Shown here: positions 1 through 64,000 of the stretch, in pieces
How the letters are laid out: each line of letters begins with the position of its first letter
Numbering within the stretch: position 1 is the first letter of the stretch
From: Arthrobacter zhangbolii
Lineage (GTDB): Bacteria; Actinomycetota; Actinomycetes; Actinomycetales; Micrococcaceae
Reading direction: 5' to 3'
Assembly (NCBI RefSeq): GCF_022869865.1
Contig: NZ_CP094984.1
Span: forward strand, 1,860,001 to 1,924,000
DNA: 64,000 bases
Program-made: the position numbers and the translations under genes
The notes under the pieces: generated by a model
What the model was told of the DNA's origin: nothing
Database searches by the model: none
The model's input: the letters and a program-made list of their open reading frames with translations, nothing else

Positions 1-91
1 AAAACCGAACCGTCCCGCGTTCCGAACATTAGCGGCGCGCAGACGCGATTCCATTGGAGGTTTTCTACAAAACGGTCCGTGCGGCTAGACT

Positions 92-124
92 GGGAAGGCT
101 GTTCCGGCCAACAAGGCCTTCCCA
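92..124 (+). promoter_or_regulatory. hairpin in the leader of the ABC-F gene
   Basis: Nine-base inverted repeat TGGGAAGGC (91-99) and GCCTTCCCA (116-124) with a 16-base loop, about 110 bases before the ABC-F start. No T-run follows, so it is not an obvious terminator. ABC-F resistance genes are often controlled by leader attenuation, but nothing here proves that. The rest of 1-232 shows no confident gene. Confidence 0.3.
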
Positions 125-232
125 ACCGGTCCCTGTGACCCTCCCCGCCTCGGTGGATTCCCACCCGGTACGAGGCCCGCGCCCCGCGCAGCGTCATCAA
201 GCAACACCAAAAACCTTCGAAAGGTCCACTGA

Positions 233-1831
233 GTGATTTCCGTATCTGGTCTCGAGCTGCGCGCAGGCGCACGCCTTCTCATGGAAGCGGTTTCTTTCCG
301 TGTGGACAAGGGAGACAAGATCGGCCTCGTGGGCCGTAACGGCGCCGGGAAGACCACGCTCACCAAGGTCCTCGCCGGCGAGGCACTGCCTGCCGCGGGA
401 CATGTGAAGCGGGTCGGCGAGATCGGCTACCTGCCCCAGGATCCGCGGACCCCGGACATGGAGCAGCTGGGCCGCGACAGGATCCTTTCCGCCCGCGGGT
501 TGGACAAGGTTTCCGCGCAGCTGAAGAAGTGCCAGGACGAGATGGCCAGCGATGACCCGAAGATCTCCTCGAAGGCCATGAACCGCTACGACCGGCTCGA
601 GGCGGAGTTCCTTTCCGCCGGCGGGTACGCCGCCGAGTCCGAAGCAGCCACCATCTGCGCCAACCTGGCGCTGCCGGACCGGCTGCTGAACCAGCCGCTG
701 AGCACCCTCTCCGGCGGCCAGCGCCGCCGCGTGGAGCTGGCCCGGATCCTTTATTCCGACGCTGACACCATGCTGCTCGATGAGCCCACTAACCACCTTG
801 ACGCTGATTCCATTGCCTGGCTGCGGGAATTCCTGAAGAACCACACCGGCGGCCTGATTGTGATCAGCCACGACACGGAACTGCTCGAAGCCACCGTCAA
901 CAAGGTCTTCAGCCTGGACGCCAACCGCGCCACCATCGACATTTACAACATGGATTGGAAGCGCTACAAGATTCAGCGCGAGACCGACGAGCGTGCCCGC
1001 AAGCGTGAACGTGCCAATACCGAGAAGAAGGCCGGCATCCTGCTGGCCCAGGCCAACAAGATGAAGGCCCGCGCTTCCGGCGCCTCCGCCGCCCAGAGCA
1101 TGCTCAAGCGCGTGGACCGCCTGATGGGCGGGCTCGACGCCGTCCGCGCCACGGACCGGGTTGCCGCACTGCGCTTCCCGGATCCGGCCCCCTGCGGGAA
1201 GACCCCCATGATGGCCGAGGGCCTGAGCAAGAGCTACGGCTCGCTGGAAATTTTCACCGACGTGGACCTGGCCATCGACCGCGGTTCCAAGGTGGTCATC
1301 CTGGGCCTGAACGGTGCCGGTAAGACCACGCTGCTGCGGATGCTGGCCGGAGTGGACCAGCCCGACACCGGAAAGATCATTCCGGGCCACGGCCTGAAGG
1401 TGGGCTACTACGCCCAGGAACACGAAACCTTGGACACCGAGCGTACCGTCCTGGAAAACATGCGCTCTTCGGCGCCGGACATGGATGATGCCGAGGTCCG
1501 CAGCGTCCTGGGTTCCTTTATGTTCAGCGGCGACGACGTCGAGAAGAAGGCCGGGGTGCTCTCCGGCGGTGAAAAAACCCGCCTGGCGCTGGCTACCATT
1601 GTGGCCTCCTCCGCCAACGTGCTGCTTCTGGACGAGCCGACCAACAACCTGGACCCGGCCTCACGCGCGGAAATCCTGAGCGCCCTGAGCAACTACACCG
1701 GGGCCGTGGTGATGGTCAGCCACGATGAGGGTGCCGTTGCCGCGCTGAACCCCGAACGCGTGGTCCTGCTGCCCGACGGCGACGAGGACCACTGGAACGA
1801 AAACTACCTGGACCTGGTCACGCTGGCCTGA
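233..1831 (+). CDS. ABC-F family ATPase (Rv1473-like)
   Basis: Soluble protein of 532 residues with two ABC ATPase domains and no membrane segment, as in ABC-F translation factors that act at the ribosomal E site. Walker A motifs are at about residues 34-42 (GRNGAGKTT) and 358-366 (GLNGAGKTT). Signature motifs LSGGQ and LSGGE are near 159 and 443, and Walker B motifs read DEPTNHLD and DEPTNNLD. A charged linker at about 235-300 joins the domains. The GTG start has GAAAGG about eight bases upstream. The sequence resembles M. tuberculosis Rv1473 as I recall it, sometimes labelled a macrolide transporter ATPase. Whether it gives resistance or is a housekeeping factor cannot be decided here. Confidence 0.9.
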   Translation: MISVSGLELRAGARLLMEAVSFRVDKGDKIGLVGRNGAGKTTLTKVLAGEALPAAGHVKRVGEIGYLPQDPRTPDMEQLGRDRILSARGLDKVSAQLKKCQDEMASDDPKISSKAMNRYDRLEAEFLSAGGYAAESEAATICANLALPDRLLNQPLSTLSGGQRRRVELARILYSDADTMLLDEPTNHLDADSIAWLREFLKNHTGGLIVISHDTELLEATVNKVFSLDANRATIDIYNMDWKRYKIQRETDERARKRERANTEKKAGILLAQANKMKARASGASAAQSMLKRVDRLMGGLDAVRATDRVAALRFPDPAPCGKTPMMAEGLSKSYGSLEIFTDVDLAIDRGSKVVILGLNGAGKTTLLRMLAGVDQPDTGKIIPGHGLKVGYYAQEHETLDTERTVLENMRSSAPDMDDAEVRSVLGSFMFSGDDVEKKAGVLSGGEKTRLALATIVASSANVLLLDEPTNNLDPASRAEILSALSNYTGAVVMVSHDEGAVAALNPERVVLLPDGDEDHWNENYLDLVTLA

Positions 1832-1898
1832 CCCGGATCCGGCACACCGCCGGATTTCCGCCGCCCGCAGCCGCCGCACTACAGAAAGCCACTGCGCC

Positions 1899-3428
1899 AT
1901 CCGTTCGTTTTCCCCGTCCCTGCCCGTCCTGTCCGCTGTCCCGCGATCCCGGCTTCTGATCGGCTCGGCGCTGGCGCTGAGCCTCACACTCGGCGGCTGT
2001 GCAGCGGCGGGGGACACCCCTGCGGTTCCGGCCGTGGTGCTGACAGAGGAGGACGGCAGGACCGGGTTCTTCGACGGCGGTGCGGCAGCGGCCTCGCGGG
2101 CGGCCAGCGCCGCCTTTTTCCGCACGGCCCCCGTCGCCGTGGTCACCGCCGGTAGCGGGCCCCATCTGGCGGCAGCGGGTGAGGACGCCGCCAGGCTCGG
2201 TATCCCCCTGCTGCAGGTGGACGATGCTGCCGGGGAGGATCCCGCAGCCAGGGACGGCCTGCGCGCTGAACTCGACCGGCTGGGAACCACGTCCGTCCTG
2301 ACCTACGGAACCCCGGATGCCGGCTGGGAGCCGGTACTGGGGAACCGTGAACTAACCGACGACGCCGGTGCGCTGCCGGACTTTGCCGCTCCCGCAGAAA
2401 AGGCTGACGCCGTGTTCCTCAGTGACGGCAGCCCCCTCGCTGCGGCCGCGGAGGCCACGGCTCGGGCTGCCGGAGCCACGGTTCTCCGCCTGCCTGGCGG
2501 AGACCCGCGGGCCGACCCCGACACGGTAGCGCTCCTGCACGGGCGTCCTGACGCGGATGTCTTTGCGGCCGGTGAAGCCTTCGGCACCCCCGAGCTCCTC
2601 GCGGACCGCGTAGCGGTGGCCCGGACGGGTGTCCAGCTCCCCGGCGGTGGCCAGACCGTGTTCCCCCAGCGGCGCATGGTGGCCCTCTACGGCCATCCCG
2701 GCGGGGGCAGCCTGGGTGTTCTGGGGGAGCAGGGGATTGCGGCAACCATCCAGCGCGCCAAGGACACCGCGGCCCAATACCAGCCGCATAGCGCTGAGCC
2801 GGTCATTCCGGCCCTGGAGATTATCGCCACCGTGGCCAGTGCCGAGGCCGGTCCGGACGGCAACTACTCCCGCGTTACCCCCGCAGCCGATCTGCTCCCG
2901 TGGATTGAGGCTGCAGAAGCGGCCGGTGTGTATGTGGTGCTGGACCTGCAGCCCGGGCGCAGCACGTTCATGGATCAGGCCAAAACCTACACGGAGCTGC
3001 TGCAACGTCCGTCCGTGGGGCTGGCTCTGGACGCTGAATGGCGGCTCGCACCGGGACAGCGGCACATGGAGCAGATAGGGTCCGTGGACGCCGGGGAGAT
3101 CAATGCGACGGCCCGCTGGCTGGCGGAGCTGACCCGGGAGCATGCCCTTCCGCAAAAGGTATTTATGCTGCACCAGTTCAATACCGCCATGATCACCAAC
3201 CGTGACCAGGTTGACGTCAGCCATGACGAACTTGCGGTCAGCCTGCATGCCGACGGCCATGGCACCCCGGGGCAGAAACTGGAGACGTGGAATACGCTCC
3301 TGACCGGCCTGCAGCCCGGGATCTGGCCCGGGTGGAAGAACTTCTACGACGAAGATCTGCCGACTCTGACGCCGGAACAGACGTACACCGACGTCTCACC
3401 CAAACCCTGGTTCATTTCCTACCAGTAG
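1899..3428 (+). CDS. lipoprotein of unknown function, start codon non-canonical or damaged
   Basis: The frame encodes an evident lipoprotein signal: basic residues (R16, R18), a hydrophobic stretch LLIGSALALSLTL and lipobox LGGC with Cys at bases 1998-2000. The frame is open from 1749, yet the first ATG, GTG or TTG in it is the GTG at 2034, after the lipobox Cys. I therefore place the start at ATC 1899, which has AGAAAG ten bases upstream; ATT 1854 and CTG 1920 are alternatives. The mature protein of about 475 residues has a C-terminal half with an aspartate- and tryptophan-rich, possibly barrel-like pattern (VVLDLQPG, LALDAEW). I recognise no named family. It lies 67 bases after the ABC-F gene and is convergent with the SURF1 operon. 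Confidence 0.6.
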   Translation: MRSFSPSLPVLSAVPRSRLLIGSALALSLTLGGCAAAGDTPAVPAVVLTEEDGRTGFFDGGAAAASRAASAAFFRTAPVAVVTAGSGPHLAAAGEDAARLGIPLLQVDDAAGEDPAARDGLRAELDRLGTTSVLTYGTPDAGWEPVLGNRELTDDAGALPDFAAPAEKADAVFLSDGSPLAAAAEATARAAGATVLRLPGGDPRADPDTVALLHGRPDADVFAAGEAFGTPELLADRVAVARTGVQLPGGGQTVFPQRRMVALYGHPGGGSLGVLGEQGIAATIQRAKDTAAQYQPHSAEPVIPALEIIATVASAEAGPDGNYSRVTPAADLLPWIEAAEAAGVYVVLDLQPGRSTFMDQAKTYTELLQRPSVGLALDAEWRLAPGQRHMEQIGSVDAGEINATARWLAELTREHALPQKVFMLHQFNTAMITNRDQVDVSHDELAVSLHADGHGTPGQKLETWNTLLTGLQPGIWPGWKNFYDEDLPTLTPEQTYTDVSPKPWFISYQ

Positions 3429-3443
3429 CCGGGTCCGGACCGG

Positions 3444-4322
3444 CTACAGCCCCTGCGCGTCCAGGATCGCGTCCTCTTCCTCTTCACCGGTCGGGCGCCG
3501 CTTTTTGCGCGGCGGCCGGCGCCGGGAGGGTGCCGGGTGCGCGGAGATCGTTTCGTCGTCGTCCTCGTCCTCGTCCTCGTCCTCGATCCGCCCGTAATAG
3601 CGGTTCAGGGCTTCCTGACGGGCGGCATAGCCCAGTCCGATAAACATCATCAGGCCGAAGGCGTACCACTGCAGGCCGTAGGAAAGGTGCAGGCCCTCAT
3701 TTACCTCGGGGCGCGGAGCGGCTTCGGGCACAACGGCTGCGGAGGGGTCTTCGGCGGCCATCAGGCCGTAGGATCCCTGGTGCAGCGGGTAGTCCAGCTG
3801 CTCACCGAAGGCCGCCAGGTCAATGGAGGGAAGCTGCCCTTCCGGTGCGCTGCGGTCCAGGGCAGGTTCCCCCGGCTTCACGCGGGCCACCACGCTCACC
3901 CGGCCTTCGGGGGCCGCCGGAATGGTGTCCGGCCGCCCTGCCTCGTTATTGCCGATCGGCAGCCAGCCCCGGTTCACCGCGATAGCCGTGCCGTCATCAA
4001 GCTTCAGCGGCACCACCACCTCATAACCCGCGCGGCCGTTCAGCGGCCGGTTGCGGATAATCCGCAGTTCCGAGGAATCGTAGGTGCCTTCCAGGCGTAC
4101 CGGCAGCCATTCGGCGGATTCCTCAAAGCTGTCGAAATAGCGCGCGGCCTCGGCATAGGGGACCGGGGCGGCGTCGTAATTGGCCTCAATCCGGCTGGTA
4201 TCCGCCAGCGATGCCGCACGGCGGTCCATCTGCCAGGACCCGAGCCAGGCGCAGGCGGCAGCAAAAATACAGACGAGCACAAACCAGCCGAGCCAGCGGC
4301 TGGAAAGAAGAAAGCGGTACAT
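3444..4322 (-). CDS. SURF1 family cytochrome oxidase assembly protein
   Basis: Membrane protein of 292 residues with the SURF1 layout: one N-terminal helix (about residues 9-28, ending LGSWQMDRR), a large extracytoplasmic domain, and a second helix near residue 230 (SYGLQWYAFGLMMFIGLGY). The GSWQ and YGLQWYAFG motifs mark the family. SURF1 proteins help insert heme a during aa3-type oxidase assembly. The C-terminal tail is unusually acidic then basic (runs of DE followed by RRRPPRKKRR). It is the last gene of a three-gene minus-strand operon, directly after the 92-residue protein. Confidence 0.9.
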   Translation of the reverse strand: MYRFLLSSRWLGWFVLVCIFAAACAWLGSWQMDRRAASLADTSRIEANYDAAPVPYAEAARYFDSFEESAEWLPVRLEGTYDSSELRIIRNRPLNGRAGYEVVVPLKLDDGTAIAVNRGWLPIGNNEAGRPDTIPAAPEGRVSVVARVKPGEPALDRSAPEGQLPSIDLAAFGEQLDYPLHQGSYGLMAAEDPSAAVVPEAAPRPEVNEGLHLSYGLQWYAFGLMMFIGLGYAARQEALNRYYGRIEDEDEDEDDDETISAHPAPSRRRPPRKKRRPTGEEEEDAILDAQGL

Positions 4323-4601
4323 CTATGCCTGCCCGCCTTCATCGGTTCCGGCTGCCCCGGAACCCGCATCGGCTCCCAACGGAAGGGTTTCCTTCCACAG
4401 CCCGCGGGTCCGCAGGTAGTCTTCCAGCCAGCCGCGGTGGTCCTCGCAGGAGAGCCAGGTTTTTCTTCGCTCCGGGGTATGGATCCGGGGGTTGTTCCAC
4501 AGCAGCTGCCAGCGGGCATCATTCCGGCAGGCTTTCCGCGAGCACACGGGAGCCCCCTGATCGGGCGACGGAGCACCGGAGAGTGAGTCTAGGAGGTTCA
4601 T
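4323..4601 (-). CDS. small conserved Cys-rich protein
   Basis: A 92-residue soluble protein whose core has CSRKAC, then SCEDH about 28 residues later, a Cys/His arrangement that could bind zinc. Trp residues are abundant (RWQLLWNNP, RKTWLSC, GWLEDYL). Similar small actinobacterial proteins are sometimes labelled acetone carboxylase in databases, which the sequence does not support. Its start overlaps the end of the DUF3099 gene by four bases and its stop abuts the SURF1 start, so the three are co-transcribed and probably translationally coupled. Function unknown; context hints at respiratory-chain assembly. Confidence 0.75.
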   Translation of the reverse strand: MNLLDSLSGAPSPDQGAPVCSRKACRNDARWQLLWNNPRIHTPERRKTWLSCEDHRGWLEDYLRTRGLWKETLPLGADAGSGAAGTDEGGQA

Positions 4602-4999
4602 GCGGTGGGCGGAGCCTTGTCTTCGTCGTCGTTATCGATAATCTCGCCCTGCACCACGCTGGTTTCGGGAGATTCAGTCCGGTCAGGGGATACCGGCACT
4701 GCCGGGGCCTCCACCGCCGCAGCCGGAGGCTGCGAGATCATGGCGTCCGAGGCGGTCATGTTCCTGGTGTCCGAACCCCCGTTGGCGAGGATGACGGCAA
4801 AGTACGGGATAACGACGGCGCCCGCTATCACCACCCACAGCAGCCATCCGTGCACAAAAAACAGCAGGAAAAGGCAGACGACGCGGATGCCCATGGACAC
4901 GCCGTATTTGACCATCCGGGCGTGCATCTCATCAGTGTGCGGCGTGGGTGCGGCCGTGATTCTGGGAACGCCGTCCCCGCGGTTTGTGTGCTTTGTCAT
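4598..4999 (-). CDS. DUF3099 family membrane protein
   Basis: Protein of 133 residues with two adjacent hydrophobic helices (about residues 34-55 and 57-75, VSMGIRVVCLFLLFFVHGWLLWVVIAGAVVIPYFAVILAN), typical of the actinobacterial DUF3099 family, followed by a disordered acidic tail. I chose the ATG at 4999 because GGAG lies just upstream; an in-frame ATG at 5023 is the alternative. First gene of the operon ending in SURF1. No biochemical role is known to me. Confidence 0.8.
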   Translation of the reverse strand: MTKHTNRGDGVPRITAAPTPHTDEMHARMVKYGVSMGIRVVCLFLLFFVHGWLLWVVIAGAVVIPYFAVILANGGSDTRNMTASDAMISQPPAAAVEAPAVPVSPDRTESPETSVVQGEIIDNDDEDKAPPTA

Positions 5000-5112
5000 C
5001 ACTCTCCAAACAGGTTCGTCCATTCTCTCATTCCCGGCCGCGTTGTAGAAGTTGATTCGGTCCCACGTAGGATCGGAGCACCCCTGCCGAACGTGGAAAG
5101 AAGGAATATCCG

Positions 5113-5841
5113 TTGCAGAACACCCCAGAGCACGAGTCCGGCCGCAGCGTCCTGGTCACCGGCGGAAACCGCGGGATCGGGCTGGCAATTGCCCGGGCCT
5201 TCCTGGCCGGCGGCGACCGGGTTGCCATCACGTACCGCAGCGGCGAAGTGCCCGACGGCATGCTGGGAGTGAAGGCCGATGTGACGGACATGGCATCCGT
5301 GGACGCCGCATTCACCGAAGTTGAGGCGGCGCACGGGCCGGTCGAGGTTCTGGTAGCCAACGCCGGGATCACCCGCGACACGCTGCTGCTGCGGATGAGC
5401 GAAGACGACTTCACCGATGTTGTGGACACCAACCTGACGGGCGCCTTCCGTGTGATCAAGCGCGCATCCAAGGGCATGCTGCGGATGAAAAAAGGCCGCG
5501 TAGTGCTGATCTCCTCGGTGGTGGGACTCTACGGCTCGCCCGGGCAGATCAACTACGCAGCCTCCAAAGCCGGCCTGATCGGCATCGCACGGTCACTTAC
5601 CCGGGAACTGGGTTCCCGGAACATCACTGCCAACGTTGTGGCACCGGGATTCATCAACACCGACATGACCAAGGCCCTGCCCGAGGACACACAGAAGAAC
5701 TATCTTTCCTCCATTCCCGCGGGCCGGTTTGCCGAGCCCGAGGAAGTGGCCAACGTGGTGCGCTGGATTGCCGGCAGCGAAGCGGGGTACATTTCCGGTG
5801 CGGTCATCCCGGTCGACGGCGGCCTGGGCATGGGCCATTAG
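5113..5841 (+). CDS. fabG: 3-oxoacyl-ACP reductase FabG
   Basis: Classical short-chain dehydrogenase of 242 residues that reduces 3-oxoacyl-ACP with NADPH in type II fatty-acid synthesis. The cofactor motif TGGNRGIG is near residues 16-23, NAG is in VANAGITRD, catalytic Ser is in LISSVVG, and the YxxxK pair is Y148 and K152. The TTG start is supported by AAGAAGGA upstream. The sequence is MabA-like, and a second SDR follows 121 bases downstream, as mabA is followed by inhA in mycobacteria. Confidence 0.93.
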   Translation: MQNTPEHESGRSVLVTGGNRGIGLAIARAFLAGGDRVAITYRSGEVPDGMLGVKADVTDMASVDAAFTEVEAAHGPVEVLVANAGITRDTLLLRMSEDDFTDVVDTNLTGAFRVIKRASKGMLRMKKGRVVLISSVVGLYGSPGQINYAASKAGLIGIARSLTRELGSRNITANVVAPGFINTDMTKALPEDTQKNYLSSIPAGRFAEPEEVANVVRWIAGSEAGYISGAVIPVDGGLGMGH

Positions 5842-5962
5842 CCGCAGGTAATGGCCGGTCCCGGATTCGTTGGAGGTTTCCTCAACTGTTCCCGGGACCG
5901 GCGGCTGGCAGGATGGGCTTTGGAGCACAACACTTAGATACTTTCCACAAAAAGGAGTTCCC

Positions 5963-6718
5963 ATGGGCCTGCTGGAGGGCAAAGCCGCCATCGTCACCGG
6001 ATCCTCACGCGGTATCGGAGCCGAGGTGGCGAAGTTCCTCGCCGCTGAGGGCGCCGGCGTCGTCGTCAACTACCGTCAGAAGGCGCCCCGCGCCAACAAA
6101 GTGGTTGCGGCCATTGAGGCCGACGGCGGCCGCGCTGTCGCCGTGGGTGCGGACCTGACCGTCCCCGAAGGCCCCGCCGCCCTGGTCGCCGCGGCGCAGG
6201 ACAGTTTCGGCGGACTCGACGTCCTGGTGCTGAATGCCTCCGGCGGCATGGAAACCGGCATGGGAGAGGATTACGCGCTGAAGCTGAACCGCGACGCGCA
6301 GGTCAACATGCTTAAGGCGGCCCTGGACGTGATGCCCGCCGGTTCCCGGGTGGTCTTTGTGACCAGCCACCAGGCGCACTTCATCAAGTCAGTGCCCACC
6401 ATGCCCGAATACGAGGCAGTGGCGCTGAGCAAGCGTGCCGGCGAGGACGCCCTGCGGGCACTGCTGCCGGACCTCGAGAGGAAGGGCATCTCGCTGGTGG
6501 TTGTCTCCGGCGACATGATCGAGGGGACCGTCACCGCCACCCTGCTGGACCGCGCCAATCCCGGAGCCATCGAGGCCCGCCGCGAGGAAGCCGGCAAGCT
6601 GTACTCGGTGGCTGAGTTCGGTGCCGAAGTGGCCCGCATGGCTACCGCGGACGTTCCCTCAGGGCATACCGAGTATGTGGGCGGGGCCGACTACCTGAAG
6701 GCCGGCGAGACCGCCTAG
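5963..6718 (+). CDS. SDR oxidoreductase with Y-x6-K active site, candidate enoyl-ACP reductase
   Basis: Short-chain dehydrogenase of 251 residues. The N-terminal cofactor motif TGSSRGIG (residues 12-19) is classical, but the usual YxxxK is absent: the Tyr and Lys are Y150 and K157, in YEAVALSK, a Y-x6-K spacing. That spacing is known from enoyl-ACP reductases FabI/InhA and, with a classical Rossmann motif, FabL of Bacillus. Together with the upstream fabG this makes an enoyl reductase plausible but unproven. The ATG has AAGGAG six bases upstream. The stop overlaps the convergent serB stop by four bases. Confidence 0.85.
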   Translation: MGLLEGKAAIVTGSSRGIGAEVAKFLAAEGAGVVVNYRQKAPRANKVVAAIEADGGRAVAVGADLTVPEGPAALVAAAQDSFGGLDVLVLNASGGMETGMGEDYALKLNRDAQVNMLKAALDVMPAGSRVVFVTSHQAHFIKSVPTMPEYEAVALSKRAGEDALRALLPDLERKGISLVVVSGDMIEGTVTATLLDRANPGAIEARREEAGKLYSVAEFGAEVARMATADVPSGHTEYVGGADYLKAGETA

Positions 6719-7620
6719 AGCTTCACAAAGTGCTGCACCACGTCCAGGTTGGGCAGGTTCAGCACGGCATCCGCGGCGGCCTGCACGGTCGGTTTGGCGT
6801 TGAACGCCACGCCCAGTGCGGCCGCCGCCAGCATGTCCAGGTCATTGGCACCGTCGCCCACAGCAACCGTATGCTCCCGGGCGACACCAAGCTGATCGGA
6901 CCATTCGGCCAGCGACCGTGCTTTGACCGCGCGGTCCACCACGGCGCCACTGACCCTGCCCGTCAGTACGCCGTCCTCGATTTCCAACAGGTTTGCGCGT
7001 GAGAACGTCAGCTGGAGCCGGGCGGCCAGCGGCTCCAGGACCTGGCTGAAGCCGCCGGACACCACTGCCACACCGTGGCCTGCGGCCAGGAATTCCTTCA
7101 CCAGAGCCTCGGCACCAACAGAGAGCTCAATCCGGGCCCCCACCTCGTCAATGACGGACGCCGGCAGTCCGGCCAGGGTTTTGACCCGGGCATGCAGGCT
7201 GGCGGCAAAATCCAGTTCCCCGCGCATTGCGGCCTCGGTCACGGCCGCCACCTCCGCTTCGCGACCGGCGTGGGCTGCCAGCAATTCAATAACTTCCTGG
7301 CGGATCAGGGTGGAGTCGACATCCATGACCAGCAGCTTCCGCGCCTCCTGCAGCAGCGACGGAGGCACCACCGCGCTCTGCTCTCCTCCGGCACGGACAT
7401 CCACCGACGCCGCCGCGGTGGCGACGGCGGCGCGCAGGCGGTCCAGGCCGCCGTCGTACCCGACGTACAGCTTGCACACCGTGTACCCGTCTCCGCCCGT
7501 GTTCTCCAGTTCAAGGATCCGCGCTCCCAGGCCCGTAACCGCGCCTTGGACCGTGCCGAGGTAGGCGTCGGAGATCTCCCGTCCGTAGCTGACAACACTG
7601 TATTCGGGGGCGTTCGGCAT
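6715..7620 (-). CDS. serB: phosphoserine phosphatase SerB
   Basis: HAD-family phosphatase of 301 residues catalysing the last step of serine synthesis. The nucleophile motif VMDVDSTL is near residue 98, the second motif is SGGF in VVSGGFSQV, and motif IV is GDGANDLDML. The roughly 95 residues before the HAD domain resemble the ACT-like regulatory part of the longer SerB2 type. It is divergent from the ABC ATPase gene; M. tuberculosis also has serB2 next to such an ATPase (Rv3042c/Rv3041c, from recall). Confidence 0.93.
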   Translation of the reverse strand: MPNAPEYSVVSYGREISDAYLGTVQGAVTGLGARILELENTGGDGYTVCKLYVGYDGGLDRLRAAVATAAASVDVRAGGEQSAVVPPSLLQEARKLLVMDVDSTLIRQEVIELLAAHAGREAEVAAVTEAAMRGELDFAASLHARVKTLAGLPASVIDEVGARIELSVGAEALVKEFLAAGHGVAVVSGGFSQVLEPLAARLQLTFSRANLLEIEDGVLTGRVSGAVVDRAVKARSLAEWSDQLGVAREHTVAVGDGANDLDMLAAAALGVAFNAKPTVQAAADAVLNLPNLDVVQHFVKL

Positions 7621-7731
7621 GGCATCCGTTCTGCTTGGCAGGCGTAGGTACCTGGTGGGTACGGGGTTCCCCGGCCGTCCTCGGAGCGGCCGCTGCGGCG
7701 TATCGTTTCGCCAATGTCCCTTTCTTTAGCC

Positions 7732-7737
7732 TAGTGT
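7732..7737 (+). promoter_or_regulatory. -10 element TAGTGT, leaderless-type
   Basis: TANNNT hexamer eight bases before the ATG at 7746, with no Shine-Dalgarno between. Transcription would begin at or next to the start codon. Confidence 0.45.
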
Positions 7738-7745
7738 CTAGTGCT

Positions 7746-8534
7746 ATGAGTGATGTTCTTGAATTTGCCGGCGTGAGCGTGGTTCGCGGCGGCAAGGCCC
7801 TGTTGGACGGCGTGAACTGGCAGGTCAAGGAGGGGGAACGCTGGGTCATCATGGGACCCAACGGCGCCGGTAAAACCACGCTCCTGCAGGTTGCCGGCGG
7901 CCGGATGCACCCCACCCGCGGCGTCGCGGGGATCCTCGAGGAGGTGCTGGGGGCCGTCGACGTTTTTGAACTCCGCCCCCGCATCGGCCTGGCTTCGGCT
8001 GCCCTGGCCGGGCAGATTCCCGAGGACGAAACAGTTCTTAATGTCGTGCTGACCGCCTCCTACGGCATGACCGGCCGCTGGCGGGAAAAGTACGAAAAAC
8101 TGGACGAACGCCGCGCCTTCCGCCTGCTGCATGACTGGGGCATGTCCACCTTTATGAACCGCCGGTTCTCCTCGCTCAGCGAAGGCGAACGCAAGCGTGT
8201 GCAGATTGCCCGCGCCCTGATGACGGACCCCGAACTGCTCCTGCTGGATGAGCCGGCCGCGGGCCTGGACCTGGCCGGCCGCGAAGACCTGCTCTTCCAT
8301 CTCGGGGAACTGGCCAGGGACGAGGAAGCCCCCGCCATGGTGCTGGTCACCCACCACCTCGAGGAAGTGCCCACCGGCTTTACGCACGCGCTGCTGCTGC
8401 GCGACGGCGGGGTAGTGGCAGCAGGTCCCATTGACGACGTCTTTACCGAGGAGCACCTGAGCACCGCCTTCGACCTGCCTTTGGAGCTGCGCCGCGACGG
8501 CGGCCGGTACTTCGCCACCGCACGCCGCAGCTAG
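7746..8534 (+). CDS. ABC transporter ATP-binding protein without partner permease
   Basis: Single ABC ATPase domain of 262 residues: Walker A GPNGAGKTT near residues 36-44, signature LSEGERKRV near 140, Walker B LLLLDEPAAGLD, and switch His in VLVTHHLEE. No permease or binding protein gene is nearby. The LSEGE signature and lone context match the Rv3041c-type ATPases next to serB2 in mycobacteria. Role unknown. An open frame extends upstream, but the ATG at 7746 fits the family N-terminus and the leaderless-type promoter. Confidence 0.88.
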   Translation: MSDVLEFAGVSVVRGGKALLDGVNWQVKEGERWVIMGPNGAGKTTLLQVAGGRMHPTRGVAGILEEVLGAVDVFELRPRIGLASAALAGQIPEDETVLNVVLTASYGMTGRWREKYEKLDERRAFRLLHDWGMSTFMNRRFSSLSEGERKRVQIARALMTDPELLLLDEPAAGLDLAGREDLLFHLGELARDEEAPAMVLVTHHLEEVPTGFTHALLLRDGGVVAAGPIDDVFTEEHLSTAFDLPLELRRDGGRYFATARRS

Positions 8535-8547
8535 GACCGGTGCACGG

Positions 8548-9351
8548 GTGAGCCTTGAGTACCTAAGCTCCGCCGACGATCCGCGCGTCAGCGACTACAC
8601 CTCCCTCACGGACACCTCCCTGCGGCGCCGCAGGGAGCCTGTTGAGGGCATGTACATTGCCGAGTCCTCCAAGGTACTGCGCCGGGCGGTCGACGCCGGC
8701 CACCGGCCGAGGTCCTTCTTCCTCGCGGAGAAGTGGCTGCCGGACCTGCAGGACATCCTGGACCGTTTCCCCGAGGTTCCGGCCTTTGTCGGCACGGCGG
8801 ACATCCTCGAGGAAATTACCGGCTTCCATCTGCACCGCGGTGCCCTCGCCGCAATGGAACGGCCTGCCCCGCTGGACCTGGCCGCACTGCTGTCCACCGC
8901 ACGGCGCGTTGCCGTTCTGGAAGACATTGTCGATCACACCAATATCGGAGCGATCTTCCGCTCCGCCGCGGCACTGCAGGTCGACGCGGTGCTGGTGACG
9001 CCGCGCTGCGCCGATCCGCTGTACCGGCGTGCCATCCGGGTCAGCATGGGTACCGTGTTCCAGGTCCCGTGGGTACGCCTGACGGACTGGCCCGGCCAGC
9101 TCACCCAGCTGCGGGACGCCGGCTTTGTCACTGCGGCGCTGGCCCTGCGCGAGGATTCCCTGACCCTGGATGAACTCAGCGCACGCCGCGACGAACGCCT
9201 TGCACTGATCCTCGGCACCGAAGGGGACGGACTGTCCGGGAGCACCCTTGCAGGTGTGGACCTGGCCGTGCGCATCCCGATGAGCGGCGGCGTCGACTCC
9301 CTGAACGTGGCAGCCGCCAGTGCCGTGGCCTTTTGGGAGTGCCGGCCGTAG
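8548..9351 (+). CDS. TrmH/SpoU family RNA 2'-O-methyltransferase
   Basis: Protein of 267 residues. The N-terminal region (to about 110) resembles the substrate-binding domain of SpoU enzymes. The C-terminal SPOUT domain has the three motifs: DHTNIGAIFRSAAAL near 130-145, LILGTEGDGL near 224, and the knot strand IPMSGGVDSLNVAAASAVA near 245. It methylates tRNA or rRNA ribose; the target cannot be inferred. The GTG start lies 13 bases after the ABC ATPase stop, so the two are probably co-transcribed. Confidence 0.9.
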   Translation: MSLEYLSSADDPRVSDYTSLTDTSLRRRREPVEGMYIAESSKVLRRAVDAGHRPRSFFLAEKWLPDLQDILDRFPEVPAFVGTADILEEITGFHLHRGALAAMERPAPLDLAALLSTARRVAVLEDIVDHTNIGAIFRSAAALQVDAVLVTPRCADPLYRRAIRVSMGTVFQVPWVRLTDWPGQLTQLRDAGFVTAALALREDSLTLDELSARRDERLALILGTEGDGLSGSTLAGVDLAVRIPMSGGVDSLNVAAASAVAFWECRP

Positions 9352-9441
9352 AGGCCCGCCAAGCGCTTTGCTCTTACCCTGAGGCGGCCCAGGTGCCAGA
9401 CTGTGCCCAGCCAGTCAGTTGGAAAAGCCAGTGGAGCCGCC

Positions 9442-10329
9442 ATGGAAAGCCGTGCGATCGCCAGCCCGGGCCTTGCTCTGGCCCTCGCCGCTGCCCTGCT
9501 CCTTCCCCTTTCAGCCTGCGGGCCGACAGCGGACCAGCTGCGTGCCCGCGAGGAATCGGCCTCAGCCACCCCCCTTCAACCCCGCACGGCTGCCCCGCGT
9601 CCGACAGAGACGCCGGTCCCCACACCGGTTCAGCCAACACCCACCACCCCCGCCCGCGTGGGCGTCACCGGCAGCCAGGCCGGCATGCCCGCGCCTGTGC
9701 AGGACGCCTGCCAGTGGCTGCTGCGCCGTGACACGGCGCCCATGCCCGCTGCCGAAGCCGGGGAGTGCCTGTCCGCCGCCATGGCTGCCGGCGGGGGAGC
9801 AGTGCAAACCCTGGAAACGGAGACCAGCTGGCTGCCGGCGGGCACCTACACCGTTGCCTTCGCCACCACCCCGGAGTTTGCCCTGGAGCTGAACAACGAA
9901 GAGCTGGACGTTCACGTGAGTATCCGGGAGGGGCGCAGGGAGTTACGCCAGGCGGGCTCAGCCGTATCGGCGAATCCCGACGGTACGGCGGAAGAAGCGT
10001 ATGCAGCGGTGATGGCAAACGCCGCCGAACTGACAGTCCGGCCGGAGCGCTTAGCGGGAATGGTGGCCTCGGCCGGGCCGGTGGAGGTGGCATATGCCGC
10101 ACCGCTGGACGGCGCGCTCTTCACCCGGATCAGTGGCAGCTTCGACACCGCAGGCCGGGAGACGCCGCCGGACCCGGCTTCCGGAGCGGAAATACCGGCC
10201 GGCTCCTTCACCCTTTTCCTGGATGACTACTACCGGCCGGTGCGAATTGAAGTTCTCGGGCTGAACCAGGGCATATCCTCGCGGATTACGGCGGTAAACT
10301 CGCAGTGGGGCACCGTCCCTGCTCCCTGA
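9442..10329 (+). CDS. putative lipoprotein of unknown function
   Basis: Secreted lipoprotein of 295 residues. The signal peptide ends in lipobox LSAC (Cys26) and is followed by a low-complexity Pro/Thr/Ala linker to about residue 85, then a folded domain with one Cys pair (C98 region and GECLSAA). I chose the ATG at 9442, which has TGGAG six bases upstream and gives a compact signal peptide. No family recognised. It stands alone between the SpoU gene and rpmE2. Confidence 0.8.
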   Translation: MESRAIASPGLALALAAALLLPLSACGPTADQLRAREESASATPLQPRTAAPRPTETPVPTPVQPTPTTPARVGVTGSQAGMPAPVQDACQWLLRRDTAPMPAAEAGECLSAAMAAGGGAVQTLETETSWLPAGTYTVAFATTPEFALELNNEELDVHVSIREGRRELRQAGSAVSANPDGTAEEAYAAVMANAAELTVRPERLAGMVASAGPVEVAYAAPLDGALFTRISGSFDTAGRETPPDPASGAEIPAGSFTLFLDDYYRPVRIEVLGLNQGISSRITAVNSQWGTVPAP

Positions 10330-10339
10330 CGCCGCGCCC

Positions 10340-10352
10340 GGAAACCGTTTCC
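10340..10352. promoter_or_regulatory. palindrome before rpmE2
   Basis: Perfect inverted repeat GGAAAC-C-GTTTCC about 110 bases before the rpmE2 start and 20 bases before a possible -10 TAGTAT (10373-10378). It could be an operator. It does not look like the Zur box known in other actinobacteria. Confidence 0.3.
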
Positions 10353-10462
10353 ATGCGGAGGCGCTGATGCGCTAGTATGGGTTGCTGGCCGAAAACTCCG
10401 GCCGCTAAAGCTTTTAACCACCTGTGCCTGGCAAAATCCAGGTACCAAAAGAAGGTAAAACT

Positions 10463-10720
10463 GTGAAGTCTGATATCCACCCCAAGTATGCACCGGTTGT
10501 CTTCCGTGACCTGGCGTCCGACACCGCTTTCCTGACGGCCTCCACCGCCACCTCCTCCAAGACGATCGAGTGGGAAGACGGAAACACCTACCCCCTCATC
10601 GAGGTGGAAATCTCCTCCGCATCGCACCCGTTCTACACGGGCAAGCAGCGCATCATGGACTCCGCCGGCCGCGTGGAGCGCTTCAACGCCCGCTTCAAGG
10701 GCTTCGGCGCCAAGAAGTAA
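10463..10720 (+). CDS. rpmE2: ribosomal protein L31 type B
   Basis: 85-residue ribosomal protein with the [19 protein letters not shown] signature of bL31. It contains no cysteine, so it is the zinc-independent (C-minus, type B) form, which in other bacteria replaces the zinc form under zinc limitation. The GTG start has GAAGG eight bases upstream. Single-gene unit with a hairpin terminator. Confidence 0.96.
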
Positions 10721-10749
10721 CCCATTTGGGATAAAGAGCATTACTTGGA

Positions 10750-10784
10750 GAAAGGTCCGTCGGCATCTGCCCGGCGGGCCTTTC
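10750..10784 (+). terminator. rpmE2 terminator
   Basis: 14-base stem with two G-T pairs (10750-10763 with 10771-10784) and a seven-base loop, followed by TTTCCCC-type sequence, 30 bases after the rpmE2 stop. Confidence 0.65.
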
Positions 10785-10836
10785 CCCGTCACGGGGCCGA
10801 CCGGTTCCGGCACCGGTTCCAGCAGAGGAGTCCTTG

Positions 10837-11916
10837 ATGGCAAGCGAAGAACAGCACGGCACGCGGCGGCACGGGGAATATAAGGTTCCCGGTGGCAAGC
10901 TCGTGGTGGTGGATTTGGACGTCCGCGACGGCCGGCTGGCTAACGTGTCCCTGGGCGGAGACTTCTTCCTGGAACCGGACGAAGCCCTGCTGGATATCAA
11001 CGCGGCCCTGGAGGGCCTCCCGGCCGAAACCCCGTTCGGTGAGATTGCCGCCGCCGTGCATGCGCGCCTGGCCCCCGACGCAGTGCTCTTCGGTTTCTCT
11101 CCGGAGGCCGTAGCCACCGCGGTGCGCCGCGCCTTGGGGAAGGCAACCGGCTGGGGTGACCACCAGTGGGAAATCATTCCCCCCACGCCGCTGTCCACGC
11201 ATATGCACGTGGCCATGGACGAAGTGCTGGCCGAGGAAGTGGGCACGGGCCACCGGAATCCCACCCTCCGGTTCTGGGAGTGGGAATCGCCCTCAGTGGT
11301 TATTGGCAGCTTCCAGTCATTGAAGAATGAAGTGGACCCCGAAGGCGCCCGGCGCCACGGTGTTACGGTGGTCCGCCGCATTACCGGCGGCGGGGCAATG
11401 TTCATGGAGCACGGCAACGCCATCACCTATTCGATCTATGTTCCGCAGTCCCTGGTGGACGGGCTCAGCTTCGCCGATTCCTACCCGTTCCTCGACGCCT
11501 GGGTGATGGAATCCCTGAAGAAGCTCGGCATCCAGGCCTGGTACGTACCGCTCAACGACATGGCCACGGAGCAGGGCAAGATCGGCGGAGCCGCCCAGAA
11601 GCGCTTCAGCAGCGGCGGCATGCTGCACCACGTCACCATGTCCTACAACATCGATGCGGACAAGATGGTGGAGGTGCTGCGGATCGGCAAGGAAAAGCTC
11701 TCCGACAAGGGCACCACCAGCGCGAAAAAGCGGGTGGATCCCCTCAAGCGCCAGACCGGTCTCTCGCGCGAAGACATCATTGCCACCATGATGGACACTT
11801 TCACCACCCGGTACGGTGCCGTGCAGGCTGGTATCAGCGAGGAAGAGATGGCTCTCGCCGAAGAAAAGGTCAAGGAAAAGTTCAACACGCCGGAGTGGCT
11901 GAACCGGGTACCCTGA
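10837..11916 (+). CDS. lipoate-protein ligase family protein
   Basis: Protein of 359 residues. The first about 110 residues (GGKLVVVDLDVRDGRLANVSLGGDFFLEPDEALLDINAAL) match the small accessory domain found at the C-terminus of bacterial LplA, here at the N-terminus. The catalytic biotin/lipoate ligase domain follows, with RRITGGGAMFMEHGN and the invariant Lys in GKIGGAAQ (K248). It attaches or transfers lipoyl/octanoyl groups to 2-oxoacid dehydrogenases or GcvH. ATG at 10837 has GAGGAG six bases before it. Confidence 0.88.
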   Translation: MASEEQHGTRRHGEYKVPGGKLVVVDLDVRDGRLANVSLGGDFFLEPDEALLDINAALEGLPAETPFGEIAAAVHARLAPDAVLFGFSPEAVATAVRRALGKATGWGDHQWEIIPPTPLSTHMHVAMDEVLAEEVGTGHRNPTLRFWEWESPSVVIGSFQSLKNEVDPEGARRHGVTVVRRITGGGAMFMEHGNAITYSIYVPQSLVDGLSFADSYPFLDAWVMESLKKLGIQAWYVPLNDMATEQGKIGGAAQKRFSSGGMLHHVTMSYNIDADKMVEVLRIGKEKLSDKGTTSAKKRVDPLKRQTGLSREDIIATMMDTFTTRYGAVQAGISEEEMALAEEKVKEKFNTPEWLNRVP

Positions 11917-11997
11917 TCCGCGGTACGGCCGCGGGGCAGAGTGGCCACGGTGCAGTGCGGGCGGGCTGGATGCTACCCCGGCCGCCGGTACCGGGCC

Positions 11998-12003
11998 TAG
12001 ACT
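11998..12003 (+). promoter_or_regulatory. -10 element TAGACT, leaderless-type
   Basis: Hexamer six bases before the ATG at 12010; no Shine-Dalgarno present. Confidence 0.5.
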
Positions 12004-12009
12004 GCGGCC

Positions 12010-12348
12010 ATGGAGAAAAAGTCACTCACTGCCCTCGCCCGCCGGCAGATGGAAACCGCCCGCCAGGCGTCCAGCGGACGCAGTGCCGCCACGGTCTACG
12101 GGGGACACGAACACGTCCTGCGCCAGACAGTCATCGCCCTGCAGGCAGGGTTCATGCTCGATGAGCATGAGAACCCGGGGGAGGCGACCGTCCACGTGCT
12201 CAAGGGCAGGGTCAGCCTGATTTCCGAAGGCATCACCTGGGACGGTTCCGCCGGGGACCTGCTGATTGTGCCGCAGGCGCGGCACTCCCTGAAGGCCCTG
12301 GAGGATTCGGCTGTACTCCTGACGGTCGCCAAGCGGGCAGCGCCCTAG
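12010..12348 (+). CDS. cupin domain protein
   Basis: 112-residue single cupin barrel. Motif 1 is degenerate (HENPGEATVHVLKGRVSLI) and motif 2 is PQARHSLKALED. Such small cupins usually bind a metal; the visible ligands are the His of DEHENPGEATVH and of ARHSL. Substrate unknown. Its own leaderless-type promoter suggests a monocistronic unit. Confidence 0.82.
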   Translation: MEKKSLTALARRQMETARQASSGRSAATVYGGHEHVLRQTVIALQAGFMLDEHENPGEATVHVLKGRVSLISEGITWDGSAGDLLIVPQARHSLKALEDSAVLLTVAKRAAP

Positions 12349-12429
12349 CGTCGCTGCCCTTCAGGTTCACACTGCGCCTCCAGCGTCACTGCCCCTCCAG
12401 CGTCACTGCCCTTCCGGCGTCACTGCGCG
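12344..12429. repeat. 17-base imperfect tandem repeat joining two gene ends
   Basis: Three close copies (12379-12395, 12396-12412, 12413-12429) of a 17-base unit with core GCGTCACTGCC, preceded by two more diverged copies from 12344. The array contains the cupin stop codon at one end and the pepN stop codon at the other. Confidence 0.7.
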
Positions 12430-15041
12430 GCGGCCTGCACCCGCAGCGATCGCAGCAGCTGGTCCTGCGCTTCGATGATGATCCGGCGGAGGGCTGCCGG
12501 TGCGTCGGGATGCAGCTCCAGCCACTCCACGGATTTCTGCACTACCGGGTGGTCCGCCGGGACAGTGCCGGGCAGCGCGTCCTGGTGGCCGGGATACAGT
12601 CCGCCCACCACACGAGAGGCCAGCTCGATGCTGCGGCCTGCCCATACTCCGGCCAGGGAGGAGAAGTAATCCTCTGTGTAGCCGTCCAGCAACTCGTGGC
12701 TGCCGAGCGTAAAGCCGGCAATGGTGGCCGAAAGCAGCTCATTGGACAGGGCATCCGAATGAACGGCGGCCTGCCAGGCCGAGTCCTTGACCGCCGGCTC
12801 GGGGAAGGCTGCGGCAGCGGTGGTGTACCCCACGCGGCCCGACGCCGTGTTGTCCCGTTCCAGCTCCGCGTTCAGTTCCGCACGGTTCGCCAGCCCGGTC
12901 GCCGCCAGGGCCAGCCACAGGCGCCACCGCAGATCGGAATCAACGGTCAGCCCGCTGATGCCGGTACTGCCGTCCAGCAATCCCCGCAGCAGCTGATGAT
13001 GGGTGCTGCTGCGGCGTCCGGCTGCCGCAGCAGCACGGGCCCAGATGACCTGGCGGTCGCTGCCCGGCTCGGCAGCGTGGAGTGCGGAAACCATGGCGGC
13101 ATAGAGCTCCTCGCGCAGCTCTCCGCGGAGCGAAGCAGGCGCGTAGTAGTCCACGGCGGAGAGCGCGTTGTCCAGCAGGACCTGCAGCACCCCTGCACCG
13201 GACTCCTGCGGGGCCACGCGCTGGATGAGCCGGACGTAGTCGCGCGCACTGAGTACACCGTCGCGGACGCTGTTCCACAGGGCGGAGAGGCTGATTGCCC
13301 GGGCCAGGGGATCGGTGAGGCGGTGCAGGGAATCCATCAGCGTCAGCAGTGACTGCTGGTCAAAGCGGATCTTCGCGTACGTCAGATCCTCGTCATTGAG
13401 CAGCAGCAGTGCCGGGCGGCGCCGACCGGTCAGCTCGGGGACCTCGGTCCGGGCGCCCGCCACATCCAGTTCAATGCTGTCGGTGCGGATCAGGAACCCG
13501 GCGTCGTCAAAGTTGTACAGCCCGATGCGGAGCCGGTGCGGCCGCGGAACCTGTTCCCCGCTCACCGGATCCGGTGCGTTCTGGCGGATCACTACCGAGG
13601 TATAGTTCCCGGCGTCGTCGGTCTCCGTCTCCGGCACCAGTACCGGCACCCCGGCGGTCTGCAGCCACTGCCGCGACCACTGGCCCATGTCCCGGCCGGA
13701 AGCCGCTTCCAGGGCAGCCAGCAGGTCCGCCAGCGTGGTGTTGCCGAAGGCATGGTCGCGGAAGTAACCGCGTGCCGCTTCGATGAACGTGTCGAACCCT
13801 ACGTAGGCCACCAGCTGTTTGAGCACCGAAGCGCCCTTGGCGTAGGTGATGCCATCGAAGTTCTGTTTTGCTGCTTCCAGGTTCGGGATGTCAGCGACGA
13901 TGGGGTGCGTGGTGGGCAGCTGGTCCTGGACGTAGGCCCAGGCCTTGCGCCGGTTCGCGAAGCTCACCCAGGAATTGGTGAAATCCGTGGCGCGGTCCAC
14001 CGCGAGGGCGCCCATGTAGTCGGCGAAGGACTCCTTGAGCCACAGATCATCCCACCACGCCATGGTGACCAGATCGCCGAACCACATGTGGGCCATCTCG
14101 TGGAGGATGGTGTTGGCGCGTGCCTCGTACTGGGCTTCCGTGGCCCGGGAGCGGAAGACATACGCCTCGGTGAAGGTCACCAGGCCCGGGTTTTCCATGG
14201 CCCCCAGGTTGTACTCGGGAACAAAGGCCTGGTCGTATTTCCCGAACGGGTAGGGGAAGGCAAAGAGGCGGTGGAAATAGTCCAGGCCCCGTTTGGTGAC
14301 CGCAAAGATGTTCTCCGGATCAAAGTACTCCGCCAGGGAAGACCGGCAATAGGCCGCCAGCGGCACCTGCAGCTCCGAACCGTCCTGCAGTGTCATCGAC
14401 CACTGGTCTTCGGCCCGGTGGTACGGGCCGGCCAGCACGGTGGTGATGTAGGTGGAAATGCGCTGGGTGGGCGCGAACTCCCAGCGGCTCAGGCCGCCGT
14501 CGTCCGTCTGCGTGCGGGAGGTTTCGCTACCGTTGGAGGCTACGTGCCAGCCGGCCGGGGCTGTGACGGAAAAGCTGAAGGAGGCCTTCAGGTCCGGCTG
14601 TTCGAAATTGGCGAACACCCGGCGGGCGTCGGCGGGTTCGTACTGCGTGTACAGGTACGTCTGCCCGTCAGCCGGGTCAACGAAACGGTGCAGGCCCTCG
14701 CCGCTGCGGCTGTACAGCGCCGTACCGTCCACGGTGACGGTGTTTTCTGCCTGCAGGCCGGGCAGATGGATGCGCGAGGAGTCCACGGCGGTGGCGAGGT
14801 CCAGCTCCCGGCCGTTCAGCACCACGGAGGAGATCCCGCCGTGGATGAAATCAAGGAAGGTGGCCGCCCCGGGTTCGGAACAACTGAACACGATGGTGCT
14901 GGTGGACCGGAAACCGGCGGCGCCGGCATCTTCGGCATTACCAAGGTCCAGATGGACGTTGTAGGAGGTCACGGACAGCAGGCGGGAGCGCCGGGCGGCT
15001 TCGTCACGGCTCAGATTCTGGTTGGACACTTGTTCATTCAA
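12420..15041 (-). CDS. pepN: aminopeptidase N
   Basis: M1 zinc metallopeptidase of 873 residues that removes N-terminal residues from peptides. The exopeptidase motif GAMEN is near residue 280, the zinc site HEMAHMWFGD is near 313-322 with the third ligand Glu in LKESFADYMG, and the ERAP1-like C-terminal helical domain fills the rest. Size and motifs fit the actinobacterial PepN of about 850 residues. Its ATG overlaps the stop of the upstream glycosyltransferase-like gene by four bases (ATGA), implying coupling. Confidence 0.95.
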   Translation of the reverse strand: MNEQVSNQNLSRDEAARRSRLLSVTSYNVHLDLGNAEDAGAAGFRSTSTIVFSCSEPGAATFLDFIHGGISSVVLNGRELDLATAVDSSRIHLPGLQAENTVTVDGTALYSRSGEGLHRFVDPADGQTYLYTQYEPADARRVFANFEQPDLKASFSFSVTAPAGWHVASNGSETSRTQTDDGGLSRWEFAPTQRISTYITTVLAGPYHRAEDQWSMTLQDGSELQVPLAAYCRSSLAEYFDPENIFAVTKRGLDYFHRLFAFPYPFGKYDQAFVPEYNLGAMENPGLVTFTEAYVFRSRATEAQYEARANTILHEMAHMWFGDLVTMAWWDDLWLKESFADYMGALAVDRATDFTNSWVSFANRRKAWAYVQDQLPTTHPIVADIPNLEAAKQNFDGITYAKGASVLKQLVAYVGFDTFIEAARGYFRDHAFGNTTLADLLAALEAASGRDMGQWSRQWLQTAGVPVLVPETETDDAGNYTSVVIRQNAPDPVSGEQVPRPHRLRIGLYNFDDAGFLIRTDSIELDVAGARTEVPELTGRRRPALLLLNDEDLTYAKIRFDQQSLLTLMDSLHRLTDPLARAISLSALWNSVRDGVLSARDYVRLIQRVAPQESGAGVLQVLLDNALSAVDYYAPASLRGELREELYAAMVSALHAAEPGSDRQVIWARAAAAAGRRSSTHHQLLRGLLDGSTGISGLTVDSDLRWRLWLALAATGLANRAELNAELERDNTASGRVGYTTAAAAFPEPAVKDSAWQAAVHSDALSNELLSATIAGFTLGSHELLDGYTEDYFSSLAGVWAGRSIELASRVVGGLYPGHQDALPGTVPADHPVVQKSVEWLELHPDAPAALRRIIIEAQDQLLRSLRVQAAAQ

Positions 15042-16786
15042 TCACCTTCACCGTGCTTAGCGCGTCCGGCGGCCCGTCCGGTGCGCGCCGGGCCGCGGTG
15101 TCGAGCGGGGTCCTGTCCGGTGCGCGCCGGCAGGAAACGGCGGCCGAGTGCCTGAAAGGAGACAACGGCCAGGAGAATGAAATACGGGGCGTAGAGGTAC
15201 AGGAAACGGGACCTCGCTTCCGAGAGCAGCAGGAACAGCAGCAGGCCCAGCAGCGCTATCCGCACGGCGGAGAGTTCCGGGCGCAGCAGGACCGGGGTCC
15301 GGAGCGCCAGCGGCACCGCGGCGAGGGCGAGGAGCAGGAACCAGGTTCCCTGCCACAGTGACAGCGTCCAGGGGAAATGGGGCCGGGTATTGCCGAAGAA
15401 GTCCTGGATGGCCTGGTCTGCCGGGTTGTCGGAGACAAAGCCGTTGCCGTCAACGGTGCCTTCACCCCAGGTAAAAAAGGACCCGTCGCCGGTGATCCAC
15501 AGCAGTTTGTGGTTGAGGAACCCCGCGTAGCCTGCCGGTCCCATGGTCTGGACCCGGGCAGCATAAACGTCCAGGCCATGCCGGAACCTCTCCTGCGGGT
15601 CTGCAATCTGCACCGTTGTTTCGGCATCGGACTGGTTGTAGCTGCCGTAGTACGGCCCGTGCGGCCCGGGTGCCTGCTGGGCGCCCACCTTGAGGAAATG
15701 GGTGGCGGGCAGGGCGCGGTCCGTGTCCGGCACCGCGGCGCTGTTCCGCTCAAAGGTGCTGATGCCTGCGTATGCCGCGAGGAAACTGCCCGTGACCACA
15801 GCAAGTCCCGCCAGGAGGCCGGCAGTACCCTGCCTGCCGGGCAGGAGGCAGAGGGCAGTGAGGCCGGCGGCCACCAGGCAGATGAGTACGGTGGGCTTGA
15901 TGCCGTAGCCCACTGCACCGGCAGCGCCGGCAAGGATCCACAGAGGTATCCGGACCTGCCAGTGCCCGCTGCGGCAGGCGGCAAGCAGCAGGCAGAGGAT
16001 CAGGATGGGGAACACCATCCCCACGGTGTCCGAATAGAGCACTCCCGCCCACGGGGAAAAGAGCACAAAGATGCCCAGCGGCAGCAGTGCCAGCACGGCG
16101 GCGCTGGTGCCGGCCAGCATCCGCGCCGCCCAGTACGTCAGCACCGTTACGGCAAAGAGGACGACGGCGTTCAGGAACGCGGCGGCCATCTCAAGGTCCG
16201 TCACGCCCAGGGCAGTGACGAAGCGGAGGTAGGCGGACAGCAGCAGCGCCAGCAGGGTGTTGTTCGGGTTGATGCCGAAATAGGAGGAGAGCGCTGTTTG
16301 TGTGCCCTGGGCCAACCCGGCAGCGGATTCAAAAACAGCATGGGAATCCCAGTCCGCCGGCAGACGCACGGCAAACACCAGCCGGACCTGCAGCGCAAAA
16401 AGACCTGCCCACAGGATCACGCGCATCAGGTTCCGCAGCCCGCGGTGCCGGGAGAGCGCACCGGTACTCCGTTGTTGCAGCAGGTACAGCCCGGCCATCA
16501 GGACCAGGACGGCGCCGGCAGCTGCTGCGGCCCACCCCCGGGGATACTGCGAAAACCCGTAGTGCGGGCTGAGCAGATTGCCGATCACGGACCAGGCCGC
16601 AATCCCGCAGAAGACCAGTCCGGCCGCCGCCGGCAGGCGGGCGGCAAAGGTCAGCCGGGTTCCCGGTCCGTCTGCGGGTCGGCCCGGGCGACGTCCTGCA
16701 CGCCGGTCGCGGCGACGTCCTGCGTCAGTGCCGGAAGGGTGCGCGGAGTCCGGAAGCATTCCGGGCAGGCGGGCATCCGAGGCCAT
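15038..16786 (-). CDS. polytopic membrane protein, GT-C glycosyltransferase-like
   Basis: Protein of 582 residues with about twelve hydrophobic helices. The first periplasmic loop has DWDSHAVFESA, an acidic motif like that of GT-C lipid-linked sugar transferases (PMT/ArnT group). A large loop at about 350-460 is followed by C-terminal helices with SEARSRFLYLYAPYF. The Arg-rich N-terminus is cytoplasmic. I infer transfer of a sugar from a polyprenyl carrier at the outer membrane face, target unknown. Upstream gene of the pepN operon; ATG has GGAG seven bases before it. Confidence 0.72.
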   Translation of the reverse strand: MASDARLPGMLPDSAHPSGTDAGRRRDRRAGRRPGRPADGPGTRLTFAARLPAAAGLVFCGIAAWSVIGNLLSPHYGFSQYPRGWAAAAAGAVLVLMAGLYLLQQRSTGALSRHRGLRNLMRVILWAGLFALQVRLVFAVRLPADWDSHAVFESAAGLAQGTQTALSSYFGINPNNTLLALLLSAYLRFVTALGVTDLEMAAAFLNAVVLFAVTVLTYWAARMLAGTSAAVLALLPLGIFVLFSPWAGVLYSDTVGMVFPILILCLLLAACRSGHWQVRIPLWILAGAAGAVGYGIKPTVLICLVAAGLTALCLLPGRQGTAGLLAGLAVVTGSFLAAYAGISTFERNSAAVPDTDRALPATHFLKVGAQQAPGPHGPYYGSYNQSDAETTVQIADPQERFRHGLDVYAARVQTMGPAGYAGFLNHKLLWITGDGSFFTWGEGTVDGNGFVSDNPADQAIQDFFGNTRPHFPWTLSLWQGTWFLLLALAAVPLALRTPVLLRPELSAVRIALLGLLLFLLLSEARSRFLYLYAPYFILLAVVSFQALGRRFLPARTGQDPARHRGPARTGRAAGRAKHGEGD

Positions 16787-16996
16787 TCAGGCTCCAATCC
16801 ACGGCGCGCGGAAACCCGCCTTCCGTTCCTGATGGGATGGCTGTGCTCCTCCTCGTTGGACACTAGGCGGCGTGCATCCCAGCCACAAGTAGAGGGGCGG
16901 ATTCCGGCCTGCCGGCGCCGCTACCGGCAGTGCGTTCCCCGGCGCCTCCGGTCCTTTCCCTGCACCGGATGCACCAGCTGCCTGAGCTGCCTTCGG

Positions 16997-18067
16997 TCAG
17001 CCGGTAATGGCCACCGCCACGCCCAGCCCCAGCCCCGCCACCAGCGCCCAGGATGCCAGGGCGGCGGCGACGGCACGGATGCCGGAAGCAAAGAGCGCCC
17101 GGACCCGCACCCCGGCGCCCAGTCCGAACAGGGCGGCGGCAAAAAGCAGTTCCTGGAGCACGGATGCCACCTCCAGTGCCGGTGCAGGCAGCAGCCCGAA
17201 GGTACGCACGAGGATGAGGGCGAGGAAGCCGAGCACAAACAGGGGAACCAGCGGCGGCCGCGGACCCGCCCCGGAGCCGGAGGCGCGGTCCGCGCGGCGG
17301 GCCTGCAGTCCCACCGCGGCTGTCATGGGCGCCAACAGCACCACCCGGGCCAGCTTGACCACTACCGCGGCGGCCAGCGCAGCGGTGCCGGCCGTCTGCG
17401 CCGTGGCCACTACCTGGCCGACATCATGCACTGATGCGCCGGCCCAGGTACCGAAAACCACCGGGTCAAGGCGGAGCAACGCTCCGGCCACCGGCAGGGC
17501 GGCGATGGCCAGGGTTCCGCAGAGGGTCACCAGGGCAATCGGCACCACGGTGTCCCCGCTGCGGGACCGGCGGGCGGCAGCAACGGCCCCAATCGCGGAG
17601 ACACCGCAGATGGAGAATCCTGCAGCGATCAGCAGCGGTTCGTCTCCGGGGAGCCGGAACATCCTGCAGATGGCGTAGGTGCCGGCAAAGGCCGTGAGGA
17701 CCAGAAGGACAACCAACCCGAGTGCACCGAACCCCAGGCCGGCAATGTCCACCAGCGACACCTTAAGCCCGAGCAGAACAATGCCGATACGCAGGAATCT
17801 CCGCGCAGCCAGCGCCAGCCCCGGCTTAAGCGGACCGGTTGTTGCCGCGGCCGCACCGGGCAGGTTTGCGGCCACCAGTCCCAGGATCACCGCAGCAGTA
17901 AGTACCGGGACAGCCGGAACCAGCAGATGCAGCAGGAAGGACAGGGCGACGGCGGCCGCAGCCGCCAGCAGCCCGGGCGCGGTCTTTTTGAGCGCGGCGA
18001 ACCCGCGCGGCAGCCGCCCGTCGGCGGGCTGCTGCGGCCGGGGCGGATCAGCGGGGGAATCAGGCAC
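16997..18067 (-). CDS. YeiH family putative sulfate exporter (UPF0324)
   Basis: Membrane protein of about 356 residues with ten or so helices and the family motifs GIVLLGLKVSL, GFSICGVSAIGA and WAGASVHDVGQVVA, which hold the conserved polar residues of UPF0324. Members are called sulfate exporters, on limited evidence. I chose GTG 18067 because the N-terminus then fits the family; the frame is open up to 18181. The 210 bases between it and the preceding minus-strand gene hold nothing recognisable. Confidence 0.85.
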   Translation of the reverse strand: MPDSPADPPRPQQPADGRLPRGFAALKKTAPGLLAAAAAVALSFLLHLLVPAVPVLTAAVILGLVAANLPGAAAATTGPLKPGLALAARRFLRIGIVLLGLKVSLVDIAGLGFGALGLVVLLVLTAFAGTYAICRMFRLPGDEPLLIAAGFSICGVSAIGAVAAARRSRSGDTVVPIALVTLCGTLAIAALPVAGALLRLDPVVFGTWAGASVHDVGQVVATAQTAGTAALAAAVVVKLARVVLLAPMTAAVGLQARRADRASGSGAGPRPPLVPLFVLGFLALILVRTFGLLPAPALEVASVLQELLFAAALFGLGAGVRVRALFASGIRAVAAALASWALVAGLGLGVAVAITG

Positions 18068-18205
18068 GTCTATACCCTGCCCGAGTCGGAACGGATAACC
18101 AAAGCAGTTCACCCCGGCGCACGCTTCGGACCCGCACAACGTACTGCTGCGCGGCCGGGCGTTGTTACCATGGGTTACCATCCTCGAGCATCAGGGGAAG
18201 CGCCC

Positions 18206-21022
18206 ATGAGCACGCACAGCAACGGCCGCGGCGCCGAACACGTCTCCGCGGAACAATCCCTTCCCGCGGAGCCGGGGGTTCTCGCGACCCCCTGGCTCTA
18301 TCCCGCGGAAGAGGTCGCGGCAGAGCTCGGCACCGATCCGTCCACGGGACTGGACGGGGATGAGGCCCGGGAGAGATTGGGACGCTACGGACCCAACGAA
18401 CTGGACGAGGGCAAAAAGGTGCCGGCGTGGCGGAAAGTCCTCCGGCTGCTTTCGGACCGGCTGACCATCGTCCTCATCATTGCCGCCGTCGTCAGCGCCG
18501 TGGTATCCCGGGAATGGGAAACCCCGGTGGTGATTCTCCTGGTGATCATCCTGAATACCACGCTGAACTATGTGCAGGAGCAGCGCGCCGAATCCAGTCT
18601 CGAAGCACTGCGGAATGCCGCGGTGGATGCCTGCCGGGTCCTGCGCTCGGGCACGCAGGCCACGGTGGAGCGCACCGCCCTGGTACCCGGGGACATCGTG
18701 CTGCTGGAAGCCGGAGACACCGTTCCTGCCGACGGCCGGCTCCTGGTAGCGGTCCGGCTGCAGGTGGCCGAAGCGGCGCTGACGGGGGAGTCCCGGCCCT
18801 CCAACAAGGTGGCCGGGGCTCTCTCAGACCCGCAGCTCCCCGTCGCGGACCGCACCAACCTGCTGTACATGGATACCGATGTCACCCGCGGCCGGGCAGT
18901 GCTGCTGGTTACCGGCACCGGAATGAACACCCAGATCGGTACCATCGCGGATCTGCTGGGCAGCACTGCCGAGGAAAAAACCACGCTGCAGCGCAGCATC
19001 GACCAGCTCGCCCGCGTCCTGACCTACATTGCCCTGGCAGTAGTGACCCTGGTGTTTATCCTGGGGCTGCTGCGCGGGGACAGCTGGCAGGACCTGTTCC
19101 TGACGGCCGTGTCCCTGGCAGTTGCCACCATTCCGGAAGGGCTGACCGCCGTCGTCGCCTTCACCCTGGCCATGGGCGCCTCCCGGCTGGCGGCCCGCGG
19201 CGCCATCATCAAACAGCTCGCGGCCGTGGAAACCCTCGGCAGCACCTCGCAGATCTGCACCGACAAGACCGGCACCCTGACCCTGAATGAGATGACGGTC
19301 CGGCGGCTGTATTCCCCGTCGGGCAGCCGTTTCCGGGTTACCGGATCCGGCTACTCCACCGAAGGCAAGATCCTCAGCCCGGACGGGCGGTCCGTACCGG
19401 CGTTCATCGAGGCGTACCTGGCCATGGCGCTGTGCAACGACGCCTCCGTGGAAGACGGGCGCCTCACCGGTGACCCCACCGAAGGGGCGCTGGTGGTGCT
19501 GGCCGAAAAGGGCGGCATTGACGTGGCCGGGGCCCGGGCCACGCACCGGCGCATCGCCGAGGTTCCGTTTGATTCCGACTACAAGTTCATGGCCACGTTT
19601 AACCGCGCTGAGTCCGCGGGAGCGCCCGTGCACTGCAACGTTAAGGGTGCACCCGGCGTCGTCCTGGAACGCACGGCATTTGTGATGGGCGCGGACGGGC
19701 CGGAGCCGCTGGACGCTCAGGAGCGGGCACGCATTTCGGCCGACGTCGACTCGCTTGCCAAGGCGGGACTGCGGACCATGGCGGTGGCCGGACGGGTTCT
19801 GGACGCACCGTTGCCGGGAAGCCCGGAGGGGCTGTTTGCGGAGGCGGCGAATCTGGTCCTCTACGCCATTGTCGGAATCCTTGACCCGCCACGGCAGGAG
19901 GCCGGCGAAGCCATCTCCCGGGCCCAGGCTGCCGGTATTGATGTGCACATGATTACCGGAGACCACCTGGTCACCGCCTCGGCGATTGCCAGGGACCTGG
20001 GTATTGGTGGCAGGGCCGTGGCCGGTTCGGCACTTGATGCCATGGATGACGAGCAGCTGCAGGCGGAGGCTCCCGGGCTGGGGGTCCTGGCCAGGGTCTC
20101 ACCCGAGCACAAGATCCGCGTGGTCAAGGCGCTGCAGGCTGACGGTTATGTAGTGGCCATGACCGGCGACGGCGTGAACGACGCACCGGCGCTGAAACGG
20201 GCGGACATTGGCATCGCCATGGGCATCACCGGCACCGATGTTTCCAAGGGTGCAGCGAGGATGATCCTCACTGATGACAACTTCGCCACCATCGTGGCGG
20301 CCGTCGAGGAAGGCCGGGGCATTTATGACAACATCGTGAAGTTTGTCCGCTTCCAGCTCACCACGGCGTGGGGGTTCGTGCTGATCTTCCTGGCCTCGGC
20401 GACCTTCGGCTTTGCCGGCGGGGCCCCGTTCACCGCGCTGCAGATTCTGTGGGTGAACATCATCATGGACGGCCCGCCCGCCCTGGCCCTTGGCGTGGAC
20501 AAAACGGATCCGGGCGTGATGAACCGTCCGCCCCGGCGGGCAGGGGAACCGCTGCTGACCGGACGGCGGATTGCGGTACTGGCCATGCTGGGCATAGTCA
20601 TGGCCATCGGCACCTGCGCCGTGCTGGTCAGTGCTCCCCGCCTGTTCCCCGAGAGCGCCGGCAGTGCTAACTTCGCCACCACCATGGCCTTTACAACCTT
20701 CGTTTTCTACCAGGTGTTCAATCTGCTCAATGTGCGTTCGGAAACCGGTTCCGTTTTTTCGCTGCTGACCTTCACCAACCGGGCCATCTGGGTTTCGCTG
20801 GCGGCAGTGGTGGTTCTGCAGATACTGGTGGTACAGCTGAGCATTTTCGAAGGCTTTTTCGACACGGTGCCGCTGACCTCCGCGCAGTGGTTCCTGTGCA
20901 TCGCAGTGGGCGCTACCGTGCTGGTGGTTTCGGAAATCGGGAAGGCGGTTCAGCGGCTGGCCACACGGCGCCGGCACACCGGAGCCGGCGGCACCGGCCC
21001 CGTGCCCGTCCTACCAGGGTGA
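18206..21022 (+). CDS. cation-transporting P-type ATPase (P2-type)
   Basis: 938 residues with all P-type landmarks: actuator LTGES, phosphorylation site ICTDKTGTLT with D353, MITGDH, and the hinge TGDGVNDAPALK. The PEGL motif ATIPEGLTAVVAFTLAMGA in M4 and the N-terminal cation_ATPase_N domain (ELGTDPSTGLDGDEARERLGRYGPNEL) place it with the Ca2+/Mg2+-like P2 group rather than heavy-metal pumps. It exports or imports cations at the membrane. AGGGGAAG precedes the ATG at 18206. Its stop overlaps the convergent SDR gene end by 12 bases. Confidence 0.92.
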   Translation: MSTHSNGRGAEHVSAEQSLPAEPGVLATPWLYPAEEVAAELGTDPSTGLDGDEARERLGRYGPNELDEGKKVPAWRKVLRLLSDRLTIVLIIAAVVSAVVSREWETPVVILLVIILNTTLNYVQEQRAESSLEALRNAAVDACRVLRSGTQATVERTALVPGDIVLLEAGDTVPADGRLLVAVRLQVAEAALTGESRPSNKVAGALSDPQLPVADRTNLLYMDTDVTRGRAVLLVTGTGMNTQIGTIADLLGSTAEEKTTLQRSIDQLARVLTYIALAVVTLVFILGLLRGDSWQDLFLTAVSLAVATIPEGLTAVVAFTLAMGASRLAARGAIIKQLAAVETLGSTSQICTDKTGTLTLNEMTVRRLYSPSGSRFRVTGSGYSTEGKILSPDGRSVPAFIEAYLAMALCNDASVEDGRLTGDPTEGALVVLAEKGGIDVAGARATHRRIAEVPFDSDYKFMATFNRAESAGAPVHCNVKGAPGVVLERTAFVMGADGPEPLDAQERARISADVDSLAKAGLRTMAVAGRVLDAPLPGSPEGLFAEAANLVLYAIVGILDPPRQEAGEAISRAQAAGIDVHMITGDHLVTASAIARDLGIGGRAVAGSALDAMDDEQLQAEAPGLGVLARVSPEHKIRVVKALQADGYVVAMTGDGVNDAPALKRADIGIAMGITGTDVSKGAARMILTDDNFATIVAAVEEGRGIYDNIVKFVRFQLTTAWGFVLIFLASATFGFAGGAPFTALQILWVNIIMDGPPALALGVDKTDPGVMNRPPRRAGEPLLTGRRIAVLAMLGIVMAIGTCAVLVSAPRLFPESAGSANFATTMAFTTFVFYQVFNLLNVRSETGSVFSLLTFTNRAIWVSLAAVVVLQILVVQLSIFEGFFDTVPLTSAQWFLCIAVGATVLVVSEIGKAVQRLATRRRHTGAGGTGPVPVLPG

Positions 21023-22462
21023 GGGCTTGTAGTCCTTGAGGAAGACACCGTACTGGTCTTCACCGTTTTCGCCCATCACAATCGGGTCATAAACCCGTGC
21101 CGCGCCGTCCACCAGGTCCAGCGGGGCGTGGAAGCCCTCCTCGGCCAGGCGGACCTTGGTGGGGTGCGGACGCTCGTCGGTAATCCAGCCGGTATCCACC
21201 GCCGTCATCAGGATCCCGTCGGTGTCCAGCATTTCCTGGGCACTGGTGCGGGTGAGCATGTTCAGTGCCGCCTTGGCCATGTTGGTGTGCGGATGGCCGG
21301 GGCCCTTGTAACGGCGGGAGAACTGTCCCTCCATGGCGGAGACGTTCACAATGTACTTCCGGCGGGCGGAGGACGCCGCCATGGCCGGGCGGAGCCGGTT
21401 CACCAGCAGGAACGGGGCGGTGACGTTGCAGAGCTGCACTTCGAGCATTTCCAGCGGATCCACCTGGTCCACCACCTGCGTCCAGCTGTTGATCGGTGCC
21501 GTGTCCGGCACCAGGCCGCCGGCGTCGATGGCCGTGCCGGCCTCCATCCGTGCCAACGAGGAGGAGCCCGCGGTCAGCGCCAGGGAGGTGACGGCGTCGG
21601 CGGCCAGCACCGGGTGTGCCGCCACGGAACCGGCCAGCGCGGTGGGGTGCGCGTCATAGGTGTGGCCGAAGGTCACCAGCTCGGGCATGGGGCCGTCCGG
21701 CAGCGGGGCCAGTTCGGCCTCGGTCAGGGGACGGTAGGCACCGGCGGAACGGCGCACGGTCTGGGCCGCGTTGTTGATCAGGATGTCCAGCGGGCCGGCA
21801 TCCGAAACCGATTCCGCCAGGGAGATGACCTGGGCCGGATCACGCAGGTCGATGCCGACAATGCGCAGCCGGTGCAGCCAGTCCGCGGAATCCTCCATGG
21901 CCGCAAACCGCCGGGCGGCGTCCTTGGGGAAGCGGGTGGTGATGGTGGTGTGTGCCCCGTCGCGCAGCAGCCGCAGGGCAATGTACATGCCGATCTTGGC
22001 CCGTCCGCCGGTCAGCAGTGCACGGCGGCCGGTCAGGTCGGTGCGGGCATCACGCTTGGCATGGCTGAACGCTGCGCATTCGGGGCAAAGCTGGTGGTAG
22101 AAGGCGTCCACCACGGTGTACGGCTGCTTGCAGATGTAGCAGTTGCGCGGCTTCAGCAGCGTTCCGGCAGAAGGCCCATGGGCGGCGCTGGTCAGCTGTG
22201 CGCCGCGGGTCTCGTCGTCGATCCGGTCTGCCGCACCGGTGGCCGTCAGGGCGACGACGGCGCGGTCCGCCTCTGCGACGGCGCTGCGCTTTTCGTTCTT
22301 CCGGTGCTTTTTCACTGACTTGAACATCTTGGCGGTTGCCCGCCGGACCGCGACGTAATCCGGGTTCTCCTCATCCAGGACGTGGATGGAGGCCAGGACG
22401 CGCAGGGCGGTCTGGATCTCTTCCGGGCTTAGTTCTTCCGGGCTCAGTTCAGGGGTGCTCAT
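21011..22462 (-). CDS. SDR-like protein with N-terminal zinc ribbon
   Basis: 483 residues. A helical N-terminus is followed by a Cys4 zinc-ribbon-like motif (C108, C111, C126, C129) and then a Rossmann domain with TGGRAKIG (151-158) and ILINNAAQ. Catalytic Ser is kept (S375 in VNVSAMEG) and Lys is kept (K397 in TNMAK), but the position of the catalytic Tyr is Thr393. The nearest Tyr is Y385. An insert of about 100 residues separates NNAA from the Ser strand. Function unknown; reduced or altered catalysis is possible. AGAAGG supports the ATG at 22462. Confidence 0.82.
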   Translation of the reverse strand: MSTPELSPEELSPEEIQTALRVLASIHVLDEENPDYVAVRRATAKMFKSVKKHRKNEKRSAVAEADRAVVALTATGAADRIDDETRGAQLTSAAHGPSAGTLLKPRNCYICKQPYTVVDAFYHQLCPECAAFSHAKRDARTDLTGRRALLTGGRAKIGMYIALRLLRDGAHTTITTRFPKDAARRFAAMEDSADWLHRLRIVGIDLRDPAQVISLAESVSDAGPLDILINNAAQTVRRSAGAYRPLTEAELAPLPDGPMPELVTFGHTYDAHPTALAGSVAAHPVLAADAVTSLALTAGSSSLARMEAGTAIDAGGLVPDTAPINSWTQVVDQVDPLEMLEVQLCNVTAPFLLVNRLRPAMAASSARRKYIVNVSAMEGQFSRRYKGPGHPHTNMAKAALNMLTRTSAQEMLDTDGILMTAVDTGWITDERPHPTKVRLAEEGFHAPLDLVDGAARVYDPIVMGENGEDQYGVFLKDYKPSPW

Positions 22463-22559
22463 CGGGGCCTTCTGCTCATCGACACCGGCGGATTCACGGC
22501 GCGGCGCAACTGGAGTGCGCACTTCGAGGATACCGGAGAAGCGGCACGGCACCCGTATC

Positions 22560-22605
22560 GGCGGCGGGGGCACGGCGGAATCTCACATCCGCTGCCCCCG
22601 CCGCC
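22560..22605 (-). terminator. hairpin after glgC
   Basis: Perfect 13-base stem (GGCGGCGGGGGCA, 22560-22572, with 22593-22605) holding an inner five-base stem, 25 bases beyond the glgC stop. No clear T-run. Confidence 0.5.
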
Positions 22606-22629
22606 TGTCAGACCGGCATTATGCCGGGC

Positions 22630-23892
22630 CTAAACGGTTTCCCGGGGTGCTTCCGCCGGGATCCGCTGGCCCTTGCTGAGCACCGTCAGCCCGGATTCCG
22701 TCACCGTAAACCCGCGGCTCAGATCGAGTTCGCGGTCCACGCCAATGGTGGCACCTGCCGGGATCCGCACGTTCTTGTCAATGATGGCCCGGCGGATAAC
22801 GGCACCCTCACCCACGTGCACCTTATCCAGCAGGACAGAGTCGGTGACCTCGGCATTGGCGGAAACGTAGACGTCCTGGGCCAGCACCGAACCGGTGACC
22901 GTTCCGCCGGAGATGACCGTCCCGTCGGAGACAATCGAATCGAAGGCCGTCCCCGCCTGCTCCGACGCGCTGCGGACAAACTTGGCGGGCGGGGAGATGC
23001 TCTGCCGGGTATAGATGGGCCACTGCAGGTTGTACAGGTTGAACGCCGGCAGCGGGGAAATCAGGTCCATGTTGGCGTCGTAATAGGAGTCCAGGGTGCC
23101 GACGTCGCGCCAGTACTGATGGTCGCTTCCGGTAGCCCCGGGGATCACGTTGGTAGTGAAGTCGTACACCGCGGCATCGTTGCGCTCCACGAAGTAGGGA
23201 ATGATGTCCCCGCCCATGTCGTGCTTGGTGATCAGCCGCTCGGCGTCGGCCTGCAGTGCGGAGACCAGGGCATCGGTGTTGAAGACGTAGTTGCCCATGG
23301 AGGCCAGGAAGCTGTCCGGGTCATCGGGCAGGCCGGGCGTGGAATCGGGCTTCTCCACGAACGCACCGATCCGGCCGGGGTTCTCCGGATCGGTTTCGAT
23401 AACGCCGAACTGGTCCACCAGGTGCATCGGCTGCCGCACCGCGGCAACGCTGACCGAGGCGCCCGAGGCGATGTGTGCCTCAACCATCTGGGAGAAGTCC
23501 ATCCGGTACACATGGTCGGCACCAATAACAACCACGATGTCCGGCTGGGCATCATCGATCAGGTTCATGGACTGGTAGATCGCGTTGGCGCTGCCGAGGA
23601 ACCAGCTTTTGCCCACGCGCTGCTGCGCCGGCACGGAAGCCACATAGTTCTGCAGCTGGGTGGACAGCCGCCAGGTCTCGGAAATATGCCGGTCCAGGCT
23701 GTGGGATTTGTACTGCGTGAGAACCACTATCTGCAGGTACCCGGAGTTCACCAGGTTCGAAAGTGCGAAGTCGATGAGGCGGTAACGCCCCGCGAAGGGT
23801 ACCGCGGGTTTTGCCCGGTCTGCCGTCAGGGGCATCAGGCGTTTGCCCTCGCCGCCTGCAAGCACTACTGCCAGGACCTTCTTTGGCGCCAT
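22630..23892 (-). CDS. glgC: glucose-1-phosphate adenylyltransferase
   Basis: 420-residue ADP-glucose pyrophosphorylase: an N-terminal nucleotidyltransferase domain with [13 protein letters not shown] and [10 protein letters not shown], then a left-handed beta-helix with hexapeptide pattern at the C-terminus. It makes ADP-glucose from glucose-1-phosphate and ATP for glycogen or maltose-1-phosphate synthesis. AGAGG precedes the ATG. Divergent from the glycosyltransferase that uses its product, with 78 bases between. Confidence 0.96.
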
Positions 23893-23958
23893 TGTGTTGA
23901 ACCTCTTCCGGAAGTAAGTCTGCTGACTTCACACTAGATCACAGGTTGCCCGGTGCAC

Positions 23959-23964
23959 TACGTT
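23959..23964 (+). promoter_or_regulatory. -10 element TACGTT, leaderless-type
   Basis: Hexamer six bases before the GTG at 23971; no Shine-Dalgarno is present, while the divergent glgC has one. Confidence 0.5.
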
Positions 23965-23970
23965 GGTTTA

Positions 23971-25167
23971 GTGCGAGTAGATATTGTGTCGAAGGAATTC
24001 CCGCCGGAAATCTACGGGGGAGCAGGCGTTCATGTAGCCGAGCTCAGCCGTGTCCTGGCCGGAGAAGTTAATCTCCATGTGCATTGTTTCGGGGCGGAGC
24101 GGCCCGAGGATTTCCACGGGGCCACGGTGCGTACCTACCGGGCACCGGCGGAACTGGGGGACGCCAATCCGGCCGTCCAGACCCTGGGTACGGACCTGGA
24201 AATCCTGGGCGGGCTGGCCGGCGCGGACCTGGTCCACTCGCACACCTGGTACGCCAATATGGCCGGGCATCTGGGATCGCTGCTGCACGGCATCCCGCAC
24301 GTACTGAGCGCCCACAGCCTGGAGCCGCTGCGCCCCTGGAAGGCGGAGCAGCTGGGCGGCGGTTATGCGGTGTCCTCATGGGTGGAGAAAACCGCGTACG
24401 AGGCAGCCGCAGCCATCATCGCCGTTTCAGAGGGCATGCGCCAGGACATCCTGCGCAGCTACCCGGAGGTGGATCCGGAAAAGGTCAGGGTGGTCCACAA
24501 CGGCATCGACGTGGAGCAGTGGCAGCCGGACCCCGATCCCGACGGCGTGCGCGCGTTCGGAATCGACCCGGACCGGCCCAGTGTGGTGTTCGTGGGCCGC
24601 AACACCCGTCAGAAGGGCGTGCCCTACCTGCTCCGCGCGGCAGCGCTGCTGCCCCCGGACGTACAGCTGGTCCTGTGCCTGGGTGCTGCCGACACACCCG
24701 AGCTGGCAGCGGAAACCGCCGTGCTGATCGAGGATCTGCGGCGTACCCGTACCGGTGTTGTGGTTATTGAACGGATGCTGCCGCGCGCTGAACTGATCAG
24801 GATCCTCTCCATTGCCACCGTGTTCGCCTGCCCCTCCGTGTATGAACCGCTGGGCATTGTGAACCTTGAGGCCATGGCGTGCGGCACCGCGGTGGTGGCC
24901 AGTGCCACCGGCGGGATTCCCGAGGTGGTGGACACCGGCGTGACCGGCCTGCTGGTGCCCATTGAGCAGGTCACCGACGGCACGGGCACTCCGCTGGACC
25001 CCGAGGCTTTTGTACGCGACTTTGCCGCGGCGCTGACCACTGTGGTCACCGACCCGGCCATGGCCGAACGGATGGGGGAGGCGGGCCGGCTCCGCGCCAC
25101 CAGGGAGTTCTCCTGGGAATCCATCGCCGAGGCCACCCTGGCCGTCTACCGCTCGGTACTGCCCTAG
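23971..25167 (+). CDS. glgA: GT4 glycosyltransferase, glycogen synthase / maltose-1-phosphate synthase
   Basis: 398-residue GT-B enzyme of the GT4 family starting MRVDIVSKEFPPEIYGGAGVHV. The donor-site motif is ACPSVYEPLGIVNLEAMACGTAVVAS near residues 285-310. The actinobacterial gene next to glgC was named glgA, but its mycobacterial counterpart (Rv1212c) was shown to be GlgM, which makes maltose-1-phosphate from ADP-glucose and glucose-1-phosphate for the GlgE route. The same may hold here. GTG at 23971 fits the family N-terminus. Confidence 0.92.
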   Translation: MRVDIVSKEFPPEIYGGAGVHVAELSRVLAGEVNLHVHCFGAERPEDFHGATVRTYRAPAELGDANPAVQTLGTDLEILGGLAGADLVHSHTWYANMAGHLGSLLHGIPHVLSAHSLEPLRPWKAEQLGGGYAVSSWVEKTAYEAAAAIIAVSEGMRQDILRSYPEVDPEKVRVVHNGIDVEQWQPDPDPDGVRAFGIDPDRPSVVFVGRNTRQKGVPYLLRAAALLPPDVQLVLCLGAADTPELAAETAVLIEDLRRTRTGVVVIERMLPRAELIRILSIATVFACPSVYEPLGIVNLEAMACGTAVVASATGGIPEVVDTGVTGLLVPIEQVTDGTGTPLDPEAFVRDFAAALTTVVTDPAMAERMGEAGRLRATREFSWESIAEATLAVYRSVLP

Positions 25168-25194
25168 GCCCTCCCGGGCACGGCCCCGATACGG

Positions 25195-25257
25195 CAAAGG
25201 CGCCGCCGTCCTGCATATTGATGTCCTGCATATTGCTGCAGTGCGGCGGCGCCTTTG
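25195..25257. terminator. bidirectional terminator with repeat-bearing loop
   Basis: Perfect 14-base stem CAAAGGCGCCGCCG / CGGCGGCGCCTTTG (25195-25208 and 25244-25257) between convergent genes. The 35-base loop carries a 12-base direct repeat TCCTGCATATTG (25209-25220 and 25224-25235). Confidence 0.75.
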
Positions 25258-25282
25258 TATTGCCCGTGCGGACGCGGTTGTT

Positions 25283-27388
25283 CTACTTCTTCTTGCCGGA
25301 CTTCTTCTTGGCCGCCTTCTCGCGGGCAATCAGGACCTTTTCATCCACCGGTGCGGCACCGCTGGCACGGAGCAGCCGCTGGTATTCAAAGGCCTCATCC
25401 TGGCGTGCTTTTTCAGCGCCGGAAGCGATGCTGGCGCGCAGGTGCTCCTGGCCGTATCCGAAGGAGTCCACCAGATCCAGGGCGTGCGGGCGAATCTTGG
25501 CCAGCAGGCGGTTGATGTACGGGCCGAGGGTGCGCGCACGCTGGGCCGAGAGGCGCCCGTTCATCAGGTACCAGCCCAGGTTCTTTTCAATCAGGCACAG
25601 CCCGAAGAGGTCCCGGACCCAGGTCATGACCTGGCGGGTGCCGGCGTCGTCAATGCGGTCCAGTGCACGGGTGAAACCTTCCCACTGCAGCAGTTCGGCG
25701 TGGGCGCGGGCGGCTTCGATAAGGGCGTGCTGGTTCTCGTTGAAGATGGCCGCCCCCTTTTCCTTCGGCAGGCCGCGGGCCGCCTTCAGGGCACCGGCTA
25801 CCTCCGCCACCATGGTGTTCACCCGGTCAGCGAGCAGATCATGCTGGGCACGGGGATCCCGGAGGGCAATCGCGGACTTCTTCTCCGAACCGGAATCCGC
25901 CACGGTCTGGGCGATCCGCCGCAGGCCCGTGCGGTGCACTGTGACATCGGCCGCCTGGCCCACAACGTAGCGTGCCAGCACGCCGAAGTCCGCTCCTGCG
26001 AATTCCTTTGCATAGTCGGCCAGCAGGCGCTTGGCCACCAGCTGCAGCAGCACCGTATTGTCACCTTCGAAGGTGGCGTAGATATCCAGATCGGCCCGCA
26101 GCGCGGTGAACCGGTTCTCCGCCAGGAAGCCCGCACCACCGGTTGCCTCGCGGCATTCCTGCAGGGTTTCCAGGGCGTGCCAGGTGGAGAGGGACTTCAG
26201 GGCGGCGGCAAGGGTCTCCAGGTCCTGGCGGTCCTCGTCGGTGTCGTGCGCGCCGGAGAAGACGTCGTCGAACTTCTGCAGCAGCTCGTCGTGCGCGAAG
26301 GACGCAGCGAACGTGGTGGCCAGCAGCGGCAGCAGCCGGCGCTGGTGCTGCTGGTAGTCCATCAGCACCTCTTCGCGGATATCCGAGGCGCCATTGAACT
26401 GGCGGCGCTCGGTGCCGTACTGGATGGCTGTCTTCAGGGCCAGCTTGCTGGCCGCCACCGCGGCGCCGTCCAGGGACACGCGGCCCTGGACGAGGGTGCC
26501 GATCATGGTGAAGAAGCGCCGGCCCGGGCTGGAAATGGCGGAGGTATAAGTGCCGTCCGCTGCCACATCGCCGTACTTGTTGAGCAGGTTGGTCCGGGGA
26601 ATGCGGACATTGGAGAAGTGCAGCCGGCCGTTGTCGATGCCGTTCAGGCCACCCTTGACGCCGTCATCCTCGCCGCCGACACCGGGCAGGAAGCCGTTGT
26701 CGTCGCGGAGTTCAACGTAGAAGGCGTGCACGCCGTGGTCAACGCCCCGGGTTATGAGGTGGGCAAACACCACGGCCGCCTTGCCGTTGACCGCGCCGTT
26801 GCCGATGTAGTCCTTCCACGCCGCGCGGAACGGTGTGTTGATGATGAACTCTTCCGTTGCGGCGTCGTACTCCGCAGTGGTGGCGATGCTCGCAACATCT
26901 GACCCGTGGCCGGTCTCCGTCATGGCGAAGCAACCGGGAATCTCCAGGCTCATGATGCCCGGGAGCCACTTCTCGTGGTGCTCCCGGTTACCCAGGTGCA
27001 GCACGGCGGAGCCAAAGAGGCCCCACTGGACGCCTGCCTTGATCTGCAAGGAGGGGTCGGCGGTGACCAGTTCCGCGAAACCGGCAACATTGCCGCCGTG
27101 GTTGTCCTCGCCGCCCACGTACTTGGGGAAGGCACGGTGCACGGCACCGGCGTCCACCAGGATCTTCAGCTGTCCCATGACCCGTTCGCGGTGCTCGTGG
27201 TGGCTCAGCCCGGCCGGGGTATGCAGGGCATCCTGGCCTGCCAGCGCGCGGGCCTGCAGGCGGATATCCGCCCACTTGCCCAGCAGGGCGCGGCTGAGGG
27301 AATCGGTGTCCACGACGGCTGCGTCATTGTCGCTGATAGCGGCACTTGCCGGGAGTTGGCGTTCCGTGGTTGAAAGCGTTTGCGTCAT
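25283..27388 (-). CDS. acyl-CoA oxidase/dehydrogenase family enzyme
   Basis: 701-residue flavoenzyme, long like the acyl-CoA oxidase branch rather than the 380-residue dehydrogenases. Motifs are CFAMTETGHGSDV, the FAD-contacting PGRRFFTMIGTLVQGRVSL, and ECREATGGAGFLAENR with AFEGDNTVLLQ-type sequence (YATFEGDNTVLLQLVAK), where the Glu is the expected catalytic base. It oxidises acyl-CoA to 2-enoyl-CoA in beta-oxidation. The C-terminus ends in a Lys-rich tail. Its start overlaps the tetR stop by four bases. Confidence 0.9.
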   Translation of the reverse strand: MTQTLSTTERQLPASAAISDNDAAVVDTDSLSRALLGKWADIRLQARALAGQDALHTPAGLSHHEHRERVMGQLKILVDAGAVHRAFPKYVGGEDNHGGNVAGFAELVTADPSLQIKAGVQWGLFGSAVLHLGNREHHEKWLPGIMSLEIPGCFAMTETGHGSDVASIATTAEYDAATEEFIINTPFRAAWKDYIGNGAVNGKAAVVFAHLITRGVDHGVHAFYVELRDDNGFLPGVGGEDDGVKGGLNGIDNGRLHFSNVRIPRTNLLNKYGDVAADGTYTSAISSPGRRFFTMIGTLVQGRVSLDGAAVAASKLALKTAIQYGTERRQFNGASDIREEVLMDYQQHQRRLLPLLATTFAASFAHDELLQKFDDVFSGAHDTDEDRQDLETLAAALKSLSTWHALETLQECREATGGAGFLAENRFTALRADLDIYATFEGDNTVLLQLVAKRLLADYAKEFAGADFGVLARYVVGQAADVTVHRTGLRRIAQTVADSGSEKKSAIALRDPRAQHDLLADRVNTMVAEVAGALKAARGLPKEKGAAIFNENQHALIEAARAHAELLQWEGFTRALDRIDDAGTRQVMTWVRDLFGLCLIEKNLGWYLMNGRLSAQRARTLGPYINRLLAKIRPHALDLVDSFGYGQEHLRASIASGAEKARQDEAFEYQRLLRASGAAPVDEKVLIAREKAAKKKSGKKK

Positions 27389-28119
27389 TGCGTGTCCTTC
27401 GTGGTGGTTGGGGGCGTATCAGAAGAAAGTCGGGGGAGGGGCGAACGCCCCTGGTCATGGCCGATGCCGTCAAACAGCCACGCCGTGAGCTGATCGGTCA
27501 TCTGCTCTTCCGTGGGCTTGTCGGGGCTGGGCGGTGAAGCGATCCAGCGTTCACCGGCGGCACGGATCATGCCCAGTGCCGCCGAGGGCCAGTACTGGGC
27601 GGTGGCGGTGGCCTGCGGAGGAACCTCCCGGCCGGCCAGGTACTGCCGCATGGCCGAATCCATCATGGAGGTGATGGTTTCGAAGAAATGTGACAGCGGT
27701 GTTTCCGCCTGCTGCTCCGGTCCGCCCTCGGCAAGACGGCCGGTGACAAACAGGTAGACGTTGGGAGAGGTCTCGGCCATCTGGAGGTAGGCGGAGACCA
27801 TGGCGCGCAGGCCCGAGCGCGGCGAGTCAGCGGTGCGGCCGGCGGCGAGGATCTTGTCCTGCATACGGGCGACCGCCATCTCGCCCATGGCTTGCTGCAG
27901 ACCGGCCTTATCACCGAAATAGCGGTAGAAGACGGACTTGGATGTCCCCGAGGCTGCCGCAATTTCCTCCATGGACGCGGAGTAGCCCAGGGTATGCACG
28001 GCGCCGCGCGCCGTTTTGATCAGGGTACGGCGTCGCTCGGCCCGGTGGGCTTCCCAGCGGAGCGAGCGGCCGTCCCCGGCCGGGGGAGAAGAGGACGGAT
28101 CCTCCATTGCGTTGTTCAC
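27385..28119 (-). CDS. TetR/AcrR family regulator of the fatty-acid module
   Basis: 244 residues; HTH at about residues 30-75 (GYSASMEEIAAASGTSKSVFYRYFGDKAGLQQAM), then a helical ligand domain. The GTG start lies three bases from a perfect 27-base palindrome, so autorepression and control of the divergent thiolase operon are likely. Translationally coupled to the downstream acyl-CoA oxidase gene. The ligand is probably an acyl-CoA, by context only. An ATG four codons downstream (28107) is an alternative start. Confidence 0.9.
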   Translation of the reverse strand: MNNAMEDPSSSPPAGDGRSLRWEAHRAERRRTLIKTARGAVHTLGYSASMEEIAAASGTSKSVFYRYFGDKAGLQQAMGEMAVARMQDKILAAGRTADSPRSGLRAMVSAYLQMAETSPNVYLFVTGRLAEGGPEQQAETPLSHFFETITSMMDSAMRQYLAGREVPPQATATAQYWPSAALGMIRAAGERWIASPPSPDKPTEEQMTDQLTAWLFDGIGHDQGRSPLPRLSSDTPPTTTKDTQ

Positions 28120-28121
28120 GA

Positions 28122-28148
28122 TACCCAGCGTATCAGGTACGCTGGGTA
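28122..28148. promoter_or_regulatory. TetR operator with overlapping divergent promoters
   Basis: Perfect inverted repeat TACCCAGCGTA-TCAGG-TACGCTGGGTA. Because of the symmetry each arm carries TACGCT: on the minus strand (28127-28132) seven bases before the tetR GTG, and on the plus strand (28138-28143) preceded at 17 bases by TTCACG (28115-28120) as a possible -35 for the thiolase operon. Repressor binding would mask both promoters. Confidence 0.75.
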
Positions 28149-28212
28149 ACAGTAACTACCGTCACACCGAACCGTTCCACCCACCCCCCTGGATTCCAAG
28201 GAGAGCGACGAC

Positions 28213-29544
28213 ATGGCTGCACAGCCCGAACCCGCCCGCGCCACGCCCGCAAACGGCACCACCGCACCCCGCAAGGCCGTAGTGATCGGCGGCAACCGCA
28301 TTCCCTTCGCCCGCTCCGGCGGCAAGTACACCTACAGCTCCAACCAGGACATGCTTACTGCTGCCCTCGACGGGCTGATTGCCCGTTTCGGCCTGCAGGG
28401 CGAACGGATCGGCGAAGTGGCCGGCGGCGCCGTCCTGAAGCACTCCCGCGATTTCAACCTCACCCGTGAAGCGGTCCTGGGTTCGGCACTGTCGCCGGAA
28501 ACCCCCGCCTACGACGTGCAGCAGGCCTGCGCCACCGGCTTGGAGACCGTGGTCAGCCTGGCCAACAAGATCAAGCTGGGACAGCTGGAATCCGCCATTG
28601 CCGGCGGCGTGGACTCCGCTTCGGATGCCCCCATCGCAGTCAGCGAAGGTCTGCGCCGGGCCCTGCTGGACCTCTCACGTGCACGCACCACCAAGCAGAA
28701 GCTCGCCGCCGTCGCGAAGATCCGGCCCAAGGACCTGTCCCCGAACGCCCCGACCACGGGCGAACCGCGCACCGGTCTGTCCATGGGCGAGCACCAGGCA
28801 CTGACCACGGCGCAGTGGAAGATTACCCGGGAGGCCCAGGACGAACTGGCGTTCAACAGCCACCGGAACATGGCCGCAGCCTATGACCGCGGTTTCTTTG
28901 ATGACCTGGTGACCCCGTACCGCGGCCTGGCCAAGGACGCCAACCTGCGTCCGGACACCACCATGGAAAAGCTCGCCAAGCTCAAGCCCGTCTTCGGCAA
29001 ATCCCTGGGCGACGCCGCAACCATGACCGCCGGCAACTCCACCCCGCTGACCGACGGCGCCTCCGTGGTACTGCTTGGCTCCGAAGACTACGCACGCGAA
29101 CACGACCTGCCGATGCTGGCCAACGTTGTGGACGCCGAAGCCGGTGCCGTGGACTTTGTGCACGGCAAGGACGGGCTGCTGATGGCTCCGGCCTTCGCAG
29201 TGCCCCGCCTGCTGGCCCGCAACAACCTCACCTTCGATGACTTCGACTTCTTCGAGATCCATGAGGCCTTCGCCGGCACCGTCCTTTCCACCCTGGCTGC
29301 CTGGGAGGACGAGGAGTTCTGCCGCACCCGCCTGGGACTGGATGCACCGCTGGGAAGCATCGACCGCAGCAAACTCAACGTCAACGGCTCCTCACTGGCA
29401 GCCGGCCACCCGTTCGCTGCCACCGGCGGCCGCATCGTCGCCTCGCTGGCGAAGATGCTGCATGAGAAGGGTTCGGGCCGCGGCCTGATTTCCATCTGTG
29501 CTGCCGGCGGACAGGGCCTCGTCGCGATCCTGGAGGCGCGCTAA
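28213..29544 (+). CDS. acetyl-CoA C-acyltransferase (thiolase)
   Basis: 443-residue thiolase of the FadI/FadA2 type. Nucleophile C106 is in QQACATGLET, the His motif is EIHEAFAG, and the second Cys C429 is in SICAAGGQG. It cleaves 3-oxoacyl-CoA with CoA. First gene of a three-gene operon; AAGGAG precedes the ATG. From recall the order thiolase, FabG4-like, HtdX-like parallels M. tuberculosis Rv0243 to Rv0241c. Confidence 0.95.
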   Translation: MAAQPEPARATPANGTTAPRKAVVIGGNRIPFARSGGKYTYSSNQDMLTAALDGLIARFGLQGERIGEVAGGAVLKHSRDFNLTREAVLGSALSPETPAYDVQQACATGLETVVSLANKIKLGQLESAIAGGVDSASDAPIAVSEGLRRALLDLSRARTTKQKLAAVAKIRPKDLSPNAPTTGEPRTGLSMGEHQALTTAQWKITREAQDELAFNSHRNMAAAYDRGFFDDLVTPYRGLAKDANLRPDTTMEKLAKLKPVFGKSLGDAATMTAGNSTPLTDGASVVLLGSEDYAREHDLPMLANVVDAEAGAVDFVHGKDGLLMAPAFAVPRLLARNNLTFDDFDFFEIHEAFAGTVLSTLAAWEDEEFCRTRLGLDAPLGSIDRSKLNVNGSSLAAGHPFAATGGRIVASLAKMLHEKGSGRGLISICAAGGQGLVAILEAR

Positions 29545-29546
29545 CC

Positions 29547-30887
29547 ATGACTGATACCTACCTCAAGCTGGTCAACACCGGCTTTACCAAGGACCTGTCC
29601 AAGAAGCTCGGCCTGCCCCGCCCGGCCATCCTTCGGCGCTTCGATCCGTCGAAGCCGCTGGTCCCCGGCCCCGTGCTGGTGCTGGGCAAGGGCGAGTCCG
29701 CCGATGACCTGGCACAGCTGCTGCTGTCCTGGGACCAGGATGTCCGCCGCCACGCCATGCCGAAGGAAAAGCTCGGCGCCATCCTCATTGTGCTCGACGA
29801 CGCCGCGGCCCCTGCCGATCTGGGCGAGCCGGTGCTGGCTGCCGGTGCTGCCCTGCGCGACCTCGCCCCGGGCGGCCGCGTAGTGACTGTTTCCCGTCCC
29901 GCTGCCGAGGCACAGGACCCTGCCGCAGCAGCAGCGCGGCAGGGCATTGACGGGACCCTGCGCTCCATCGCCCACGAGCTGCGCGGCGGTGCCACTGCCA
30001 ACGGCATCGTGCTGGCCAACGGGACACAGGCTACTGCTCCCTCGGTGGCCGCCGCCCTGCGTTTCCTGCTGTCGGGCAAGAGTGCCTACGTCAGCGGCCA
30101 GTTCGTCACGGTCGGTTCGGATGCGGGAACACTGCCGGCGGACTGGAATGCGCCGCTGGCAGGCAAGGTGGCGGTGGTGACCGGTGCTGCCCGCGGCATT
30201 GGCGCAGCCATTGCCAAGGTCCTGCACCGCGATGGCGCGCAGGTCATTGTGGTGGATGTTCCGGCAGCCGGTGAACAGCTGGCGAAGGTGGCCAACGAAA
30301 TCGGCGGCACTGCCCTGCAGGTGGACATCACCCGCGAAGACGCCGCTGACCGGATCCTCGCCCACGCCGCCGAGCGCTACGGGCACCTGGACATCGTGAT
30401 CCACAATGCCGGGATCACCCGCGACAAGCTCCTTGCCAACATGGACGAATCCCGCTGGGGCTCGGTCATCGCAGTGAATATTGCCTCCCAGCTGCGCATG
30501 AATGAAACCTTTCTGGCCTCGGACGGTTTCAGCCCGGAGGGCCGGATTGTGTCGCTGGCCTCCACCAGCGGAATCGCCGGCAACCGGGGCCAGACCAACT
30601 ACGCCGCTTCAAAGGGCGGCGTGATCGGCATGGTCCGGGCCACGGCACCGCTGCTGGCTCCGCGCGGCGGTTCCATCAATGCCGTTGCCCCGGGATTCAT
30701 TGAAACGGACATGACCGCAGCCATCCCGGCACTGACCCGTCAGGTGGCCCGCCGGCTGTCCAGCCTGCAGCAGGGCGGCCTGCCGGTGGATGTGGCAGAG
30801 ACGATCGCCTTCCTTGCCTCCGATGCGGCTGCCGGGGTCAACGGCCAGGTGGTCCGGGTGTGCGGCCAGAACATGGTGGGCGCATGA
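29547..30887 (+). CDS. FabG4-like 3-oxoacyl reductase
   Basis: High-molecular-weight FabG of 446 residues: an N-terminal flavodoxin-like domain (about 1-205) lacking catalytic motifs, then a classical SDR domain with TGAARGIG (about 212-219), NAGITRDKL, Ser in LASTSGIAG, and Y352/K356. Mycobacterial FabG4 uses NADH and acts on long 3-oxoacyl-CoA. It starts two bases after the thiolase stop. Confidence 0.93.
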   Translation: MTDTYLKLVNTGFTKDLSKKLGLPRPAILRRFDPSKPLVPGPVLVLGKGESADDLAQLLLSWDQDVRRHAMPKEKLGAILIVLDDAAAPADLGEPVLAAGAALRDLAPGGRVVTVSRPAAEAQDPAAAAARQGIDGTLRSIAHELRGGATANGIVLANGTQATAPSVAAALRFLLSGKSAYVSGQFVTVGSDAGTLPADWNAPLAGKVAVVTGAARGIGAAIAKVLHRDGAQVIVVDVPAAGEQLAKVANEIGGTALQVDITREDAADRILAHAAERYGHLDIVIHNAGITRDKLLANMDESRWGSVIAVNIASQLRMNETFLASDGFSPEGRIVSLASTSGIAGNRGQTNYAASKGGVIGMVRATAPLLAPRGGSINAVAPGFIETDMTAAIPALTRQVARRLSSLQQGGLPVDVAETIAFLASDAAAGVNGQVVRVCGQNMVGA

Positions 30888-31828
30888 GCACTACCCAGCT
30901 CACCGAAATCCCGGCACTGGGCAAGCTGTATGCCGGCGCCGTGGGCAGCGCGGCGAAGTCGCGCCTGTCCCCGGCCAAGGGGACCGGGCTGCTCCCGGCT
31001 GACCGGCATGAAGTCCGCGGCGCCGTTGTGGATCTGGCCAAGCTGACCGATTTCCAGCGCCTGGTCCTGCACAGCGCCACGGATTACCTGCCCACCGGAT
31101 ACGTGCACACGTTTGCCTTCCCGGTCGCCATGAGCCTGATGGCCCGGGAGGACTTTCCGCTTCCGCTGCTGGGCATGGTGCACCTGCGCAACGTTGTCCA
31201 GCATTTCCGTCCCATCCACTACACCGAACCGCTGACGGTCACCGCCTGGGCGGAAAACCTGGACGGCCACCGTGCCGGCACCCAGGTGGAGCTGGTTGCC
31301 GAGGTTACTTCCGATGCCGGTGAGGTCCTGTGGCGCGGCCGCTCGACCTACCTGGCCAAGGGCGTCTTCCTGCCGAAGATCGACAGGCCGGCAGCGGCCG
31401 GTCCCCGCCCCGAGTTCATTCCGCCGCTGCCGACGGCGTCGTGGCGCCTCGGGGCGGATGCAGGCCGTAACTATGCCCGGGTCTCGGGGGACTTTAATCC
31501 CATCCACCTCAGCCGCCTGTCGGCGAAGGCACTGGGCATGAAGCGGTCCCTGGCCCACGGCATGTACCTGGCCTCCCGGGTGGTGGCCGATGCGGTGCAG
31601 ACCCACGAGGGGCCCTTCGAATGGAGCATTGACTTCGAGTCGCCGGTGCTCCTGCCCGCCACGGTTGCCGTGGCCATCACCGACGAGGAGCAGGACGCCG
31701 GATGGTCCGGTTCCAGCTTCACCGGCTGGAACCCGCGCTCCCAGCGCCGGCACTTCTCCGGGATTGTTGCTCCGCTGGTTTCCGGAGATGCACCTGCCGG
31801 CGGGTTCGCCGCCGGCACACGCGCCTGA
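30884..31828 (+). CDS. MaoC-like (R)-specific enoyl hydratase, HtdX-like
   Basis: 314 residues with a double hot-dog layout. The C-terminal half carries the hydratase-2 motif YARVSGDFNPIHLS (catalytic Asp and His) and AHGMYLASRVV. It would hydrate 2-enoyl-CoA to (R)-3-hydroxyacyl-CoA, partnering the reductase upstream. ATG overlaps the FabG4-like stop by four bases. Confidence 0.9.
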   Translation: MSTTQLTEIPALGKLYAGAVGSAAKSRLSPAKGTGLLPADRHEVRGAVVDLAKLTDFQRLVLHSATDYLPTGYVHTFAFPVAMSLMAREDFPLPLLGMVHLRNVVQHFRPIHYTEPLTVTAWAENLDGHRAGTQVELVAEVTSDAGEVLWRGRSTYLAKGVFLPKIDRPAAAGPRPEFIPPLPTASWRLGADAGRNYARVSGDFNPIHLSRLSAKALGMKRSLAHGMYLASRVVADAVQTHEGPFEWSIDFESPVLLPATVAVAITDEEQDAGWSGSSFTGWNPRSQRRHFSGIVAPLVSGDAPAGGFAAGTRA

Positions 31829-31849
31829 TTCCGGCGCAGTTCCCCGGGT

Positions 31850-31894
31850 GGGCCTGCCCGGTACCCGAGCCAGTCTCCGGTACCGGGCAGGCCC
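31850..31894 (+). terminator. terminator of the thiolase operon
   Basis: Perfect 16-base stem (31850-31865 with 31879-31894, GGGCCTGCCCGGTACC on the left) and a 13-base loop, followed by GTTTAA, 20 bases after the hydratase stop. Confidence 0.75.
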
Positions 31895-31948
31895 GTTTAA
31901 CGTGCCGCGGGACGGCGGGACGGCGGTCCCGTGCAGGCGGGGCGCTGC

Positions 31949-31954
31949 TAAGGT
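31949..31954 (+). promoter_or_regulatory. -10 element TAAGGT, leaderless-type
   Basis: Hexamer seven bases before the ATG of the kynureninase gene; no Shine-Dalgarno. Confidence 0.5.
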
Positions 31955-31961
31955 TTTGCTC

Positions 31962-33179
31962 ATGATTGATGCTGCCGCCCTGCTGCTGCGGGCCAAGGAA
32001 CTGGATGCGGCTGATCCGCTGGCGGGCTACCGGGACCGTTTCCTGCCCGCAGAGGGAGTCCGTGCCTATCTGGACGGTAATTCGCTGGGCCGTCCGCTGC
32101 GTGCCACTGCCGAACACCTGCAGGAATTTGTTGCCCGGCAGTGGGGCGGACGGCTGATCCGCGGCTGGGACGAGGAATGGCTGGAGCTGCCCGCCCGCAT
32201 CGGTGACGAGTTGGGGGAGGTAGCCCTGGGCGCGGCACCCGGCCAGTGCATCGTGGCAGATTCAACCACCGTACTGCTCTACAAACTTGCCCGGGCCGCC
32301 GTCGCCGCCCGACCGGACCGCACCGAGATCCTGCTGGACGCGGACAATTTTCCCACCGACCGGTACGTGCTGGAGGGTGTGGCCCGGGAATGCGGCCTGA
32401 CCCTTCGCTGGGTCAGCGCAGACTATGCCGGCGGCGTGAGCGCCGGGGCGGTTGCCGATGCCGTGGGACCGCAGACCGCGCTGGCTGTCTTCAGCCATGT
32501 GGCGTACCGGTCCGGCTACCTGGCCGACGCTGCCGCCATTACCGAAACCGTGCAGCGGGCCGGCGGGCTGGTGCTGTGGGATCTCTGCCACTCCGCGGGG
32601 GCCGTTCCGGCAGAGCTTGATACCTGGAACGCGGACTACGCCGTAGGCTGCAGCTACAAATACCTCAACGGCGGTCCCGGTGCGCCGGCCTGGGCCTATG
32701 TTGCTGCCCGCCACCAGCCGGATTTCTCCCAGCCGATCCAGGGCTGGCTGGGTTCCCAGGATCCGTTCGGCATGGCCCAGGGCTATGTTCCGGCGGACGG
32801 CATCCGCCGTCTGGTGTCCGGCACACCCCCGATCCTGGGCATGCTCGCCATGCAGGACATGATTGCCCTGATCCGCGAAGCCGGCATGGAGGCTGTCCGG
32901 GCCAAGTCCGAGGCCCTTACCGCGTATGCCGTAACTGCTGTGGACGCGCTGCTGGCGCCGCACGGCGTGGTACTTGCCTCACCGCGCGATCCGGAGCGCC
33001 GTGGCAGCCATATCACCATTGACGGCCCGGGTTTCAAAGCGGTGACTGCCAGGCTCTGGGAACAGGGGATCATTCCCGACTACCGCAACCCGGACGGTAT
33101 CCGGTTGGGGCTCTCGCCGCTGTCCACGTCCTTTGAAGAGACGTTTACCGGCGTTGAGGCGGTGCTGTCGGAACTCTAG
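31962..33179 (+). CDS. kynU: kynureninase
   Basis: PLP enzyme of 405 residues splitting kynurenine or 3-hydroxykynurenine to anthranilates and alanine. The family features are YLDGNSLGRP near the N-terminus, DSTTVLLYKLARAA, WDLCHSAGAVP with the PLP Asp, and the Schiff-base Lys K233 in CSYKYLNGGPG. No other kynurenine-pathway gene is in the window. The stop overlaps that of the convergent universal stress gene by four bases. Confidence 0.93.
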   Translation: MIDAAALLLRAKELDAADPLAGYRDRFLPAEGVRAYLDGNSLGRPLRATAEHLQEFVARQWGGRLIRGWDEEWLELPARIGDELGEVALGAAPGQCIVADSTTVLLYKLARAAVAARPDRTEILLDADNFPTDRYVLEGVARECGLTLRWVSADYAGGVSAGAVADAVGPQTALAVFSHVAYRSGYLADAAAITETVQRAGGLVLWDLCHSAGAVPAELDTWNADYAVGCSYKYLNGGPGAPAWAYVAARHQPDFSQPIQGWLGSQDPFGMAQGYVPADGIRRLVSGTPPILGMLAMQDMIALIREAGMEAVRAKSEALTAYAVTAVDALLAPHGVVLASPRDPERRGSHITIDGPGFKAVTARLWEQGIIPDYRNPDGIRLGLSPLSTSFEETFTGVEAVLSEL

Positions 33180-33568
33180 GCCTGCCCGGCCTTAACCGCG
33201 AGCACCGGGCAGCCGGCCTCCAGCAGGACCCGCTGGGCGGTGCTGCCCATCAGCAGTTTCCCAACCGGGGTGCGGGGCCGCAGCCCCAGCACGATCAGCC
33301 GCGCGTCATGGCTTTCCGCTGCCTTGAGGATCTCCTCCGCGGAATCGTAGTCGCCTACCGGATGCAGCAGCTGATGGGGCAGCCGTGAGCCCTGCAGCAC
33401 CGTCTCCAGTGCCTGGAGGTAGTCCCGTGGGGCGGCACTCCGGGCGCCGTGGCTGCTCTCCACATTCACCACCACAAGCCCGGTACCCAGTTCCCTGGCA
33501 GCACGGATGCCGGCGCTCAGGGCCGATTCGCCCTCCGGTGTGGGGACGTATCCGACGACGACGCTCAT
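33176..33568 (-). CDS. universal stress protein
   Basis: 130-residue single UspA domain. The ATP-binding signature is present as VLGLRPRTPVGKLLMGSTAQRVLLEAGCPVLAVK (G-2x-G-9x-G-S/T pattern), so it is probably the ATP-binding type. AAGGAG is three bases before the ATG at 33568. It follows the APC permease gene by about 40 bases and is likely co-transcribed. Confidence 0.9.
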   Translation of the reverse strand: MSVVVGYVPTPEGESALSAGIRAARELGTGLVVVNVESSHGARSAAPRDYLQALETVLQGSRLPHQLLHPVGDYDSAEEILKAAESHDARLIVLGLRPRTPVGKLLMGSTAQRVLLEAGCPVLAVKAGQA

Positions 33569-33609
33569 GGTCTCCTTCTTCCTGATGTGTACGGGCCGTG
33601 CCTTCGCAC

Positions 33610-35013
33610 CTAATTCAACTCCGTGGGGTCGGTAAACCGGGTCCTGCGTGCCTTGACGGCACGGTTCCAGAACCAGGTCAGCACCCAGAGCACCAGGCCC
33701 AGGAGCAGCAGGATCCCGGCGATGCGGTATTCGATGGGATCCTGGGCCCACGGGCCGAGCAGGAAGGCACAGGTCAGGGCGCCGATGAAGGGCATGATGC
33801 CGGGGGAGCGGAAGTGCGGCCGGTCCGTTGGCGTCCGGCGAAGCACGATGCACGCAATGTTCACCACCGTGAAGACGGCCAGCAGCAGCAGCGCGGTGGT
33901 TCCGCCGAGGGCCGTGACCGTTCCCCGGCCCATGAAGTTGGTGACCACCACAATGAGGCCCACGGCAATCGCCGTCGTAAAAACAATGGCCGCCCACGGC
34001 GTCCGCCGTCCGTGCAGTACCAGCGAGAGCCCGCGCGGCAGCACATCCTGCCGCGCCATGCCGTAGAGCAGCCGGCTGGCCATCAGCATGTTGATCAGGG
34101 CGGTATTGGCTACGGCAAAGATGGACAGGAACGGATAGATACTGTCCACCGGCAGGTTCGGGGCTCCTGCCCGCACCACTTCCAGCAGCGGTGTTGCGCT
34201 TTCGGAGAGCTGGCCCACGGGGACCACGGCCACCGCCGCGATGGACACCAGCAGGTAGACCGTCACGGTGATGCTCAGGCCAGTCAGCATTACTTTCGGG
34301 AAGATCCGCACCGGGTCGTGGGTTTCCTCCGCCATGTTCACGCTGTCTTCGAAGCCAACCATGGAGAAGAAAGCCAGGGCGGTGGCGCCCGTGAGCGCAA
34401 GGAACACGCTCTTGCCCGCCTCGGTCTCGAACACCACCACGCGGGAGAAGTCCGCATTCCCCTGGCCCATGGCCCAGAAACCAATAACGATCACAATCAG
34501 CAGCCCGGTCAGTTCAATGGCTGTCAGGACGATATTGAAGCGCACACTCTCCGCGGCTCCGCGCAGGTTAATCGCGGCCAGCAGCAGCATAAAGGCGACC
34601 GCTATCCAGGTGACTCCGGTCTGCCCCCATTCCAGCCGGAATCCGACAATGAAGTTTTCGGCCAGGAACTTGGCCGCAGTGGACGCGGAGGTAATACCCG
34701 AACAGAGCACAGCGAACGTGACCAGGAAGGTCAGGAAATGTACCCCGAAGGCCTTGTGGGTGTAGAGCGCCGCTCCGGCCGCCTGCGGATACTTGGTGAC
34801 CAGCTCCAGATACGACAGTGCCGTGATGGTGGCCACTGCGAAGGCCAGCAGAATCGGCGCCCACGCCGCTCCGCCGATCTCACCGGCGACCTGCCCGGTG
34901 AGTGCGTACACACCGGTTCCCAGAATGTCACCGACGATGAACAGCAGCAGCAGTTTGGTCCCCATGACCCGCTTGAGCTCGGTCTGACCGGTTTCCGCTT
35001 TGATGTCAGCCAT
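33610..35013 (-). CDS. APC family amino-acid permease
   Basis: 467 residues with twelve hydrophobic helices. Helix 1 has the APC glycine motif IVGDILGTGVYALTG, and SMVGFEDSVNMAEETHDP lies between helices 6 and 7, as in amino-acid transporters of this superfamily. Substrate unknown; convergent placement next to kynU would fit an aromatic amino acid but is weak evidence. GGGAGG precedes the ATG. Confidence 0.88.
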   Translation of the reverse strand: MADIKAETGQTELKRVMGTKLLLLFIVGDILGTGVYALTGQVAGEIGGAAWAPILLAFAVATITALSYLELVTKYPQAAGAALYTHKAFGVHFLTFLVTFAVLCSGITSASTAAKFLAENFIVGFRLEWGQTGVTWIAVAFMLLLAAINLRGAAESVRFNIVLTAIELTGLLIVIVIGFWAMGQGNADFSRVVVFETEAGKSVFLALTGATALAFFSMVGFEDSVNMAEETHDPVRIFPKVMLTGLSITVTVYLLVSIAAVAVVPVGQLSESATPLLEVVRAGAPNLPVDSIYPFLSIFAVANTALINMLMASRLLYGMARQDVLPRGLSLVLHGRRTPWAAIVFTTAIAVGLIVVVTNFMGRGTVTALGGTTALLLLAVFTVVNIACIVLRRTPTDRPHFRSPGIMPFIGALTCAFLLGPWAQDPIEYRIAGILLLLGLVLWVLTWFWNRAVKARRTRFTDPTELN

Positions 35014-35074
35014 GGCTGTCCTCCCGGACGTTCACCGATACCGCATTGGTCGGTATTCTGCGCGGTGCGCGAGG

Positions 35075-36424
35075 CTAAGGCAATGGCGCCGGGCCACCCG
35101 GCTGCCCTGCTGACCCGGGAATCACCCGGACGGCCCCGATCCTGCGCCGGCGTACGCCCAGGACCTCCAGCCGGCACCCCGGTGCAGCGACACTGTCCCC
35201 GGGGCGGGCCATGCGGCCAAGCTGTTCAAGGATGTATCCCGCCACCGTCTCGTACTGCCCCTCCGGCAGGCCGATTCCGGTCAGGCGTTCAAACTCCTGG
35301 AGGATCAGCGCCCCGTCCACCACCAGCTGGCCCTTTTCCTTCCGGAACCGGTCTTCCGGGTCGCGCCCGGTGTCATATTCGTCGTAAATCTCGCCCACGA
35401 GTTCCTCGACCAGATCCTCCAGCGTGACAATGCCGTCCGTTCCGCCGTATTCATCCACCACAACCGCAATATGGCTCTGCTCGGCGCGCATCCGCGACAG
35501 CGAGGGCACTACGGTGGCCGTCCCGGGCAGGAACAGCAGCGGGCGGACAATATCCGCGAGGGTCCGAGTTTCGCCCCGGCTTTTGCCCGTGGCGTTCGCC
35601 CCGCCGTCCCCGTCTCCCCGCAGGAGGTCACGGACGTGGATGAAGCCGATGACGTCATCCGGGGAGTCCCGGATGACGGGGTACCTGGAATACGGCAGCG
35701 AATGGACTGCCACCCGTGCCTGGGGCAGTGTCAGGTCCGCCTGCAGGAAACGTACCTCGGGCCGCGGGCGCATCACTTCCTGGAGCAGGCGCTGGCCTGC
35801 GCCAAAAACGTCCGAAAGGATCCGCCTGCTGTCCTCCGCCAGGACCGGACTGGCCGCGACCATGTCCCACAGTTCCTGCGAGCTAATGGGCGGGGTTTTG
35901 ACCCGCGGGTCACCGCCCAGCAGGCGGACTACCGCGTCCGTGGATACGGACAGCGCCTTGATCACTGGGCGCATCACCACGGCAAAGACGTTCAGCGGCG
36001 GGGCGAGGATCCTGGTCACCCGCTCCGCGTTCTGCATTGCCAGGCGTTTGGGGACCAGTTCTCCCAGCACCAGGGACAAATAGGCGACGGCGAGGGTGAG
36101 CAGGATGAAGGCGGCAGCATCTGCGGCTGCCGGTCCCAGCCCCGCGCCGCGCAGCAGCGGTGCCACGGCCGGGGCCAGTGCCGAGGCGCCGTATGCGGCC
36201 GAGAAAAAGCCTGAAAGCGTGACGCCTATCTGGATGGACGAAAGGAAGAGGTTGGGGTTGCGGGCCAACGCCGCGATCTTCTTTCCGCCGGTGCCCGTTG
36301 CTTCGATCCGGTTGATCTGGCTCTCGCGCAGGGACACCAGTGCCATTTCGGCACCGGCGAAGACTCCGCCAAGGAGGATGAAGAAGACAACCAGCAGGAG
36401 GTTAAAGCCAGTACCGCCGTCCAT
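35075..36424 (-). CDS. hemolysin C / CorC family membrane protein with CBS pair
   Basis: 449 residues: a DUF21/CNNM membrane domain with about four helices (1-200), two CBS domains (about 220-340, RYPVIRDSPDDVIGFIHVRDLL and VVDEYGGTDGIVTLEDLVEELVGEI), and a C-terminal CorC/HlyC domain. Relatives take part in magnesium or cobalt handling. The hemolysin label is historical. A leaderless-type TACGCT lies seven bases before the ATG at 36424. Confidence 0.9.
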   Translation of the reverse strand: MDGGTGFNLLLVVFFILLGGVFAGAEMALVSLRESQINRIEATGTGGKKIAALARNPNLFLSSIQIGVTLSGFFSAAYGASALAPAVAPLLRGAGLGPAAADAAAFILLTLAVAYLSLVLGELVPKRLAMQNAERVTRILAPPLNVFAVVMRPVIKALSVSTDAVVRLLGGDPRVKTPPISSQELWDMVAASPVLAEDSRRILSDVFGAGQRLLQEVMRPRPEVRFLQADLTLPQARVAVHSLPYSRYPVIRDSPDDVIGFIHVRDLLRGDGDGGANATGKSRGETRTLADIVRPLLFLPGTATVVPSLSRMRAEQSHIAVVVDEYGGTDGIVTLEDLVEELVGEIYDEYDTGRDPEDRFRKEKGQLVVDGALILQEFERLTGIGLPEGQYETVAGYILEQLGRMARPGDSVAAPGCRLEVLGVRRRRIGAVRVIPGSAGQPGGPAPLP

Positions 36425-36431
36425 GACTCCG

Positions 36432-36437
36432 AGCGTA
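36432..36437 (-). promoter_or_regulatory. -10 element TACGCT, leaderless-type
   Basis: Minus-strand hexamer seven bases before the ATG of the CBS/CorC gene. A GGAG within the spacer is too close to act as ribosome-binding site. Confidence 0.45.
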
Positions 36438-36545
36438 CCGGCGCCCGGGCGTACAGGACACGTTCCACCGGAATCCCGGGGACGCGGGCGGCCAGTCCGG
36501 CGCGTATGCAGTGCCGTCAGCCGCCGCGGGAAGTAAGACGGGCCG

Positions 36546-37700
36546 TCACGCGGGGGAGGCCCCGGCACCGCCGGCCCTTCGCCGGCTGATCCTCCGGCGC
36601 CGCGACCGGATGGCGGCGTCCTCCGCCGAGAGCAGCGGTTCAAGCTCCGTCCGGTCACCGGTCACCGGCCGCCACCAGGACAGGGACGGATTCGAGTCCA
36701 GCAGGATGGTCCGCACCAGCAGGGTGAGCGGGATGGCCAGGACGGCACCCACCGGTCCGAGCACCACGGCCCAGAACAGGACCGAGATGAAGGTTACCGA
36801 CTCGCTGAGATTCACCGCGTTGCCCACATACCGGGGCTGCACAATTGACTGGATGACGGCGTTGACGCCGCCGAAAATGATCACCACGGCAACCACCGTC
36901 GGCCAGCCCCCGGTGAGGTAGCCGAAAAACAGCGGCGGAATAATGGCGATGAAGTACCCGATATTCGGTATAAAGCTGCAGATGAAGGACAGCAGCCCCC
37001 ACAGCAGTGCCCCGGGAATCTGCAGGATGAGCAGGACCAGCCAGTTGAAAAGCCCCTGGAGCAGCCCCAGGACAGTGGTGGCAACCATGTAGCGGCGCAC
37101 GCTGCAGGCATAGTCCTTCAGCGCCGTCACCAGGACGGGACGGTGGCCGCCCAGGTGCTCCAGCAGGGCGGGGATCCGGGAACCGTCCACGGCCATCAGG
37201 ATGAGCAGCGTAAGGATAATGACCAGGGCCCCGACCAGCCCGGTGACGTTGCCCAGCAGACCCCCGATGAATCCGAGCAGCCGTTCGGGGGTCAGGCTCT
37301 CACCGGCTGCCTGCACCTGCTCCGGCCCGAAGCCCGCAGCGGTCAGTGCGTCCGCCAGCGACGCCCCGGCCTCTTCCAGCTGCCCGGCGTACTGCGGCAG
37401 CAGAGCCGAAAACCGGCCCAAGGCCGCCACCAGCACCGCGGCGAAACCGGCGAGCAGGGCAAAAACGGTGACTATCCCCGTTCCGGTTGCCAGACCACGG
37501 GGAACGCCGTGGCCATGCAGCCACTGACTCAGCGGATGGACGCAGAGGGTAAGTACCAGAGCAAGAAAGGCCGGGGTGAATACATCCCTGACGGCGGCAA
37601 GGCCGAAGGCTGCTACGGTCCCTCCCGCCAGAGTGAGCAGGATAACGGCGCTCCGCGGAAGCGCGGACGCCCTGCCGGTACCTTCTGTCTCCGAAGCCAC
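36546..37700 (-). CDS. AI-2E family transporter
   Basis: 384 residues with about eight helices in the AI-2E (PerM/TqsA) pattern: four N-terminal helices, a central amphipathic region, and the conserved C-terminal part WGLLSFICSFIPNIGYFIAIIPP and IVQPRYVGNAVNLSESVTFISVLFW. Some members export autoinducer-2 or act as Na+/H+ antiporters; no role can be assigned here. GTG at 37700 has AGGAGG five bases upstream and is preferred over the upstream open frame. Confidence 0.88.
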   Translation of the reverse strand: MASETEGTGRASALPRSAVILLTLAGGTVAAFGLAAVRDVFTPAFLALVLTLCVHPLSQWLHGHGVPRGLATGTGIVTVFALLAGFAAVLVAALGRFSALLPQYAGQLEEAGASLADALTAAGFGPEQVQAAGESLTPERLLGFIGGLLGNVTGLVGALVIILTLLILMAVDGSRIPALLEHLGGHRPVLVTALKDYACSVRRYMVATTVLGLLQGLFNWLVLLILQIPGALLWGLLSFICSFIPNIGYFIAIIPPLFFGYLTGGWPTVVAVVIIFGGVNAVIQSIVQPRYVGNAVNLSESVTFISVLFWAVVLGPVGAVLAIPLTLLVRTILLDSNPSLSWWRPVTGDRTELEPLLSAEDAAIRSRRRRISRRRAGGAGASPA

Positions 37701-37771
37701 GGGGGCCTCCTTTTGCCTTGACGTAATCAAGGCAACCCGGATTCGGGGCACCGGCGCAACAGATAACAAAA

Positions 37772-37807
37772 AAGTCCCCCGGGAATCCAAAGATTCCCGG
37801 GGGACTT
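37772..37807 (-). terminator. tRNA-Leu terminator
   Basis: Perfect 16-base stem (37772-37787 with 37792-37807), loop of four, followed on the minus strand by a T-run. It lies six bases beyond the 3' end of tRNA-Leu. Confidence 0.92.
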
Positions 37808-37812
37808 CGCTG

Positions 37813-37895
37813 TGCGCGGAGGGGGACTTGAACCCCCACCCTCGTTAGAGGACTAGCACCTCAAGCTAGCGCGTCTGCCATTCCGCCACCCGCGC
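37813..37895 (-). tRNA. tRNA-Leu (GAG)
   Basis: 83-base class II tRNA. The acceptor stem is GCGCGGG/TCCGCGC with discriminator A, the anticodon stem-loop is CTAGC-TTGAGGT-GCTAG giving anticodon GAG (reads CUC/CUU), then a long variable arm (CCTCTAACGAGGG) and T-arm GGGGGTTCAAGTCCCCC. CCA is not encoded. Confidence 0.96.
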
Positions 37896-38099
37896 AGAGA
37901 GTGGTTTATCTGCCTTGTCTGCAGCGTTTCCGCTGTTTGAAAGCTTCAAAAGCAACGGAAAAAACTCTAACACGCTTTTGGCCGTAACAACGAATCGGCC
38001 CAAGCCGGAGGGCGGTTGTGCACTTTCCAAGGTCCAAATGTGACCGTCCGCACCTCCATTCTGGCTAAGCTTGCTGGACAGCTACGAAGGAGAACCCGC

Positions 38100-39434
38100 A
38101 TGCCCGATGATGTCCGTCCAGAGTCCGCGTCCGGACACCTCCGCGCCGAAGACGAGGTTGTTGGGATCTGCCGGAACCTGATCCGCTTCGACACCTCCAA
38201 CTTCGGCGACAATTCCGGCCCGGGGGAACGGGCAGCGGCCGAATACACCGCAGGGCTGATTGAGGAGGCCGGACTCACAGCTGATCTGTTTGAATCAGCC
38301 CCCGGCCGCGCTTCGGTGGTCACCCGGATGGAGGGCAGCGACCCGTCCCTGCCGGCACTGGTGGTGCACGGGCATTTGGACGTGGTTCCTGCCCAGAAGC
38401 AGGACTGGACTGTTGACCCTTTCAGCGGCGAGGAACGTGACGGCCTGATCTGGGGGCGCGGCGCCGTCGATATGAAGGACATGGACGCGATGATCCTGTC
38501 CGTTATGCGCTCCATGGCAGCCACCGGCACCAGGCCCCGCCGCGACATTGTCTTTGCCTTCTTCGCTGACGAAGAGGCGGGCGGGGACTACGGTGCCCGC
38601 TGGGCGGTGGAGCACCGCCCGGAACTGTTCGACGGCGCTACGGAGGCCATCTCGGAGGTGGGCGGGTTTTCGGCCACCATCGGCGGACGCCGCACCTATC
38701 TGCTGCAGACCGCCGAAAAAGGCATTTCCTGGCTCCGGCTGGTTGCCCACGGCCGCGCAGGTCACGGCTCCCAGATCAACACGGACAATGCCGTCACGCG
38801 GCTGGCCCGCGCCGTCGCCACCATCGGCAGCCACCCGTGGCCCATTGAACTGACCGACACCACGCGGGCCTTCCTCGACGGCGTGACGGAGCTGACCGGC
38901 GTCGAGTTCGATCCGGACAACCCGGACCGGATCCTGGCTGAACTGGGAACCGTGGCCCGGTTTGTGGGCGCTACCCTGCAGAACACCTCAAATCCCACCG
39001 TGCTGAAGGCCGGTTACAAGCACAATGTCATCCCGGGGACCGCCGAGGCCCTGATCGATGCCCGGACCCTCCCGGGCCAGGAAGAGGCAGTGCTTGCCAC
39101 CATCCGGGAACTCGCCGGCGAGGGAATAGACGTCAGCTATGAACACCGGGACGTTTCACTGGAGGTCCCGTTCAGCGGAAACCTGGTGGATTCGATGATC
39201 TCCGCCCTGCATGCAGAGGATCCGGGCGCACCGGTACTGCCGTACACCCTCTCCGGGGGCACGGACAACAAGTCGCTTAGCCGGCTGGGCATCACCGGCT
39301 ACGGCTTCGCACCGCTGCGCCTGCCGGAGGACCTGGACTTCACCGGCATGTTCCACGGCGTGGATGAACGCGTACCGGTGGACTCACTCAAATTCGGCAC
39401 GCGGGTACTCTCCCGCCTGCTGCAGGACTACTAG
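38100..39434 (+). CDS. M20 family metallopeptidase
   Basis: 444-residue di-zinc aminoacylase/dipeptidase-type enzyme. Metal and catalytic motifs in order: VVHGHLDVVP, WGRGAVDMKDMDA, FFADEEAGGDYGA, then the dimerisation lid and a late His in the TLSGGTDNKSLSRLGITGYGF region. It hydrolyses a peptide or N-acyl amino acid, substrate unknown. AAGGAG precedes the ATG; a possible -10 TAAGCT is further upstream. The 200 bases before it hold no gene besides the tRNA promoter region. Confidence 0.9.
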   Translation: MPDDVRPESASGHLRAEDEVVGICRNLIRFDTSNFGDNSGPGERAAAEYTAGLIEEAGLTADLFESAPGRASVVTRMEGSDPSLPALVVHGHLDVVPAQKQDWTVDPFSGEERDGLIWGRGAVDMKDMDAMILSVMRSMAATGTRPRRDIVFAFFADEEAGGDYGARWAVEHRPELFDGATEAISEVGGFSATIGGRRTYLLQTAEKGISWLRLVAHGRAGHGSQINTDNAVTRLARAVATIGSHPWPIELTDTTRAFLDGVTELTGVEFDPDNPDRILAELGTVARFVGATLQNTSNPTVLKAGYKHNVIPGTAEALIDARTLPGQEEAVLATIRELAGEGIDVSYEHRDVSLEVPFSGNLVDSMISALHAEDPGAPVLPYTLSGGTDNKSLSRLGITGYGFAPLRLPEDLDFTGMFHGVDERVPVDSLKFGTRVLSRLLQDY

Positions 39435-39474
39435 GCCCCCGGGCCAGACCGCCTTCTGCGAAAGGAGCGCCGCC

Positions 39475-40629
39475 GTGCCGGCCACCGAAATCCTCAGCCC
39501 CGAACTGCTGGAGCGGCTGCGCTCCCGCGCAGCCGGCTATGACGATACCAATTCCTTCTTCACGGAGGACCTGGAGGATCTGCGCGCAGCAGGTTACCTT
39601 GCCCTGTTCACGCCGCTCACCGAGGGCGGGTCGGGTATGGGGGTGCCCGACGTCGTGGCCTGCCAGCGGCTGCTGGCAGGCGCGGCACCCGCCACCGCCC
39701 TGGCGGTGAACATGCACCTGGTGTGGTGCGGGGTTGCCCACCTGCTGGCCCTGCGCGGAGATGATTCCCTGGCGTTCATTCTCCGGGAGGCTGCCGCGGG
39801 GGAGCTGTTCGCCTTCGGGGTCTCCGAACCCGGCAACCCGGCGGTGCTCTTTGACTCGCACACCTCCGCGCGTCCGCTGGGGGACGGCGGCTATGCCTTC
39901 ACCGGAACCAAGATCTTCACGAGCCTGTCCCCGGCATGGACGCGGCTGGGGATTTTCGGCAAGGACGCCACGGACCCCGGCGAGCCGCGGCTGGTCTTCG
40001 GATTCGCTGATCGGGGCACGGCAGGCATCAGCACGGCTGATGACTGGAACACCATGGGCATGCGTGCCAGCCAGTCCTGCACCACACGACTGGAGGGAGC
40101 CGAGGTTCCGGCGGGCCGGATGGTCCGGTCCACGCCCGTAGGCCCACACGGGGACGCTTTTGTATTCGGGATCTTCAGCATGTTCGAGACCCTGCTCTCT
40201 GCCGTGTACACCGGGATAGGCGACCGGGCCGTCCAGCTGGCAGCCGAGGCAGCGGCGGGGCGCGTCTCGCCCGACGGGGTTCCGGCGTCGGCCCATCCGG
40301 AGACCCGGTGGAAGATCGCCGATGCGGCACTGCGCATGGACGGGGTGCACCTGCAGCTCGCAGCCGTCGCCCGGGACCTGGAAGAGGGCGTCGATCACGG
40401 GACCTACTGGTTCCCGCTGCTCTCGGGCCTGAAATACCGGTCCACGGAGACCGCCCGCAGCGTCGTGGAAACCGCGGTGCGCGTGGCAGGGGGAAAGGCC
40501 TACTCCCGCGGGCAGGAACTGGAGCGGCTGTACCGCGATGTCCTCGCGGGCATGTTCCATCCCTCCAGCGAGGACTCGGTGCATGCCAGTGTGGCCAATG
40601 CTGTCCTGGGGCCGGTGGACAGCGGGTAA
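39475..40629 (+). CDS. acyl-CoA dehydrogenase-fold flavoprotein
   Basis: 384 residues with the ACAD fold: N-terminal helices (GYLALFTPLTEGGSGMG), middle beta domain (FGVSEPGNPAVLF, MGMRASQSCTTRLEGAEVP) and C-terminal helices. At the position where dehydrogenases carry the IYEGT catalytic Glu the sequence reads MFHPSSEDSVHASVANAVLG, so a different chemistry, as in ACAD-fold monooxygenases, is possible. AAAGGAG supports the GTG start. It lies 40 bases after the M20 gene, probably one operon. Confidence 0.85.
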   Translation: MPATEILSPELLERLRSRAAGYDDTNSFFTEDLEDLRAAGYLALFTPLTEGGSGMGVPDVVACQRLLAGAAPATALAVNMHLVWCGVAHLLALRGDDSLAFILREAAAGELFAFGVSEPGNPAVLFDSHTSARPLGDGGYAFTGTKIFTSLSPAWTRLGIFGKDATDPGEPRLVFGFADRGTAGISTADDWNTMGMRASQSCTTRLEGAEVPAGRMVRSTPVGPHGDAFVFGIFSMFETLLSAVYTGIGDRAVQLAAEAAAGRVSPDGVPASAHPETRWKIADAALRMDGVHLQLAAVARDLEEGVDHGTYWFPLLSGLKYRSTETARSVVETAVRVAGGKAYSRGQELERLYRDVLAGMFHPSSEDSVHASVANAVLGPVDSG

Positions 40630-40636
40630 TCCGGGC

Positions 40637-40870
40637 TCAGGCGGTGCGCTGTACCCGCAGGATCCGGCGGCGCAGCCAGAAACGGCGGCCACCGCCGCTG
40701 TAAATCCGGCTTCGGTGCAGCTCCCACTTCCCGTATTCGGCGTGCTCAACCAGCCGTCGGCGCGCTTCGTGAAGCGGCTCAGTGGGATCTACCGACACCA
40801 CTAGGTACTCATAGTCCCGGGCGTTTTCCGGCCGGCGGGAGACATCCGGTGCAAGAATTTGTTCGCGCAT
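40637..40870 (-). CDS. small conserved protein, DUF5703-like
   Basis: 77 residues, very basic at the C-terminus, with the core RDYEYLVVSVDPTEPLHEARRRLVEHAEYGKWELHRSRIY and GGRRFWLRRRILRV. It matches from memory the actinobacterial DUF5703 proteins. GGAGGG lies two bases before the ATG. Function unknown. Divergent from the next gene. Confidence 0.75.
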   Translation of the reverse strand: MREQILAPDVSRRPENARDYEYLVVSVDPTEPLHEARRRLVEHAEYGKWELHRSRIYSGGGRRFWLRRRILRVQRTA

Positions 40871-40898
40871 TTCCCTCCAATTTTGCCTACTTTACAGC

Positions 40899-40904
40899 TA
40901 ACGT
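40899..40904 (+). promoter_or_regulatory. -10 element TAACGT, leaderless-type
   Basis: Hexamer seven bases before the ATG at 40912; no Shine-Dalgarno. Confidence 0.5.
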
Positions 40905-40911
40905 CTAGTGC

Positions 40912-41277
40912 ATGAGCATAGATCCGCGCATCGCGCTCCAGTCCCTGATTACCGCCCTGGAGGAGCACCTTGCCGCCGCCGCAACCCGCCGCGGCGAGAA
41001 GGACCCGGTGGTGGAGAGCGCGTATCTGGCAATTGCGGATGCCTTCGAAGTCTACGAGGAAGTCCTCTACGACGCCTACGGGGAAGTCACCCCGCTGGAG
41101 ATCTATGAGGACGATGACGAGGACTATGAAACCGGTGACGAGCTGGATCCGGCCGAAGACGACAGCATCGACGTCATCGGCCCGGACCTTACCGGCGATG
41201 CCCCGTCAACCCGGCCCGAAAGCCGACGCACTCCGGACACCGGAGACAACGGCAGCAACCGCCCGGCGGGCTGGTAA
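40912..41277 (+). CDS. small acidic conserved hypothetical protein
   Basis: 121 residues. An N-terminal helical segment (1-65, ALQSLITALEEHLAAAATRRGEKDPVVESAYLAIADAFEVYEEVLYDAYGEVTPLEIY) is followed by a strongly acidic, disordered tail rich in Asp and Glu. Similar actinobacterial proteins are sometimes mislabelled primosomal. No known motif. It precedes uppP but has its own promoter signature. Confidence 0.75.
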   Translation: MSIDPRIALQSLITALEEHLAAAATRRGEKDPVVESAYLAIADAFEVYEEVLYDAYGEVTPLEIYEDDDEDYETGDELDPAEDDSIDVIGPDLTGDAPSTRPESRRTPDTGDNGSNRPAGW

Positions 41278-41338
41278 TCCCGGAAGAACCCGCTGCCGGC
41301 ACCGGGGACCCCGTCCGCGGGGCACGGAGTTCGTGTCA

Positions 41339-41344
41339 TAGAGT
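41339..41344 (+). promoter_or_regulatory. -10 element TAGAGT, leaderless-type
   Basis: Hexamer six bases before the GTG of uppP; no Shine-Dalgarno. Confidence 0.55.
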
Positions 41345-41350
41345 TCTAGT

Positions 41351-42175
41351 GTGAATTGGTTTGAAGCGATCTTCCTTGGCCTGATCCAGGGCCTGACAGA
41401 ATTCCTCCCCATCTCCTCCAGCGCCCACCTGCGCATTGTCGGTGAGTTGCTGCCCGGTGCACAGGATCCGGGTGCCGCCTTTACCGCCATCACCCAGCTG
41501 GGCACTGAAACGGCGGTGGCCGTGTACTTCTGGAAGGACATCGTCAGGATTATCAAATCCTGGTGGGGCTCCCTGGTGGGCCGGGTGCCGCGCAGCGATC
41601 CGGATGCCCGGATGGGCTGGCTGATCATTATCGGCACACTGCCCATTGTGGTCCTGGGGCTCCTCTTCCAGGACCAGATCGAAAACACCTTCCGCAGCCT
41701 GTGGATCGTGGCCACCATGCTGATTGTCTTCGGCATCATCCTGGCGGTGGCGGACACTGTTGGACGGCAGCAGCGCACCCTGGACAAGCTGACCTACAAG
41801 CACGGCATCCTGTACGGATTCGCCCAGGCCCTGGCACTGATCCCCGGCGTCTCGCGTTCCGGCGGCACCATTACTGCCGGCCTGCTGATGGGGTACACCC
41901 GTGAAGCGGCTGCCCGCTACGCCTTCCTGCTGGCCATACCCGCCGTCTTCGGCAGCGGACTCTTCCAGCTGGTGAAGTCAATCGACGAGCCCATGCCGTA
42001 CACGGCGCTGCAGACCGGCGCCGCCACCGTGGTTGCCTTCGTTGTGGGCTTTGTCATCATCGGCTGGTTCCTGCGCTACGTCTCAACCCGCAGTTACCGC
42101 CTGTTCGTCTGGTACCGCATCCTGCTGGGCGTGTGCATCTACCTGCTGCTGGGCTTCGGCGTCATTACGGCCTAG
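41351..42175 (+). CDS. uppP: undecaprenyl-diphosphate phosphatase
   Basis: 274-residue integral membrane phosphatase (BacA family) that recycles the cell-wall lipid carrier. Both signature regions are present: [15 protein letters not shown] near the N-terminus and [21 protein letters not shown] near 160-180. About eight helices. Its M. tuberculosis counterpart Rv2136c lies a few genes from mshC, as here. Confidence 0.95.
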
Positions 42176-42185
42176 CCGTGAGCAG

Positions 42186-42191
42186 TAGAGT
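42186..42191 (+). promoter_or_regulatory. -10 element TAGAGT, leaderless-type
   Basis: Same hexamer as before uppP, seven bases before the GTG of mshC; no Shine-Dalgarno. Confidence 0.55.
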
Positions 42192-42198
42192 TTGTTAG

Positions 42199-43479
42199 GT
42201 GATTGCCTGGAAATCCCCCTCCCTGCCCTCCCTGCCCGGAACCTCGGATGACATCCGTCTGTATGACACGGCTGCACAAAAACATGTGACCGTGCAGCCG
42301 GACGGTGCCGCCAGCATGTACGTCTGCGGAATCACCCCCTATGACGCCACCCATATGGGCCATGCCTCCACGTACGTTGCCTTCGACCTGCTCAACCGCC
42401 AGTGGCGGGACGCCGGGCACACCGTCACCTACGTGCAGAACGTCACCGACGTGGATGATCCGCTGCTGGAGCGCGCCAACGCCACGGGAGTGGACTGGCG
42501 GGAGCTCGCCGCGGAACAGACACAGCTCTTCCGTGACGACATGGAAGCCCTCAACGTCCTGGCACCGGACCACTACATCGGTGCGGTGGAGTCCGTTGAA
42601 TGGATCGTCCCGGCAGTTGAAGCCCTCATGGACCGCGGACTGGCGTACCGGGTGCCCGGCAGCGCCGGGGAACCCGACGGCGATCTGTACTTCGACGTCG
42701 ACGCCGCGTCAGCGCTGGCCCCGTCAGACCCGGATGCCTGGTGGCTTGGGCAGGTCTCCCACATGAGCCGGGAGGAGATGCTGCCGGTGTTCGCCGAACG
42801 CGGCGGCGACCCTGAACGGCCGGGCAAGCGCAACGCCCTGGATCCGCTGCTGTGGCGCCAGGCACGCACCGGCGAGCCGTCCTGGGACGGCGGCCGGCTC
42901 GGCCGCGGCCGTCCGGGCTGGCACATTGAGTGCTCCGTCATTGCCCAGCGGTTCCTTCCCCGGCCGTTTACCGTGCAGGCAGGCGGATCCGATCTGGTGT
43001 TCCCGCACCATGAGATGAGTGCCGGCCATGCCTACGCCTGTTCCGGTGCGCCGCTGGCCTCCCACTATGCCCACGCCGGCATGGTGGGCCTTGACGGCGA
43101 GAAAATGAGCAAGTCGCTGGGCAACCTGGTGCTCGTCTCGCGGCTGCGTGCCGACGGCGTGGAGCCCGCGGCCATCCGGTTGGTTCTCCTGGGACACCAT
43201 TACCGGAGCGACTGGTTCTGGACGGCTGACCAGCTGCGCGCGGCCGAACAGCGTCTCGCCGACTGGCGCAGGGCGCTTGAATATACTGCCGAAGACGCCG
43301 CCAGGACGCTGCTGCAGCAGATCCGCGCCGCACTGGCAGAGGACCTGGACGCACCTGCCGCGCTGCGGGCCGTGGATGCCTGGGCATCCGCAGCCGTATC
43401 CGCGGGCACACCGGGCACCCGGGGCGGCGGGGAACTGGTTTCCGCCGCAGTCAACGCGTTGCTGGGCATCCGCCTCTAG
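42199..43479 (+). CDS. mshC: mycothiol ligase MshC
   Basis: 426 residues. ATP-dependent ligase joining cysteine to glucosaminyl-inositol in mycothiol synthesis, a cysteinyl-tRNA synthetase paralogue lacking the anticodon-binding domain. Zinc Cys is C43 in [16 protein letters not shown], which also holds the HIGH-type motif; KMSKS is near 301 ([10 protein letters not shown]). HIECS (WHIECSVI) supplies further zinc ligands. The stop codon sits inside a 14-base tandem duplication. Confidence 0.96.
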
Positions 43480-43498
43480 GAACCCGCCTCTAGGAACC
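43471..43498. repeat. 14-base tandem duplication over the mshC stop
   Basis: Two perfect copies of CGCCTCTAGGAACC (43471-43484, 43485-43498), each including a TAG. The first TAG ends mshC. Confidence 0.85.
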
Positions 43499-43500
43499 CG

Positions 43501-43542
43501 CCCCCGGCTGCGCGCGTCCCGCGGGATGCTGCCGGCCGGGGG
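43501..43542. terminator. possible hairpin between convergent mshC and PAC2 genes
   Basis: CCCCCGG (43501-43507) pairs with CCGGGGG (43536-43542), with a second stem GCGTCCC/GGGATGC inside. No T-run. Confidence 0.35.
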
Positions 43543-43549
43543 AGTGCTG

Positions 43550-44434
43550 TCAGTCCCGGCGCCGGCGCTTGAGGTAACGCTCGAACTCGCGGGCAATCGA
43601 CTCGCCGCTGGCCTCGGGCAGCTCTGCGGTGTCCTTGGCTTCCTCCAGCTGGCGCACATACGCTGCCACTTCCGGATCCTCGGTAGCCAGCTCATCCACC
43701 CCGCGTTCCCAGGCTTCGGCCTCTTCGGTGAGCAGCTGGGTTTCCAACGGCACCTGCAGGAGTTCTTCGATGCGGTTGAGCAAGGCAAGCTGCGCCTTGG
43801 GCGACGGCGCCTGCCCTACATAGTGCGGCACCGCGGCCCACAGCGAAACCGAGGGAATGTCCGCCAGCCCCGCCATATGGGAGACCACGCCGACAATGCC
43901 GATGGGGCCTTCATAGGTCGATGGCTCCAGGGTCAGGGCATCCTGCAGGTCCGCTTCCTCGCACGTGGCGGTGACCGGAATGGGCCGGGAGTGCGGAACA
44001 TCGGCGAGCAGGGCCCCGGCCAGGACAATACAGTCCACATCGAGTTCCTTGGCCAGGGCAATAATCTCGGCGGTGTAGGCGCGCCACTTGTAGGACGGCT
44101 CCACCCCGGTGACGAAGATGACGTCCAGGTTGCTGTCCGGGACTTCCGCCCTTGAAATCCGCGTGGTGGGCCACTTGATCCGCTGGGCCCCGGAGGCGGT
44201 GCGCCTGATCGCGGGCCGGGTGAACTGAAAGTCGTAGTATTCGTCGGCGTCTATGCTGGCTATTTTTTCGCTGTCCCAGTGCCTGCTCAGGACCTTCAGG
44301 GCGTCGGAGGCGGCTTCGCCGGCGTCGTTCCATCCTTCGAAGGCAGCCAGCATCACCGTGACGCGCCCTGAGGGCGAATCGTCACCAAAATAGTCCTGGA
44401 GGCCAGCGGCGCCAAAGCCATCAGTATTGCTCAC
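43550..44434 (-). CDS. PAC2 family protein
   Basis: 294 residues of the PAC2 (proteasome assembly chaperone-like) domain: AAFEGWNDAGEAASDALKVL, YYDFQFTRPAIRR, and GALLADVPHSRPIPVTA. Bacterial members are of unknown function despite the archaeal/eukaryotic name. M. tuberculosis Rv2125 holds the same place. A role with the nearby proteasome is suggested only by name and neighbourhood. GTG start with leaderless-type promoter. Confidence 0.9.
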   Translation of the reverse strand: MSNTDGFGAAGLQDYFGDDSPSGRVTVMLAAFEGWNDAGEAASDALKVLSRHWDSEKIASIDADEYYDFQFTRPAIRRTASGAQRIKWPTTRISRAEVPDSNLDVIFVTGVEPSYKWRAYTAEIIALAKELDVDCIVLAGALLADVPHSRPIPVTATCEEADLQDALTLEPSTYEGPIGIVGVVSHMAGLADIPSVSLWAAVPHYVGQAPSPKAQLALLNRIEELLQVPLETQLLTEEAEAWERGVDELATEDPEVAAYVRQLEEAKDTAELPEASGESIAREFERYLKRRRRD

Positions 44435-44440
44435 ACGACC

Positions 44441-44446
44441 ACACTA
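44441..44446 (-). promoter_or_regulatory. -10 element TAGTGT, leaderless-type
   Basis: Minus-strand hexamer six bases before the GTG of the PAC2 gene; no Shine-Dalgarno. Confidence 0.5.
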
Positions 44447-44525
44447 TGCCCCGGACCACCTCGTGTCAGGACCGCGTAGCGGGGCTTCGCGGAGAGCAAA
44501 AGAAACACACTCTGCCGCCGCCCCT

Positions 44526-44531
44526 TAGACT
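44526..44531 (+). promoter_or_regulatory. -10 element TAGACT, leaderless-type
   Basis: Hexamer six bases before the ATG of the HAD gene. GAGGA in the spacer is too close to the start for a ribosome-binding site. Confidence 0.5.
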
Positions 44532-44537
44532 GAGGAC

Positions 44538-45266
44538 ATGCCCGAACACGCCTCAGCCAATTCCGTCCGCAGTTCCGCCGATCCGTCCCTGCAGGCTGTT
44601 TTCTGGGACATGGACGGCACCATCGTGGATACCGAACCGTACTGGATCGCCGCCGAGAAGGACCTTGCCCTGAGTTTCGGAGTGGAATGGACCGAGGCGC
44701 AGGCGGAGGCCATGGTGGGCCAGGCCCTGGAATTCGGAGCGGGCATGCTCCGTAAGGCAGGCGTGGACCTCCCCGTCCGTACGATTGTCGACCGCCTCAT
44801 CAACCGCGTGGCCGATCAGGTGCGGCAGGACGTGCCGTGGCGCCCCGGGGCCCGCGAGCTGCTGGCCGGGCTGAAGGAGGCAGGCATTCCGTGCGGCATG
44901 GTCACCATGTCCGAACCGGTCCTGGCGAAGGTGATTGTCGAGTCCCTGCCGGCCGGCAGCTTCGACCTGGTGGTCACCGGTGACATGGTCGACGCCGGCA
45001 AACCGCACCCGGAGGCGTACCTGCAGGCATTCGAGACGCTCGCCCGGACTGTTCCGGATCTGCGCCCCGACCGGGTAGTGGCCATCGAGGATTCGCTCCC
45101 CGGAACCGCCTCCGCCCGTGCCGCCGGCCTCGTGACCCTTGGCATCCCCAACTTCGTTCCGCTGCCACCCGGGACGGTGGAGCACGAATGGGATACGCTC
45201 GCCGGCCGGGGTGTCCGCGATCTGATCAGCCTGCTCCCCGCCACTGTCCCGGAGCCCGCCAGGTGA
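44538..45266 (+). CDS. HAD family phosphatase (beta-phosphoglucomutase-like)
   Basis: 242 residues. Nucleophile motif FWDMDGTIVDTEPYW with D24 and D26, four-helix cap with the family's substrate loop, motif II VTMSEP, Lys in GDMVDAGKPHPEAYL, and motif IV VAIEDSLPGTASARAAGL. Fits small-molecule phosphatases of subfamily I; substrate unknown. Its stop overlaps the next gene's GTG. Confidence 0.9.
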   Translation: MPEHASANSVRSSADPSLQAVFWDMDGTIVDTEPYWIAAEKDLALSFGVEWTEAQAEAMVGQALEFGAGMLRKAGVDLPVRTIVDRLINRVADQVRQDVPWRPGARELLAGLKEAGIPCGMVTMSEPVLAKVIVESLPAGSFDLVVTGDMVDAGKPHPEAYLQAFETLARTVPDLRPDRVVAIEDSLPGTASARAAGLVTLGIPNFVPLPPGTVEHEWDTLAGRGVRDLISLLPATVPEPAR

Positions 45267-46417
45267 GCAGTACCGATCCGGCGGGAACCGGACGCAGGGA
45301 AGGCATACCGCTGGGCAGCATCGCCGGTGTGCCGATCATCCTGGCTTATTCGTGGTTCATTATCGCCGCGCTGATCGTCGCCGTGTTCGGCCCCCAGGTC
45401 CGCGGCGCGTTCCCGTACCTCGGAATCGGTGCCTACGCCGTCGCGTTCGGTTATGCCCTGCTGCTCCTGCTGTCCGTCCTCGCCCACGAAGTTGCCCACG
45501 CCCTCACCGCCAGGGCCTACCGCTGGCCCACCGCCAGGATTGTCCTCACCCTCTGGGGCGGTCACACACAGTTCGGCGACCTCCGCTCGACGCCGGGGCG
45601 TTCCCTGGTGGTCGCCCTTGCCGGACCGGCGGCCAATTTCGTCCTGGCAGCCATCGGTTTCGGCGTGCTGCAGCTGGTACCGGCCGGCAGCGTAGGCCAG
45701 CTGGTCACTCTGATCTTTGTCTACGCCAACCTGCTGGTGGCCATTTTCAACGTCCTGCCGGGCCTGCCGCTGGACGGCGGCCGGATTGTGGAGAGCGCCG
45801 TCTGGAAGGCTACGGGCTCCCAGGAGCGCGGCACCGTGGCAGCCGGCTGGGCAGGCCGCATCATTGTGGTGCTGCTGCTGGCGGCACTGTTTGTTCCTCC
45901 CTACCTGCGCGGTGAATCGCCGTCGCTGAGCCTGGTCCTGGTGGCTGCACTGCTCTGCGGTTTCCTCTGGATGGGCGCCGGGGCTGCCATCACCAACGCC
46001 CGGATGCGGCTGCGGCTGCCGCAGGTCAGCGCCGAAGCCCTGATGAAACCGGCCGTTTCGCTGCCTGCCGGGTCCACCGCCGCCGTCGCCGCGCACCTGA
46101 TCCGCGAACACCCGGACGCAGCTGTGGTCATCACTGCGCCAACCGGTCAGCCGGAAGCCGTGGTGGACCGCGGTGCCCTGGCCCAGGTGCCGCCGGAACA
46201 CTCGGCCACCGTCACGGTAAACGCCGTTTCCCGCCCGCTGGCCCCGGGTGCCTACATACCCGATGCCGCCTCCGGGCAGGAACTGGTGCAGTACCTTTCC
46301 AAGCTGACCGGCGGTGAGTACGCCGTGATCAACCGGGAGGGCCGGGTGGTCGGCCTGCTCCACAAGGCCGCAGTCATCGCCGCAATGACCGGCAAACCGG
46401 CCCGCCCGGCCCGGTAG
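45263..46417 (+). CDS. site-2 protease family (M50) membrane metalloprotease
   Basis: 384 residues. Zinc motif HEVAH at about 75-79 in a membrane helix, and the second motif NVLPGLPLDGG at 163-173 with the metal Asp. The C-terminal part after residue 250 is a CBS-like module (VINREGRVVGLLHKAAVIA). This is the SpoIVFB/Rv2625c-like branch, not the PDZ-bearing Rip1. It cleaves membrane-bound substrates, unknown here. GTG overlaps the HAD stop by four bases. Confidence 0.9.
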   Translation: MSSTDPAGTGRREGIPLGSIAGVPIILAYSWFIIAALIVAVFGPQVRGAFPYLGIGAYAVAFGYALLLLLSVLAHEVAHALTARAYRWPTARIVLTLWGGHTQFGDLRSTPGRSLVVALAGPAANFVLAAIGFGVLQLVPAGSVGQLVTLIFVYANLLVAIFNVLPGLPLDGGRIVESAVWKATGSQERGTVAAGWAGRIIVVLLLAALFVPPYLRGESPSLSLVLVAALLCGFLWMGAGAAITNARMRLRLPQVSAEALMKPAVSLPAGSTAAVAAHLIREHPDAAVVITAPTGQPEAVVDRGALAQVPPEHSATVTVNAVSRPLAPGAYIPDAASGQELVQYLSKLTGGEYAVINREGRVVGLLHKAAVIAAMTGKPARPAR

Positions 46418-46514
46418 CACCGGACCCGCAGCCTCCCGTATCCCACATTGACCCCGCCCCGCCCCTCACCGGTCCGAGGCAGTACAGACCCGCACAAGAA
46501 CCAAAGGAAACACC

Positions 46515-47570
46515 ATGAACTCCGATAACCAGGAGCAGGACACCGCCGCAGCGCCGCACGGAGCTGAAATCCGCAGGGGGCCGCTGCGCCCCGGCGAGCG
46601 GGTCCAGCTCACCGACGAAAAGGGACGCCGGAACACCATCACCCTCACCGAGGGCGGGGCATTCCACACGCACCGCGGCTACCTGCAGCACGACTCCGTC
46701 ATCGGGCTGCCCGAAGGGTCCGTTGTCACGAACACGGCCGGCCACCAGTACCAGATCCTTCGCCCGCTGCTCTCCGACTTCGTCCTCTCCATGCCCCGCG
46801 GTGCGGCCGTGGTCTACCCCAAAGACGCGGCGCAGATCGTCACCATGGCGGATATCTACCCGGGCGCGCGGGTGGTGGAAGCCGGCGTCGGTTCCGGTGC
46901 GCTGAGCATTTCACTGCTGCGTGCCGTGGGTGACCAGGGCAGCCTGCACTCCTACGAACGGCGTGAGGAATTCGCACAGATTGCCCGCGGCAACGTGGAG
47001 ACCTTCTTCGGCGGACCGCACCCGGCCTGGGACATCAGCCTGGGCGACTTCCAGGACGAAGTGGTGAAGACCCAGGCACCCGGCAGCGTGGACCGGGTGG
47101 TCCTGGACATGCTCGCCCCCTGGGAATGCACCGACGCCGTTGCCACCGTCCTGGCCCCGGGCGGTGTATGGATTTCCTACGTCGCCACGGTTACCCAGCT
47201 CTCCCGCACCGCAGAGGCCATCCGGGCCGACGGCCGCTTCACCGAACCCGATGGCTGGGAATCCATGGTCCGTGGCTGGCACCTGGAGGGGCTTGCCGTA
47301 CGGCCGGACCACCGCATGGTGGCGCACACCGGTTTCCTTCTGACAGCCCGTCGGCTGGCCGAGGGCGCCACCGGCCTCGTGGCCAAGCGCCGGGCGTCCA
47401 AGACCAACTTCAGCGAAGAGGACATGAACGCCTGGACCCCCGCTGCGGTGGGCGAGCGGGAGGTCTCAGCCCACAAGCTGCGCCGGGCGGCACGGGACGC
47501 CAGTTCCACCGTCCAGCGGGGTGCGTTGGAAAGCGCTGAAAAGTTCCAGCAGGAGTCCGGCACCCCATAA
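46515..47570 (+). CDS. trmI: tRNA (adenine-58-N1)-methyltransferase TrmI
   Basis: 351 residues, Rv2118c-like. An N-terminal beta domain and a Rossmann methyltransferase domain with SAM motif VVEAGVGSGALSISLLRAVG near 115-135 and LDMLAPWE. It methylates A58 in the tRNA T-loop as a tetramer. The extra 60 C-terminal residues are basic and Ser-rich. AAAGGAAA precedes the ATG. The gene stands directly upstream of the proteasome ATPase in many actinobacteria. Confidence 0.93.
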   Translation: MNSDNQEQDTAAAPHGAEIRRGPLRPGERVQLTDEKGRRNTITLTEGGAFHTHRGYLQHDSVIGLPEGSVVTNTAGHQYQILRPLLSDFVLSMPRGAAVVYPKDAAQIVTMADIYPGARVVEAGVGSGALSISLLRAVGDQGSLHSYERREEFAQIARGNVETFFGGPHPAWDISLGDFQDEVVKTQAPGSVDRVVLDMLAPWECTDAVATVLAPGGVWISYVATVTQLSRTAEAIRADGRFTEPDGWESMVRGWHLEGLAVRPDHRMVAHTGFLLTARRLAEGATGLVAKRRASKTNFSEEDMNAWTPAAVGEREVSAHKLRRAARDASSTVQRGALESAEKFQQESGTP

Positions 47571-47670
47571 CGGGTAACTGCCGAAACACAAGAGACCTGA
47601 CCCCGTGTTTCTCACGGCGCCCTGGGTTACTGTCGTTGGACAGACCCAGAGCAACGTGAAGGCGGTCGGC

Positions 47671-49431
47671 ATGATGGCTGAACCCGAGAACACCGGACCG
47701 GGAACCGGGGAAACCCGGCCCGTATCCTCAGCGGCTGGAACCAGCACGGAAGCACGGCAGTTGAATGTCCTTCGTGACAAACTACGGAATCTGGACCGGC
47801 AGCTTGCTGCCCTGACACACAACAACGCCCGGCTCGTGGCCATGCTGGAGACCGCGAAGTCGGAGATCATCCGGTTGAAGGATGCCCTGGAGAACGAGGG
47901 TGCCACACCTTTCAGCTTTGGCACCGTGATCGGAGTCAACCAGCGCGGTGACGCGCAGCCCGGTGTGACCACCGCGGCAGCCGTCCAGGAGAGCCTGGAC
48001 ATCATCCAGTCCGGGCGCAAACTGCGCGTGGCGGTTTCCCCCCTCCTGGACCTGGGACAGATAGTCCCGGGCCAGGAGGTACTGCTCAACGAATCCCTCA
48101 CCGTGATAGCTGCGCTCGGCTTTGAACGGGCGGGCGAACTGTTCACGGTGAAGGAACTCCTGGGATCGGACCGGGTGCTGGTGATCGGCCGGGCCGACGA
48201 CGAGCGCGTGGTCCGGCTCAATGGTCCCCTTGGCCGGGAGAAAGTGCGGGTGGGTGACGCGCTGACCGTGGACACCCGCATCGGCTACGCGCTGGAGAAG
48301 ATTCCGCGCAGTGAAGTGGAGAACCTCGTCCTGGAAGAGGTCCCGGACATCTCCTACGCAGACATCGGCGGCCTGGGTCCGCAGATCGAACAGATCCGCG
48401 ACGCAGTGGAACTGCCCTTTATGCATCCGGACCTGTACCGCGAACACGGCTTGAAGCCACCCAAGGGCATTTTGCTCTACGGCCCTCCCGGCTGCGGCAA
48501 AACCCTGATTGCCAAAGCCGTGGCACATGCCCTGGCTGCCCGGGTGATGGAACAGACCGGCATGCAGGGGGCACGCAGCTACTTCCTGAACATCAAGGGT
48601 CCCGAACTGCTGGATAAGTACGTGGGGGAGACCGAGCGCCACATCCGGCTGATCTTCGGCAGGGCACGGGAAAAGGGCTCGGACGGAAGCCCCGTGGTCG
48701 TGTTCTTCGACGAAATGGATTCGCTCTTCCGCACCCGTGGAACCGGAGTGTCCTCCGACGTCGAAACCACCATTGTTCCGCAGCTGCTCAGCGAGATCGA
48801 CGGCGTCGAAAAGCTGGAAAACGTGATCGTCATCGGCGCCTCGAACCGTGAAGACATGATCGATCCGGCCATCCTGCGGCCGGGACGGCTTGACGTGAAG
48901 ATCAAGATCCAGCGGCCCGACGCGGAAGGGGCCGCAGAGATCTTCACCAAGTACCTGACCCCGGACCTTCCCCTGCACCGGGAAGACCTGGCCGAACACG
49001 GCTACGATCCGGTGGCCACGGTCCGCGAAATGATCCGCCGCACCGTGGAAAAGATGTACGCAGAGGACAAGGCCAACGAGTATCTGGAAGTCACCTACGC
49101 CAACGGGGACACCGAGATGCTGTACTTCAAGGACTTCAACTCCGGGGCGGTGATCCAGAACGTTGTGGACCGGGCCAAGAAGTACGCCATCAAGGACCTG
49201 CTCCAGCTGCATCAGCGCGGTTTGCGCATCGAACACCTGATGCGCGCCGTCGTGGATGAATTCCGCGAGCATGAGGATATGCCCAACACCACCAACCCGG
49301 ATGACTGGGCACGGATCTCGGGCAAGAAGGGCGAGCGCATTACCTATATCCGCACCATCGTCCAGGGCAAGGCCGGTCAGGAACCGGGCCGCACCATCGA
49401 AACCGCCGCCAACCCGGGGCAGTATCTGTGA
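47671..49431 (+). CDS. arc: proteasome-associated ATPase ARC/Mpa
   Basis: 586-residue AAA+ unfoldase that recognises Pup and feeds substrates to the 20S core. N-terminal coiled coil (about 30-75, REL and [13 protein letters not shown]), two OB-like domains, AAA domain with Walker A GPPGCGKT near 271 and Walker [10 protein letters not shown] near 347, and C-terminus GQYL with the penultimate Tyr that opens the core gate. I prefer ATG 47671 with GAAGGCGG upstream; GTG 47605 is in frame as an alternative. Confidence 0.96.
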
Positions 49432-51041
49432 CCGTGCGCCGCGTGATGGGAACCGAGACCGAATACGGGATCCTGGCGCCGTCGCTGCCCTCGGCCAACG
49501 CCACTGTGCTCTCCAGCCAGATTGTCAACGCCTACGCGGCGAGCCTGCGTGCCGGAGCGGGCAACCTCTCCGGAACGCGCTGGGACTACACGGACGAGGC
49601 ACCGCTCAATGATGCCCGCGGATTTGCGGTGCCCCGGGCGGCGGCGGATCCCACCCAGCTCACCGATGATCCGCCGGTGCTCGACGCCGAACAGATCGCA
49701 TTGGAGGGCGGGGGACCCGCTGCCCTCTACGGGGAGCAGACCTCCGATAATCCGGTGCTGATGAACATGGTGCTGGGTAACGGGGCACGCCTGTACGTGG
49801 ACCATGCCCATCCGGAGTACTCGTCCCCGGAGGTCACCCGGCCGCGCGACGCAGTGCTGTGGGACAAGGCCGGGGACGCGGTGGTGCTCGCGGCGATGCG
49901 CCACATTGCGCGTATGCCGGGTTTTGCTCCCGTGAACCTGTACAAAAACAACACCGACAACAAAGGCGCCTCCTACGGTTCCCACGAGAACTACCTGGTG
50001 CCCCGCAGCGTCCCGTTCGGCAGCCTTGTCAGCGGTCTGGTGCCGTTTTTTGTTTCACGCCAGGTCATTGTCGGCTCGGGCCGGGTGGGTATCGGCACCA
50101 ACAACCAGCGCCAGGGGTTCCAGCTAAGCCAGCGGGCGGATTTCTTCGAAACCGAAGTCGGCCTGGAGACCACCATCCGGCGGCCGATTATCAACACGCG
50201 GGATGAGCCGCACGCGGTGGCGGAAAAATACCGCCGGCTGCACGTGATCATCGGTGATGCGAACCTAAGTGAGGTGTCCGCGCTGCTGAAGACGGGCACC
50301 ACCTCCCTGGTCCTGTCCATGATCGAGGCCGGCACCGTTCCCGCCATAGAGCTCCGGGATCCGGTGGGCGCACTGCAGGCGATCAGCCACGATCCCACCC
50401 TGCAGCAGCTGGTTGAACTGGCCGACGGCCGGATGGTCACCGGCCTGGACCTGCAGGAGATGTATCTCCAGGCCGCCGCCGCCCACGCCCGCGCGGCAGG
50501 GGAGGCGGACGCGGACACCGAGGACATCCTCTCCCGCTGGACGTCGCTGGTGGGCACGCTGAAACGGGATCCGCTGGAAGCCGCAGCCTCGGTGGACTGG
50601 GTGGCCAAGCTGAAAATCCTGCAGGCCTACCGGGAACGCGACGGGCTGGCCTGGTCCGATGCACGCCTGCATCTGGTGGACCTGCAGTACTCGGACATGC
50701 GCCCGGAAAAGGGTTTGTACTACCGGCTGGCCGCACGCGGGCAGATGGACCGGGTGCTCACCGATGAGGAGATCGCCCGGGCCGTGACGCATCCGCCCGA
50801 GGACACCCGCGCCTATTTCCGCGGCAACTGCCTCCGACGCTTCCCGCGTGAAGTGATCGGGGCGAGCTGGGATTCCATCATCTTTGAACTGCCCTCCCGC
50901 CGGCGGCTTCAGCGCATCCCCACCCGGGAGCCGCTGCGCGGAACCAGGGCCCTGACCGAGGAACTTTTCAACGCTTCCGCCGATGCGGAGGATTTTGTCG
51001 CCAGACTCCTGACCGGTTCAGCGGCCACCGTGGCACCATAG
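49428..51041 (+). CDS. dop: Pup deamidase/depupylase Dop
   Basis: 537-residue glutamine-synthetase-like enzyme. MGTETEYGI at the N-terminus carries metal-binding Glu residues, and an extended loop near residues 40-80 is characteristic of Dop versus PafA. It converts the Pup C-terminal Gln to Glu and also removes Pup from substrates. GTG overlaps the ATPase stop by four bases. Confidence 0.96.
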
Positions 51042-51081
51042 GACTAGGATTCATCCCCCGGGCAAGAAAGGGCTTCGCATC

Positions 51082-51291
51082 ATGGCAACCCAGGACCGCA
51101 AAACCACCGGAACGCATCCCGCCGAACAGGAGGAAACCGAAGCAGTTCCTCCTCCCACAGCCGAGACGGAGGCACCCGCGGCCAGCGCGGAAACAGAAGG
51201 CGTGGACGACCTGCTGGATGAGATTGACGGTGTCCTCGAGAACAACGCGGAAGAGTTTGTCCGCGGTTTTATCCAAAAGGGCGGTCAGTGA
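51082..51291 (+). CDS. pup: prokaryotic ubiquitin-like protein Pup
   Basis: 69 residues, disordered and acidic, ending EEFVRGFIQKGGQ. The C-terminal Gln must be deamidated by Dop before PafA can ligate Pup to lysines. The C-terminal half forms the helix that binds the ARC coiled coil. AAGAAAGG lies upstream of the ATG, and a TAGGAT hexamer at 51044-51049 might add an internal promoter. Confidence 0.97.
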   Translation: MATQDRKTTGTHPAEQEETEAVPPPTAETEAPAASAETEGVDDLLDEIDGVLENNAEEFVRGFIQKGGQ

Positions 51292-51294
51292 CGG

Positions 51295-52119
51295 ATGGGC
51301 CCCCGGGACCCTGCTGCCGCTGTCCATCAAGCACCCTCGTCCTCCTTCACCGAACATCTCACCAGGCATAACCCGGAACTGCTGCCCTCATCGCGGACCC
51401 TCGGGCCCGTATCCGCGGGATCCGGAGCCGGGCTGGCTCCGCAGGCCACCACCATCGTCTCGCTGTCCTACGCGGGCGGCGTCCTGATGGCGGGGGACCG
51501 GCGGGCGACCATGGGCAACATGATTGCCAGCCGGCACATCAAGAAGGTGTTCCCGGCGGACAATTACTCCGTCCTGGGCATTGCCGGTACCGCCGGGCTT
51601 GCCCTGGACATGATCCGCCTGTTCCAGGTGGAGCTGGAGCATTACGAAAAGATCGAAGGCACGCCCATGAGCCTGGACGGCAAGTCCAACCGGCTCGCAG
51701 CCATGGTGCGCTCCAACCTGCCGCTGGCGCTGCAGGGACTGGCCGTGGTTCCGCTGTTCGCCGGCTACGACACGCAGCGGCGGACCGGGCGGCTCTTCTC
51801 CTACGACGTCACCGGCGGCCGTTATGAGGAGTATGAGCACCACTCGGTAGGCTCCGGATCCGTGTTTGCCAGGGGCGCCCTGAAGAAACTCTGGCGGCCG
51901 AATATGGACGAGGACGAAGCGGTCCGGGTGGCGGTGGAATCCCTCTACGACGCAGCCGACGACGATTCGGCCACCGGCGGGCCCGATGTGGTGCGCCGCC
52001 TCTGGCCCGTGATCTACGTGGTCAACAGCGCCGGGAACCGGGAAATCCCCGAACGCGAGCTGCAGGAACTTTCGACTGAACTGATCCAACGGCGCTCCGC
52101 CGCCGGACTGGAGGCGTAA
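51295..52119 (+). CDS. prcB: proteasome subunit beta
   Basis: 274 residues. A propeptide of 51 residues precedes the catalytic Thr (T52 in [23 protein letters not shown]), which is freed by autocleavage to form the N-terminal nucleophile. The Asp and Lys of the active site follow in AGDRR and HIKKVF. Starts three bases after the pup stop. Confidence 0.96.
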
Positions 52120-52121
52120 CC

Positions 52122-52862
52122 GTGACCCAGCAGTTCTACGTCTCGCCCGAACAGCTCATGAAGGACCGGGCGGATTTCGCCCGGAAAGGCATCGCCAGGG
52201 GACGCTCAGTGGTGGTGCTTACCTGCCGTGAGGGGATTGCCCTGGTGGCGGAGAACCCCTCGCCGTCACTGCATAAACTCAGCGAAATCTACGACCGCAT
52301 CGGTTTCGCCGCCGTCGGCAAATACAACGAATTCGAAAGCCTGCGCCAGGCAGGCATCCGCTTCGCTGACGTGCGCGGCTATTCCTATTCCCGGGAGGAC
52401 GTCTCCGCGCGCGGCCTTGCCAGTGTCTACGCACAGAGCCTGGGCTCGGTCTTTACCACCGAGGGCAAGCCGTTCGAAGTGGAACTGGCTGTAGTGGAGG
52501 TCGGCGCCGATCCCTACTCCGACCACCTGTACCGGCTCAATTTCGACGGCTCAATCGCCGATGAAAGCAACTACACGGTAATGGGCGGACAGGCCGAAAT
52601 TGTCAACGAAGCACTGGCGCGCACCTGGAACCAGGACGCGGACTTCCCGTCCGCCATCCGGACGGCAGTGCGTGCACTGGCTGCCACCCGCACGCCCGAG
52701 GGCGCCGGATCCGGGCAGCCGGCTGAACCCCTGGGCGCCGGCCTGCTCGAAGTGGCCGTCCTCGACAGGGACCCGCTCTCCACACGGGGGACCGTCAGGG
52801 CCTTCCGCAGGATAAACACCGTTGAGCTGGACCGCTTGCTGTCCAGCGCGGAAGGAGACTGA
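52122..52862 (+). CDS. prcA: proteasome subunit alpha
   Basis: 246 residues, the gating subunit of the 20S core. N-terminus [30 protein letters not shown] is the alpha signature, and there is no catalytic Thr. GTG start two bases after prcB; its stop overlaps the pafA ATG. Confidence 0.96.
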
Positions 52863-54223
52863 TGGACCGCAGGATCTTCGGCGTCGAAACGGAATTCGGC
52901 ATTGCCTACTCAGGGCCGGACTCACGACCCCTGTCCCCGGAGGAAGTAGCCCGCTACCTCTTCCGCAAGGTGGTCAGCTGGGGACGTTCCTCCAACGTGT
53001 TCCTCACCAATGGTTCCCGCCTCTACCTCGACGTCGGATCCCACCCCGAGTACGCCACCGCGGAATGCGACGACCTGGCGCAGCTGGTGGCCCATGACCG
53101 GGCCGGTGAGCTGATCCTGGACGATCTGGTGGACGAGGCCGAAGACCGGCTGAAGGCCGAAGGCTTCAACGGCAGCGTCTACCTGTTCAAGAACAACACC
53201 GACTCTGCCGGGAATTCCTACGGCAGCCACGAAAACTACCTGATCCCGCGCAGGCTGGAGTTTTCCCGGCTCGCCGATGTCCTGATCCCGTTCCTGGTCA
53301 CCCGCCAGCTGCTGGTCGGCGCCGGCAAGGTGCTCAAGACCCAGTCCGGTTCCCTCTATGCCTTCTCCCAGCGCGCGGACCACATCTGGGAAGGGGTCTC
53401 CTCGGCCACCACCCGGTCCCGGCCCATCATCAACACCCGTGACGAGCCGCATGCCGACGCCGAGCACTACCGGCGCCTGCACGTGATCGCCGGGGACTCG
53501 AACATGTCCGAAACCACCCTGCTCCTCAAGGCCGGATCCGTGGACCTGATGCTGCGGATGATCGAAGCCGGGGTGCTGATGCGTGACCTGCGGCTGGAAA
53601 ACCCTATCCGCAGCATCCGGGAAACCTCCCATGACCTCTCGGGCCGGCAGCCGCTGAGACTGGCCAACGGCTCCACCATCACGCCGCTGGAACTGCAGCG
53701 CATTTACCTGCAGCGGGTCAAGGACTTCGTGGCCGTGAACGGCGGGCACAACCGGCATACCGGACGCGTGGTGGACCTCTGGGAACGGACCCTGGACGCA
53801 ATCGAATCCGGGAACCATTCAGGTATCGATACCGAGATTGACTGGGCCATCAAGAAGAAGCTGGTGGACCGGGTCAGTGAACGGCACGGCCTGGAGATGT
53901 CCTCCGCGCGCCTGTCCCAGGTGGACCTGACCTATCACGACATCTCCAGGCGCCGGGGTTTGTTCTACCTGCTGCAGGCACGCGGGGAAACCGCGCGGGT
54001 GGTGGAGGACAGTGACATCAAGGAGGCGGTGGACCAGCCGCCGCAGACCACCAGGGCCAAGCTGCGCGGTGACTTTGTCCGCCGTGCCAAGGCCGCCAAC
54101 CGGGACTTCACGGTGGACTGGGTGCACCTGAAGCTTAATGACCGGGCCCAGCAGACCGTCCTGTGCAAGGATCCGTTTGCCTCCGTGGACGAGCGGGTGG
54201 AAGCGCTTCTGTCCACCCTCTAA
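52862..54223 (+). CDS. pafA: Pup-protein ligase PafA
   Basis: 453 residues, paralogue of Dop without its long loop. [14 protein letters not shown] holds metal/ATP Glu residues; [17 protein letters not shown] matches the equivalent in Dop. It joins the C-terminal Glu of Pup to substrate lysines using ATP. ATG overlaps the prcA stop (TGATG). Confidence 0.97.
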
Positions 54224-54400
54224 GGCCGTGCCTTTAGGACCGGCTCCTGCGCCGCGCCTAGGATTCACTCAGGAGAACCCGTTAGGGTGGGCCTGTTGCG
54301 GTGTTGCGCGGCGCCCGGCTCCCGGCCGGGAAGCCCCGTGCGCCCCGGGGCCCTTGTGCCCGCCCGCATCACACCCATGTCCACCACTGAAAGAAGTACT

Positions 54401-55354
54401 GTGCGCAAAGTACTAGCCATCCTCCTTCCTTTCCTGCTGTTCCTCACCGCCTGCTCCGGCGGTGAGGGCGAAGGGAACGACGCCGGCCCGCTGTCCTCTG
54501 TGAAGATCGAACGGGGAGAGGACGGTGCCGCCCCCACCGTGGAGTTTGATAAGCCGCTGAGCGCGGAAGACCCCACGCTGACCCGCGTGAACAACGGTGA
54601 CGGTGCCGAGGTTGCCGCCGAACAGACGGCGATGATCCGTCTGGCCATTGTCAACCCTGAAGACGGTTCCATCAGCCAGGAGACCTACACCGCGGAACAG
54701 GCCGAAGGCATTGCCGTGGACGAAAACCTCAAGACCGGCAACTCCCAGATGTATGACGCACTGCTCGGTGCACCCGTGGGCTCCGATTTCGCGTACTACA
54801 TCCCGGCTGACGAAGAGACGGGCCGTGAGGAGAACTTCCTCGTCTTCACCGTCACCGACGCCAAGGACACCGTGAAGCCGCTGACCCAGGATGAAGCAGC
54901 CGCCCGCAACGCGGACGGCAGCCTGCTGATGGCCCCGGAGGAAGTCGAATCCCTCAGCGCTGACGGCAAGCTGCCCGAGGTCACGTTCGCCGAGGACGGA
55001 ACGCCGACGGTCACCATCCCCGAAGGCGCCGAGGAGCCGGAGAAGCTGATCGTGAAGGTCCTCGAGGAGGGCGACGGTCCTGTGCTGGAAGCGTCCGGCA
55101 CGGTTGTGGCCAATTACCTGGGCGTGGGACTGCGCGACGGTGCCACCTTCGACTCCAGCTACGAGCGGGGAGAACCCGCCGAGTTCCCGCTGAGCAACGT
55201 CATCTCCGGCTGGACCTACGGCCTGGCCGGCCAGAAGGCCGGTTCCAAGGTGCTCCTGGTCCTGCCGTCCGAGCTCTCCTACGGTGATCCTGCCGCCGGC
55301 AGCAGCCCGTCCGGTCCGCTGGTGTTTGTCGTAGACATCCAGGAAGTCAAGTAG
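54401..55354 (+). CDS. FKBP-type peptidyl-prolyl isomerase, lipoprotein
   Basis: 317 residues. Signal peptide MRKVLAILLPFLLFLTAC with lipobox LTAC (Cys18). Residues about 50-165 look like a degenerate FKBP domain (YDALLGAPVGSDFAYYIP, FTVTDA), and the C-terminal 105 residues form a complete one (VVANYLGVGLRDGATFDSSY, WTYGLAGQKAGSKVLLVLPSELSYGD). An outer-face folding factor. GTG 54401 and ATG 54377 are both possible starts. Confidence 0.9.
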   Translation: MRKVLAILLPFLLFLTACSGGEGEGNDAGPLSSVKIERGEDGAAPTVEFDKPLSAEDPTLTRVNNGDGAEVAAEQTAMIRLAIVNPEDGSISQETYTAEQAEGIAVDENLKTGNSQMYDALLGAPVGSDFAYYIPADEETGREENFLVFTVTDAKDTVKPLTQDEAAARNADGSLLMAPEEVESLSADGKLPEVTFAEDGTPTVTIPEGAEEPEKLIVKVLEEGDGPVLEASGTVVANYLGVGLRDGATFDSSYERGEPAEFPLSNVISGWTYGLAGQKAGSKVLLVLPSELSYGDPAAGSSPSGPLVFVVDIQEVK

Positions 55355-55405
55355 CCTTTAACACCTGATTCACCAGACACACCTGACTCAACCGCGAGGA
55401 GCACC

Positions 55406-55801
55406 ATGTCATTCGGAAAGCGCGAATACGACCGTCAGAAGCCGGAGATTGATTTCCCGGAACACGACGCACCCACTGATCTCGTCATCGAGGACATCGT
55501 CGTTGGCGACGGCCAGGAAGTGAAGGCAGGCGACACGGTTTCCACCCACTACGTGGGCGTTGCCTTCTCCACCGGCGAGGAATTCGACGCGTCCTGGAAC
55601 CGGGGCACGCCCCTGGACTTCCGTGTCGGAGTCGGCCAGGTCATTCAGGGCTGGGACCAGGGCCTGCTGGGCATGAAGGTCGGCGGCCGCCGCCGGCTGG
55701 AAATCCCGTCCTCCATGGCCTATGGCGACCGGGGTGCCGGTTCCGCCGTGGCTCCGGGAGAGTCCCTGATCTTCGTGGTGGACCTGCTCGGCGTCCGCTG
55801 A
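55406..55801 (+). CDS. FKBP-type peptidyl-prolyl isomerase, cytoplasmic
   Basis: 131 residues with one FKBP domain: VSTHYVGVAFSTGEEFDASWNRGTPLDFRVGVGQVIQGWDQGLLGMKVGGRRRLEIPSSMAYGDRGAG. No signal peptide. Second of a tandem FKBP pair. GAGGAG precedes the ATG. A strong terminator follows. Confidence 0.94.
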   Translation: MSFGKREYDRQKPEIDFPEHDAPTDLVIEDIVVGDGQEVKAGDTVSTHYVGVAFSTGEEFDASWNRGTPLDFRVGVGQVIQGWDQGLLGMKVGGRRRLEIPSSMAYGDRGAGSAVAPGESLIFVVDLLGVR

Positions 55802-55814
55802 TCCGAATCCTCCG

Positions 55815-55860
55815 CAAAGGGCGGAGCCGCCGTCATCACCGACGGCGGTTCCGCCCTTTG
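55815..55860 (+). terminator. terminator after the FKBP pair
   Basis: 20-base stem with a single G-T pair (55815-55834 and 55841-55860), loop ATCACC, right arm ending CCCTTTG. It separates pafA/FKBP from pafBC. Confidence 0.85.
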
Positions 55861-55885
55861 TCGTCTGCCCTGCCCGGAAGGGAGG

Positions 55886-55891
55886 TAGATT
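55886..55891 (+). promoter_or_regulatory. -10 element TAGATT of pafBC, leaderless-type
   Basis: Hexamer seven bases before the GTG of pafBC. A purine-rich GGAAGGGAGG (55876-55885) lies just upstream of it and is 13 bases from the GTG, too far for a normal ribosome-binding site. Confidence 0.5.
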
Positions 55892-55898
55892 AGCTCCC

Positions 55899-57869
55899 GT
55901 GTCCGCCAAGAGAACCGAACGCCTGCTGAACCTGGTCATTGCCCTGCTCTCCACCCGCAGGGGCTTTACCAAGCACGAGCTGTTCGAAGAGATCGAACTG
56001 TATGCAGAGGCTTCCTCGCCGGAAGCACGGGAGAAGCTTTTCGACCGGGACAAGGCCTTCCTGCGCGAGCAGGGCATCCCCGTGGAGTCCTACAGCGAAG
56101 ACCCCATGTTCGAGGACAACACCATCCAGCGCTACCGCATCCGGCAGGACGCGTACCGTCTGCCCGGCGTCCGCTTCACACCGGAGGAATCAGCGGTCCT
56201 GGGCCTGGCAGCGCGCATGTGGGACCAGGCCTCCCTGGGCTCCGCCGCCGCCCGTGCCCTGCGCAAACTCCAGGCCCGCGGCGTGCTGCCCGAAGACGCC
56301 GGCCGGATCCCGCTGCAGCCCACCATCCGCACCAATGACCCGCACTTCGACGAAATCTGGCAGGCCACCACGACACGCACTCCGGTCACCTTCGGTTACC
56401 GGCCGGCCGGGGCCGGAGAGCACTCACTGCGCCGCGTGCAGCCGTGGGGCATGGGCAGCCGCTTCGGCCACTGGTACCTGGCCGGTTATGACCTTGACCG
56501 CAACGCCGAGCGGATCTTCCGGCTCTCACGGATGGACGGACCCGTCCGGCTGCGGCCCGGCACCTACACCGTGCCCGCGGACTTTGACATGGATGCCTCC
56601 CTGGCCTCGCTCGACGGCGTGTTTCCCCCACGCCCGGCGGCCGTGGACGTGCGTCCCGGGTCCGGCGCCGCACTTCGCCTTGAGGCCCTGACCGTAACCG
56701 AAGGATCCGGGGGACGGGACCGGCTGCACCTGCGGGTCCGTGACCTTGATGCCCTCGCTGCCGACACGGCGGCGCTGGGAGCCGCCGCCGTCGCCGTCGA
56801 GCCGGCAGAGTACGTGGACCGCGTCCGGACCGCCCTGACGGCATCCCTTGAAGTCCAGGACAGACCGCTGCCGGCATTCGAGCTGCAGGTACCCGCGGCA
56901 CCCGGGCACCGGCAGGCCTCCGGCGCCCAGGACCATCTCACCAGGCTGCTGGACCTGGTGCCCTATGTCCTGGCCAACCAGGGCGCGGATATGGCGGAAA
57001 CCGCCGCCGTGTTCGGGGTGAGCAAGGAACAGCTGGCCAAGGACCTGAACCTGCTCTTTGTCAGCGGACCCCGGCATTACCCCAACGGCCTGATGGATGT
57101 CAGTTTCGATGATGACCGAATCTACATTGAGAACGCGGACGACCTGTCCGAGCCGGTACGTTTCGGGATGGACGAGGCAGCGGCACTGATCGTAGGACTG
57201 GACACGCTTTCCGCGCTTCCCGGAATCGGCTCCTCAGCGGCGGTCGCCAGTGCACTGGAGAAGCTTGCTGCGGCAGCGGGGGAGTCAGGCGGAGTCGGAA
57301 CCGCCGTCGCCGCACGGCTGGACGACTCCGCGGCCGCGCCGGTCCTGGCCCAGCTCCAGCAGGCCATTGCCGGCGCCCGCCAGCTTGAACTGCGCTATCT
57401 GGTACCCAGCCGTGACGAGCTCACCGACCGCACGGTGGACCCGCGGCGCCTGTTCTCCGTGGACAACACCTGGTATCTGGAAGCCTGGTGCCACCGGGCC
57501 GAAGCAATGCGGCATTTCCGGCTGGACCGTATCCACGGCGTCCGGGACAGCGGGCCGGCCCTGACCCATGCCCCCGGAACGGATGCCGCCTTCCCGTCGA
57601 GCCTCTTCACGCCAGGGCCGCTGGACAGCCTGGTTGTGCTGGTGCTGGAGCCGTCAGCCCTGTGGGTGGCCGAAGCCTACGACGCCGAACGGCGCGCGGA
57701 CCTTCCCGACGGCAGGACGGCAGTTGAATTGCGCACAGCCCATACCGACTGGATTCCGGCGTTCATTGCCCGGCTGGGCGGAGCCGCCGCCGTCGCATCA
57801 CCGCCGGAGCTGCGATCAGCAACGCAGGCCTGGCTAAGGGAGGCCGCAGCGAACTATCCGCCCGCCTAG
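55899..57869 (+). CDS. pafBC: fused PafB-PafC DNA-damage transcription regulator
   Basis: 656 residues made of two similar halves, each with a winged helix and WYL domain: HTH 1-60, WYL about 158-235 (VTFGYRPAGAGEHSLRRVQPWGMGSRFGHWYLAGYD), HTH about 347-400 and WYL about 497-550 (LELRYLVPSRDELTDRTVDPRRL). In M. tuberculosis PafB and PafC are separate and form a heterodimer; fused forms are known in Arthrobacter. The protein activates LexA-independent DNA-repair genes. Follows the FKBP terminator with its own promoter. Confidence 0.94.
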   Translation: MSAKRTERLLNLVIALLSTRRGFTKHELFEEIELYAEASSPEAREKLFDRDKAFLREQGIPVESYSEDPMFEDNTIQRYRIRQDAYRLPGVRFTPEESAVLGLAARMWDQASLGSAAARALRKLQARGVLPEDAGRIPLQPTIRTNDPHFDEIWQATTTRTPVTFGYRPAGAGEHSLRRVQPWGMGSRFGHWYLAGYDLDRNAERIFRLSRMDGPVRLRPGTYTVPADFDMDASLASLDGVFPPRPAAVDVRPGSGAALRLEALTVTEGSGGRDRLHLRVRDLDALAADTAALGAAAVAVEPAEYVDRVRTALTASLEVQDRPLPAFELQVPAAPGHRQASGAQDHLTRLLDLVPYVLANQGADMAETAAVFGVSKEQLAKDLNLLFVSGPRHYPNGLMDVSFDDDRIYIENADDLSEPVRFGMDEAAALIVGLDTLSALPGIGSSAAVASALEKLAAAAGESGGVGTAVAARLDDSAAAPVLAQLQQAIAGARQLELRYLVPSRDELTDRTVDPRRLFSVDNTWYLEAWCHRAEAMRHFRLDRIHGVRDSGPALTHAPGTDAAFPSSLFTPGPLDSLVVLVLEPSALWVAEAYDAERRADLPDGRTAVELRTAHTDWIPAFIARLGGAAAVASPPELRSATQAWLREAAANYPPA

Positions 57870-57901
57870 GAACCGTTGCGTTCCCGCACAGCAGACTCCA
57901 C

Positions 57902-57907
57902 TATGCT
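57902..57907 (+). promoter_or_regulatory. -10 element TATGCT, leaderless-type
   Basis: Hexamer six bases before the ATG at 57914; no Shine-Dalgarno. Confidence 0.5.
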
Positions 57908-57913
57908 GGGACT

Positions 57914-58249
57914 ATGCCTTGGTGGTCCTGGATACTCATTTGGCTTGCCCTCGCGGCAGGCGCGGCGGCGTTCTACGCCCTGATCGGCTACCGGCTCTTC
58001 CAGCGGTTCCTCGGCATCCTGCGCGAGTTCGAGACCGCTTCAGCGAAACTGTCCTTCAGCGTCCCGGAGACGGTGTCCTCCACCGTCGTGGAGGAGGGCG
58101 GCGGCGGGATCTTCATGGAACCGGCAACGGCACGAACGTCCTACGAGGCCGGGAAGGCCGCGCGCCGCGACGCACGCCGGCAGCGGCGCATTGAACGCCG
58201 TACAGCCAAGGGACAGCCGCGCGCATGGCGCGATCTCCCGGATCTCTGA
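57914..58249 (+). CDS. small membrane-anchored protein between pafBC and tatA
   Basis: 111 residues. One N-terminal helix (WWSWILIWLALAAGAAAFYALIGY), an amphipathic segment (FQRFLGILREFETASAKLSF), then a basic coil (GKAARRDARRQRRIERRTAKGQPRAWRDLPDL) predicted in the cytoplasm. I do not recognise the family. Position before tatA and its TatA/TatB-like plan (membrane helix, amphipathic helix, charged tail) are suggestive but prove nothing. Confidence 0.75.
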   Translation: MPWWSWILIWLALAAGAAAFYALIGYRLFQRFLGILREFETASAKLSFSVPETVSSTVVEEGGGGIFMEPATARTSYEAGKAARRDARRQRRIERRTAKGQPRAWRDLPDL

Positions 58250-58282
58250 CATAGAATTATTGCTCAACGAAAGGACCCCGCC

Positions 58283-58579
58283 ATGAGGCTTGAAGGCTGG
58301 CAAATCATTGTCATTGTTGTACTGGCTATCCTGCTGTTCGGCGCCCCGAAACTTCCGGGCCTGGCAAGGAGCGTTGGTCAGTCCCTGCGCATCTTCAAGT
58401 CCGAGGTACGCCAGATGAAGGACGAAGACCCCAAACCCGCCACCGACCCGGTGGAGGGCCACGTGGTGAACCCTGAGCAGCAGGCACAGTCCCAGACGTT
58501 CTTCCCCGGTCAGACCCCGCCGTCCGGTACCCCCGGAAGTTCCCCGGATTCCGCGGGTAACCCGCCCGCCAGCCGCTAG
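58283..58579 (+). CDS. tatA: twin-arginine translocase subunit TatA
   Basis: 98 residues: one membrane helix (WQIIVIVVLAILLFGAPKLPGLARSVGQSL), the FG hinge, an amphipathic helix, and a polar Pro-rich tail. It forms the pore for folded Tat substrates. AAAGGA precedes the ATG. Next gene is tatC. Confidence 0.95.
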   Translation: MRLEGWQIIVIVVLAILLFGAPKLPGLARSVGQSLRIFKSEVRQMKDEDPKPATDPVEGHVVNPEQQAQSQTFFPGQTPPSGTPGSSPDSAGNPPASR

Positions 58580-58584
58580 CAGCC

Positions 58585-59412
58585 GTGGCGCTGCGTAAAG
58601 GGCGCAAATCCAACCCTGAGGGTCGGATGGCCCTCAAGGAGCACCTGCGGGAGCTCCGCAACCGCCTGGTCAAGGCCGCCGTCGCCGTGGTCCTGGGCAC
58701 CGTGGGCGGGTTCTTCCTGTACCTGCCCGTCTTCGAAGCCCTGACCAGGCCCCTCATCGATGCGGGCAACAGCGACGGCCGCTTCACCACGATCAACTTT
58801 GAGGGTGTGGCTACCCCCTTTGACCAGATGATCCAGGTCTCGGTCTTTATCGGCCTGCTGGTCTCCAGCCCTGTCTGGCTCTACCAGGCATGGGCCTTTG
58901 TCACGCCGGGGCTAAAGACCAAGGAACGCCGGGCGGCCCTGGGGTTCCTCGCTGCCGCCGTCCCGCTGTTCCTGGCCGGTGTCGGCCTGGCCTGGCTCAT
59001 CCTGCCCAACGCCGTGCGTGTGCTGACCGAGTTCACCCCCGAGGGCGGCTCCAACGTCATCACCGCCTCCGTCTACCTGGCCTTTGTGCTGCGGCTGCTG
59101 CTGGCCTTCGGCATCGCCTTCCTGATCCCTGTGTTCCTGGTGGGACTGAACCTTGCCGGCCTGCTCACAGGTAAAACCGTGCTGAAGTACTGGCGGATTA
59201 CGGTGTTTGTGATCTGCCTGTTTGCGGCCATGGCAGCCCCCGGTGCAGACGCCCTGAGCATGTTCTACCTCGCCGCGCCGCTGCTGCTGCTGTTTGCCGT
59301 TGCCGTTGGCATCTGCCTGATCAATGACAAGCGCCGGATCCGCAGGCAGGCATCGAGGGAAGCCGCCGTGGCAGCGGACGTGAACACCGCCACGCCCGTA
59401 CACGAGCTCTGA
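58585..59412 (+). CDS. tatC: twin-arginine translocase subunit TatC
   Basis: 275 residues, six helices. N-terminal MALKEHLRELRNRLVKA and the first periplasmic loop are typical of the signal-peptide receptor; the FE/P region appears as YQAWAFVTPGLKTKERR. GTG start five bases after the tatA stop. Confidence 0.95.
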   Translation: MALRKGRKSNPEGRMALKEHLRELRNRLVKAAVAVVLGTVGGFFLYLPVFEALTRPLIDAGNSDGRFTTINFEGVATPFDQMIQVSVFIGLLVSSPVWLYQAWAFVTPGLKTKERRAALGFLAAAVPLFLAGVGLAWLILPNAVRVLTEFTPEGGSNVITASVYLAFVLRLLLAFGIAFLIPVFLVGLNLAGLLTGKTVLKYWRITVFVICLFAAMAAPGADALSMFYLAAPLLLLFAVAVGICLINDKRRIRRQASREAAVAADVNTATPVHEL

Positions 59413-59471
59413 ACCGGCCCCGTCCACGTTCGCCCACCGATGATATGGCGCAGTGCCGGGCACACAGAGCA

Positions 59472-59477
59472 TAGGCT
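59472..59477 (+). promoter_or_regulatory. -10 element TAGGCT, leaderless-type
   Basis: Hexamer six bases before the ATG of the helicase gene; no Shine-Dalgarno. Confidence 0.5.
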
Positions 59478-59483
59478 GGGTTT

Positions 59484-62336
59484 ATGACGTCTCCTTCGGA
59501 GCGGTATCTCGCCGCAAAACAACGTTCCGAACATAACAAAACCTCCCTCGGAATCTTCGAGAAGTCGCTGGGCTTTGAACTCGATGCCTTCCAGTCGGAG
59601 GCGTGCCGTTCCCTGGAAGCCGGCCGCGGCGTCCTGGTGGCCGCTCCCACCGGGGCAGGAAAAACGGTGGTGGGGGAGTTTGCCGTCTACCTCGCCCTTG
59701 AAAAGGGTTTGAAGGCCTTCTACACCACTCCCATCAAGGCGCTGAGCAACCAGAAATACACGGAGCTGGCGGCCGCGTACGGCAGTGAACGCGTGGGGCT
59801 GCTCACCGGGGACACCAGTATCAATCCGGACGCCGACGTAGTGGTGATGACCACCGAAGTGCTGCGGAACATGCTCTATTCCGACTCCGATGCACTGATG
59901 GACCTTGGTTATGTGGTCATGGATGAAGTGCATTACCTGGCTGACCGGTTCCGCGGAGCGGTGTGGGAGGAAGTGATCATCCACCTTCCCTCCGATGTGC
60001 TGGTTGCCTCACTGAGCGCCACGGTTTCCAACGCCGAAGAGTTCGGGGCCTGGCTGGACACCGTGCGGGGAGACACCGACGTGGTGGTCTCCGAACACCG
60101 GCCGGTTCCGCTGTGGCAGCACGTCATGGTGGGCAGGGACATTTACGACCTGTTCGAATCCGATGTCTCGTTCGACGAAGCCGCCGGCGAACAGCCCGGC
60201 ATCAAGGAGCGCTACCGGGTAAACCCTGAACTGGCCGAACTCGCGCGGGCCGAGTCCCGCGTGAACCAGCGCGGGCACTGGGGCGGCGCCCGGGGATCAT
60301 CCCGCGGCGGGCGCAGCGACCGGCACCGCGGCAACCGTCCGGGCGGCCATGGAAACGGCGGTCCGCCGATCACCCGGATTCCGCGTGCATCCCGCCCGCA
60401 GGTCATTGCCCAGCTGGACCGCAACGGCCTGCTGCCGGCCATCACCTTTATTTTCTCCCGCAACGGCTGCGAGGGCGCCGTGCGACAGTGCGTCGACGCC
60501 GGTCTGTGGCTGACCACCGAGGAGGAACGCCGGGAAATAGCCCGGGTGGTGGATGAGGCTACCCAGGACATTCCGGAGGATGACCTGGAAGTGCTGGGCT
60601 TCTGGACCTGGCGCGAAGGCCTGGTCCGCGGATTCGCGGCCCACCATGCCGGCATGCTGCCCACCTTCAAGGAGGTGGTGGAACGTCTCTTCGCAGCCGG
60701 GCTGGTCCGTGCCGTTTTTGCCACCGAAACCCTGGCCCTGGGCATCAACATGCCGGCACGATCAGTGGTGCTGGAAAAGCTGGACAAGTTCAACGGCGAA
60801 GCCCACGTGGACATCACGGCAGGGGAGTACACCCAGCTCACCGGACGTGCCGGACGCCGCGGAATCGACGTCGAGGGCCATGCCGTGGTGCTGTGGCAGC
60901 CCGGAACCGATCCCGCTGCCGTTGCCGGCCTGGCATCCCGGCGGACTTACCCGCTGAACTCCAGCTTCCGGCCCACCTACAACATGAGCATCAACCTCAT
61001 TGCCCAGTTCGGCCGGGAACGGGCACGCGAAATCCTTGAATCCTCCTTCGCCCAGTTCCAGGCCGACCGTTCAGTGGTGGGCCTGGCCAAACAGGTCCGT
61101 TCCCGTGAGGAATCACTGGCCGGGTACGAAAAGGCGATGACCTGCCATCTCGGGGACTTCACCGAGTACTCGGCGCTTCGCCGGGAACTCTCGGACCAGG
61201 AATCCGCAGCTTCCAAGTCCCGTGCCCGGAACAGGCGCAGCTCCGCCGCCGCATCGCTGGAGAACCTGCGTCCCGGCGACATCATCCTCATACCCGGCGG
61301 CCGCATCGGCGGCCACGCCGTGGTCCTGGACGTGGATGCCGCCGCACACGAGGTGCGTCCCTCGGTCCTGACGGAGGACAAGCAAATCAGGCGGATCAGC
61401 AGCATGGACCTGGACGGTCCTGCCGAGGCCGTCTCGCACATCCGGATCCCCAAATCCTTTAACTCCCGTTCCCCCAAGGACCGGCGTGATCTTGCCTCCT
61501 CACTGCGTAACGCGCTGCATGACCACCGGCCGCCGCGTCCTGCCGCTGCACGTGCCAATACGCTGCACACGTCCGGAACCGAACGGCAGGAGAAGGCCAT
61601 TGCCGAGCTGCGCCGCAAGCTGCGTGCGCATCCCTGCCATGGCTGCAGCGAACGTGAAGACCATGCCCGCTGGGCTGAGCGCTGGTGGAAGCTTCGCCGC
61701 GAGACCGACAACCTGGTCGGCCAGATCCGTGGCCGGACCAACACGATTGCCAAAACCTTCGACCGGGTCTGCGACGTCCTCACCCGCTACGGCTATGTGG
61801 CGCCGGACGCCTCCGGTACGGACGCCGTCACACCGGCAGGCCAGAAGCTGCGGCGGATCTACGGCGAAAAGGACCTCCTGGTTGCCCTGGCACTGGAACA
61901 GGGTGCCTTCGATGACCTGGATGCTGCCGAGCTCGCCTGCCTTGCCACGGCACTGGTGTACCAGGCCAAGCGTGAGGAACGCGGCCTGCGGCCCAAGATG
62001 CCCAGTATCTCGCTGGAGGTCGCCGTGGACACCGTCATCCGGCAGTGGTCCGAGCTGACCGATATGGAAGAGGCATCCCGGCTGCCCGAGACCGGGGAAC
62101 CGGAACTGGGGCTGGTCTGGCCAATGTACAAGTGGGTCAAGGGCAAGCACCTGCAGGTCGCCTTGAACGGCACCGAGCTGGCCGCCGGCGACTTTGTGCG
62201 CTGGGCCAAGCAGGTGATTGACCTGCTCGACCAGCTGGCCAAGGTGCCGGACCTGCCGCCGGGAATGCGCCGCCGCTTCCTTGACGCCATTGCCCTGGTG
62301 CGGCGCGGCGTCGTCGCCTACTCCAACGTGGGCTAA
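59484..62336 (+). CDS. helY: HelY/Mtr4-like superfamily 2 RNA helicase
   Basis: 950 residues. Walker A APTGAGKTVVGEFA near 52-60, DEVH box near 147 (VMDEVHYLAD), motif III SATV, motif VI QLTGRAGRRGID, and a C-terminal DSHCT-like region. A Gly/Arg-rich insert sits at about 260-296 (between motif III and IV). Related to M. tuberculosis HelY (Rv2092c), which follows tatC there too. Likely acts in RNA processing or decay. Confidence 0.93.
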   Translation: MTSPSERYLAAKQRSEHNKTSLGIFEKSLGFELDAFQSEACRSLEAGRGVLVAAPTGAGKTVVGEFAVYLALEKGLKAFYTTPIKALSNQKYTELAAAYGSERVGLLTGDTSINPDADVVVMTTEVLRNMLYSDSDALMDLGYVVMDEVHYLADRFRGAVWEEVIIHLPSDVLVASLSATVSNAEEFGAWLDTVRGDTDVVVSEHRPVPLWQHVMVGRDIYDLFESDVSFDEAAGEQPGIKERYRVNPELAELARAESRVNQRGHWGGARGSSRGGRSDRHRGNRPGGHGNGGPPITRIPRASRPQVIAQLDRNGLLPAITFIFSRNGCEGAVRQCVDAGLWLTTEEERREIARVVDEATQDIPEDDLEVLGFWTWREGLVRGFAAHHAGMLPTFKEVVERLFAAGLVRAVFATETLALGINMPARSVVLEKLDKFNGEAHVDITAGEYTQLTGRAGRRGIDVEGHAVVLWQPGTDPAAVAGLASRRTYPLNSSFRPTYNMSINLIAQFGRERAREILESSFAQFQADRSVVGLAKQVRSREESLAGYEKAMTCHLGDFTEYSALRRELSDQESAASKSRARNRRSSAAASLENLRPGDIILIPGGRIGGHAVVLDVDAAAHEVRPSVLTEDKQIRRISSMDLDGPAEAVSHIRIPKSFNSRSPKDRRDLASSLRNALHDHRPPRPAAARANTLHTSGTERQEKAIAELRRKLRAHPCHGCSEREDHARWAERWWKLRRETDNLVGQIRGRTNTIAKTFDRVCDVLTRYGYVAPDASGTDAVTPAGQKLRRIYGEKDLLVALALEQGAFDDLDAAELACLATALVYQAKREERGLRPKMPSISLEVAVDTVIRQWSELTDMEEASRLPETGEPELGLVWPMYKWVKGKHLQVALNGTELAAGDFVRWAKQVIDLLDQLAKVPDLPPGMRRRFLDAIALVRRGVVAYSNVG

Positions 62337-62385
62337 CCACGTTCCGTACGTTTTACCGATAGTTCTACAGAAAACAGGTGAGTCC

Positions 62386-64000
62386 TTGAACGGCAGTCCC
62401 ATCCAGAGCGCCCCCACCCTGACGCTCTACCGCAACGGCTCGGTCTACAGTGCCGCTGACCCTTTCGCCACCGCCATGCTCGTCGATGGCGACACCGTGG
62501 CCTGGGTGGGTTCCGAACACGCCGCCACCTCCATCCAGGACAGCAGGATGGAGGTGGTGGACCTGCACGGTGCGCTGGTGGCCCCGGGCTTCGTGGATGC
62601 ACACGTCCACACCACCGAACTCGGCATGTCCCTGGAAACGCTGGACCTCAGCGGCTGCAGCTCCCTGGCGGACCTGCTCGGGCGGGTCAGCAGCTACGCG
62701 AAGGGGACCGCGGGACCGATCCTTGGTTCCGGATGGGATGAATCGTCCTGGCCCGAGCGCCGGGTCCCCACCGCCGCCGAACTGGATGCGGCCTCCGGCA
62801 ACCGTCCGGTGTACCTCTCCCGCACCGATGTCCACTGCGCGGTGGTTTCCGGCACCCTTGCAGCCGACATGCAGCTCCACGAATATGACGGGTGGGACAA
62901 CGGCTTTGTGGTGCGGGCCGCGCACGAAGCGGCCCGTACCGTCTCCCGCGCCATTGACCCGGACCAGCGTGCGGTCTTCCAGCAGGCAGCCCTGAGGCAT
63001 GCCGCTTCCCGCGGCATAGTGGCCGTGACGGAAATGGCGGCCCCGCACATTGCGCCTCCCGAGGACCTGCGCCGGCTCCTCGGACTGGACGGCGCCCTTC
63101 CGGAGACTCCGCTGCCGCAGGTACTGCCGTACTGGGGCCAGCTGGTGGAAACGGAGGCGGAGGTAGCCGGGCTGCTGGACTTCTTTGAGGGCAGGCTGCT
63201 CGGTCTGGCAGGAGACCTGAACATAGACGGTTCCATCGGCGCCAGGACGGCAGCCCTGCGTGAGCCTTACACCGACGAACCCGGCGGCACCGGAACCCTG
63301 TACCTGACCCCGGAACAGGTAGGCCGGCATCTGGAGCTGATGACCCGGGCAGGGCTGCAGGGCGGCTTCCACGTCATTGGCGACGCGGGCATGGATGTTG
63401 CCCTGGCCGGGCTGCAGCTGGCAGCCGACGCGGTGGGTGAGGCAGCCATCCGTGCCGCCCACCACCGGCTCGAGCATGCCGAAATGACCGACGATGCGGC
63501 TATTGCCGGGCTCCTCCGCTTCGGAGTGGGCGTAAGCCTGCAACCGGGCTTTGACGCTGCCTGGGGCAACCCGGGCGGGCTGTACGAACAGCGGCTGGGG
63601 GAGAGGAGCCGGCAGATGAACCGGATGGCGTCGCTGCTCTCCTCCGGGGTCCCCGTGGCCCTGGGCTCGGACACACCCGTCCTGGCCGTGGATCCCTGGG
63701 CCGGGGTCCGGGCAGCCGTCTTCCACTCGAACCCCAAGGAACGGGTTTCCGCACGGGCCGCATTTATCGGACACACCCGGGCAGGCTGGCGGGCGGCAGG
63801 TGAGAGCAATTTCATGCTCGGCCAGCTGGCCCCGGGCGCGCCGGCGTCCTTTGCCGTCTGGGAGGTGCAGGAGCTTATGGTGCAAACCCCGGATGCCAAC
63901 GTGTCGGCCTGGAGTACGGACCCGAGGGCCGGTACGCCGCTGCTCCCGGCGCTGGATACCGGTGATGAACCGCGCTGCCTGCAGACCGTTCATAACGGCA
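62386..64000 (+). CDS. amidohydrolase family protein (YtcJ-like), truncated by the window
   Basis: At least 538 residues without stop. N-terminal beta domain then metal site VDAHVHTTE, later HVIGDAGMDVA, RLEHAE, and ALGSDTPVLAVDPW with the catalytic Asp. These match the amidohydrolase_3/YtcJ group, which hydrolyse amide or ester bonds of unknown substrates. Start at TTG 62386 with AGGTGAG upstream; no better in-frame start is near. It follows helY by 49 bases. Confidence 0.85.
   Translation, partial: MNGSPIQSAPTLTLYRNGSVYSAADPFATAMLVDGDTVAWVGSEHAATSIQDSRMEVVDLHGALVAPGFVDAHVHTTELGMSLETLDLSGCSSLADLLGRVSSYAKGTAGPILGSGWDESSWPERRVPTAAELDAASGNRPVYLSRTDVHCAVVSGTLAADMQLHEYDGWDNGFVVRAAHEAARTVSRAIDPDQRAVFQQAALRHAASRGIVAVTEMAAPHIAPPEDLRRLLGLDGALPETPLPQVLPYWGQLVETEAEVAGLLDFFEGRLLGLAGDLNIDGSIGARTAALREPYTDEPGGTGTLYLTPEQVGRHLELMTRAGLQGGFHVIGDAGMDVALAGLQLAADAVGEAAIRAAHHRLEHAEMTDDAAIAGLLRFGVGVSLQPGFDAAWGNPGGLYEQRLGERSRQMNRMASLLSSGVPVALGSDTPVLAVDPWAGVRAAVFHSNPKERVSARAAFIGHTRAGWRAAGESNFMLGQLAPGAPASFAVWEVQELMVQTPDANVSAWSTDPRAGTPLLPALDTGDEPRCLQTVHNG

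Follow-up and report, generated by a model that had tools for sequence, protein, structure and literature searches.

The window, that is, the whole 64,000-nucleotide stretch of Arthrobacter zhangbolii DNA under analysis, carries on its minus strand a gene for a protein that we call the zinc-ribbon SDR. Its frame extends from 22462 to 21014, followed by the stop codon at 21011-21013, and a Shine-Dalgarno-like AGAAGG lies upstream of the ATG at 22462. Along the 483 residues, a basic helix is followed by a Cys4 ribbon and then by an SDR domain with an insert of about 91 residues. The features, numbered as in the window, are the following.

21011..22462 (minus strand): coding sequence of the zinc-ribbon SDR, 483 aa, stop codon included
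22250..22426 (minus strand): N-terminal helical part, residues 13-71, with the basic stretch KSVKKHRKNEKR (helices 13-28 and 34-71 in the AF2 model)
22076..22141 (minus strand): Cys4 ribbon core, C108-x2-C111-x14-C126-x2-C129
21989..22012 (minus strand): coenzyme loop, T151-G-G-R-A-K156-I-G158
21932..21934 (minus strand): Arg177, directly following the second strand, an NADP(H)-favoring position
21458..21763 (minus strand): family insert stretch, residues 234-335, recognized by spacing and by invariant Q234, R238, Y243, E250, D313, D320, N325, and W327
21425..21427 (minus strand): Asn346, the retained tetrad Asn
21335..21337 (minus strand): Ala376, in the catalytic Ser position
21293..21307 (minus strand): loop K386-G-P-G-H390 before helix F
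21284..21286 (minus strand): Thr393, in the catalytic Tyr position
21272..21274 (minus strand): Lys397, the retained catalytic Lys

Conservation was followed in two samples. The main alignment had 157 rows (138 near and 19 distant) and 155 distinct cores, with the gene itself counted twice. The second comprised 50 loci, with 41 new cores, chosen by a 43-residue ribbon profile alone; they were taken from the 97 places with E values up to 1e-11 (strong matches) and consisted of the 30 top-ranked ones plus 20 that cover most of the weakest. Because 80 relatives, kept from 590, came via peptide patterns including HPHTNMAK, T393 is biased in those 80, and whole-length or ribbon profiles were used in place of peptide patterns for the remaining relative searches. 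The register was set against 28 SDRs of the same genome by HMM-HMM and profile alignments instead of the MAFFT alignment, in which the active-site stretch of an ordinary SDR (L065) is out of place. The rows of L137 and L143 are long branches, and their placement in the tree is therefore unsure.

Membership in the SDR superfamily was clear from PF00106 (62.9 bits versus a cut-off of 26.6) and from invariant D205 and N231. The models that matched in the libraries searched were general SDR ones only; NCBIfam PRK07677, considered for the 2,4-dienoyl-CoA reductases, lay far below its cut-off. A literature search for the protein or its motifs, with most subscription journals outside its coverage, retrieved nothing, and the family is a common bacterial one that seems to be unstudied. 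A strong ribbon match was found in 88 of 296 genomes sampled from the class of the host, and the family is so far mainly one of Actinomycetota, other phyla being hardly sampled. When compared with 12 copies from the same genus, the gene had dN/dS values of 0.03 to 0.11, and across 18 loci its conservation was about that of its neighbors GlgC and GlgA. These sequence comparisons indicate strong purifying selection and more than a chance pattern. Overall, the zinc-ribbon SDR belongs to a family of SDRs of the NADP(H) type that is real, distinct, and strongly conserved, and the preliminary description of this gene was mostly right and is in part confirmed.

A first AF2 model, based on 23 close rows, had a pLDDT of <50 at residues 376 to 406 and was discarded. 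The second (mean pLDDT, 86.1; pTM, 0.85) has the usual SDR order of strands and helices, with a mean pLDDT of only 66 in the active-site loop (residues 381 to 390). VIA-align gave a Z score of 24.8 to NADP-bound tropinone reductase I (230 residues, 2.3 Å rmsd), with other SDRs close behind, in a list of fold matches that covers residues from about 132-144 onward and not the N-terminal part. The predicted fold is that of a normal SDR. The coenzyme half, judged by alignment to the SDRs of the same genome, is intact in outline, although its loop departs from the TGxxxGxG of classical SDRs: it reads TGGRAKIG, with Lys156 for the central Gly, and both K156 and R154 are invariant in the 157 rows. 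Arg right after the second SDR strand favors NADP(H), according to one report (PMC11614110). In the model this strand spans residues 171 to 176, and the next residue, Arg177, is Arg in 157/157 rows, so that from this position and the fold the protein is predicted to be of the NADP(H) type.

The active site retains two residues of the tetrad. Asn346 aligns with the Asn of the VN motif in the same-genome SDRs (N in 157/157), and Lys397, described as retained from the outset, falls on the Lys column (K in 157/157 rows and 50/50 ribbon-selected loci). The other two are both lost, since the Ser column falls on invariant Ala376 and the Tyr column on Thr393. The replacement of Tyr by Thr had been proposed in the preliminary description, and the HMM-HMM alignment to the 28 SDRs bears it out; the family alignment suggested there as a check found Thr at this place, together with the four ribbon Cys, in every one of the 157 rows and 50 loci. 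The same description took S375 for the retained active-site Ser, which is off by one: the column that is Ser in 25 of the 28 same-genome SDRs aligns to A376 (A in 157/157 and 50/50), and the S375 position itself varies among the ribbon-selected loci (S in 43, T in 6, A in 1). Profile alignment and variability together rule S375 out as the catalytic Ser. Thus, all rows read break with the SDR rule, each of them at two of the four active-site residues.

The stretch between these two positions is also peculiar to the family. A376 and T393 lie 17 apart in 156 of 157 rows, while the commonest Ser-Tyr spacing in the same-genome SDRs is 13 (19 of 24), and in the alignment the four extra residues fall at R384-G387, an insertion that contains Lys386. 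E378, K386, H390, T393, and N394 are invariant in all 157 rows and in all 50 ribbon-selected loci.

The insert of ca. 100 residues noted earlier is real and exceeds ordinary SDRs by about 91 residues; the distance from N230 to N346 is 116 residues here and 87 to 145 across the family, versus 25 to 32 in the 28 same-genome SDRs. Likewise, C108, C111, C126, and C129 do form the zinc-ribbon-like motif first described, being Cys throughout and making two CxxC knuckles of fixed spacing (C111-C126 is 15 in 157/157 rows). Curated Pfam zinc-ribbon families gave nothing over the cut-off, the best for this protein being DZR_2 (12.6 bits versus 27); among 62 family-alignment rows, DZR_2 matched 11 (best E, 0.015) and Spt4 matched 10 (best E, 0.016). 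None of the PDB sequence matches listed extends over the ribbon, and the ribbon profile run against PDB retrieved, at E values of 0.025 and worse, half-ribbon pieces of C2H2 fingers and others. No free-standing ribbon was seen: the 97 strong places all lie within frames of at least 446 aa, and the 50 loci read all extend to the SDR Lys. It is possible that the basic helix and the Cys4 ribbon of the predicted protein bind nucleic acid or protein.

Classical SDRs (FabG and tropinone reductases; PF00106/PF13561) share the fold, the strand-helix order, D205-L206, N230-N231-A232, Asn346, Lys397, and the NADP-type Arg, but here Ala376 stands for Ser, Thr393 for Tyr, and Lys156 for the central Gly of the coenzyme loop, and the insert, the longer loop between strand 5 and helix F, the N-terminal helix, and the Cys4 ribbon are additional. 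Within the same genome, locus L181 is an SDR with Ser in place of the catalytic Tyr. Three described proteins, each taken from the accessible part of its report, lack this Tyr as well. BcSDR of Burkholderia cenocepacia is an NADP-binding SDR with LxxxK, Leu144 replacing the Tyr across many related species, but it keeps its own Ser131, 13 residues before the Leu, and in that part a ribbon is unmentioned and the word zinc occurs 0 times (PMC11614110). SimC7 (Ser-Ile-His) is a functional reductase without the Tyr, for which a substrate-assisted mechanism was proposed; unlike our protein, it has retained Ser but neither Lys nor Tyr (PMC5039031). Isopiperitenone reductase has Glu238 for Tyr and still reduces, with the altered chemistry of ene reduction, but Ser and Lys are described as conserved in the mechanism of a related enzyme, and a ribbon is unmentioned in the text available (PMC4988501).

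Because half of the standard catalytic tetrad is absent, with the same two replacements in every copy examined, the chemistry of the zinc-ribbon SDR is probably altered. The best reading, which we favor tentatively and with a confidence slightly short of even, is an NADP(H)-dependent SDR with its acid-base chemistry shifted to H390/K386. Hydride transfer with NADP(H) would be retained, with the ribose and the water chain held by Lys397 and Asn346 in the usual SDR manner, and the invariant residues of the longer strand 5-helix F loop, His390 foremost, with Lys386 and Glu378 alongside, would provide acid-base or charge stabilization. Tyr-x6-Lys is the active-site motif of enoyl reductases and occurs in the SDR L168; the zinc-ribbon SDR is not of the enoyl-ACP reductase type, having invariant H390 and not Tyr seven residues before K397, and His390 would thus occupy the place of their catalytic Tyr. 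The basic helix and the ribbon are together probably a module for docking or recognition, and the invariant charged residues R238, E378, K386, H390, and E430 suggest a substrate that is polar or anionic. The best reading is supported by the invariance of Asn346 and Lys397 (157/157), which is not expected in a decayed active site, as well as by the AF2 fold, Arg177, the invariant loop set, the precedents of Tyr-less reductases, and the strong purifying selection. Against it, the pLDDT of the loop is lower, the loss of Ser and Tyr also suits a noncatalytic protein, Lys156 might weaken coenzyme binding, and there is no gene neighbor conserved across lineages to indicate a pathway. It is unlikely, in our estimate, that the family amounts to a new catalytic SDR class with both active-site hydroxyls gone, in which His390-Lys386(-Glu378) of the family-specific loop would do the acid-base work on a substrate carried by a nucleic acid or protein recognized through the basic helix and ribbon.

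The main rival, possible although we lean against it, is a pseudoenzyme without turnover that binds NADP(H) as a redox signal, the ribbon and basic helix binding protein or nucleic acid. Regulatory proteins with an SDR fold exist (the NmrA type), and the uniform Ala and Thr in the Ser and Tyr positions and the constant fusion to the ribbon would fit such a role, but the invariance of Asn346, Lys397, and the alternative polar set does not, and the NmrA model PF05368 matched just 1 of the 62 rows (E, 0.052), 2 of which are ordinary SDRs. We consider it rather improbable that catalysis is substrate or Thr assisted, the proton coming from the substrate or from a weak Thr393-Lys397 relay: no new catalytic residue would be needed and invariant Thr393 has a hydroxyl, but this alone leaves the invariance of K386 and H390 unexplained. 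SimC7, which lacks the catalytic Tyr, is a precedent through the intramolecular proton transfer described for it (PMC5039031).

Two tyrosines have to be weighed as well. Tyr243, at the start of the insert, might fold over the pocket as proton donor; it is, besides Y109 within the ribbon, the sole Tyr invariant in the 157 rows, but its position is His in 3 of the 50 ribbon-selected loci. Those three carry a Tyr one residue earlier, which makes them a weak objection, and we still regard Tyr243 as a very improbable donor. The preliminary description had proposed rewired catalysis using Y385. The general idea of rewiring is supported, more strongly than could be known then, since Ser is lost too and E378, K386, H390, and T393 are invariant; Y385 as the replacement is not. 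2,4-Dienoyl-CoA reductases use a displaced catalytic Tyr upstream of S/TxxxK and resemble our protein in having a hydroxyl amino acid in the Tyr position followed by xxxK, and L181 shows a similar exchange in the same genome. Y385 is Tyr in 138/138 near rows, as it is in one divergent locus (L229). However, the position is F, L, M, N, S, or R in 19/19 distant rows and N, R, or K in 13 of the 50 ribbon-selected loci, in which A376, E378, K386, H390, T393, and K397 are intact, and L210 has an otherwise near-type motif yet lacks Y385. The displaced Tyr of the reductases therefore has no family-wide counterpart here, and Y385 as the catalytic Tyr of the family, already contradicted, is the remotest of the readings. 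If the protein is an enzyme, it would show how an SDR can dispense with Ser and Tyr; otherwise, it would be a ribbon-bearing regulator that binds NADP(H) and occurs widely.

Neighbors were compared in 88 loci, in 86 of which a simple frame picker kept the zinc-ribbon SDR itself (L073 and L092 were lost). No neighbor family occurred in more than 20 of the 88, and the largest outside the glgC group was found in 11. Among the 20 loci with glgC, 18 were the window's own or came from records named Arthrobacter, Paenarthrobacter, Pseudarthrobacter, or Micrococcaceae, and the other two (L027 and L044), which bear other-phylum names, were taken for misassigned contigs. Given this restriction and the absence of a wider neighbor, we read the glgC/glgA adjacency as lineage synteny rather than a functional link, and an operon with them was rejected. 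An anti-phage role was likewise set aside, PADLOC giving no match for two proteins. Similar sequences may exist in eukaryotes, which we mention as a lead only. As for mobile elements, 0 relatives were confirmed in viral_contigs, and plasmids gave 4 records.

The zinc-ribbon short-chain dehydrogenase/reductase (SDR) lies downstream of glgC, beyond which glgA is divergent; on its other side is a cation-transport ATPase gene, and the two end tail to tail.

Features of the SDR gene and its upstream neighbor.
21011-22462, minus strand: zinc-ribbon SDR gene, a single frame of 483 aa that runs from the ATG at 22462 to a stop codon at 21011-21013
22630-23892, minus strand, as the SDR gene: glgC

Acyl-CoA oxidase-like, thiolase, and FabG-like genes are found close together at 25283-30887 of the window, beside a frame that is TetR-like by eye (no Pfam match at E 1e-10).

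Among Pfam models, SDR alone passed the cut-off: PF00106 scored 62.9 bits, with its best stretch at 148-236, and PF13561 scored 48.8 bits, with its best stretch at 334-428. The 25 NCBIfam matches listed, of 154, were all far under the cut-off (best, 57 bits versus 215). Among the 60 of 670 PDB matches to the family profile that were listed, every best stretch started at residue 131 or later, and thus none of these spans the ribbon. The family is real and conserved. None of the libraries searched has a model specific to it, and we regard it as a new variation on the SDR fold, not as a novel type of system.

The family alignment contained 157 rows (155 distinct cores), 138 near (with Tyr at 385) and 19 distant (without it; 42 to 51% tblastn identity to the window protein). 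The four ribbon cysteines, on whose invariance the preliminary description had asked for a check, were conserved in all 157, as were, among others, R154, K156, R177, D205, N231, Q234, R238, and Y243 in the first part of the protein, N346, N373, A376, E378, K386, H390, T393, N394, and K397 in the later part, and D423, T424, W426, and E430 toward the C terminus. In a 64-row tree, a single change accounts for where Y385 is present. In order to remove selection bias, we used the 43-residue ribbon alone as the query and read 50 loci of 97 strong places (49 distinct cores, 41 of them new). An SDR followed the ribbon in every one, and A376, E378, K386, H390, T393, and K397 were always kept. S375 was replaced in 7 of the 50, N373 was Gln in some, and Y385 was replaced in 13, so that the catalytic Tyr once proposed at this position is not family-wide. 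One of these 13 (L210) was otherwise near-type, while L229 was divergent yet had Tyr at 385. Seven near-type members (L130, L132 to L136, and L241) carry HPNTNAAK instead of HPHTNMAK; therefore, H392 is not an absolute requirement, and H390, by contrast, never varied.

As a reference for the active site, we collected SDRs of the same genome with PF13561 (30 loci were fetched out of 40 places, and 28 of these had sufficient length for alignment); the Ser, Tyr, and Lys columns held the expected residue in 25, 25, and 27 of the 28. HMM-HMM alignment (probability, 99.6%; E, 5e-25) paired A376, T393, and K397 with these columns and showed R384-G387 as a four-residue insertion of the family. Aligning the family profile with FabG 4nbu from the PDB gave an identical register for Ser, Tyr, and Lys. 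In the AF2 model, strand E runs up to 375, and the first residue of helix F is 391. The assignment of the active-site Ser to S375 was thus off by one, the position being A376, while Thr393 in place of Tyr and the retained Lys397 held in all 157 rows and all 50 ribbon-selected loci. Judged by sequence, SDRs without Tyr are not unique even within this genome, where three others lack it in the usual column: L168 (the one Tyr-x6-Lys frame), L181 (SASAK), and L190 (also without Lys). Loss of Tyr alone is already known from SimC7 (PMC5039031), isopiperitenone reductase (PMC4988501), and BcSDR (PMC11614110); the Asn-Ala-Thr-Lys pattern with a Cys4 ribbon was not found in the literature searched.

The AF2 model, built from 62 rows (mean pLDDT, 86.1; pTM, 0.85), has strands and helices in SDR order. 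Its best VIA-align match, at Z 24.8, was NADP-bound tropinone reductase I (rmsd, 2.3 Å; 230 residues). The other 49 rows listed were all within 2 Z units, so this ranking does not single out any closer functional match.

The coenzyme-half motifs are present, with Asn and Lys retained and Ser and Tyr lost, and an alternative polar set is invariant. We tentatively regard the protein as a rewired oxidoreductase, a reading somewhat short of even odds, in which H390 and K386 would be the acid-base groups. In Tyr-x6-Lys enoyl reductases, the catalytic Tyr is at Lys minus 7; H390 is favored because it occupies this place. The loss of Ser and Tyr could also be that of a pseudoenzyme, which we consider less likely, the invariant polar set being present all the same. 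Substrate- or Thr-assisted catalysis seems less likely still. A rewired oxidoreductase would probably use NADP(H): R177 directly follows model strand 171-176, the position that favors NADP by a rule in PMC11614110. The Cys4 ribbon may hold zinc and serve as a docking part.

The family was present in all 24 other Arthrobacter genomes sampled, in 1 of 14 genomes taken from the order outside the window's family, in 37 of 396 across the phylum (the window's own included), and in 16 of 247 in the class around G411. Within the window's class, 88 of the 296 genomes sampled matched the ribbon profile at E ≤ 1e-11; one further match (E 0.007, 32-aa frame) was treated as chance. Whole-genome searches centered on this phylum, so other phyla were hardly sampled; a plasmid collection added copies from Streptomyces (two records), Tsukamurella, and Deinococcus. 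Two copies occurred in nine genomes by ribbon profile, all of the large-genome genus g22. We read both in G061 (L132 and L143, one near-type and one divergent without Y385), the divergent one alone in seven, and none in G812. Sequences labeled Sporosarcina (L027) and Acidobacteria MAG (L044) have an Arthrobacter-like gene order around the SDR gene, and their organism labels look wrong. Near the Tsukamurella plasmid copy (L138) are an annotated nucleoside hydrolase gene and a VapC-type toxin-antitoxin pair.
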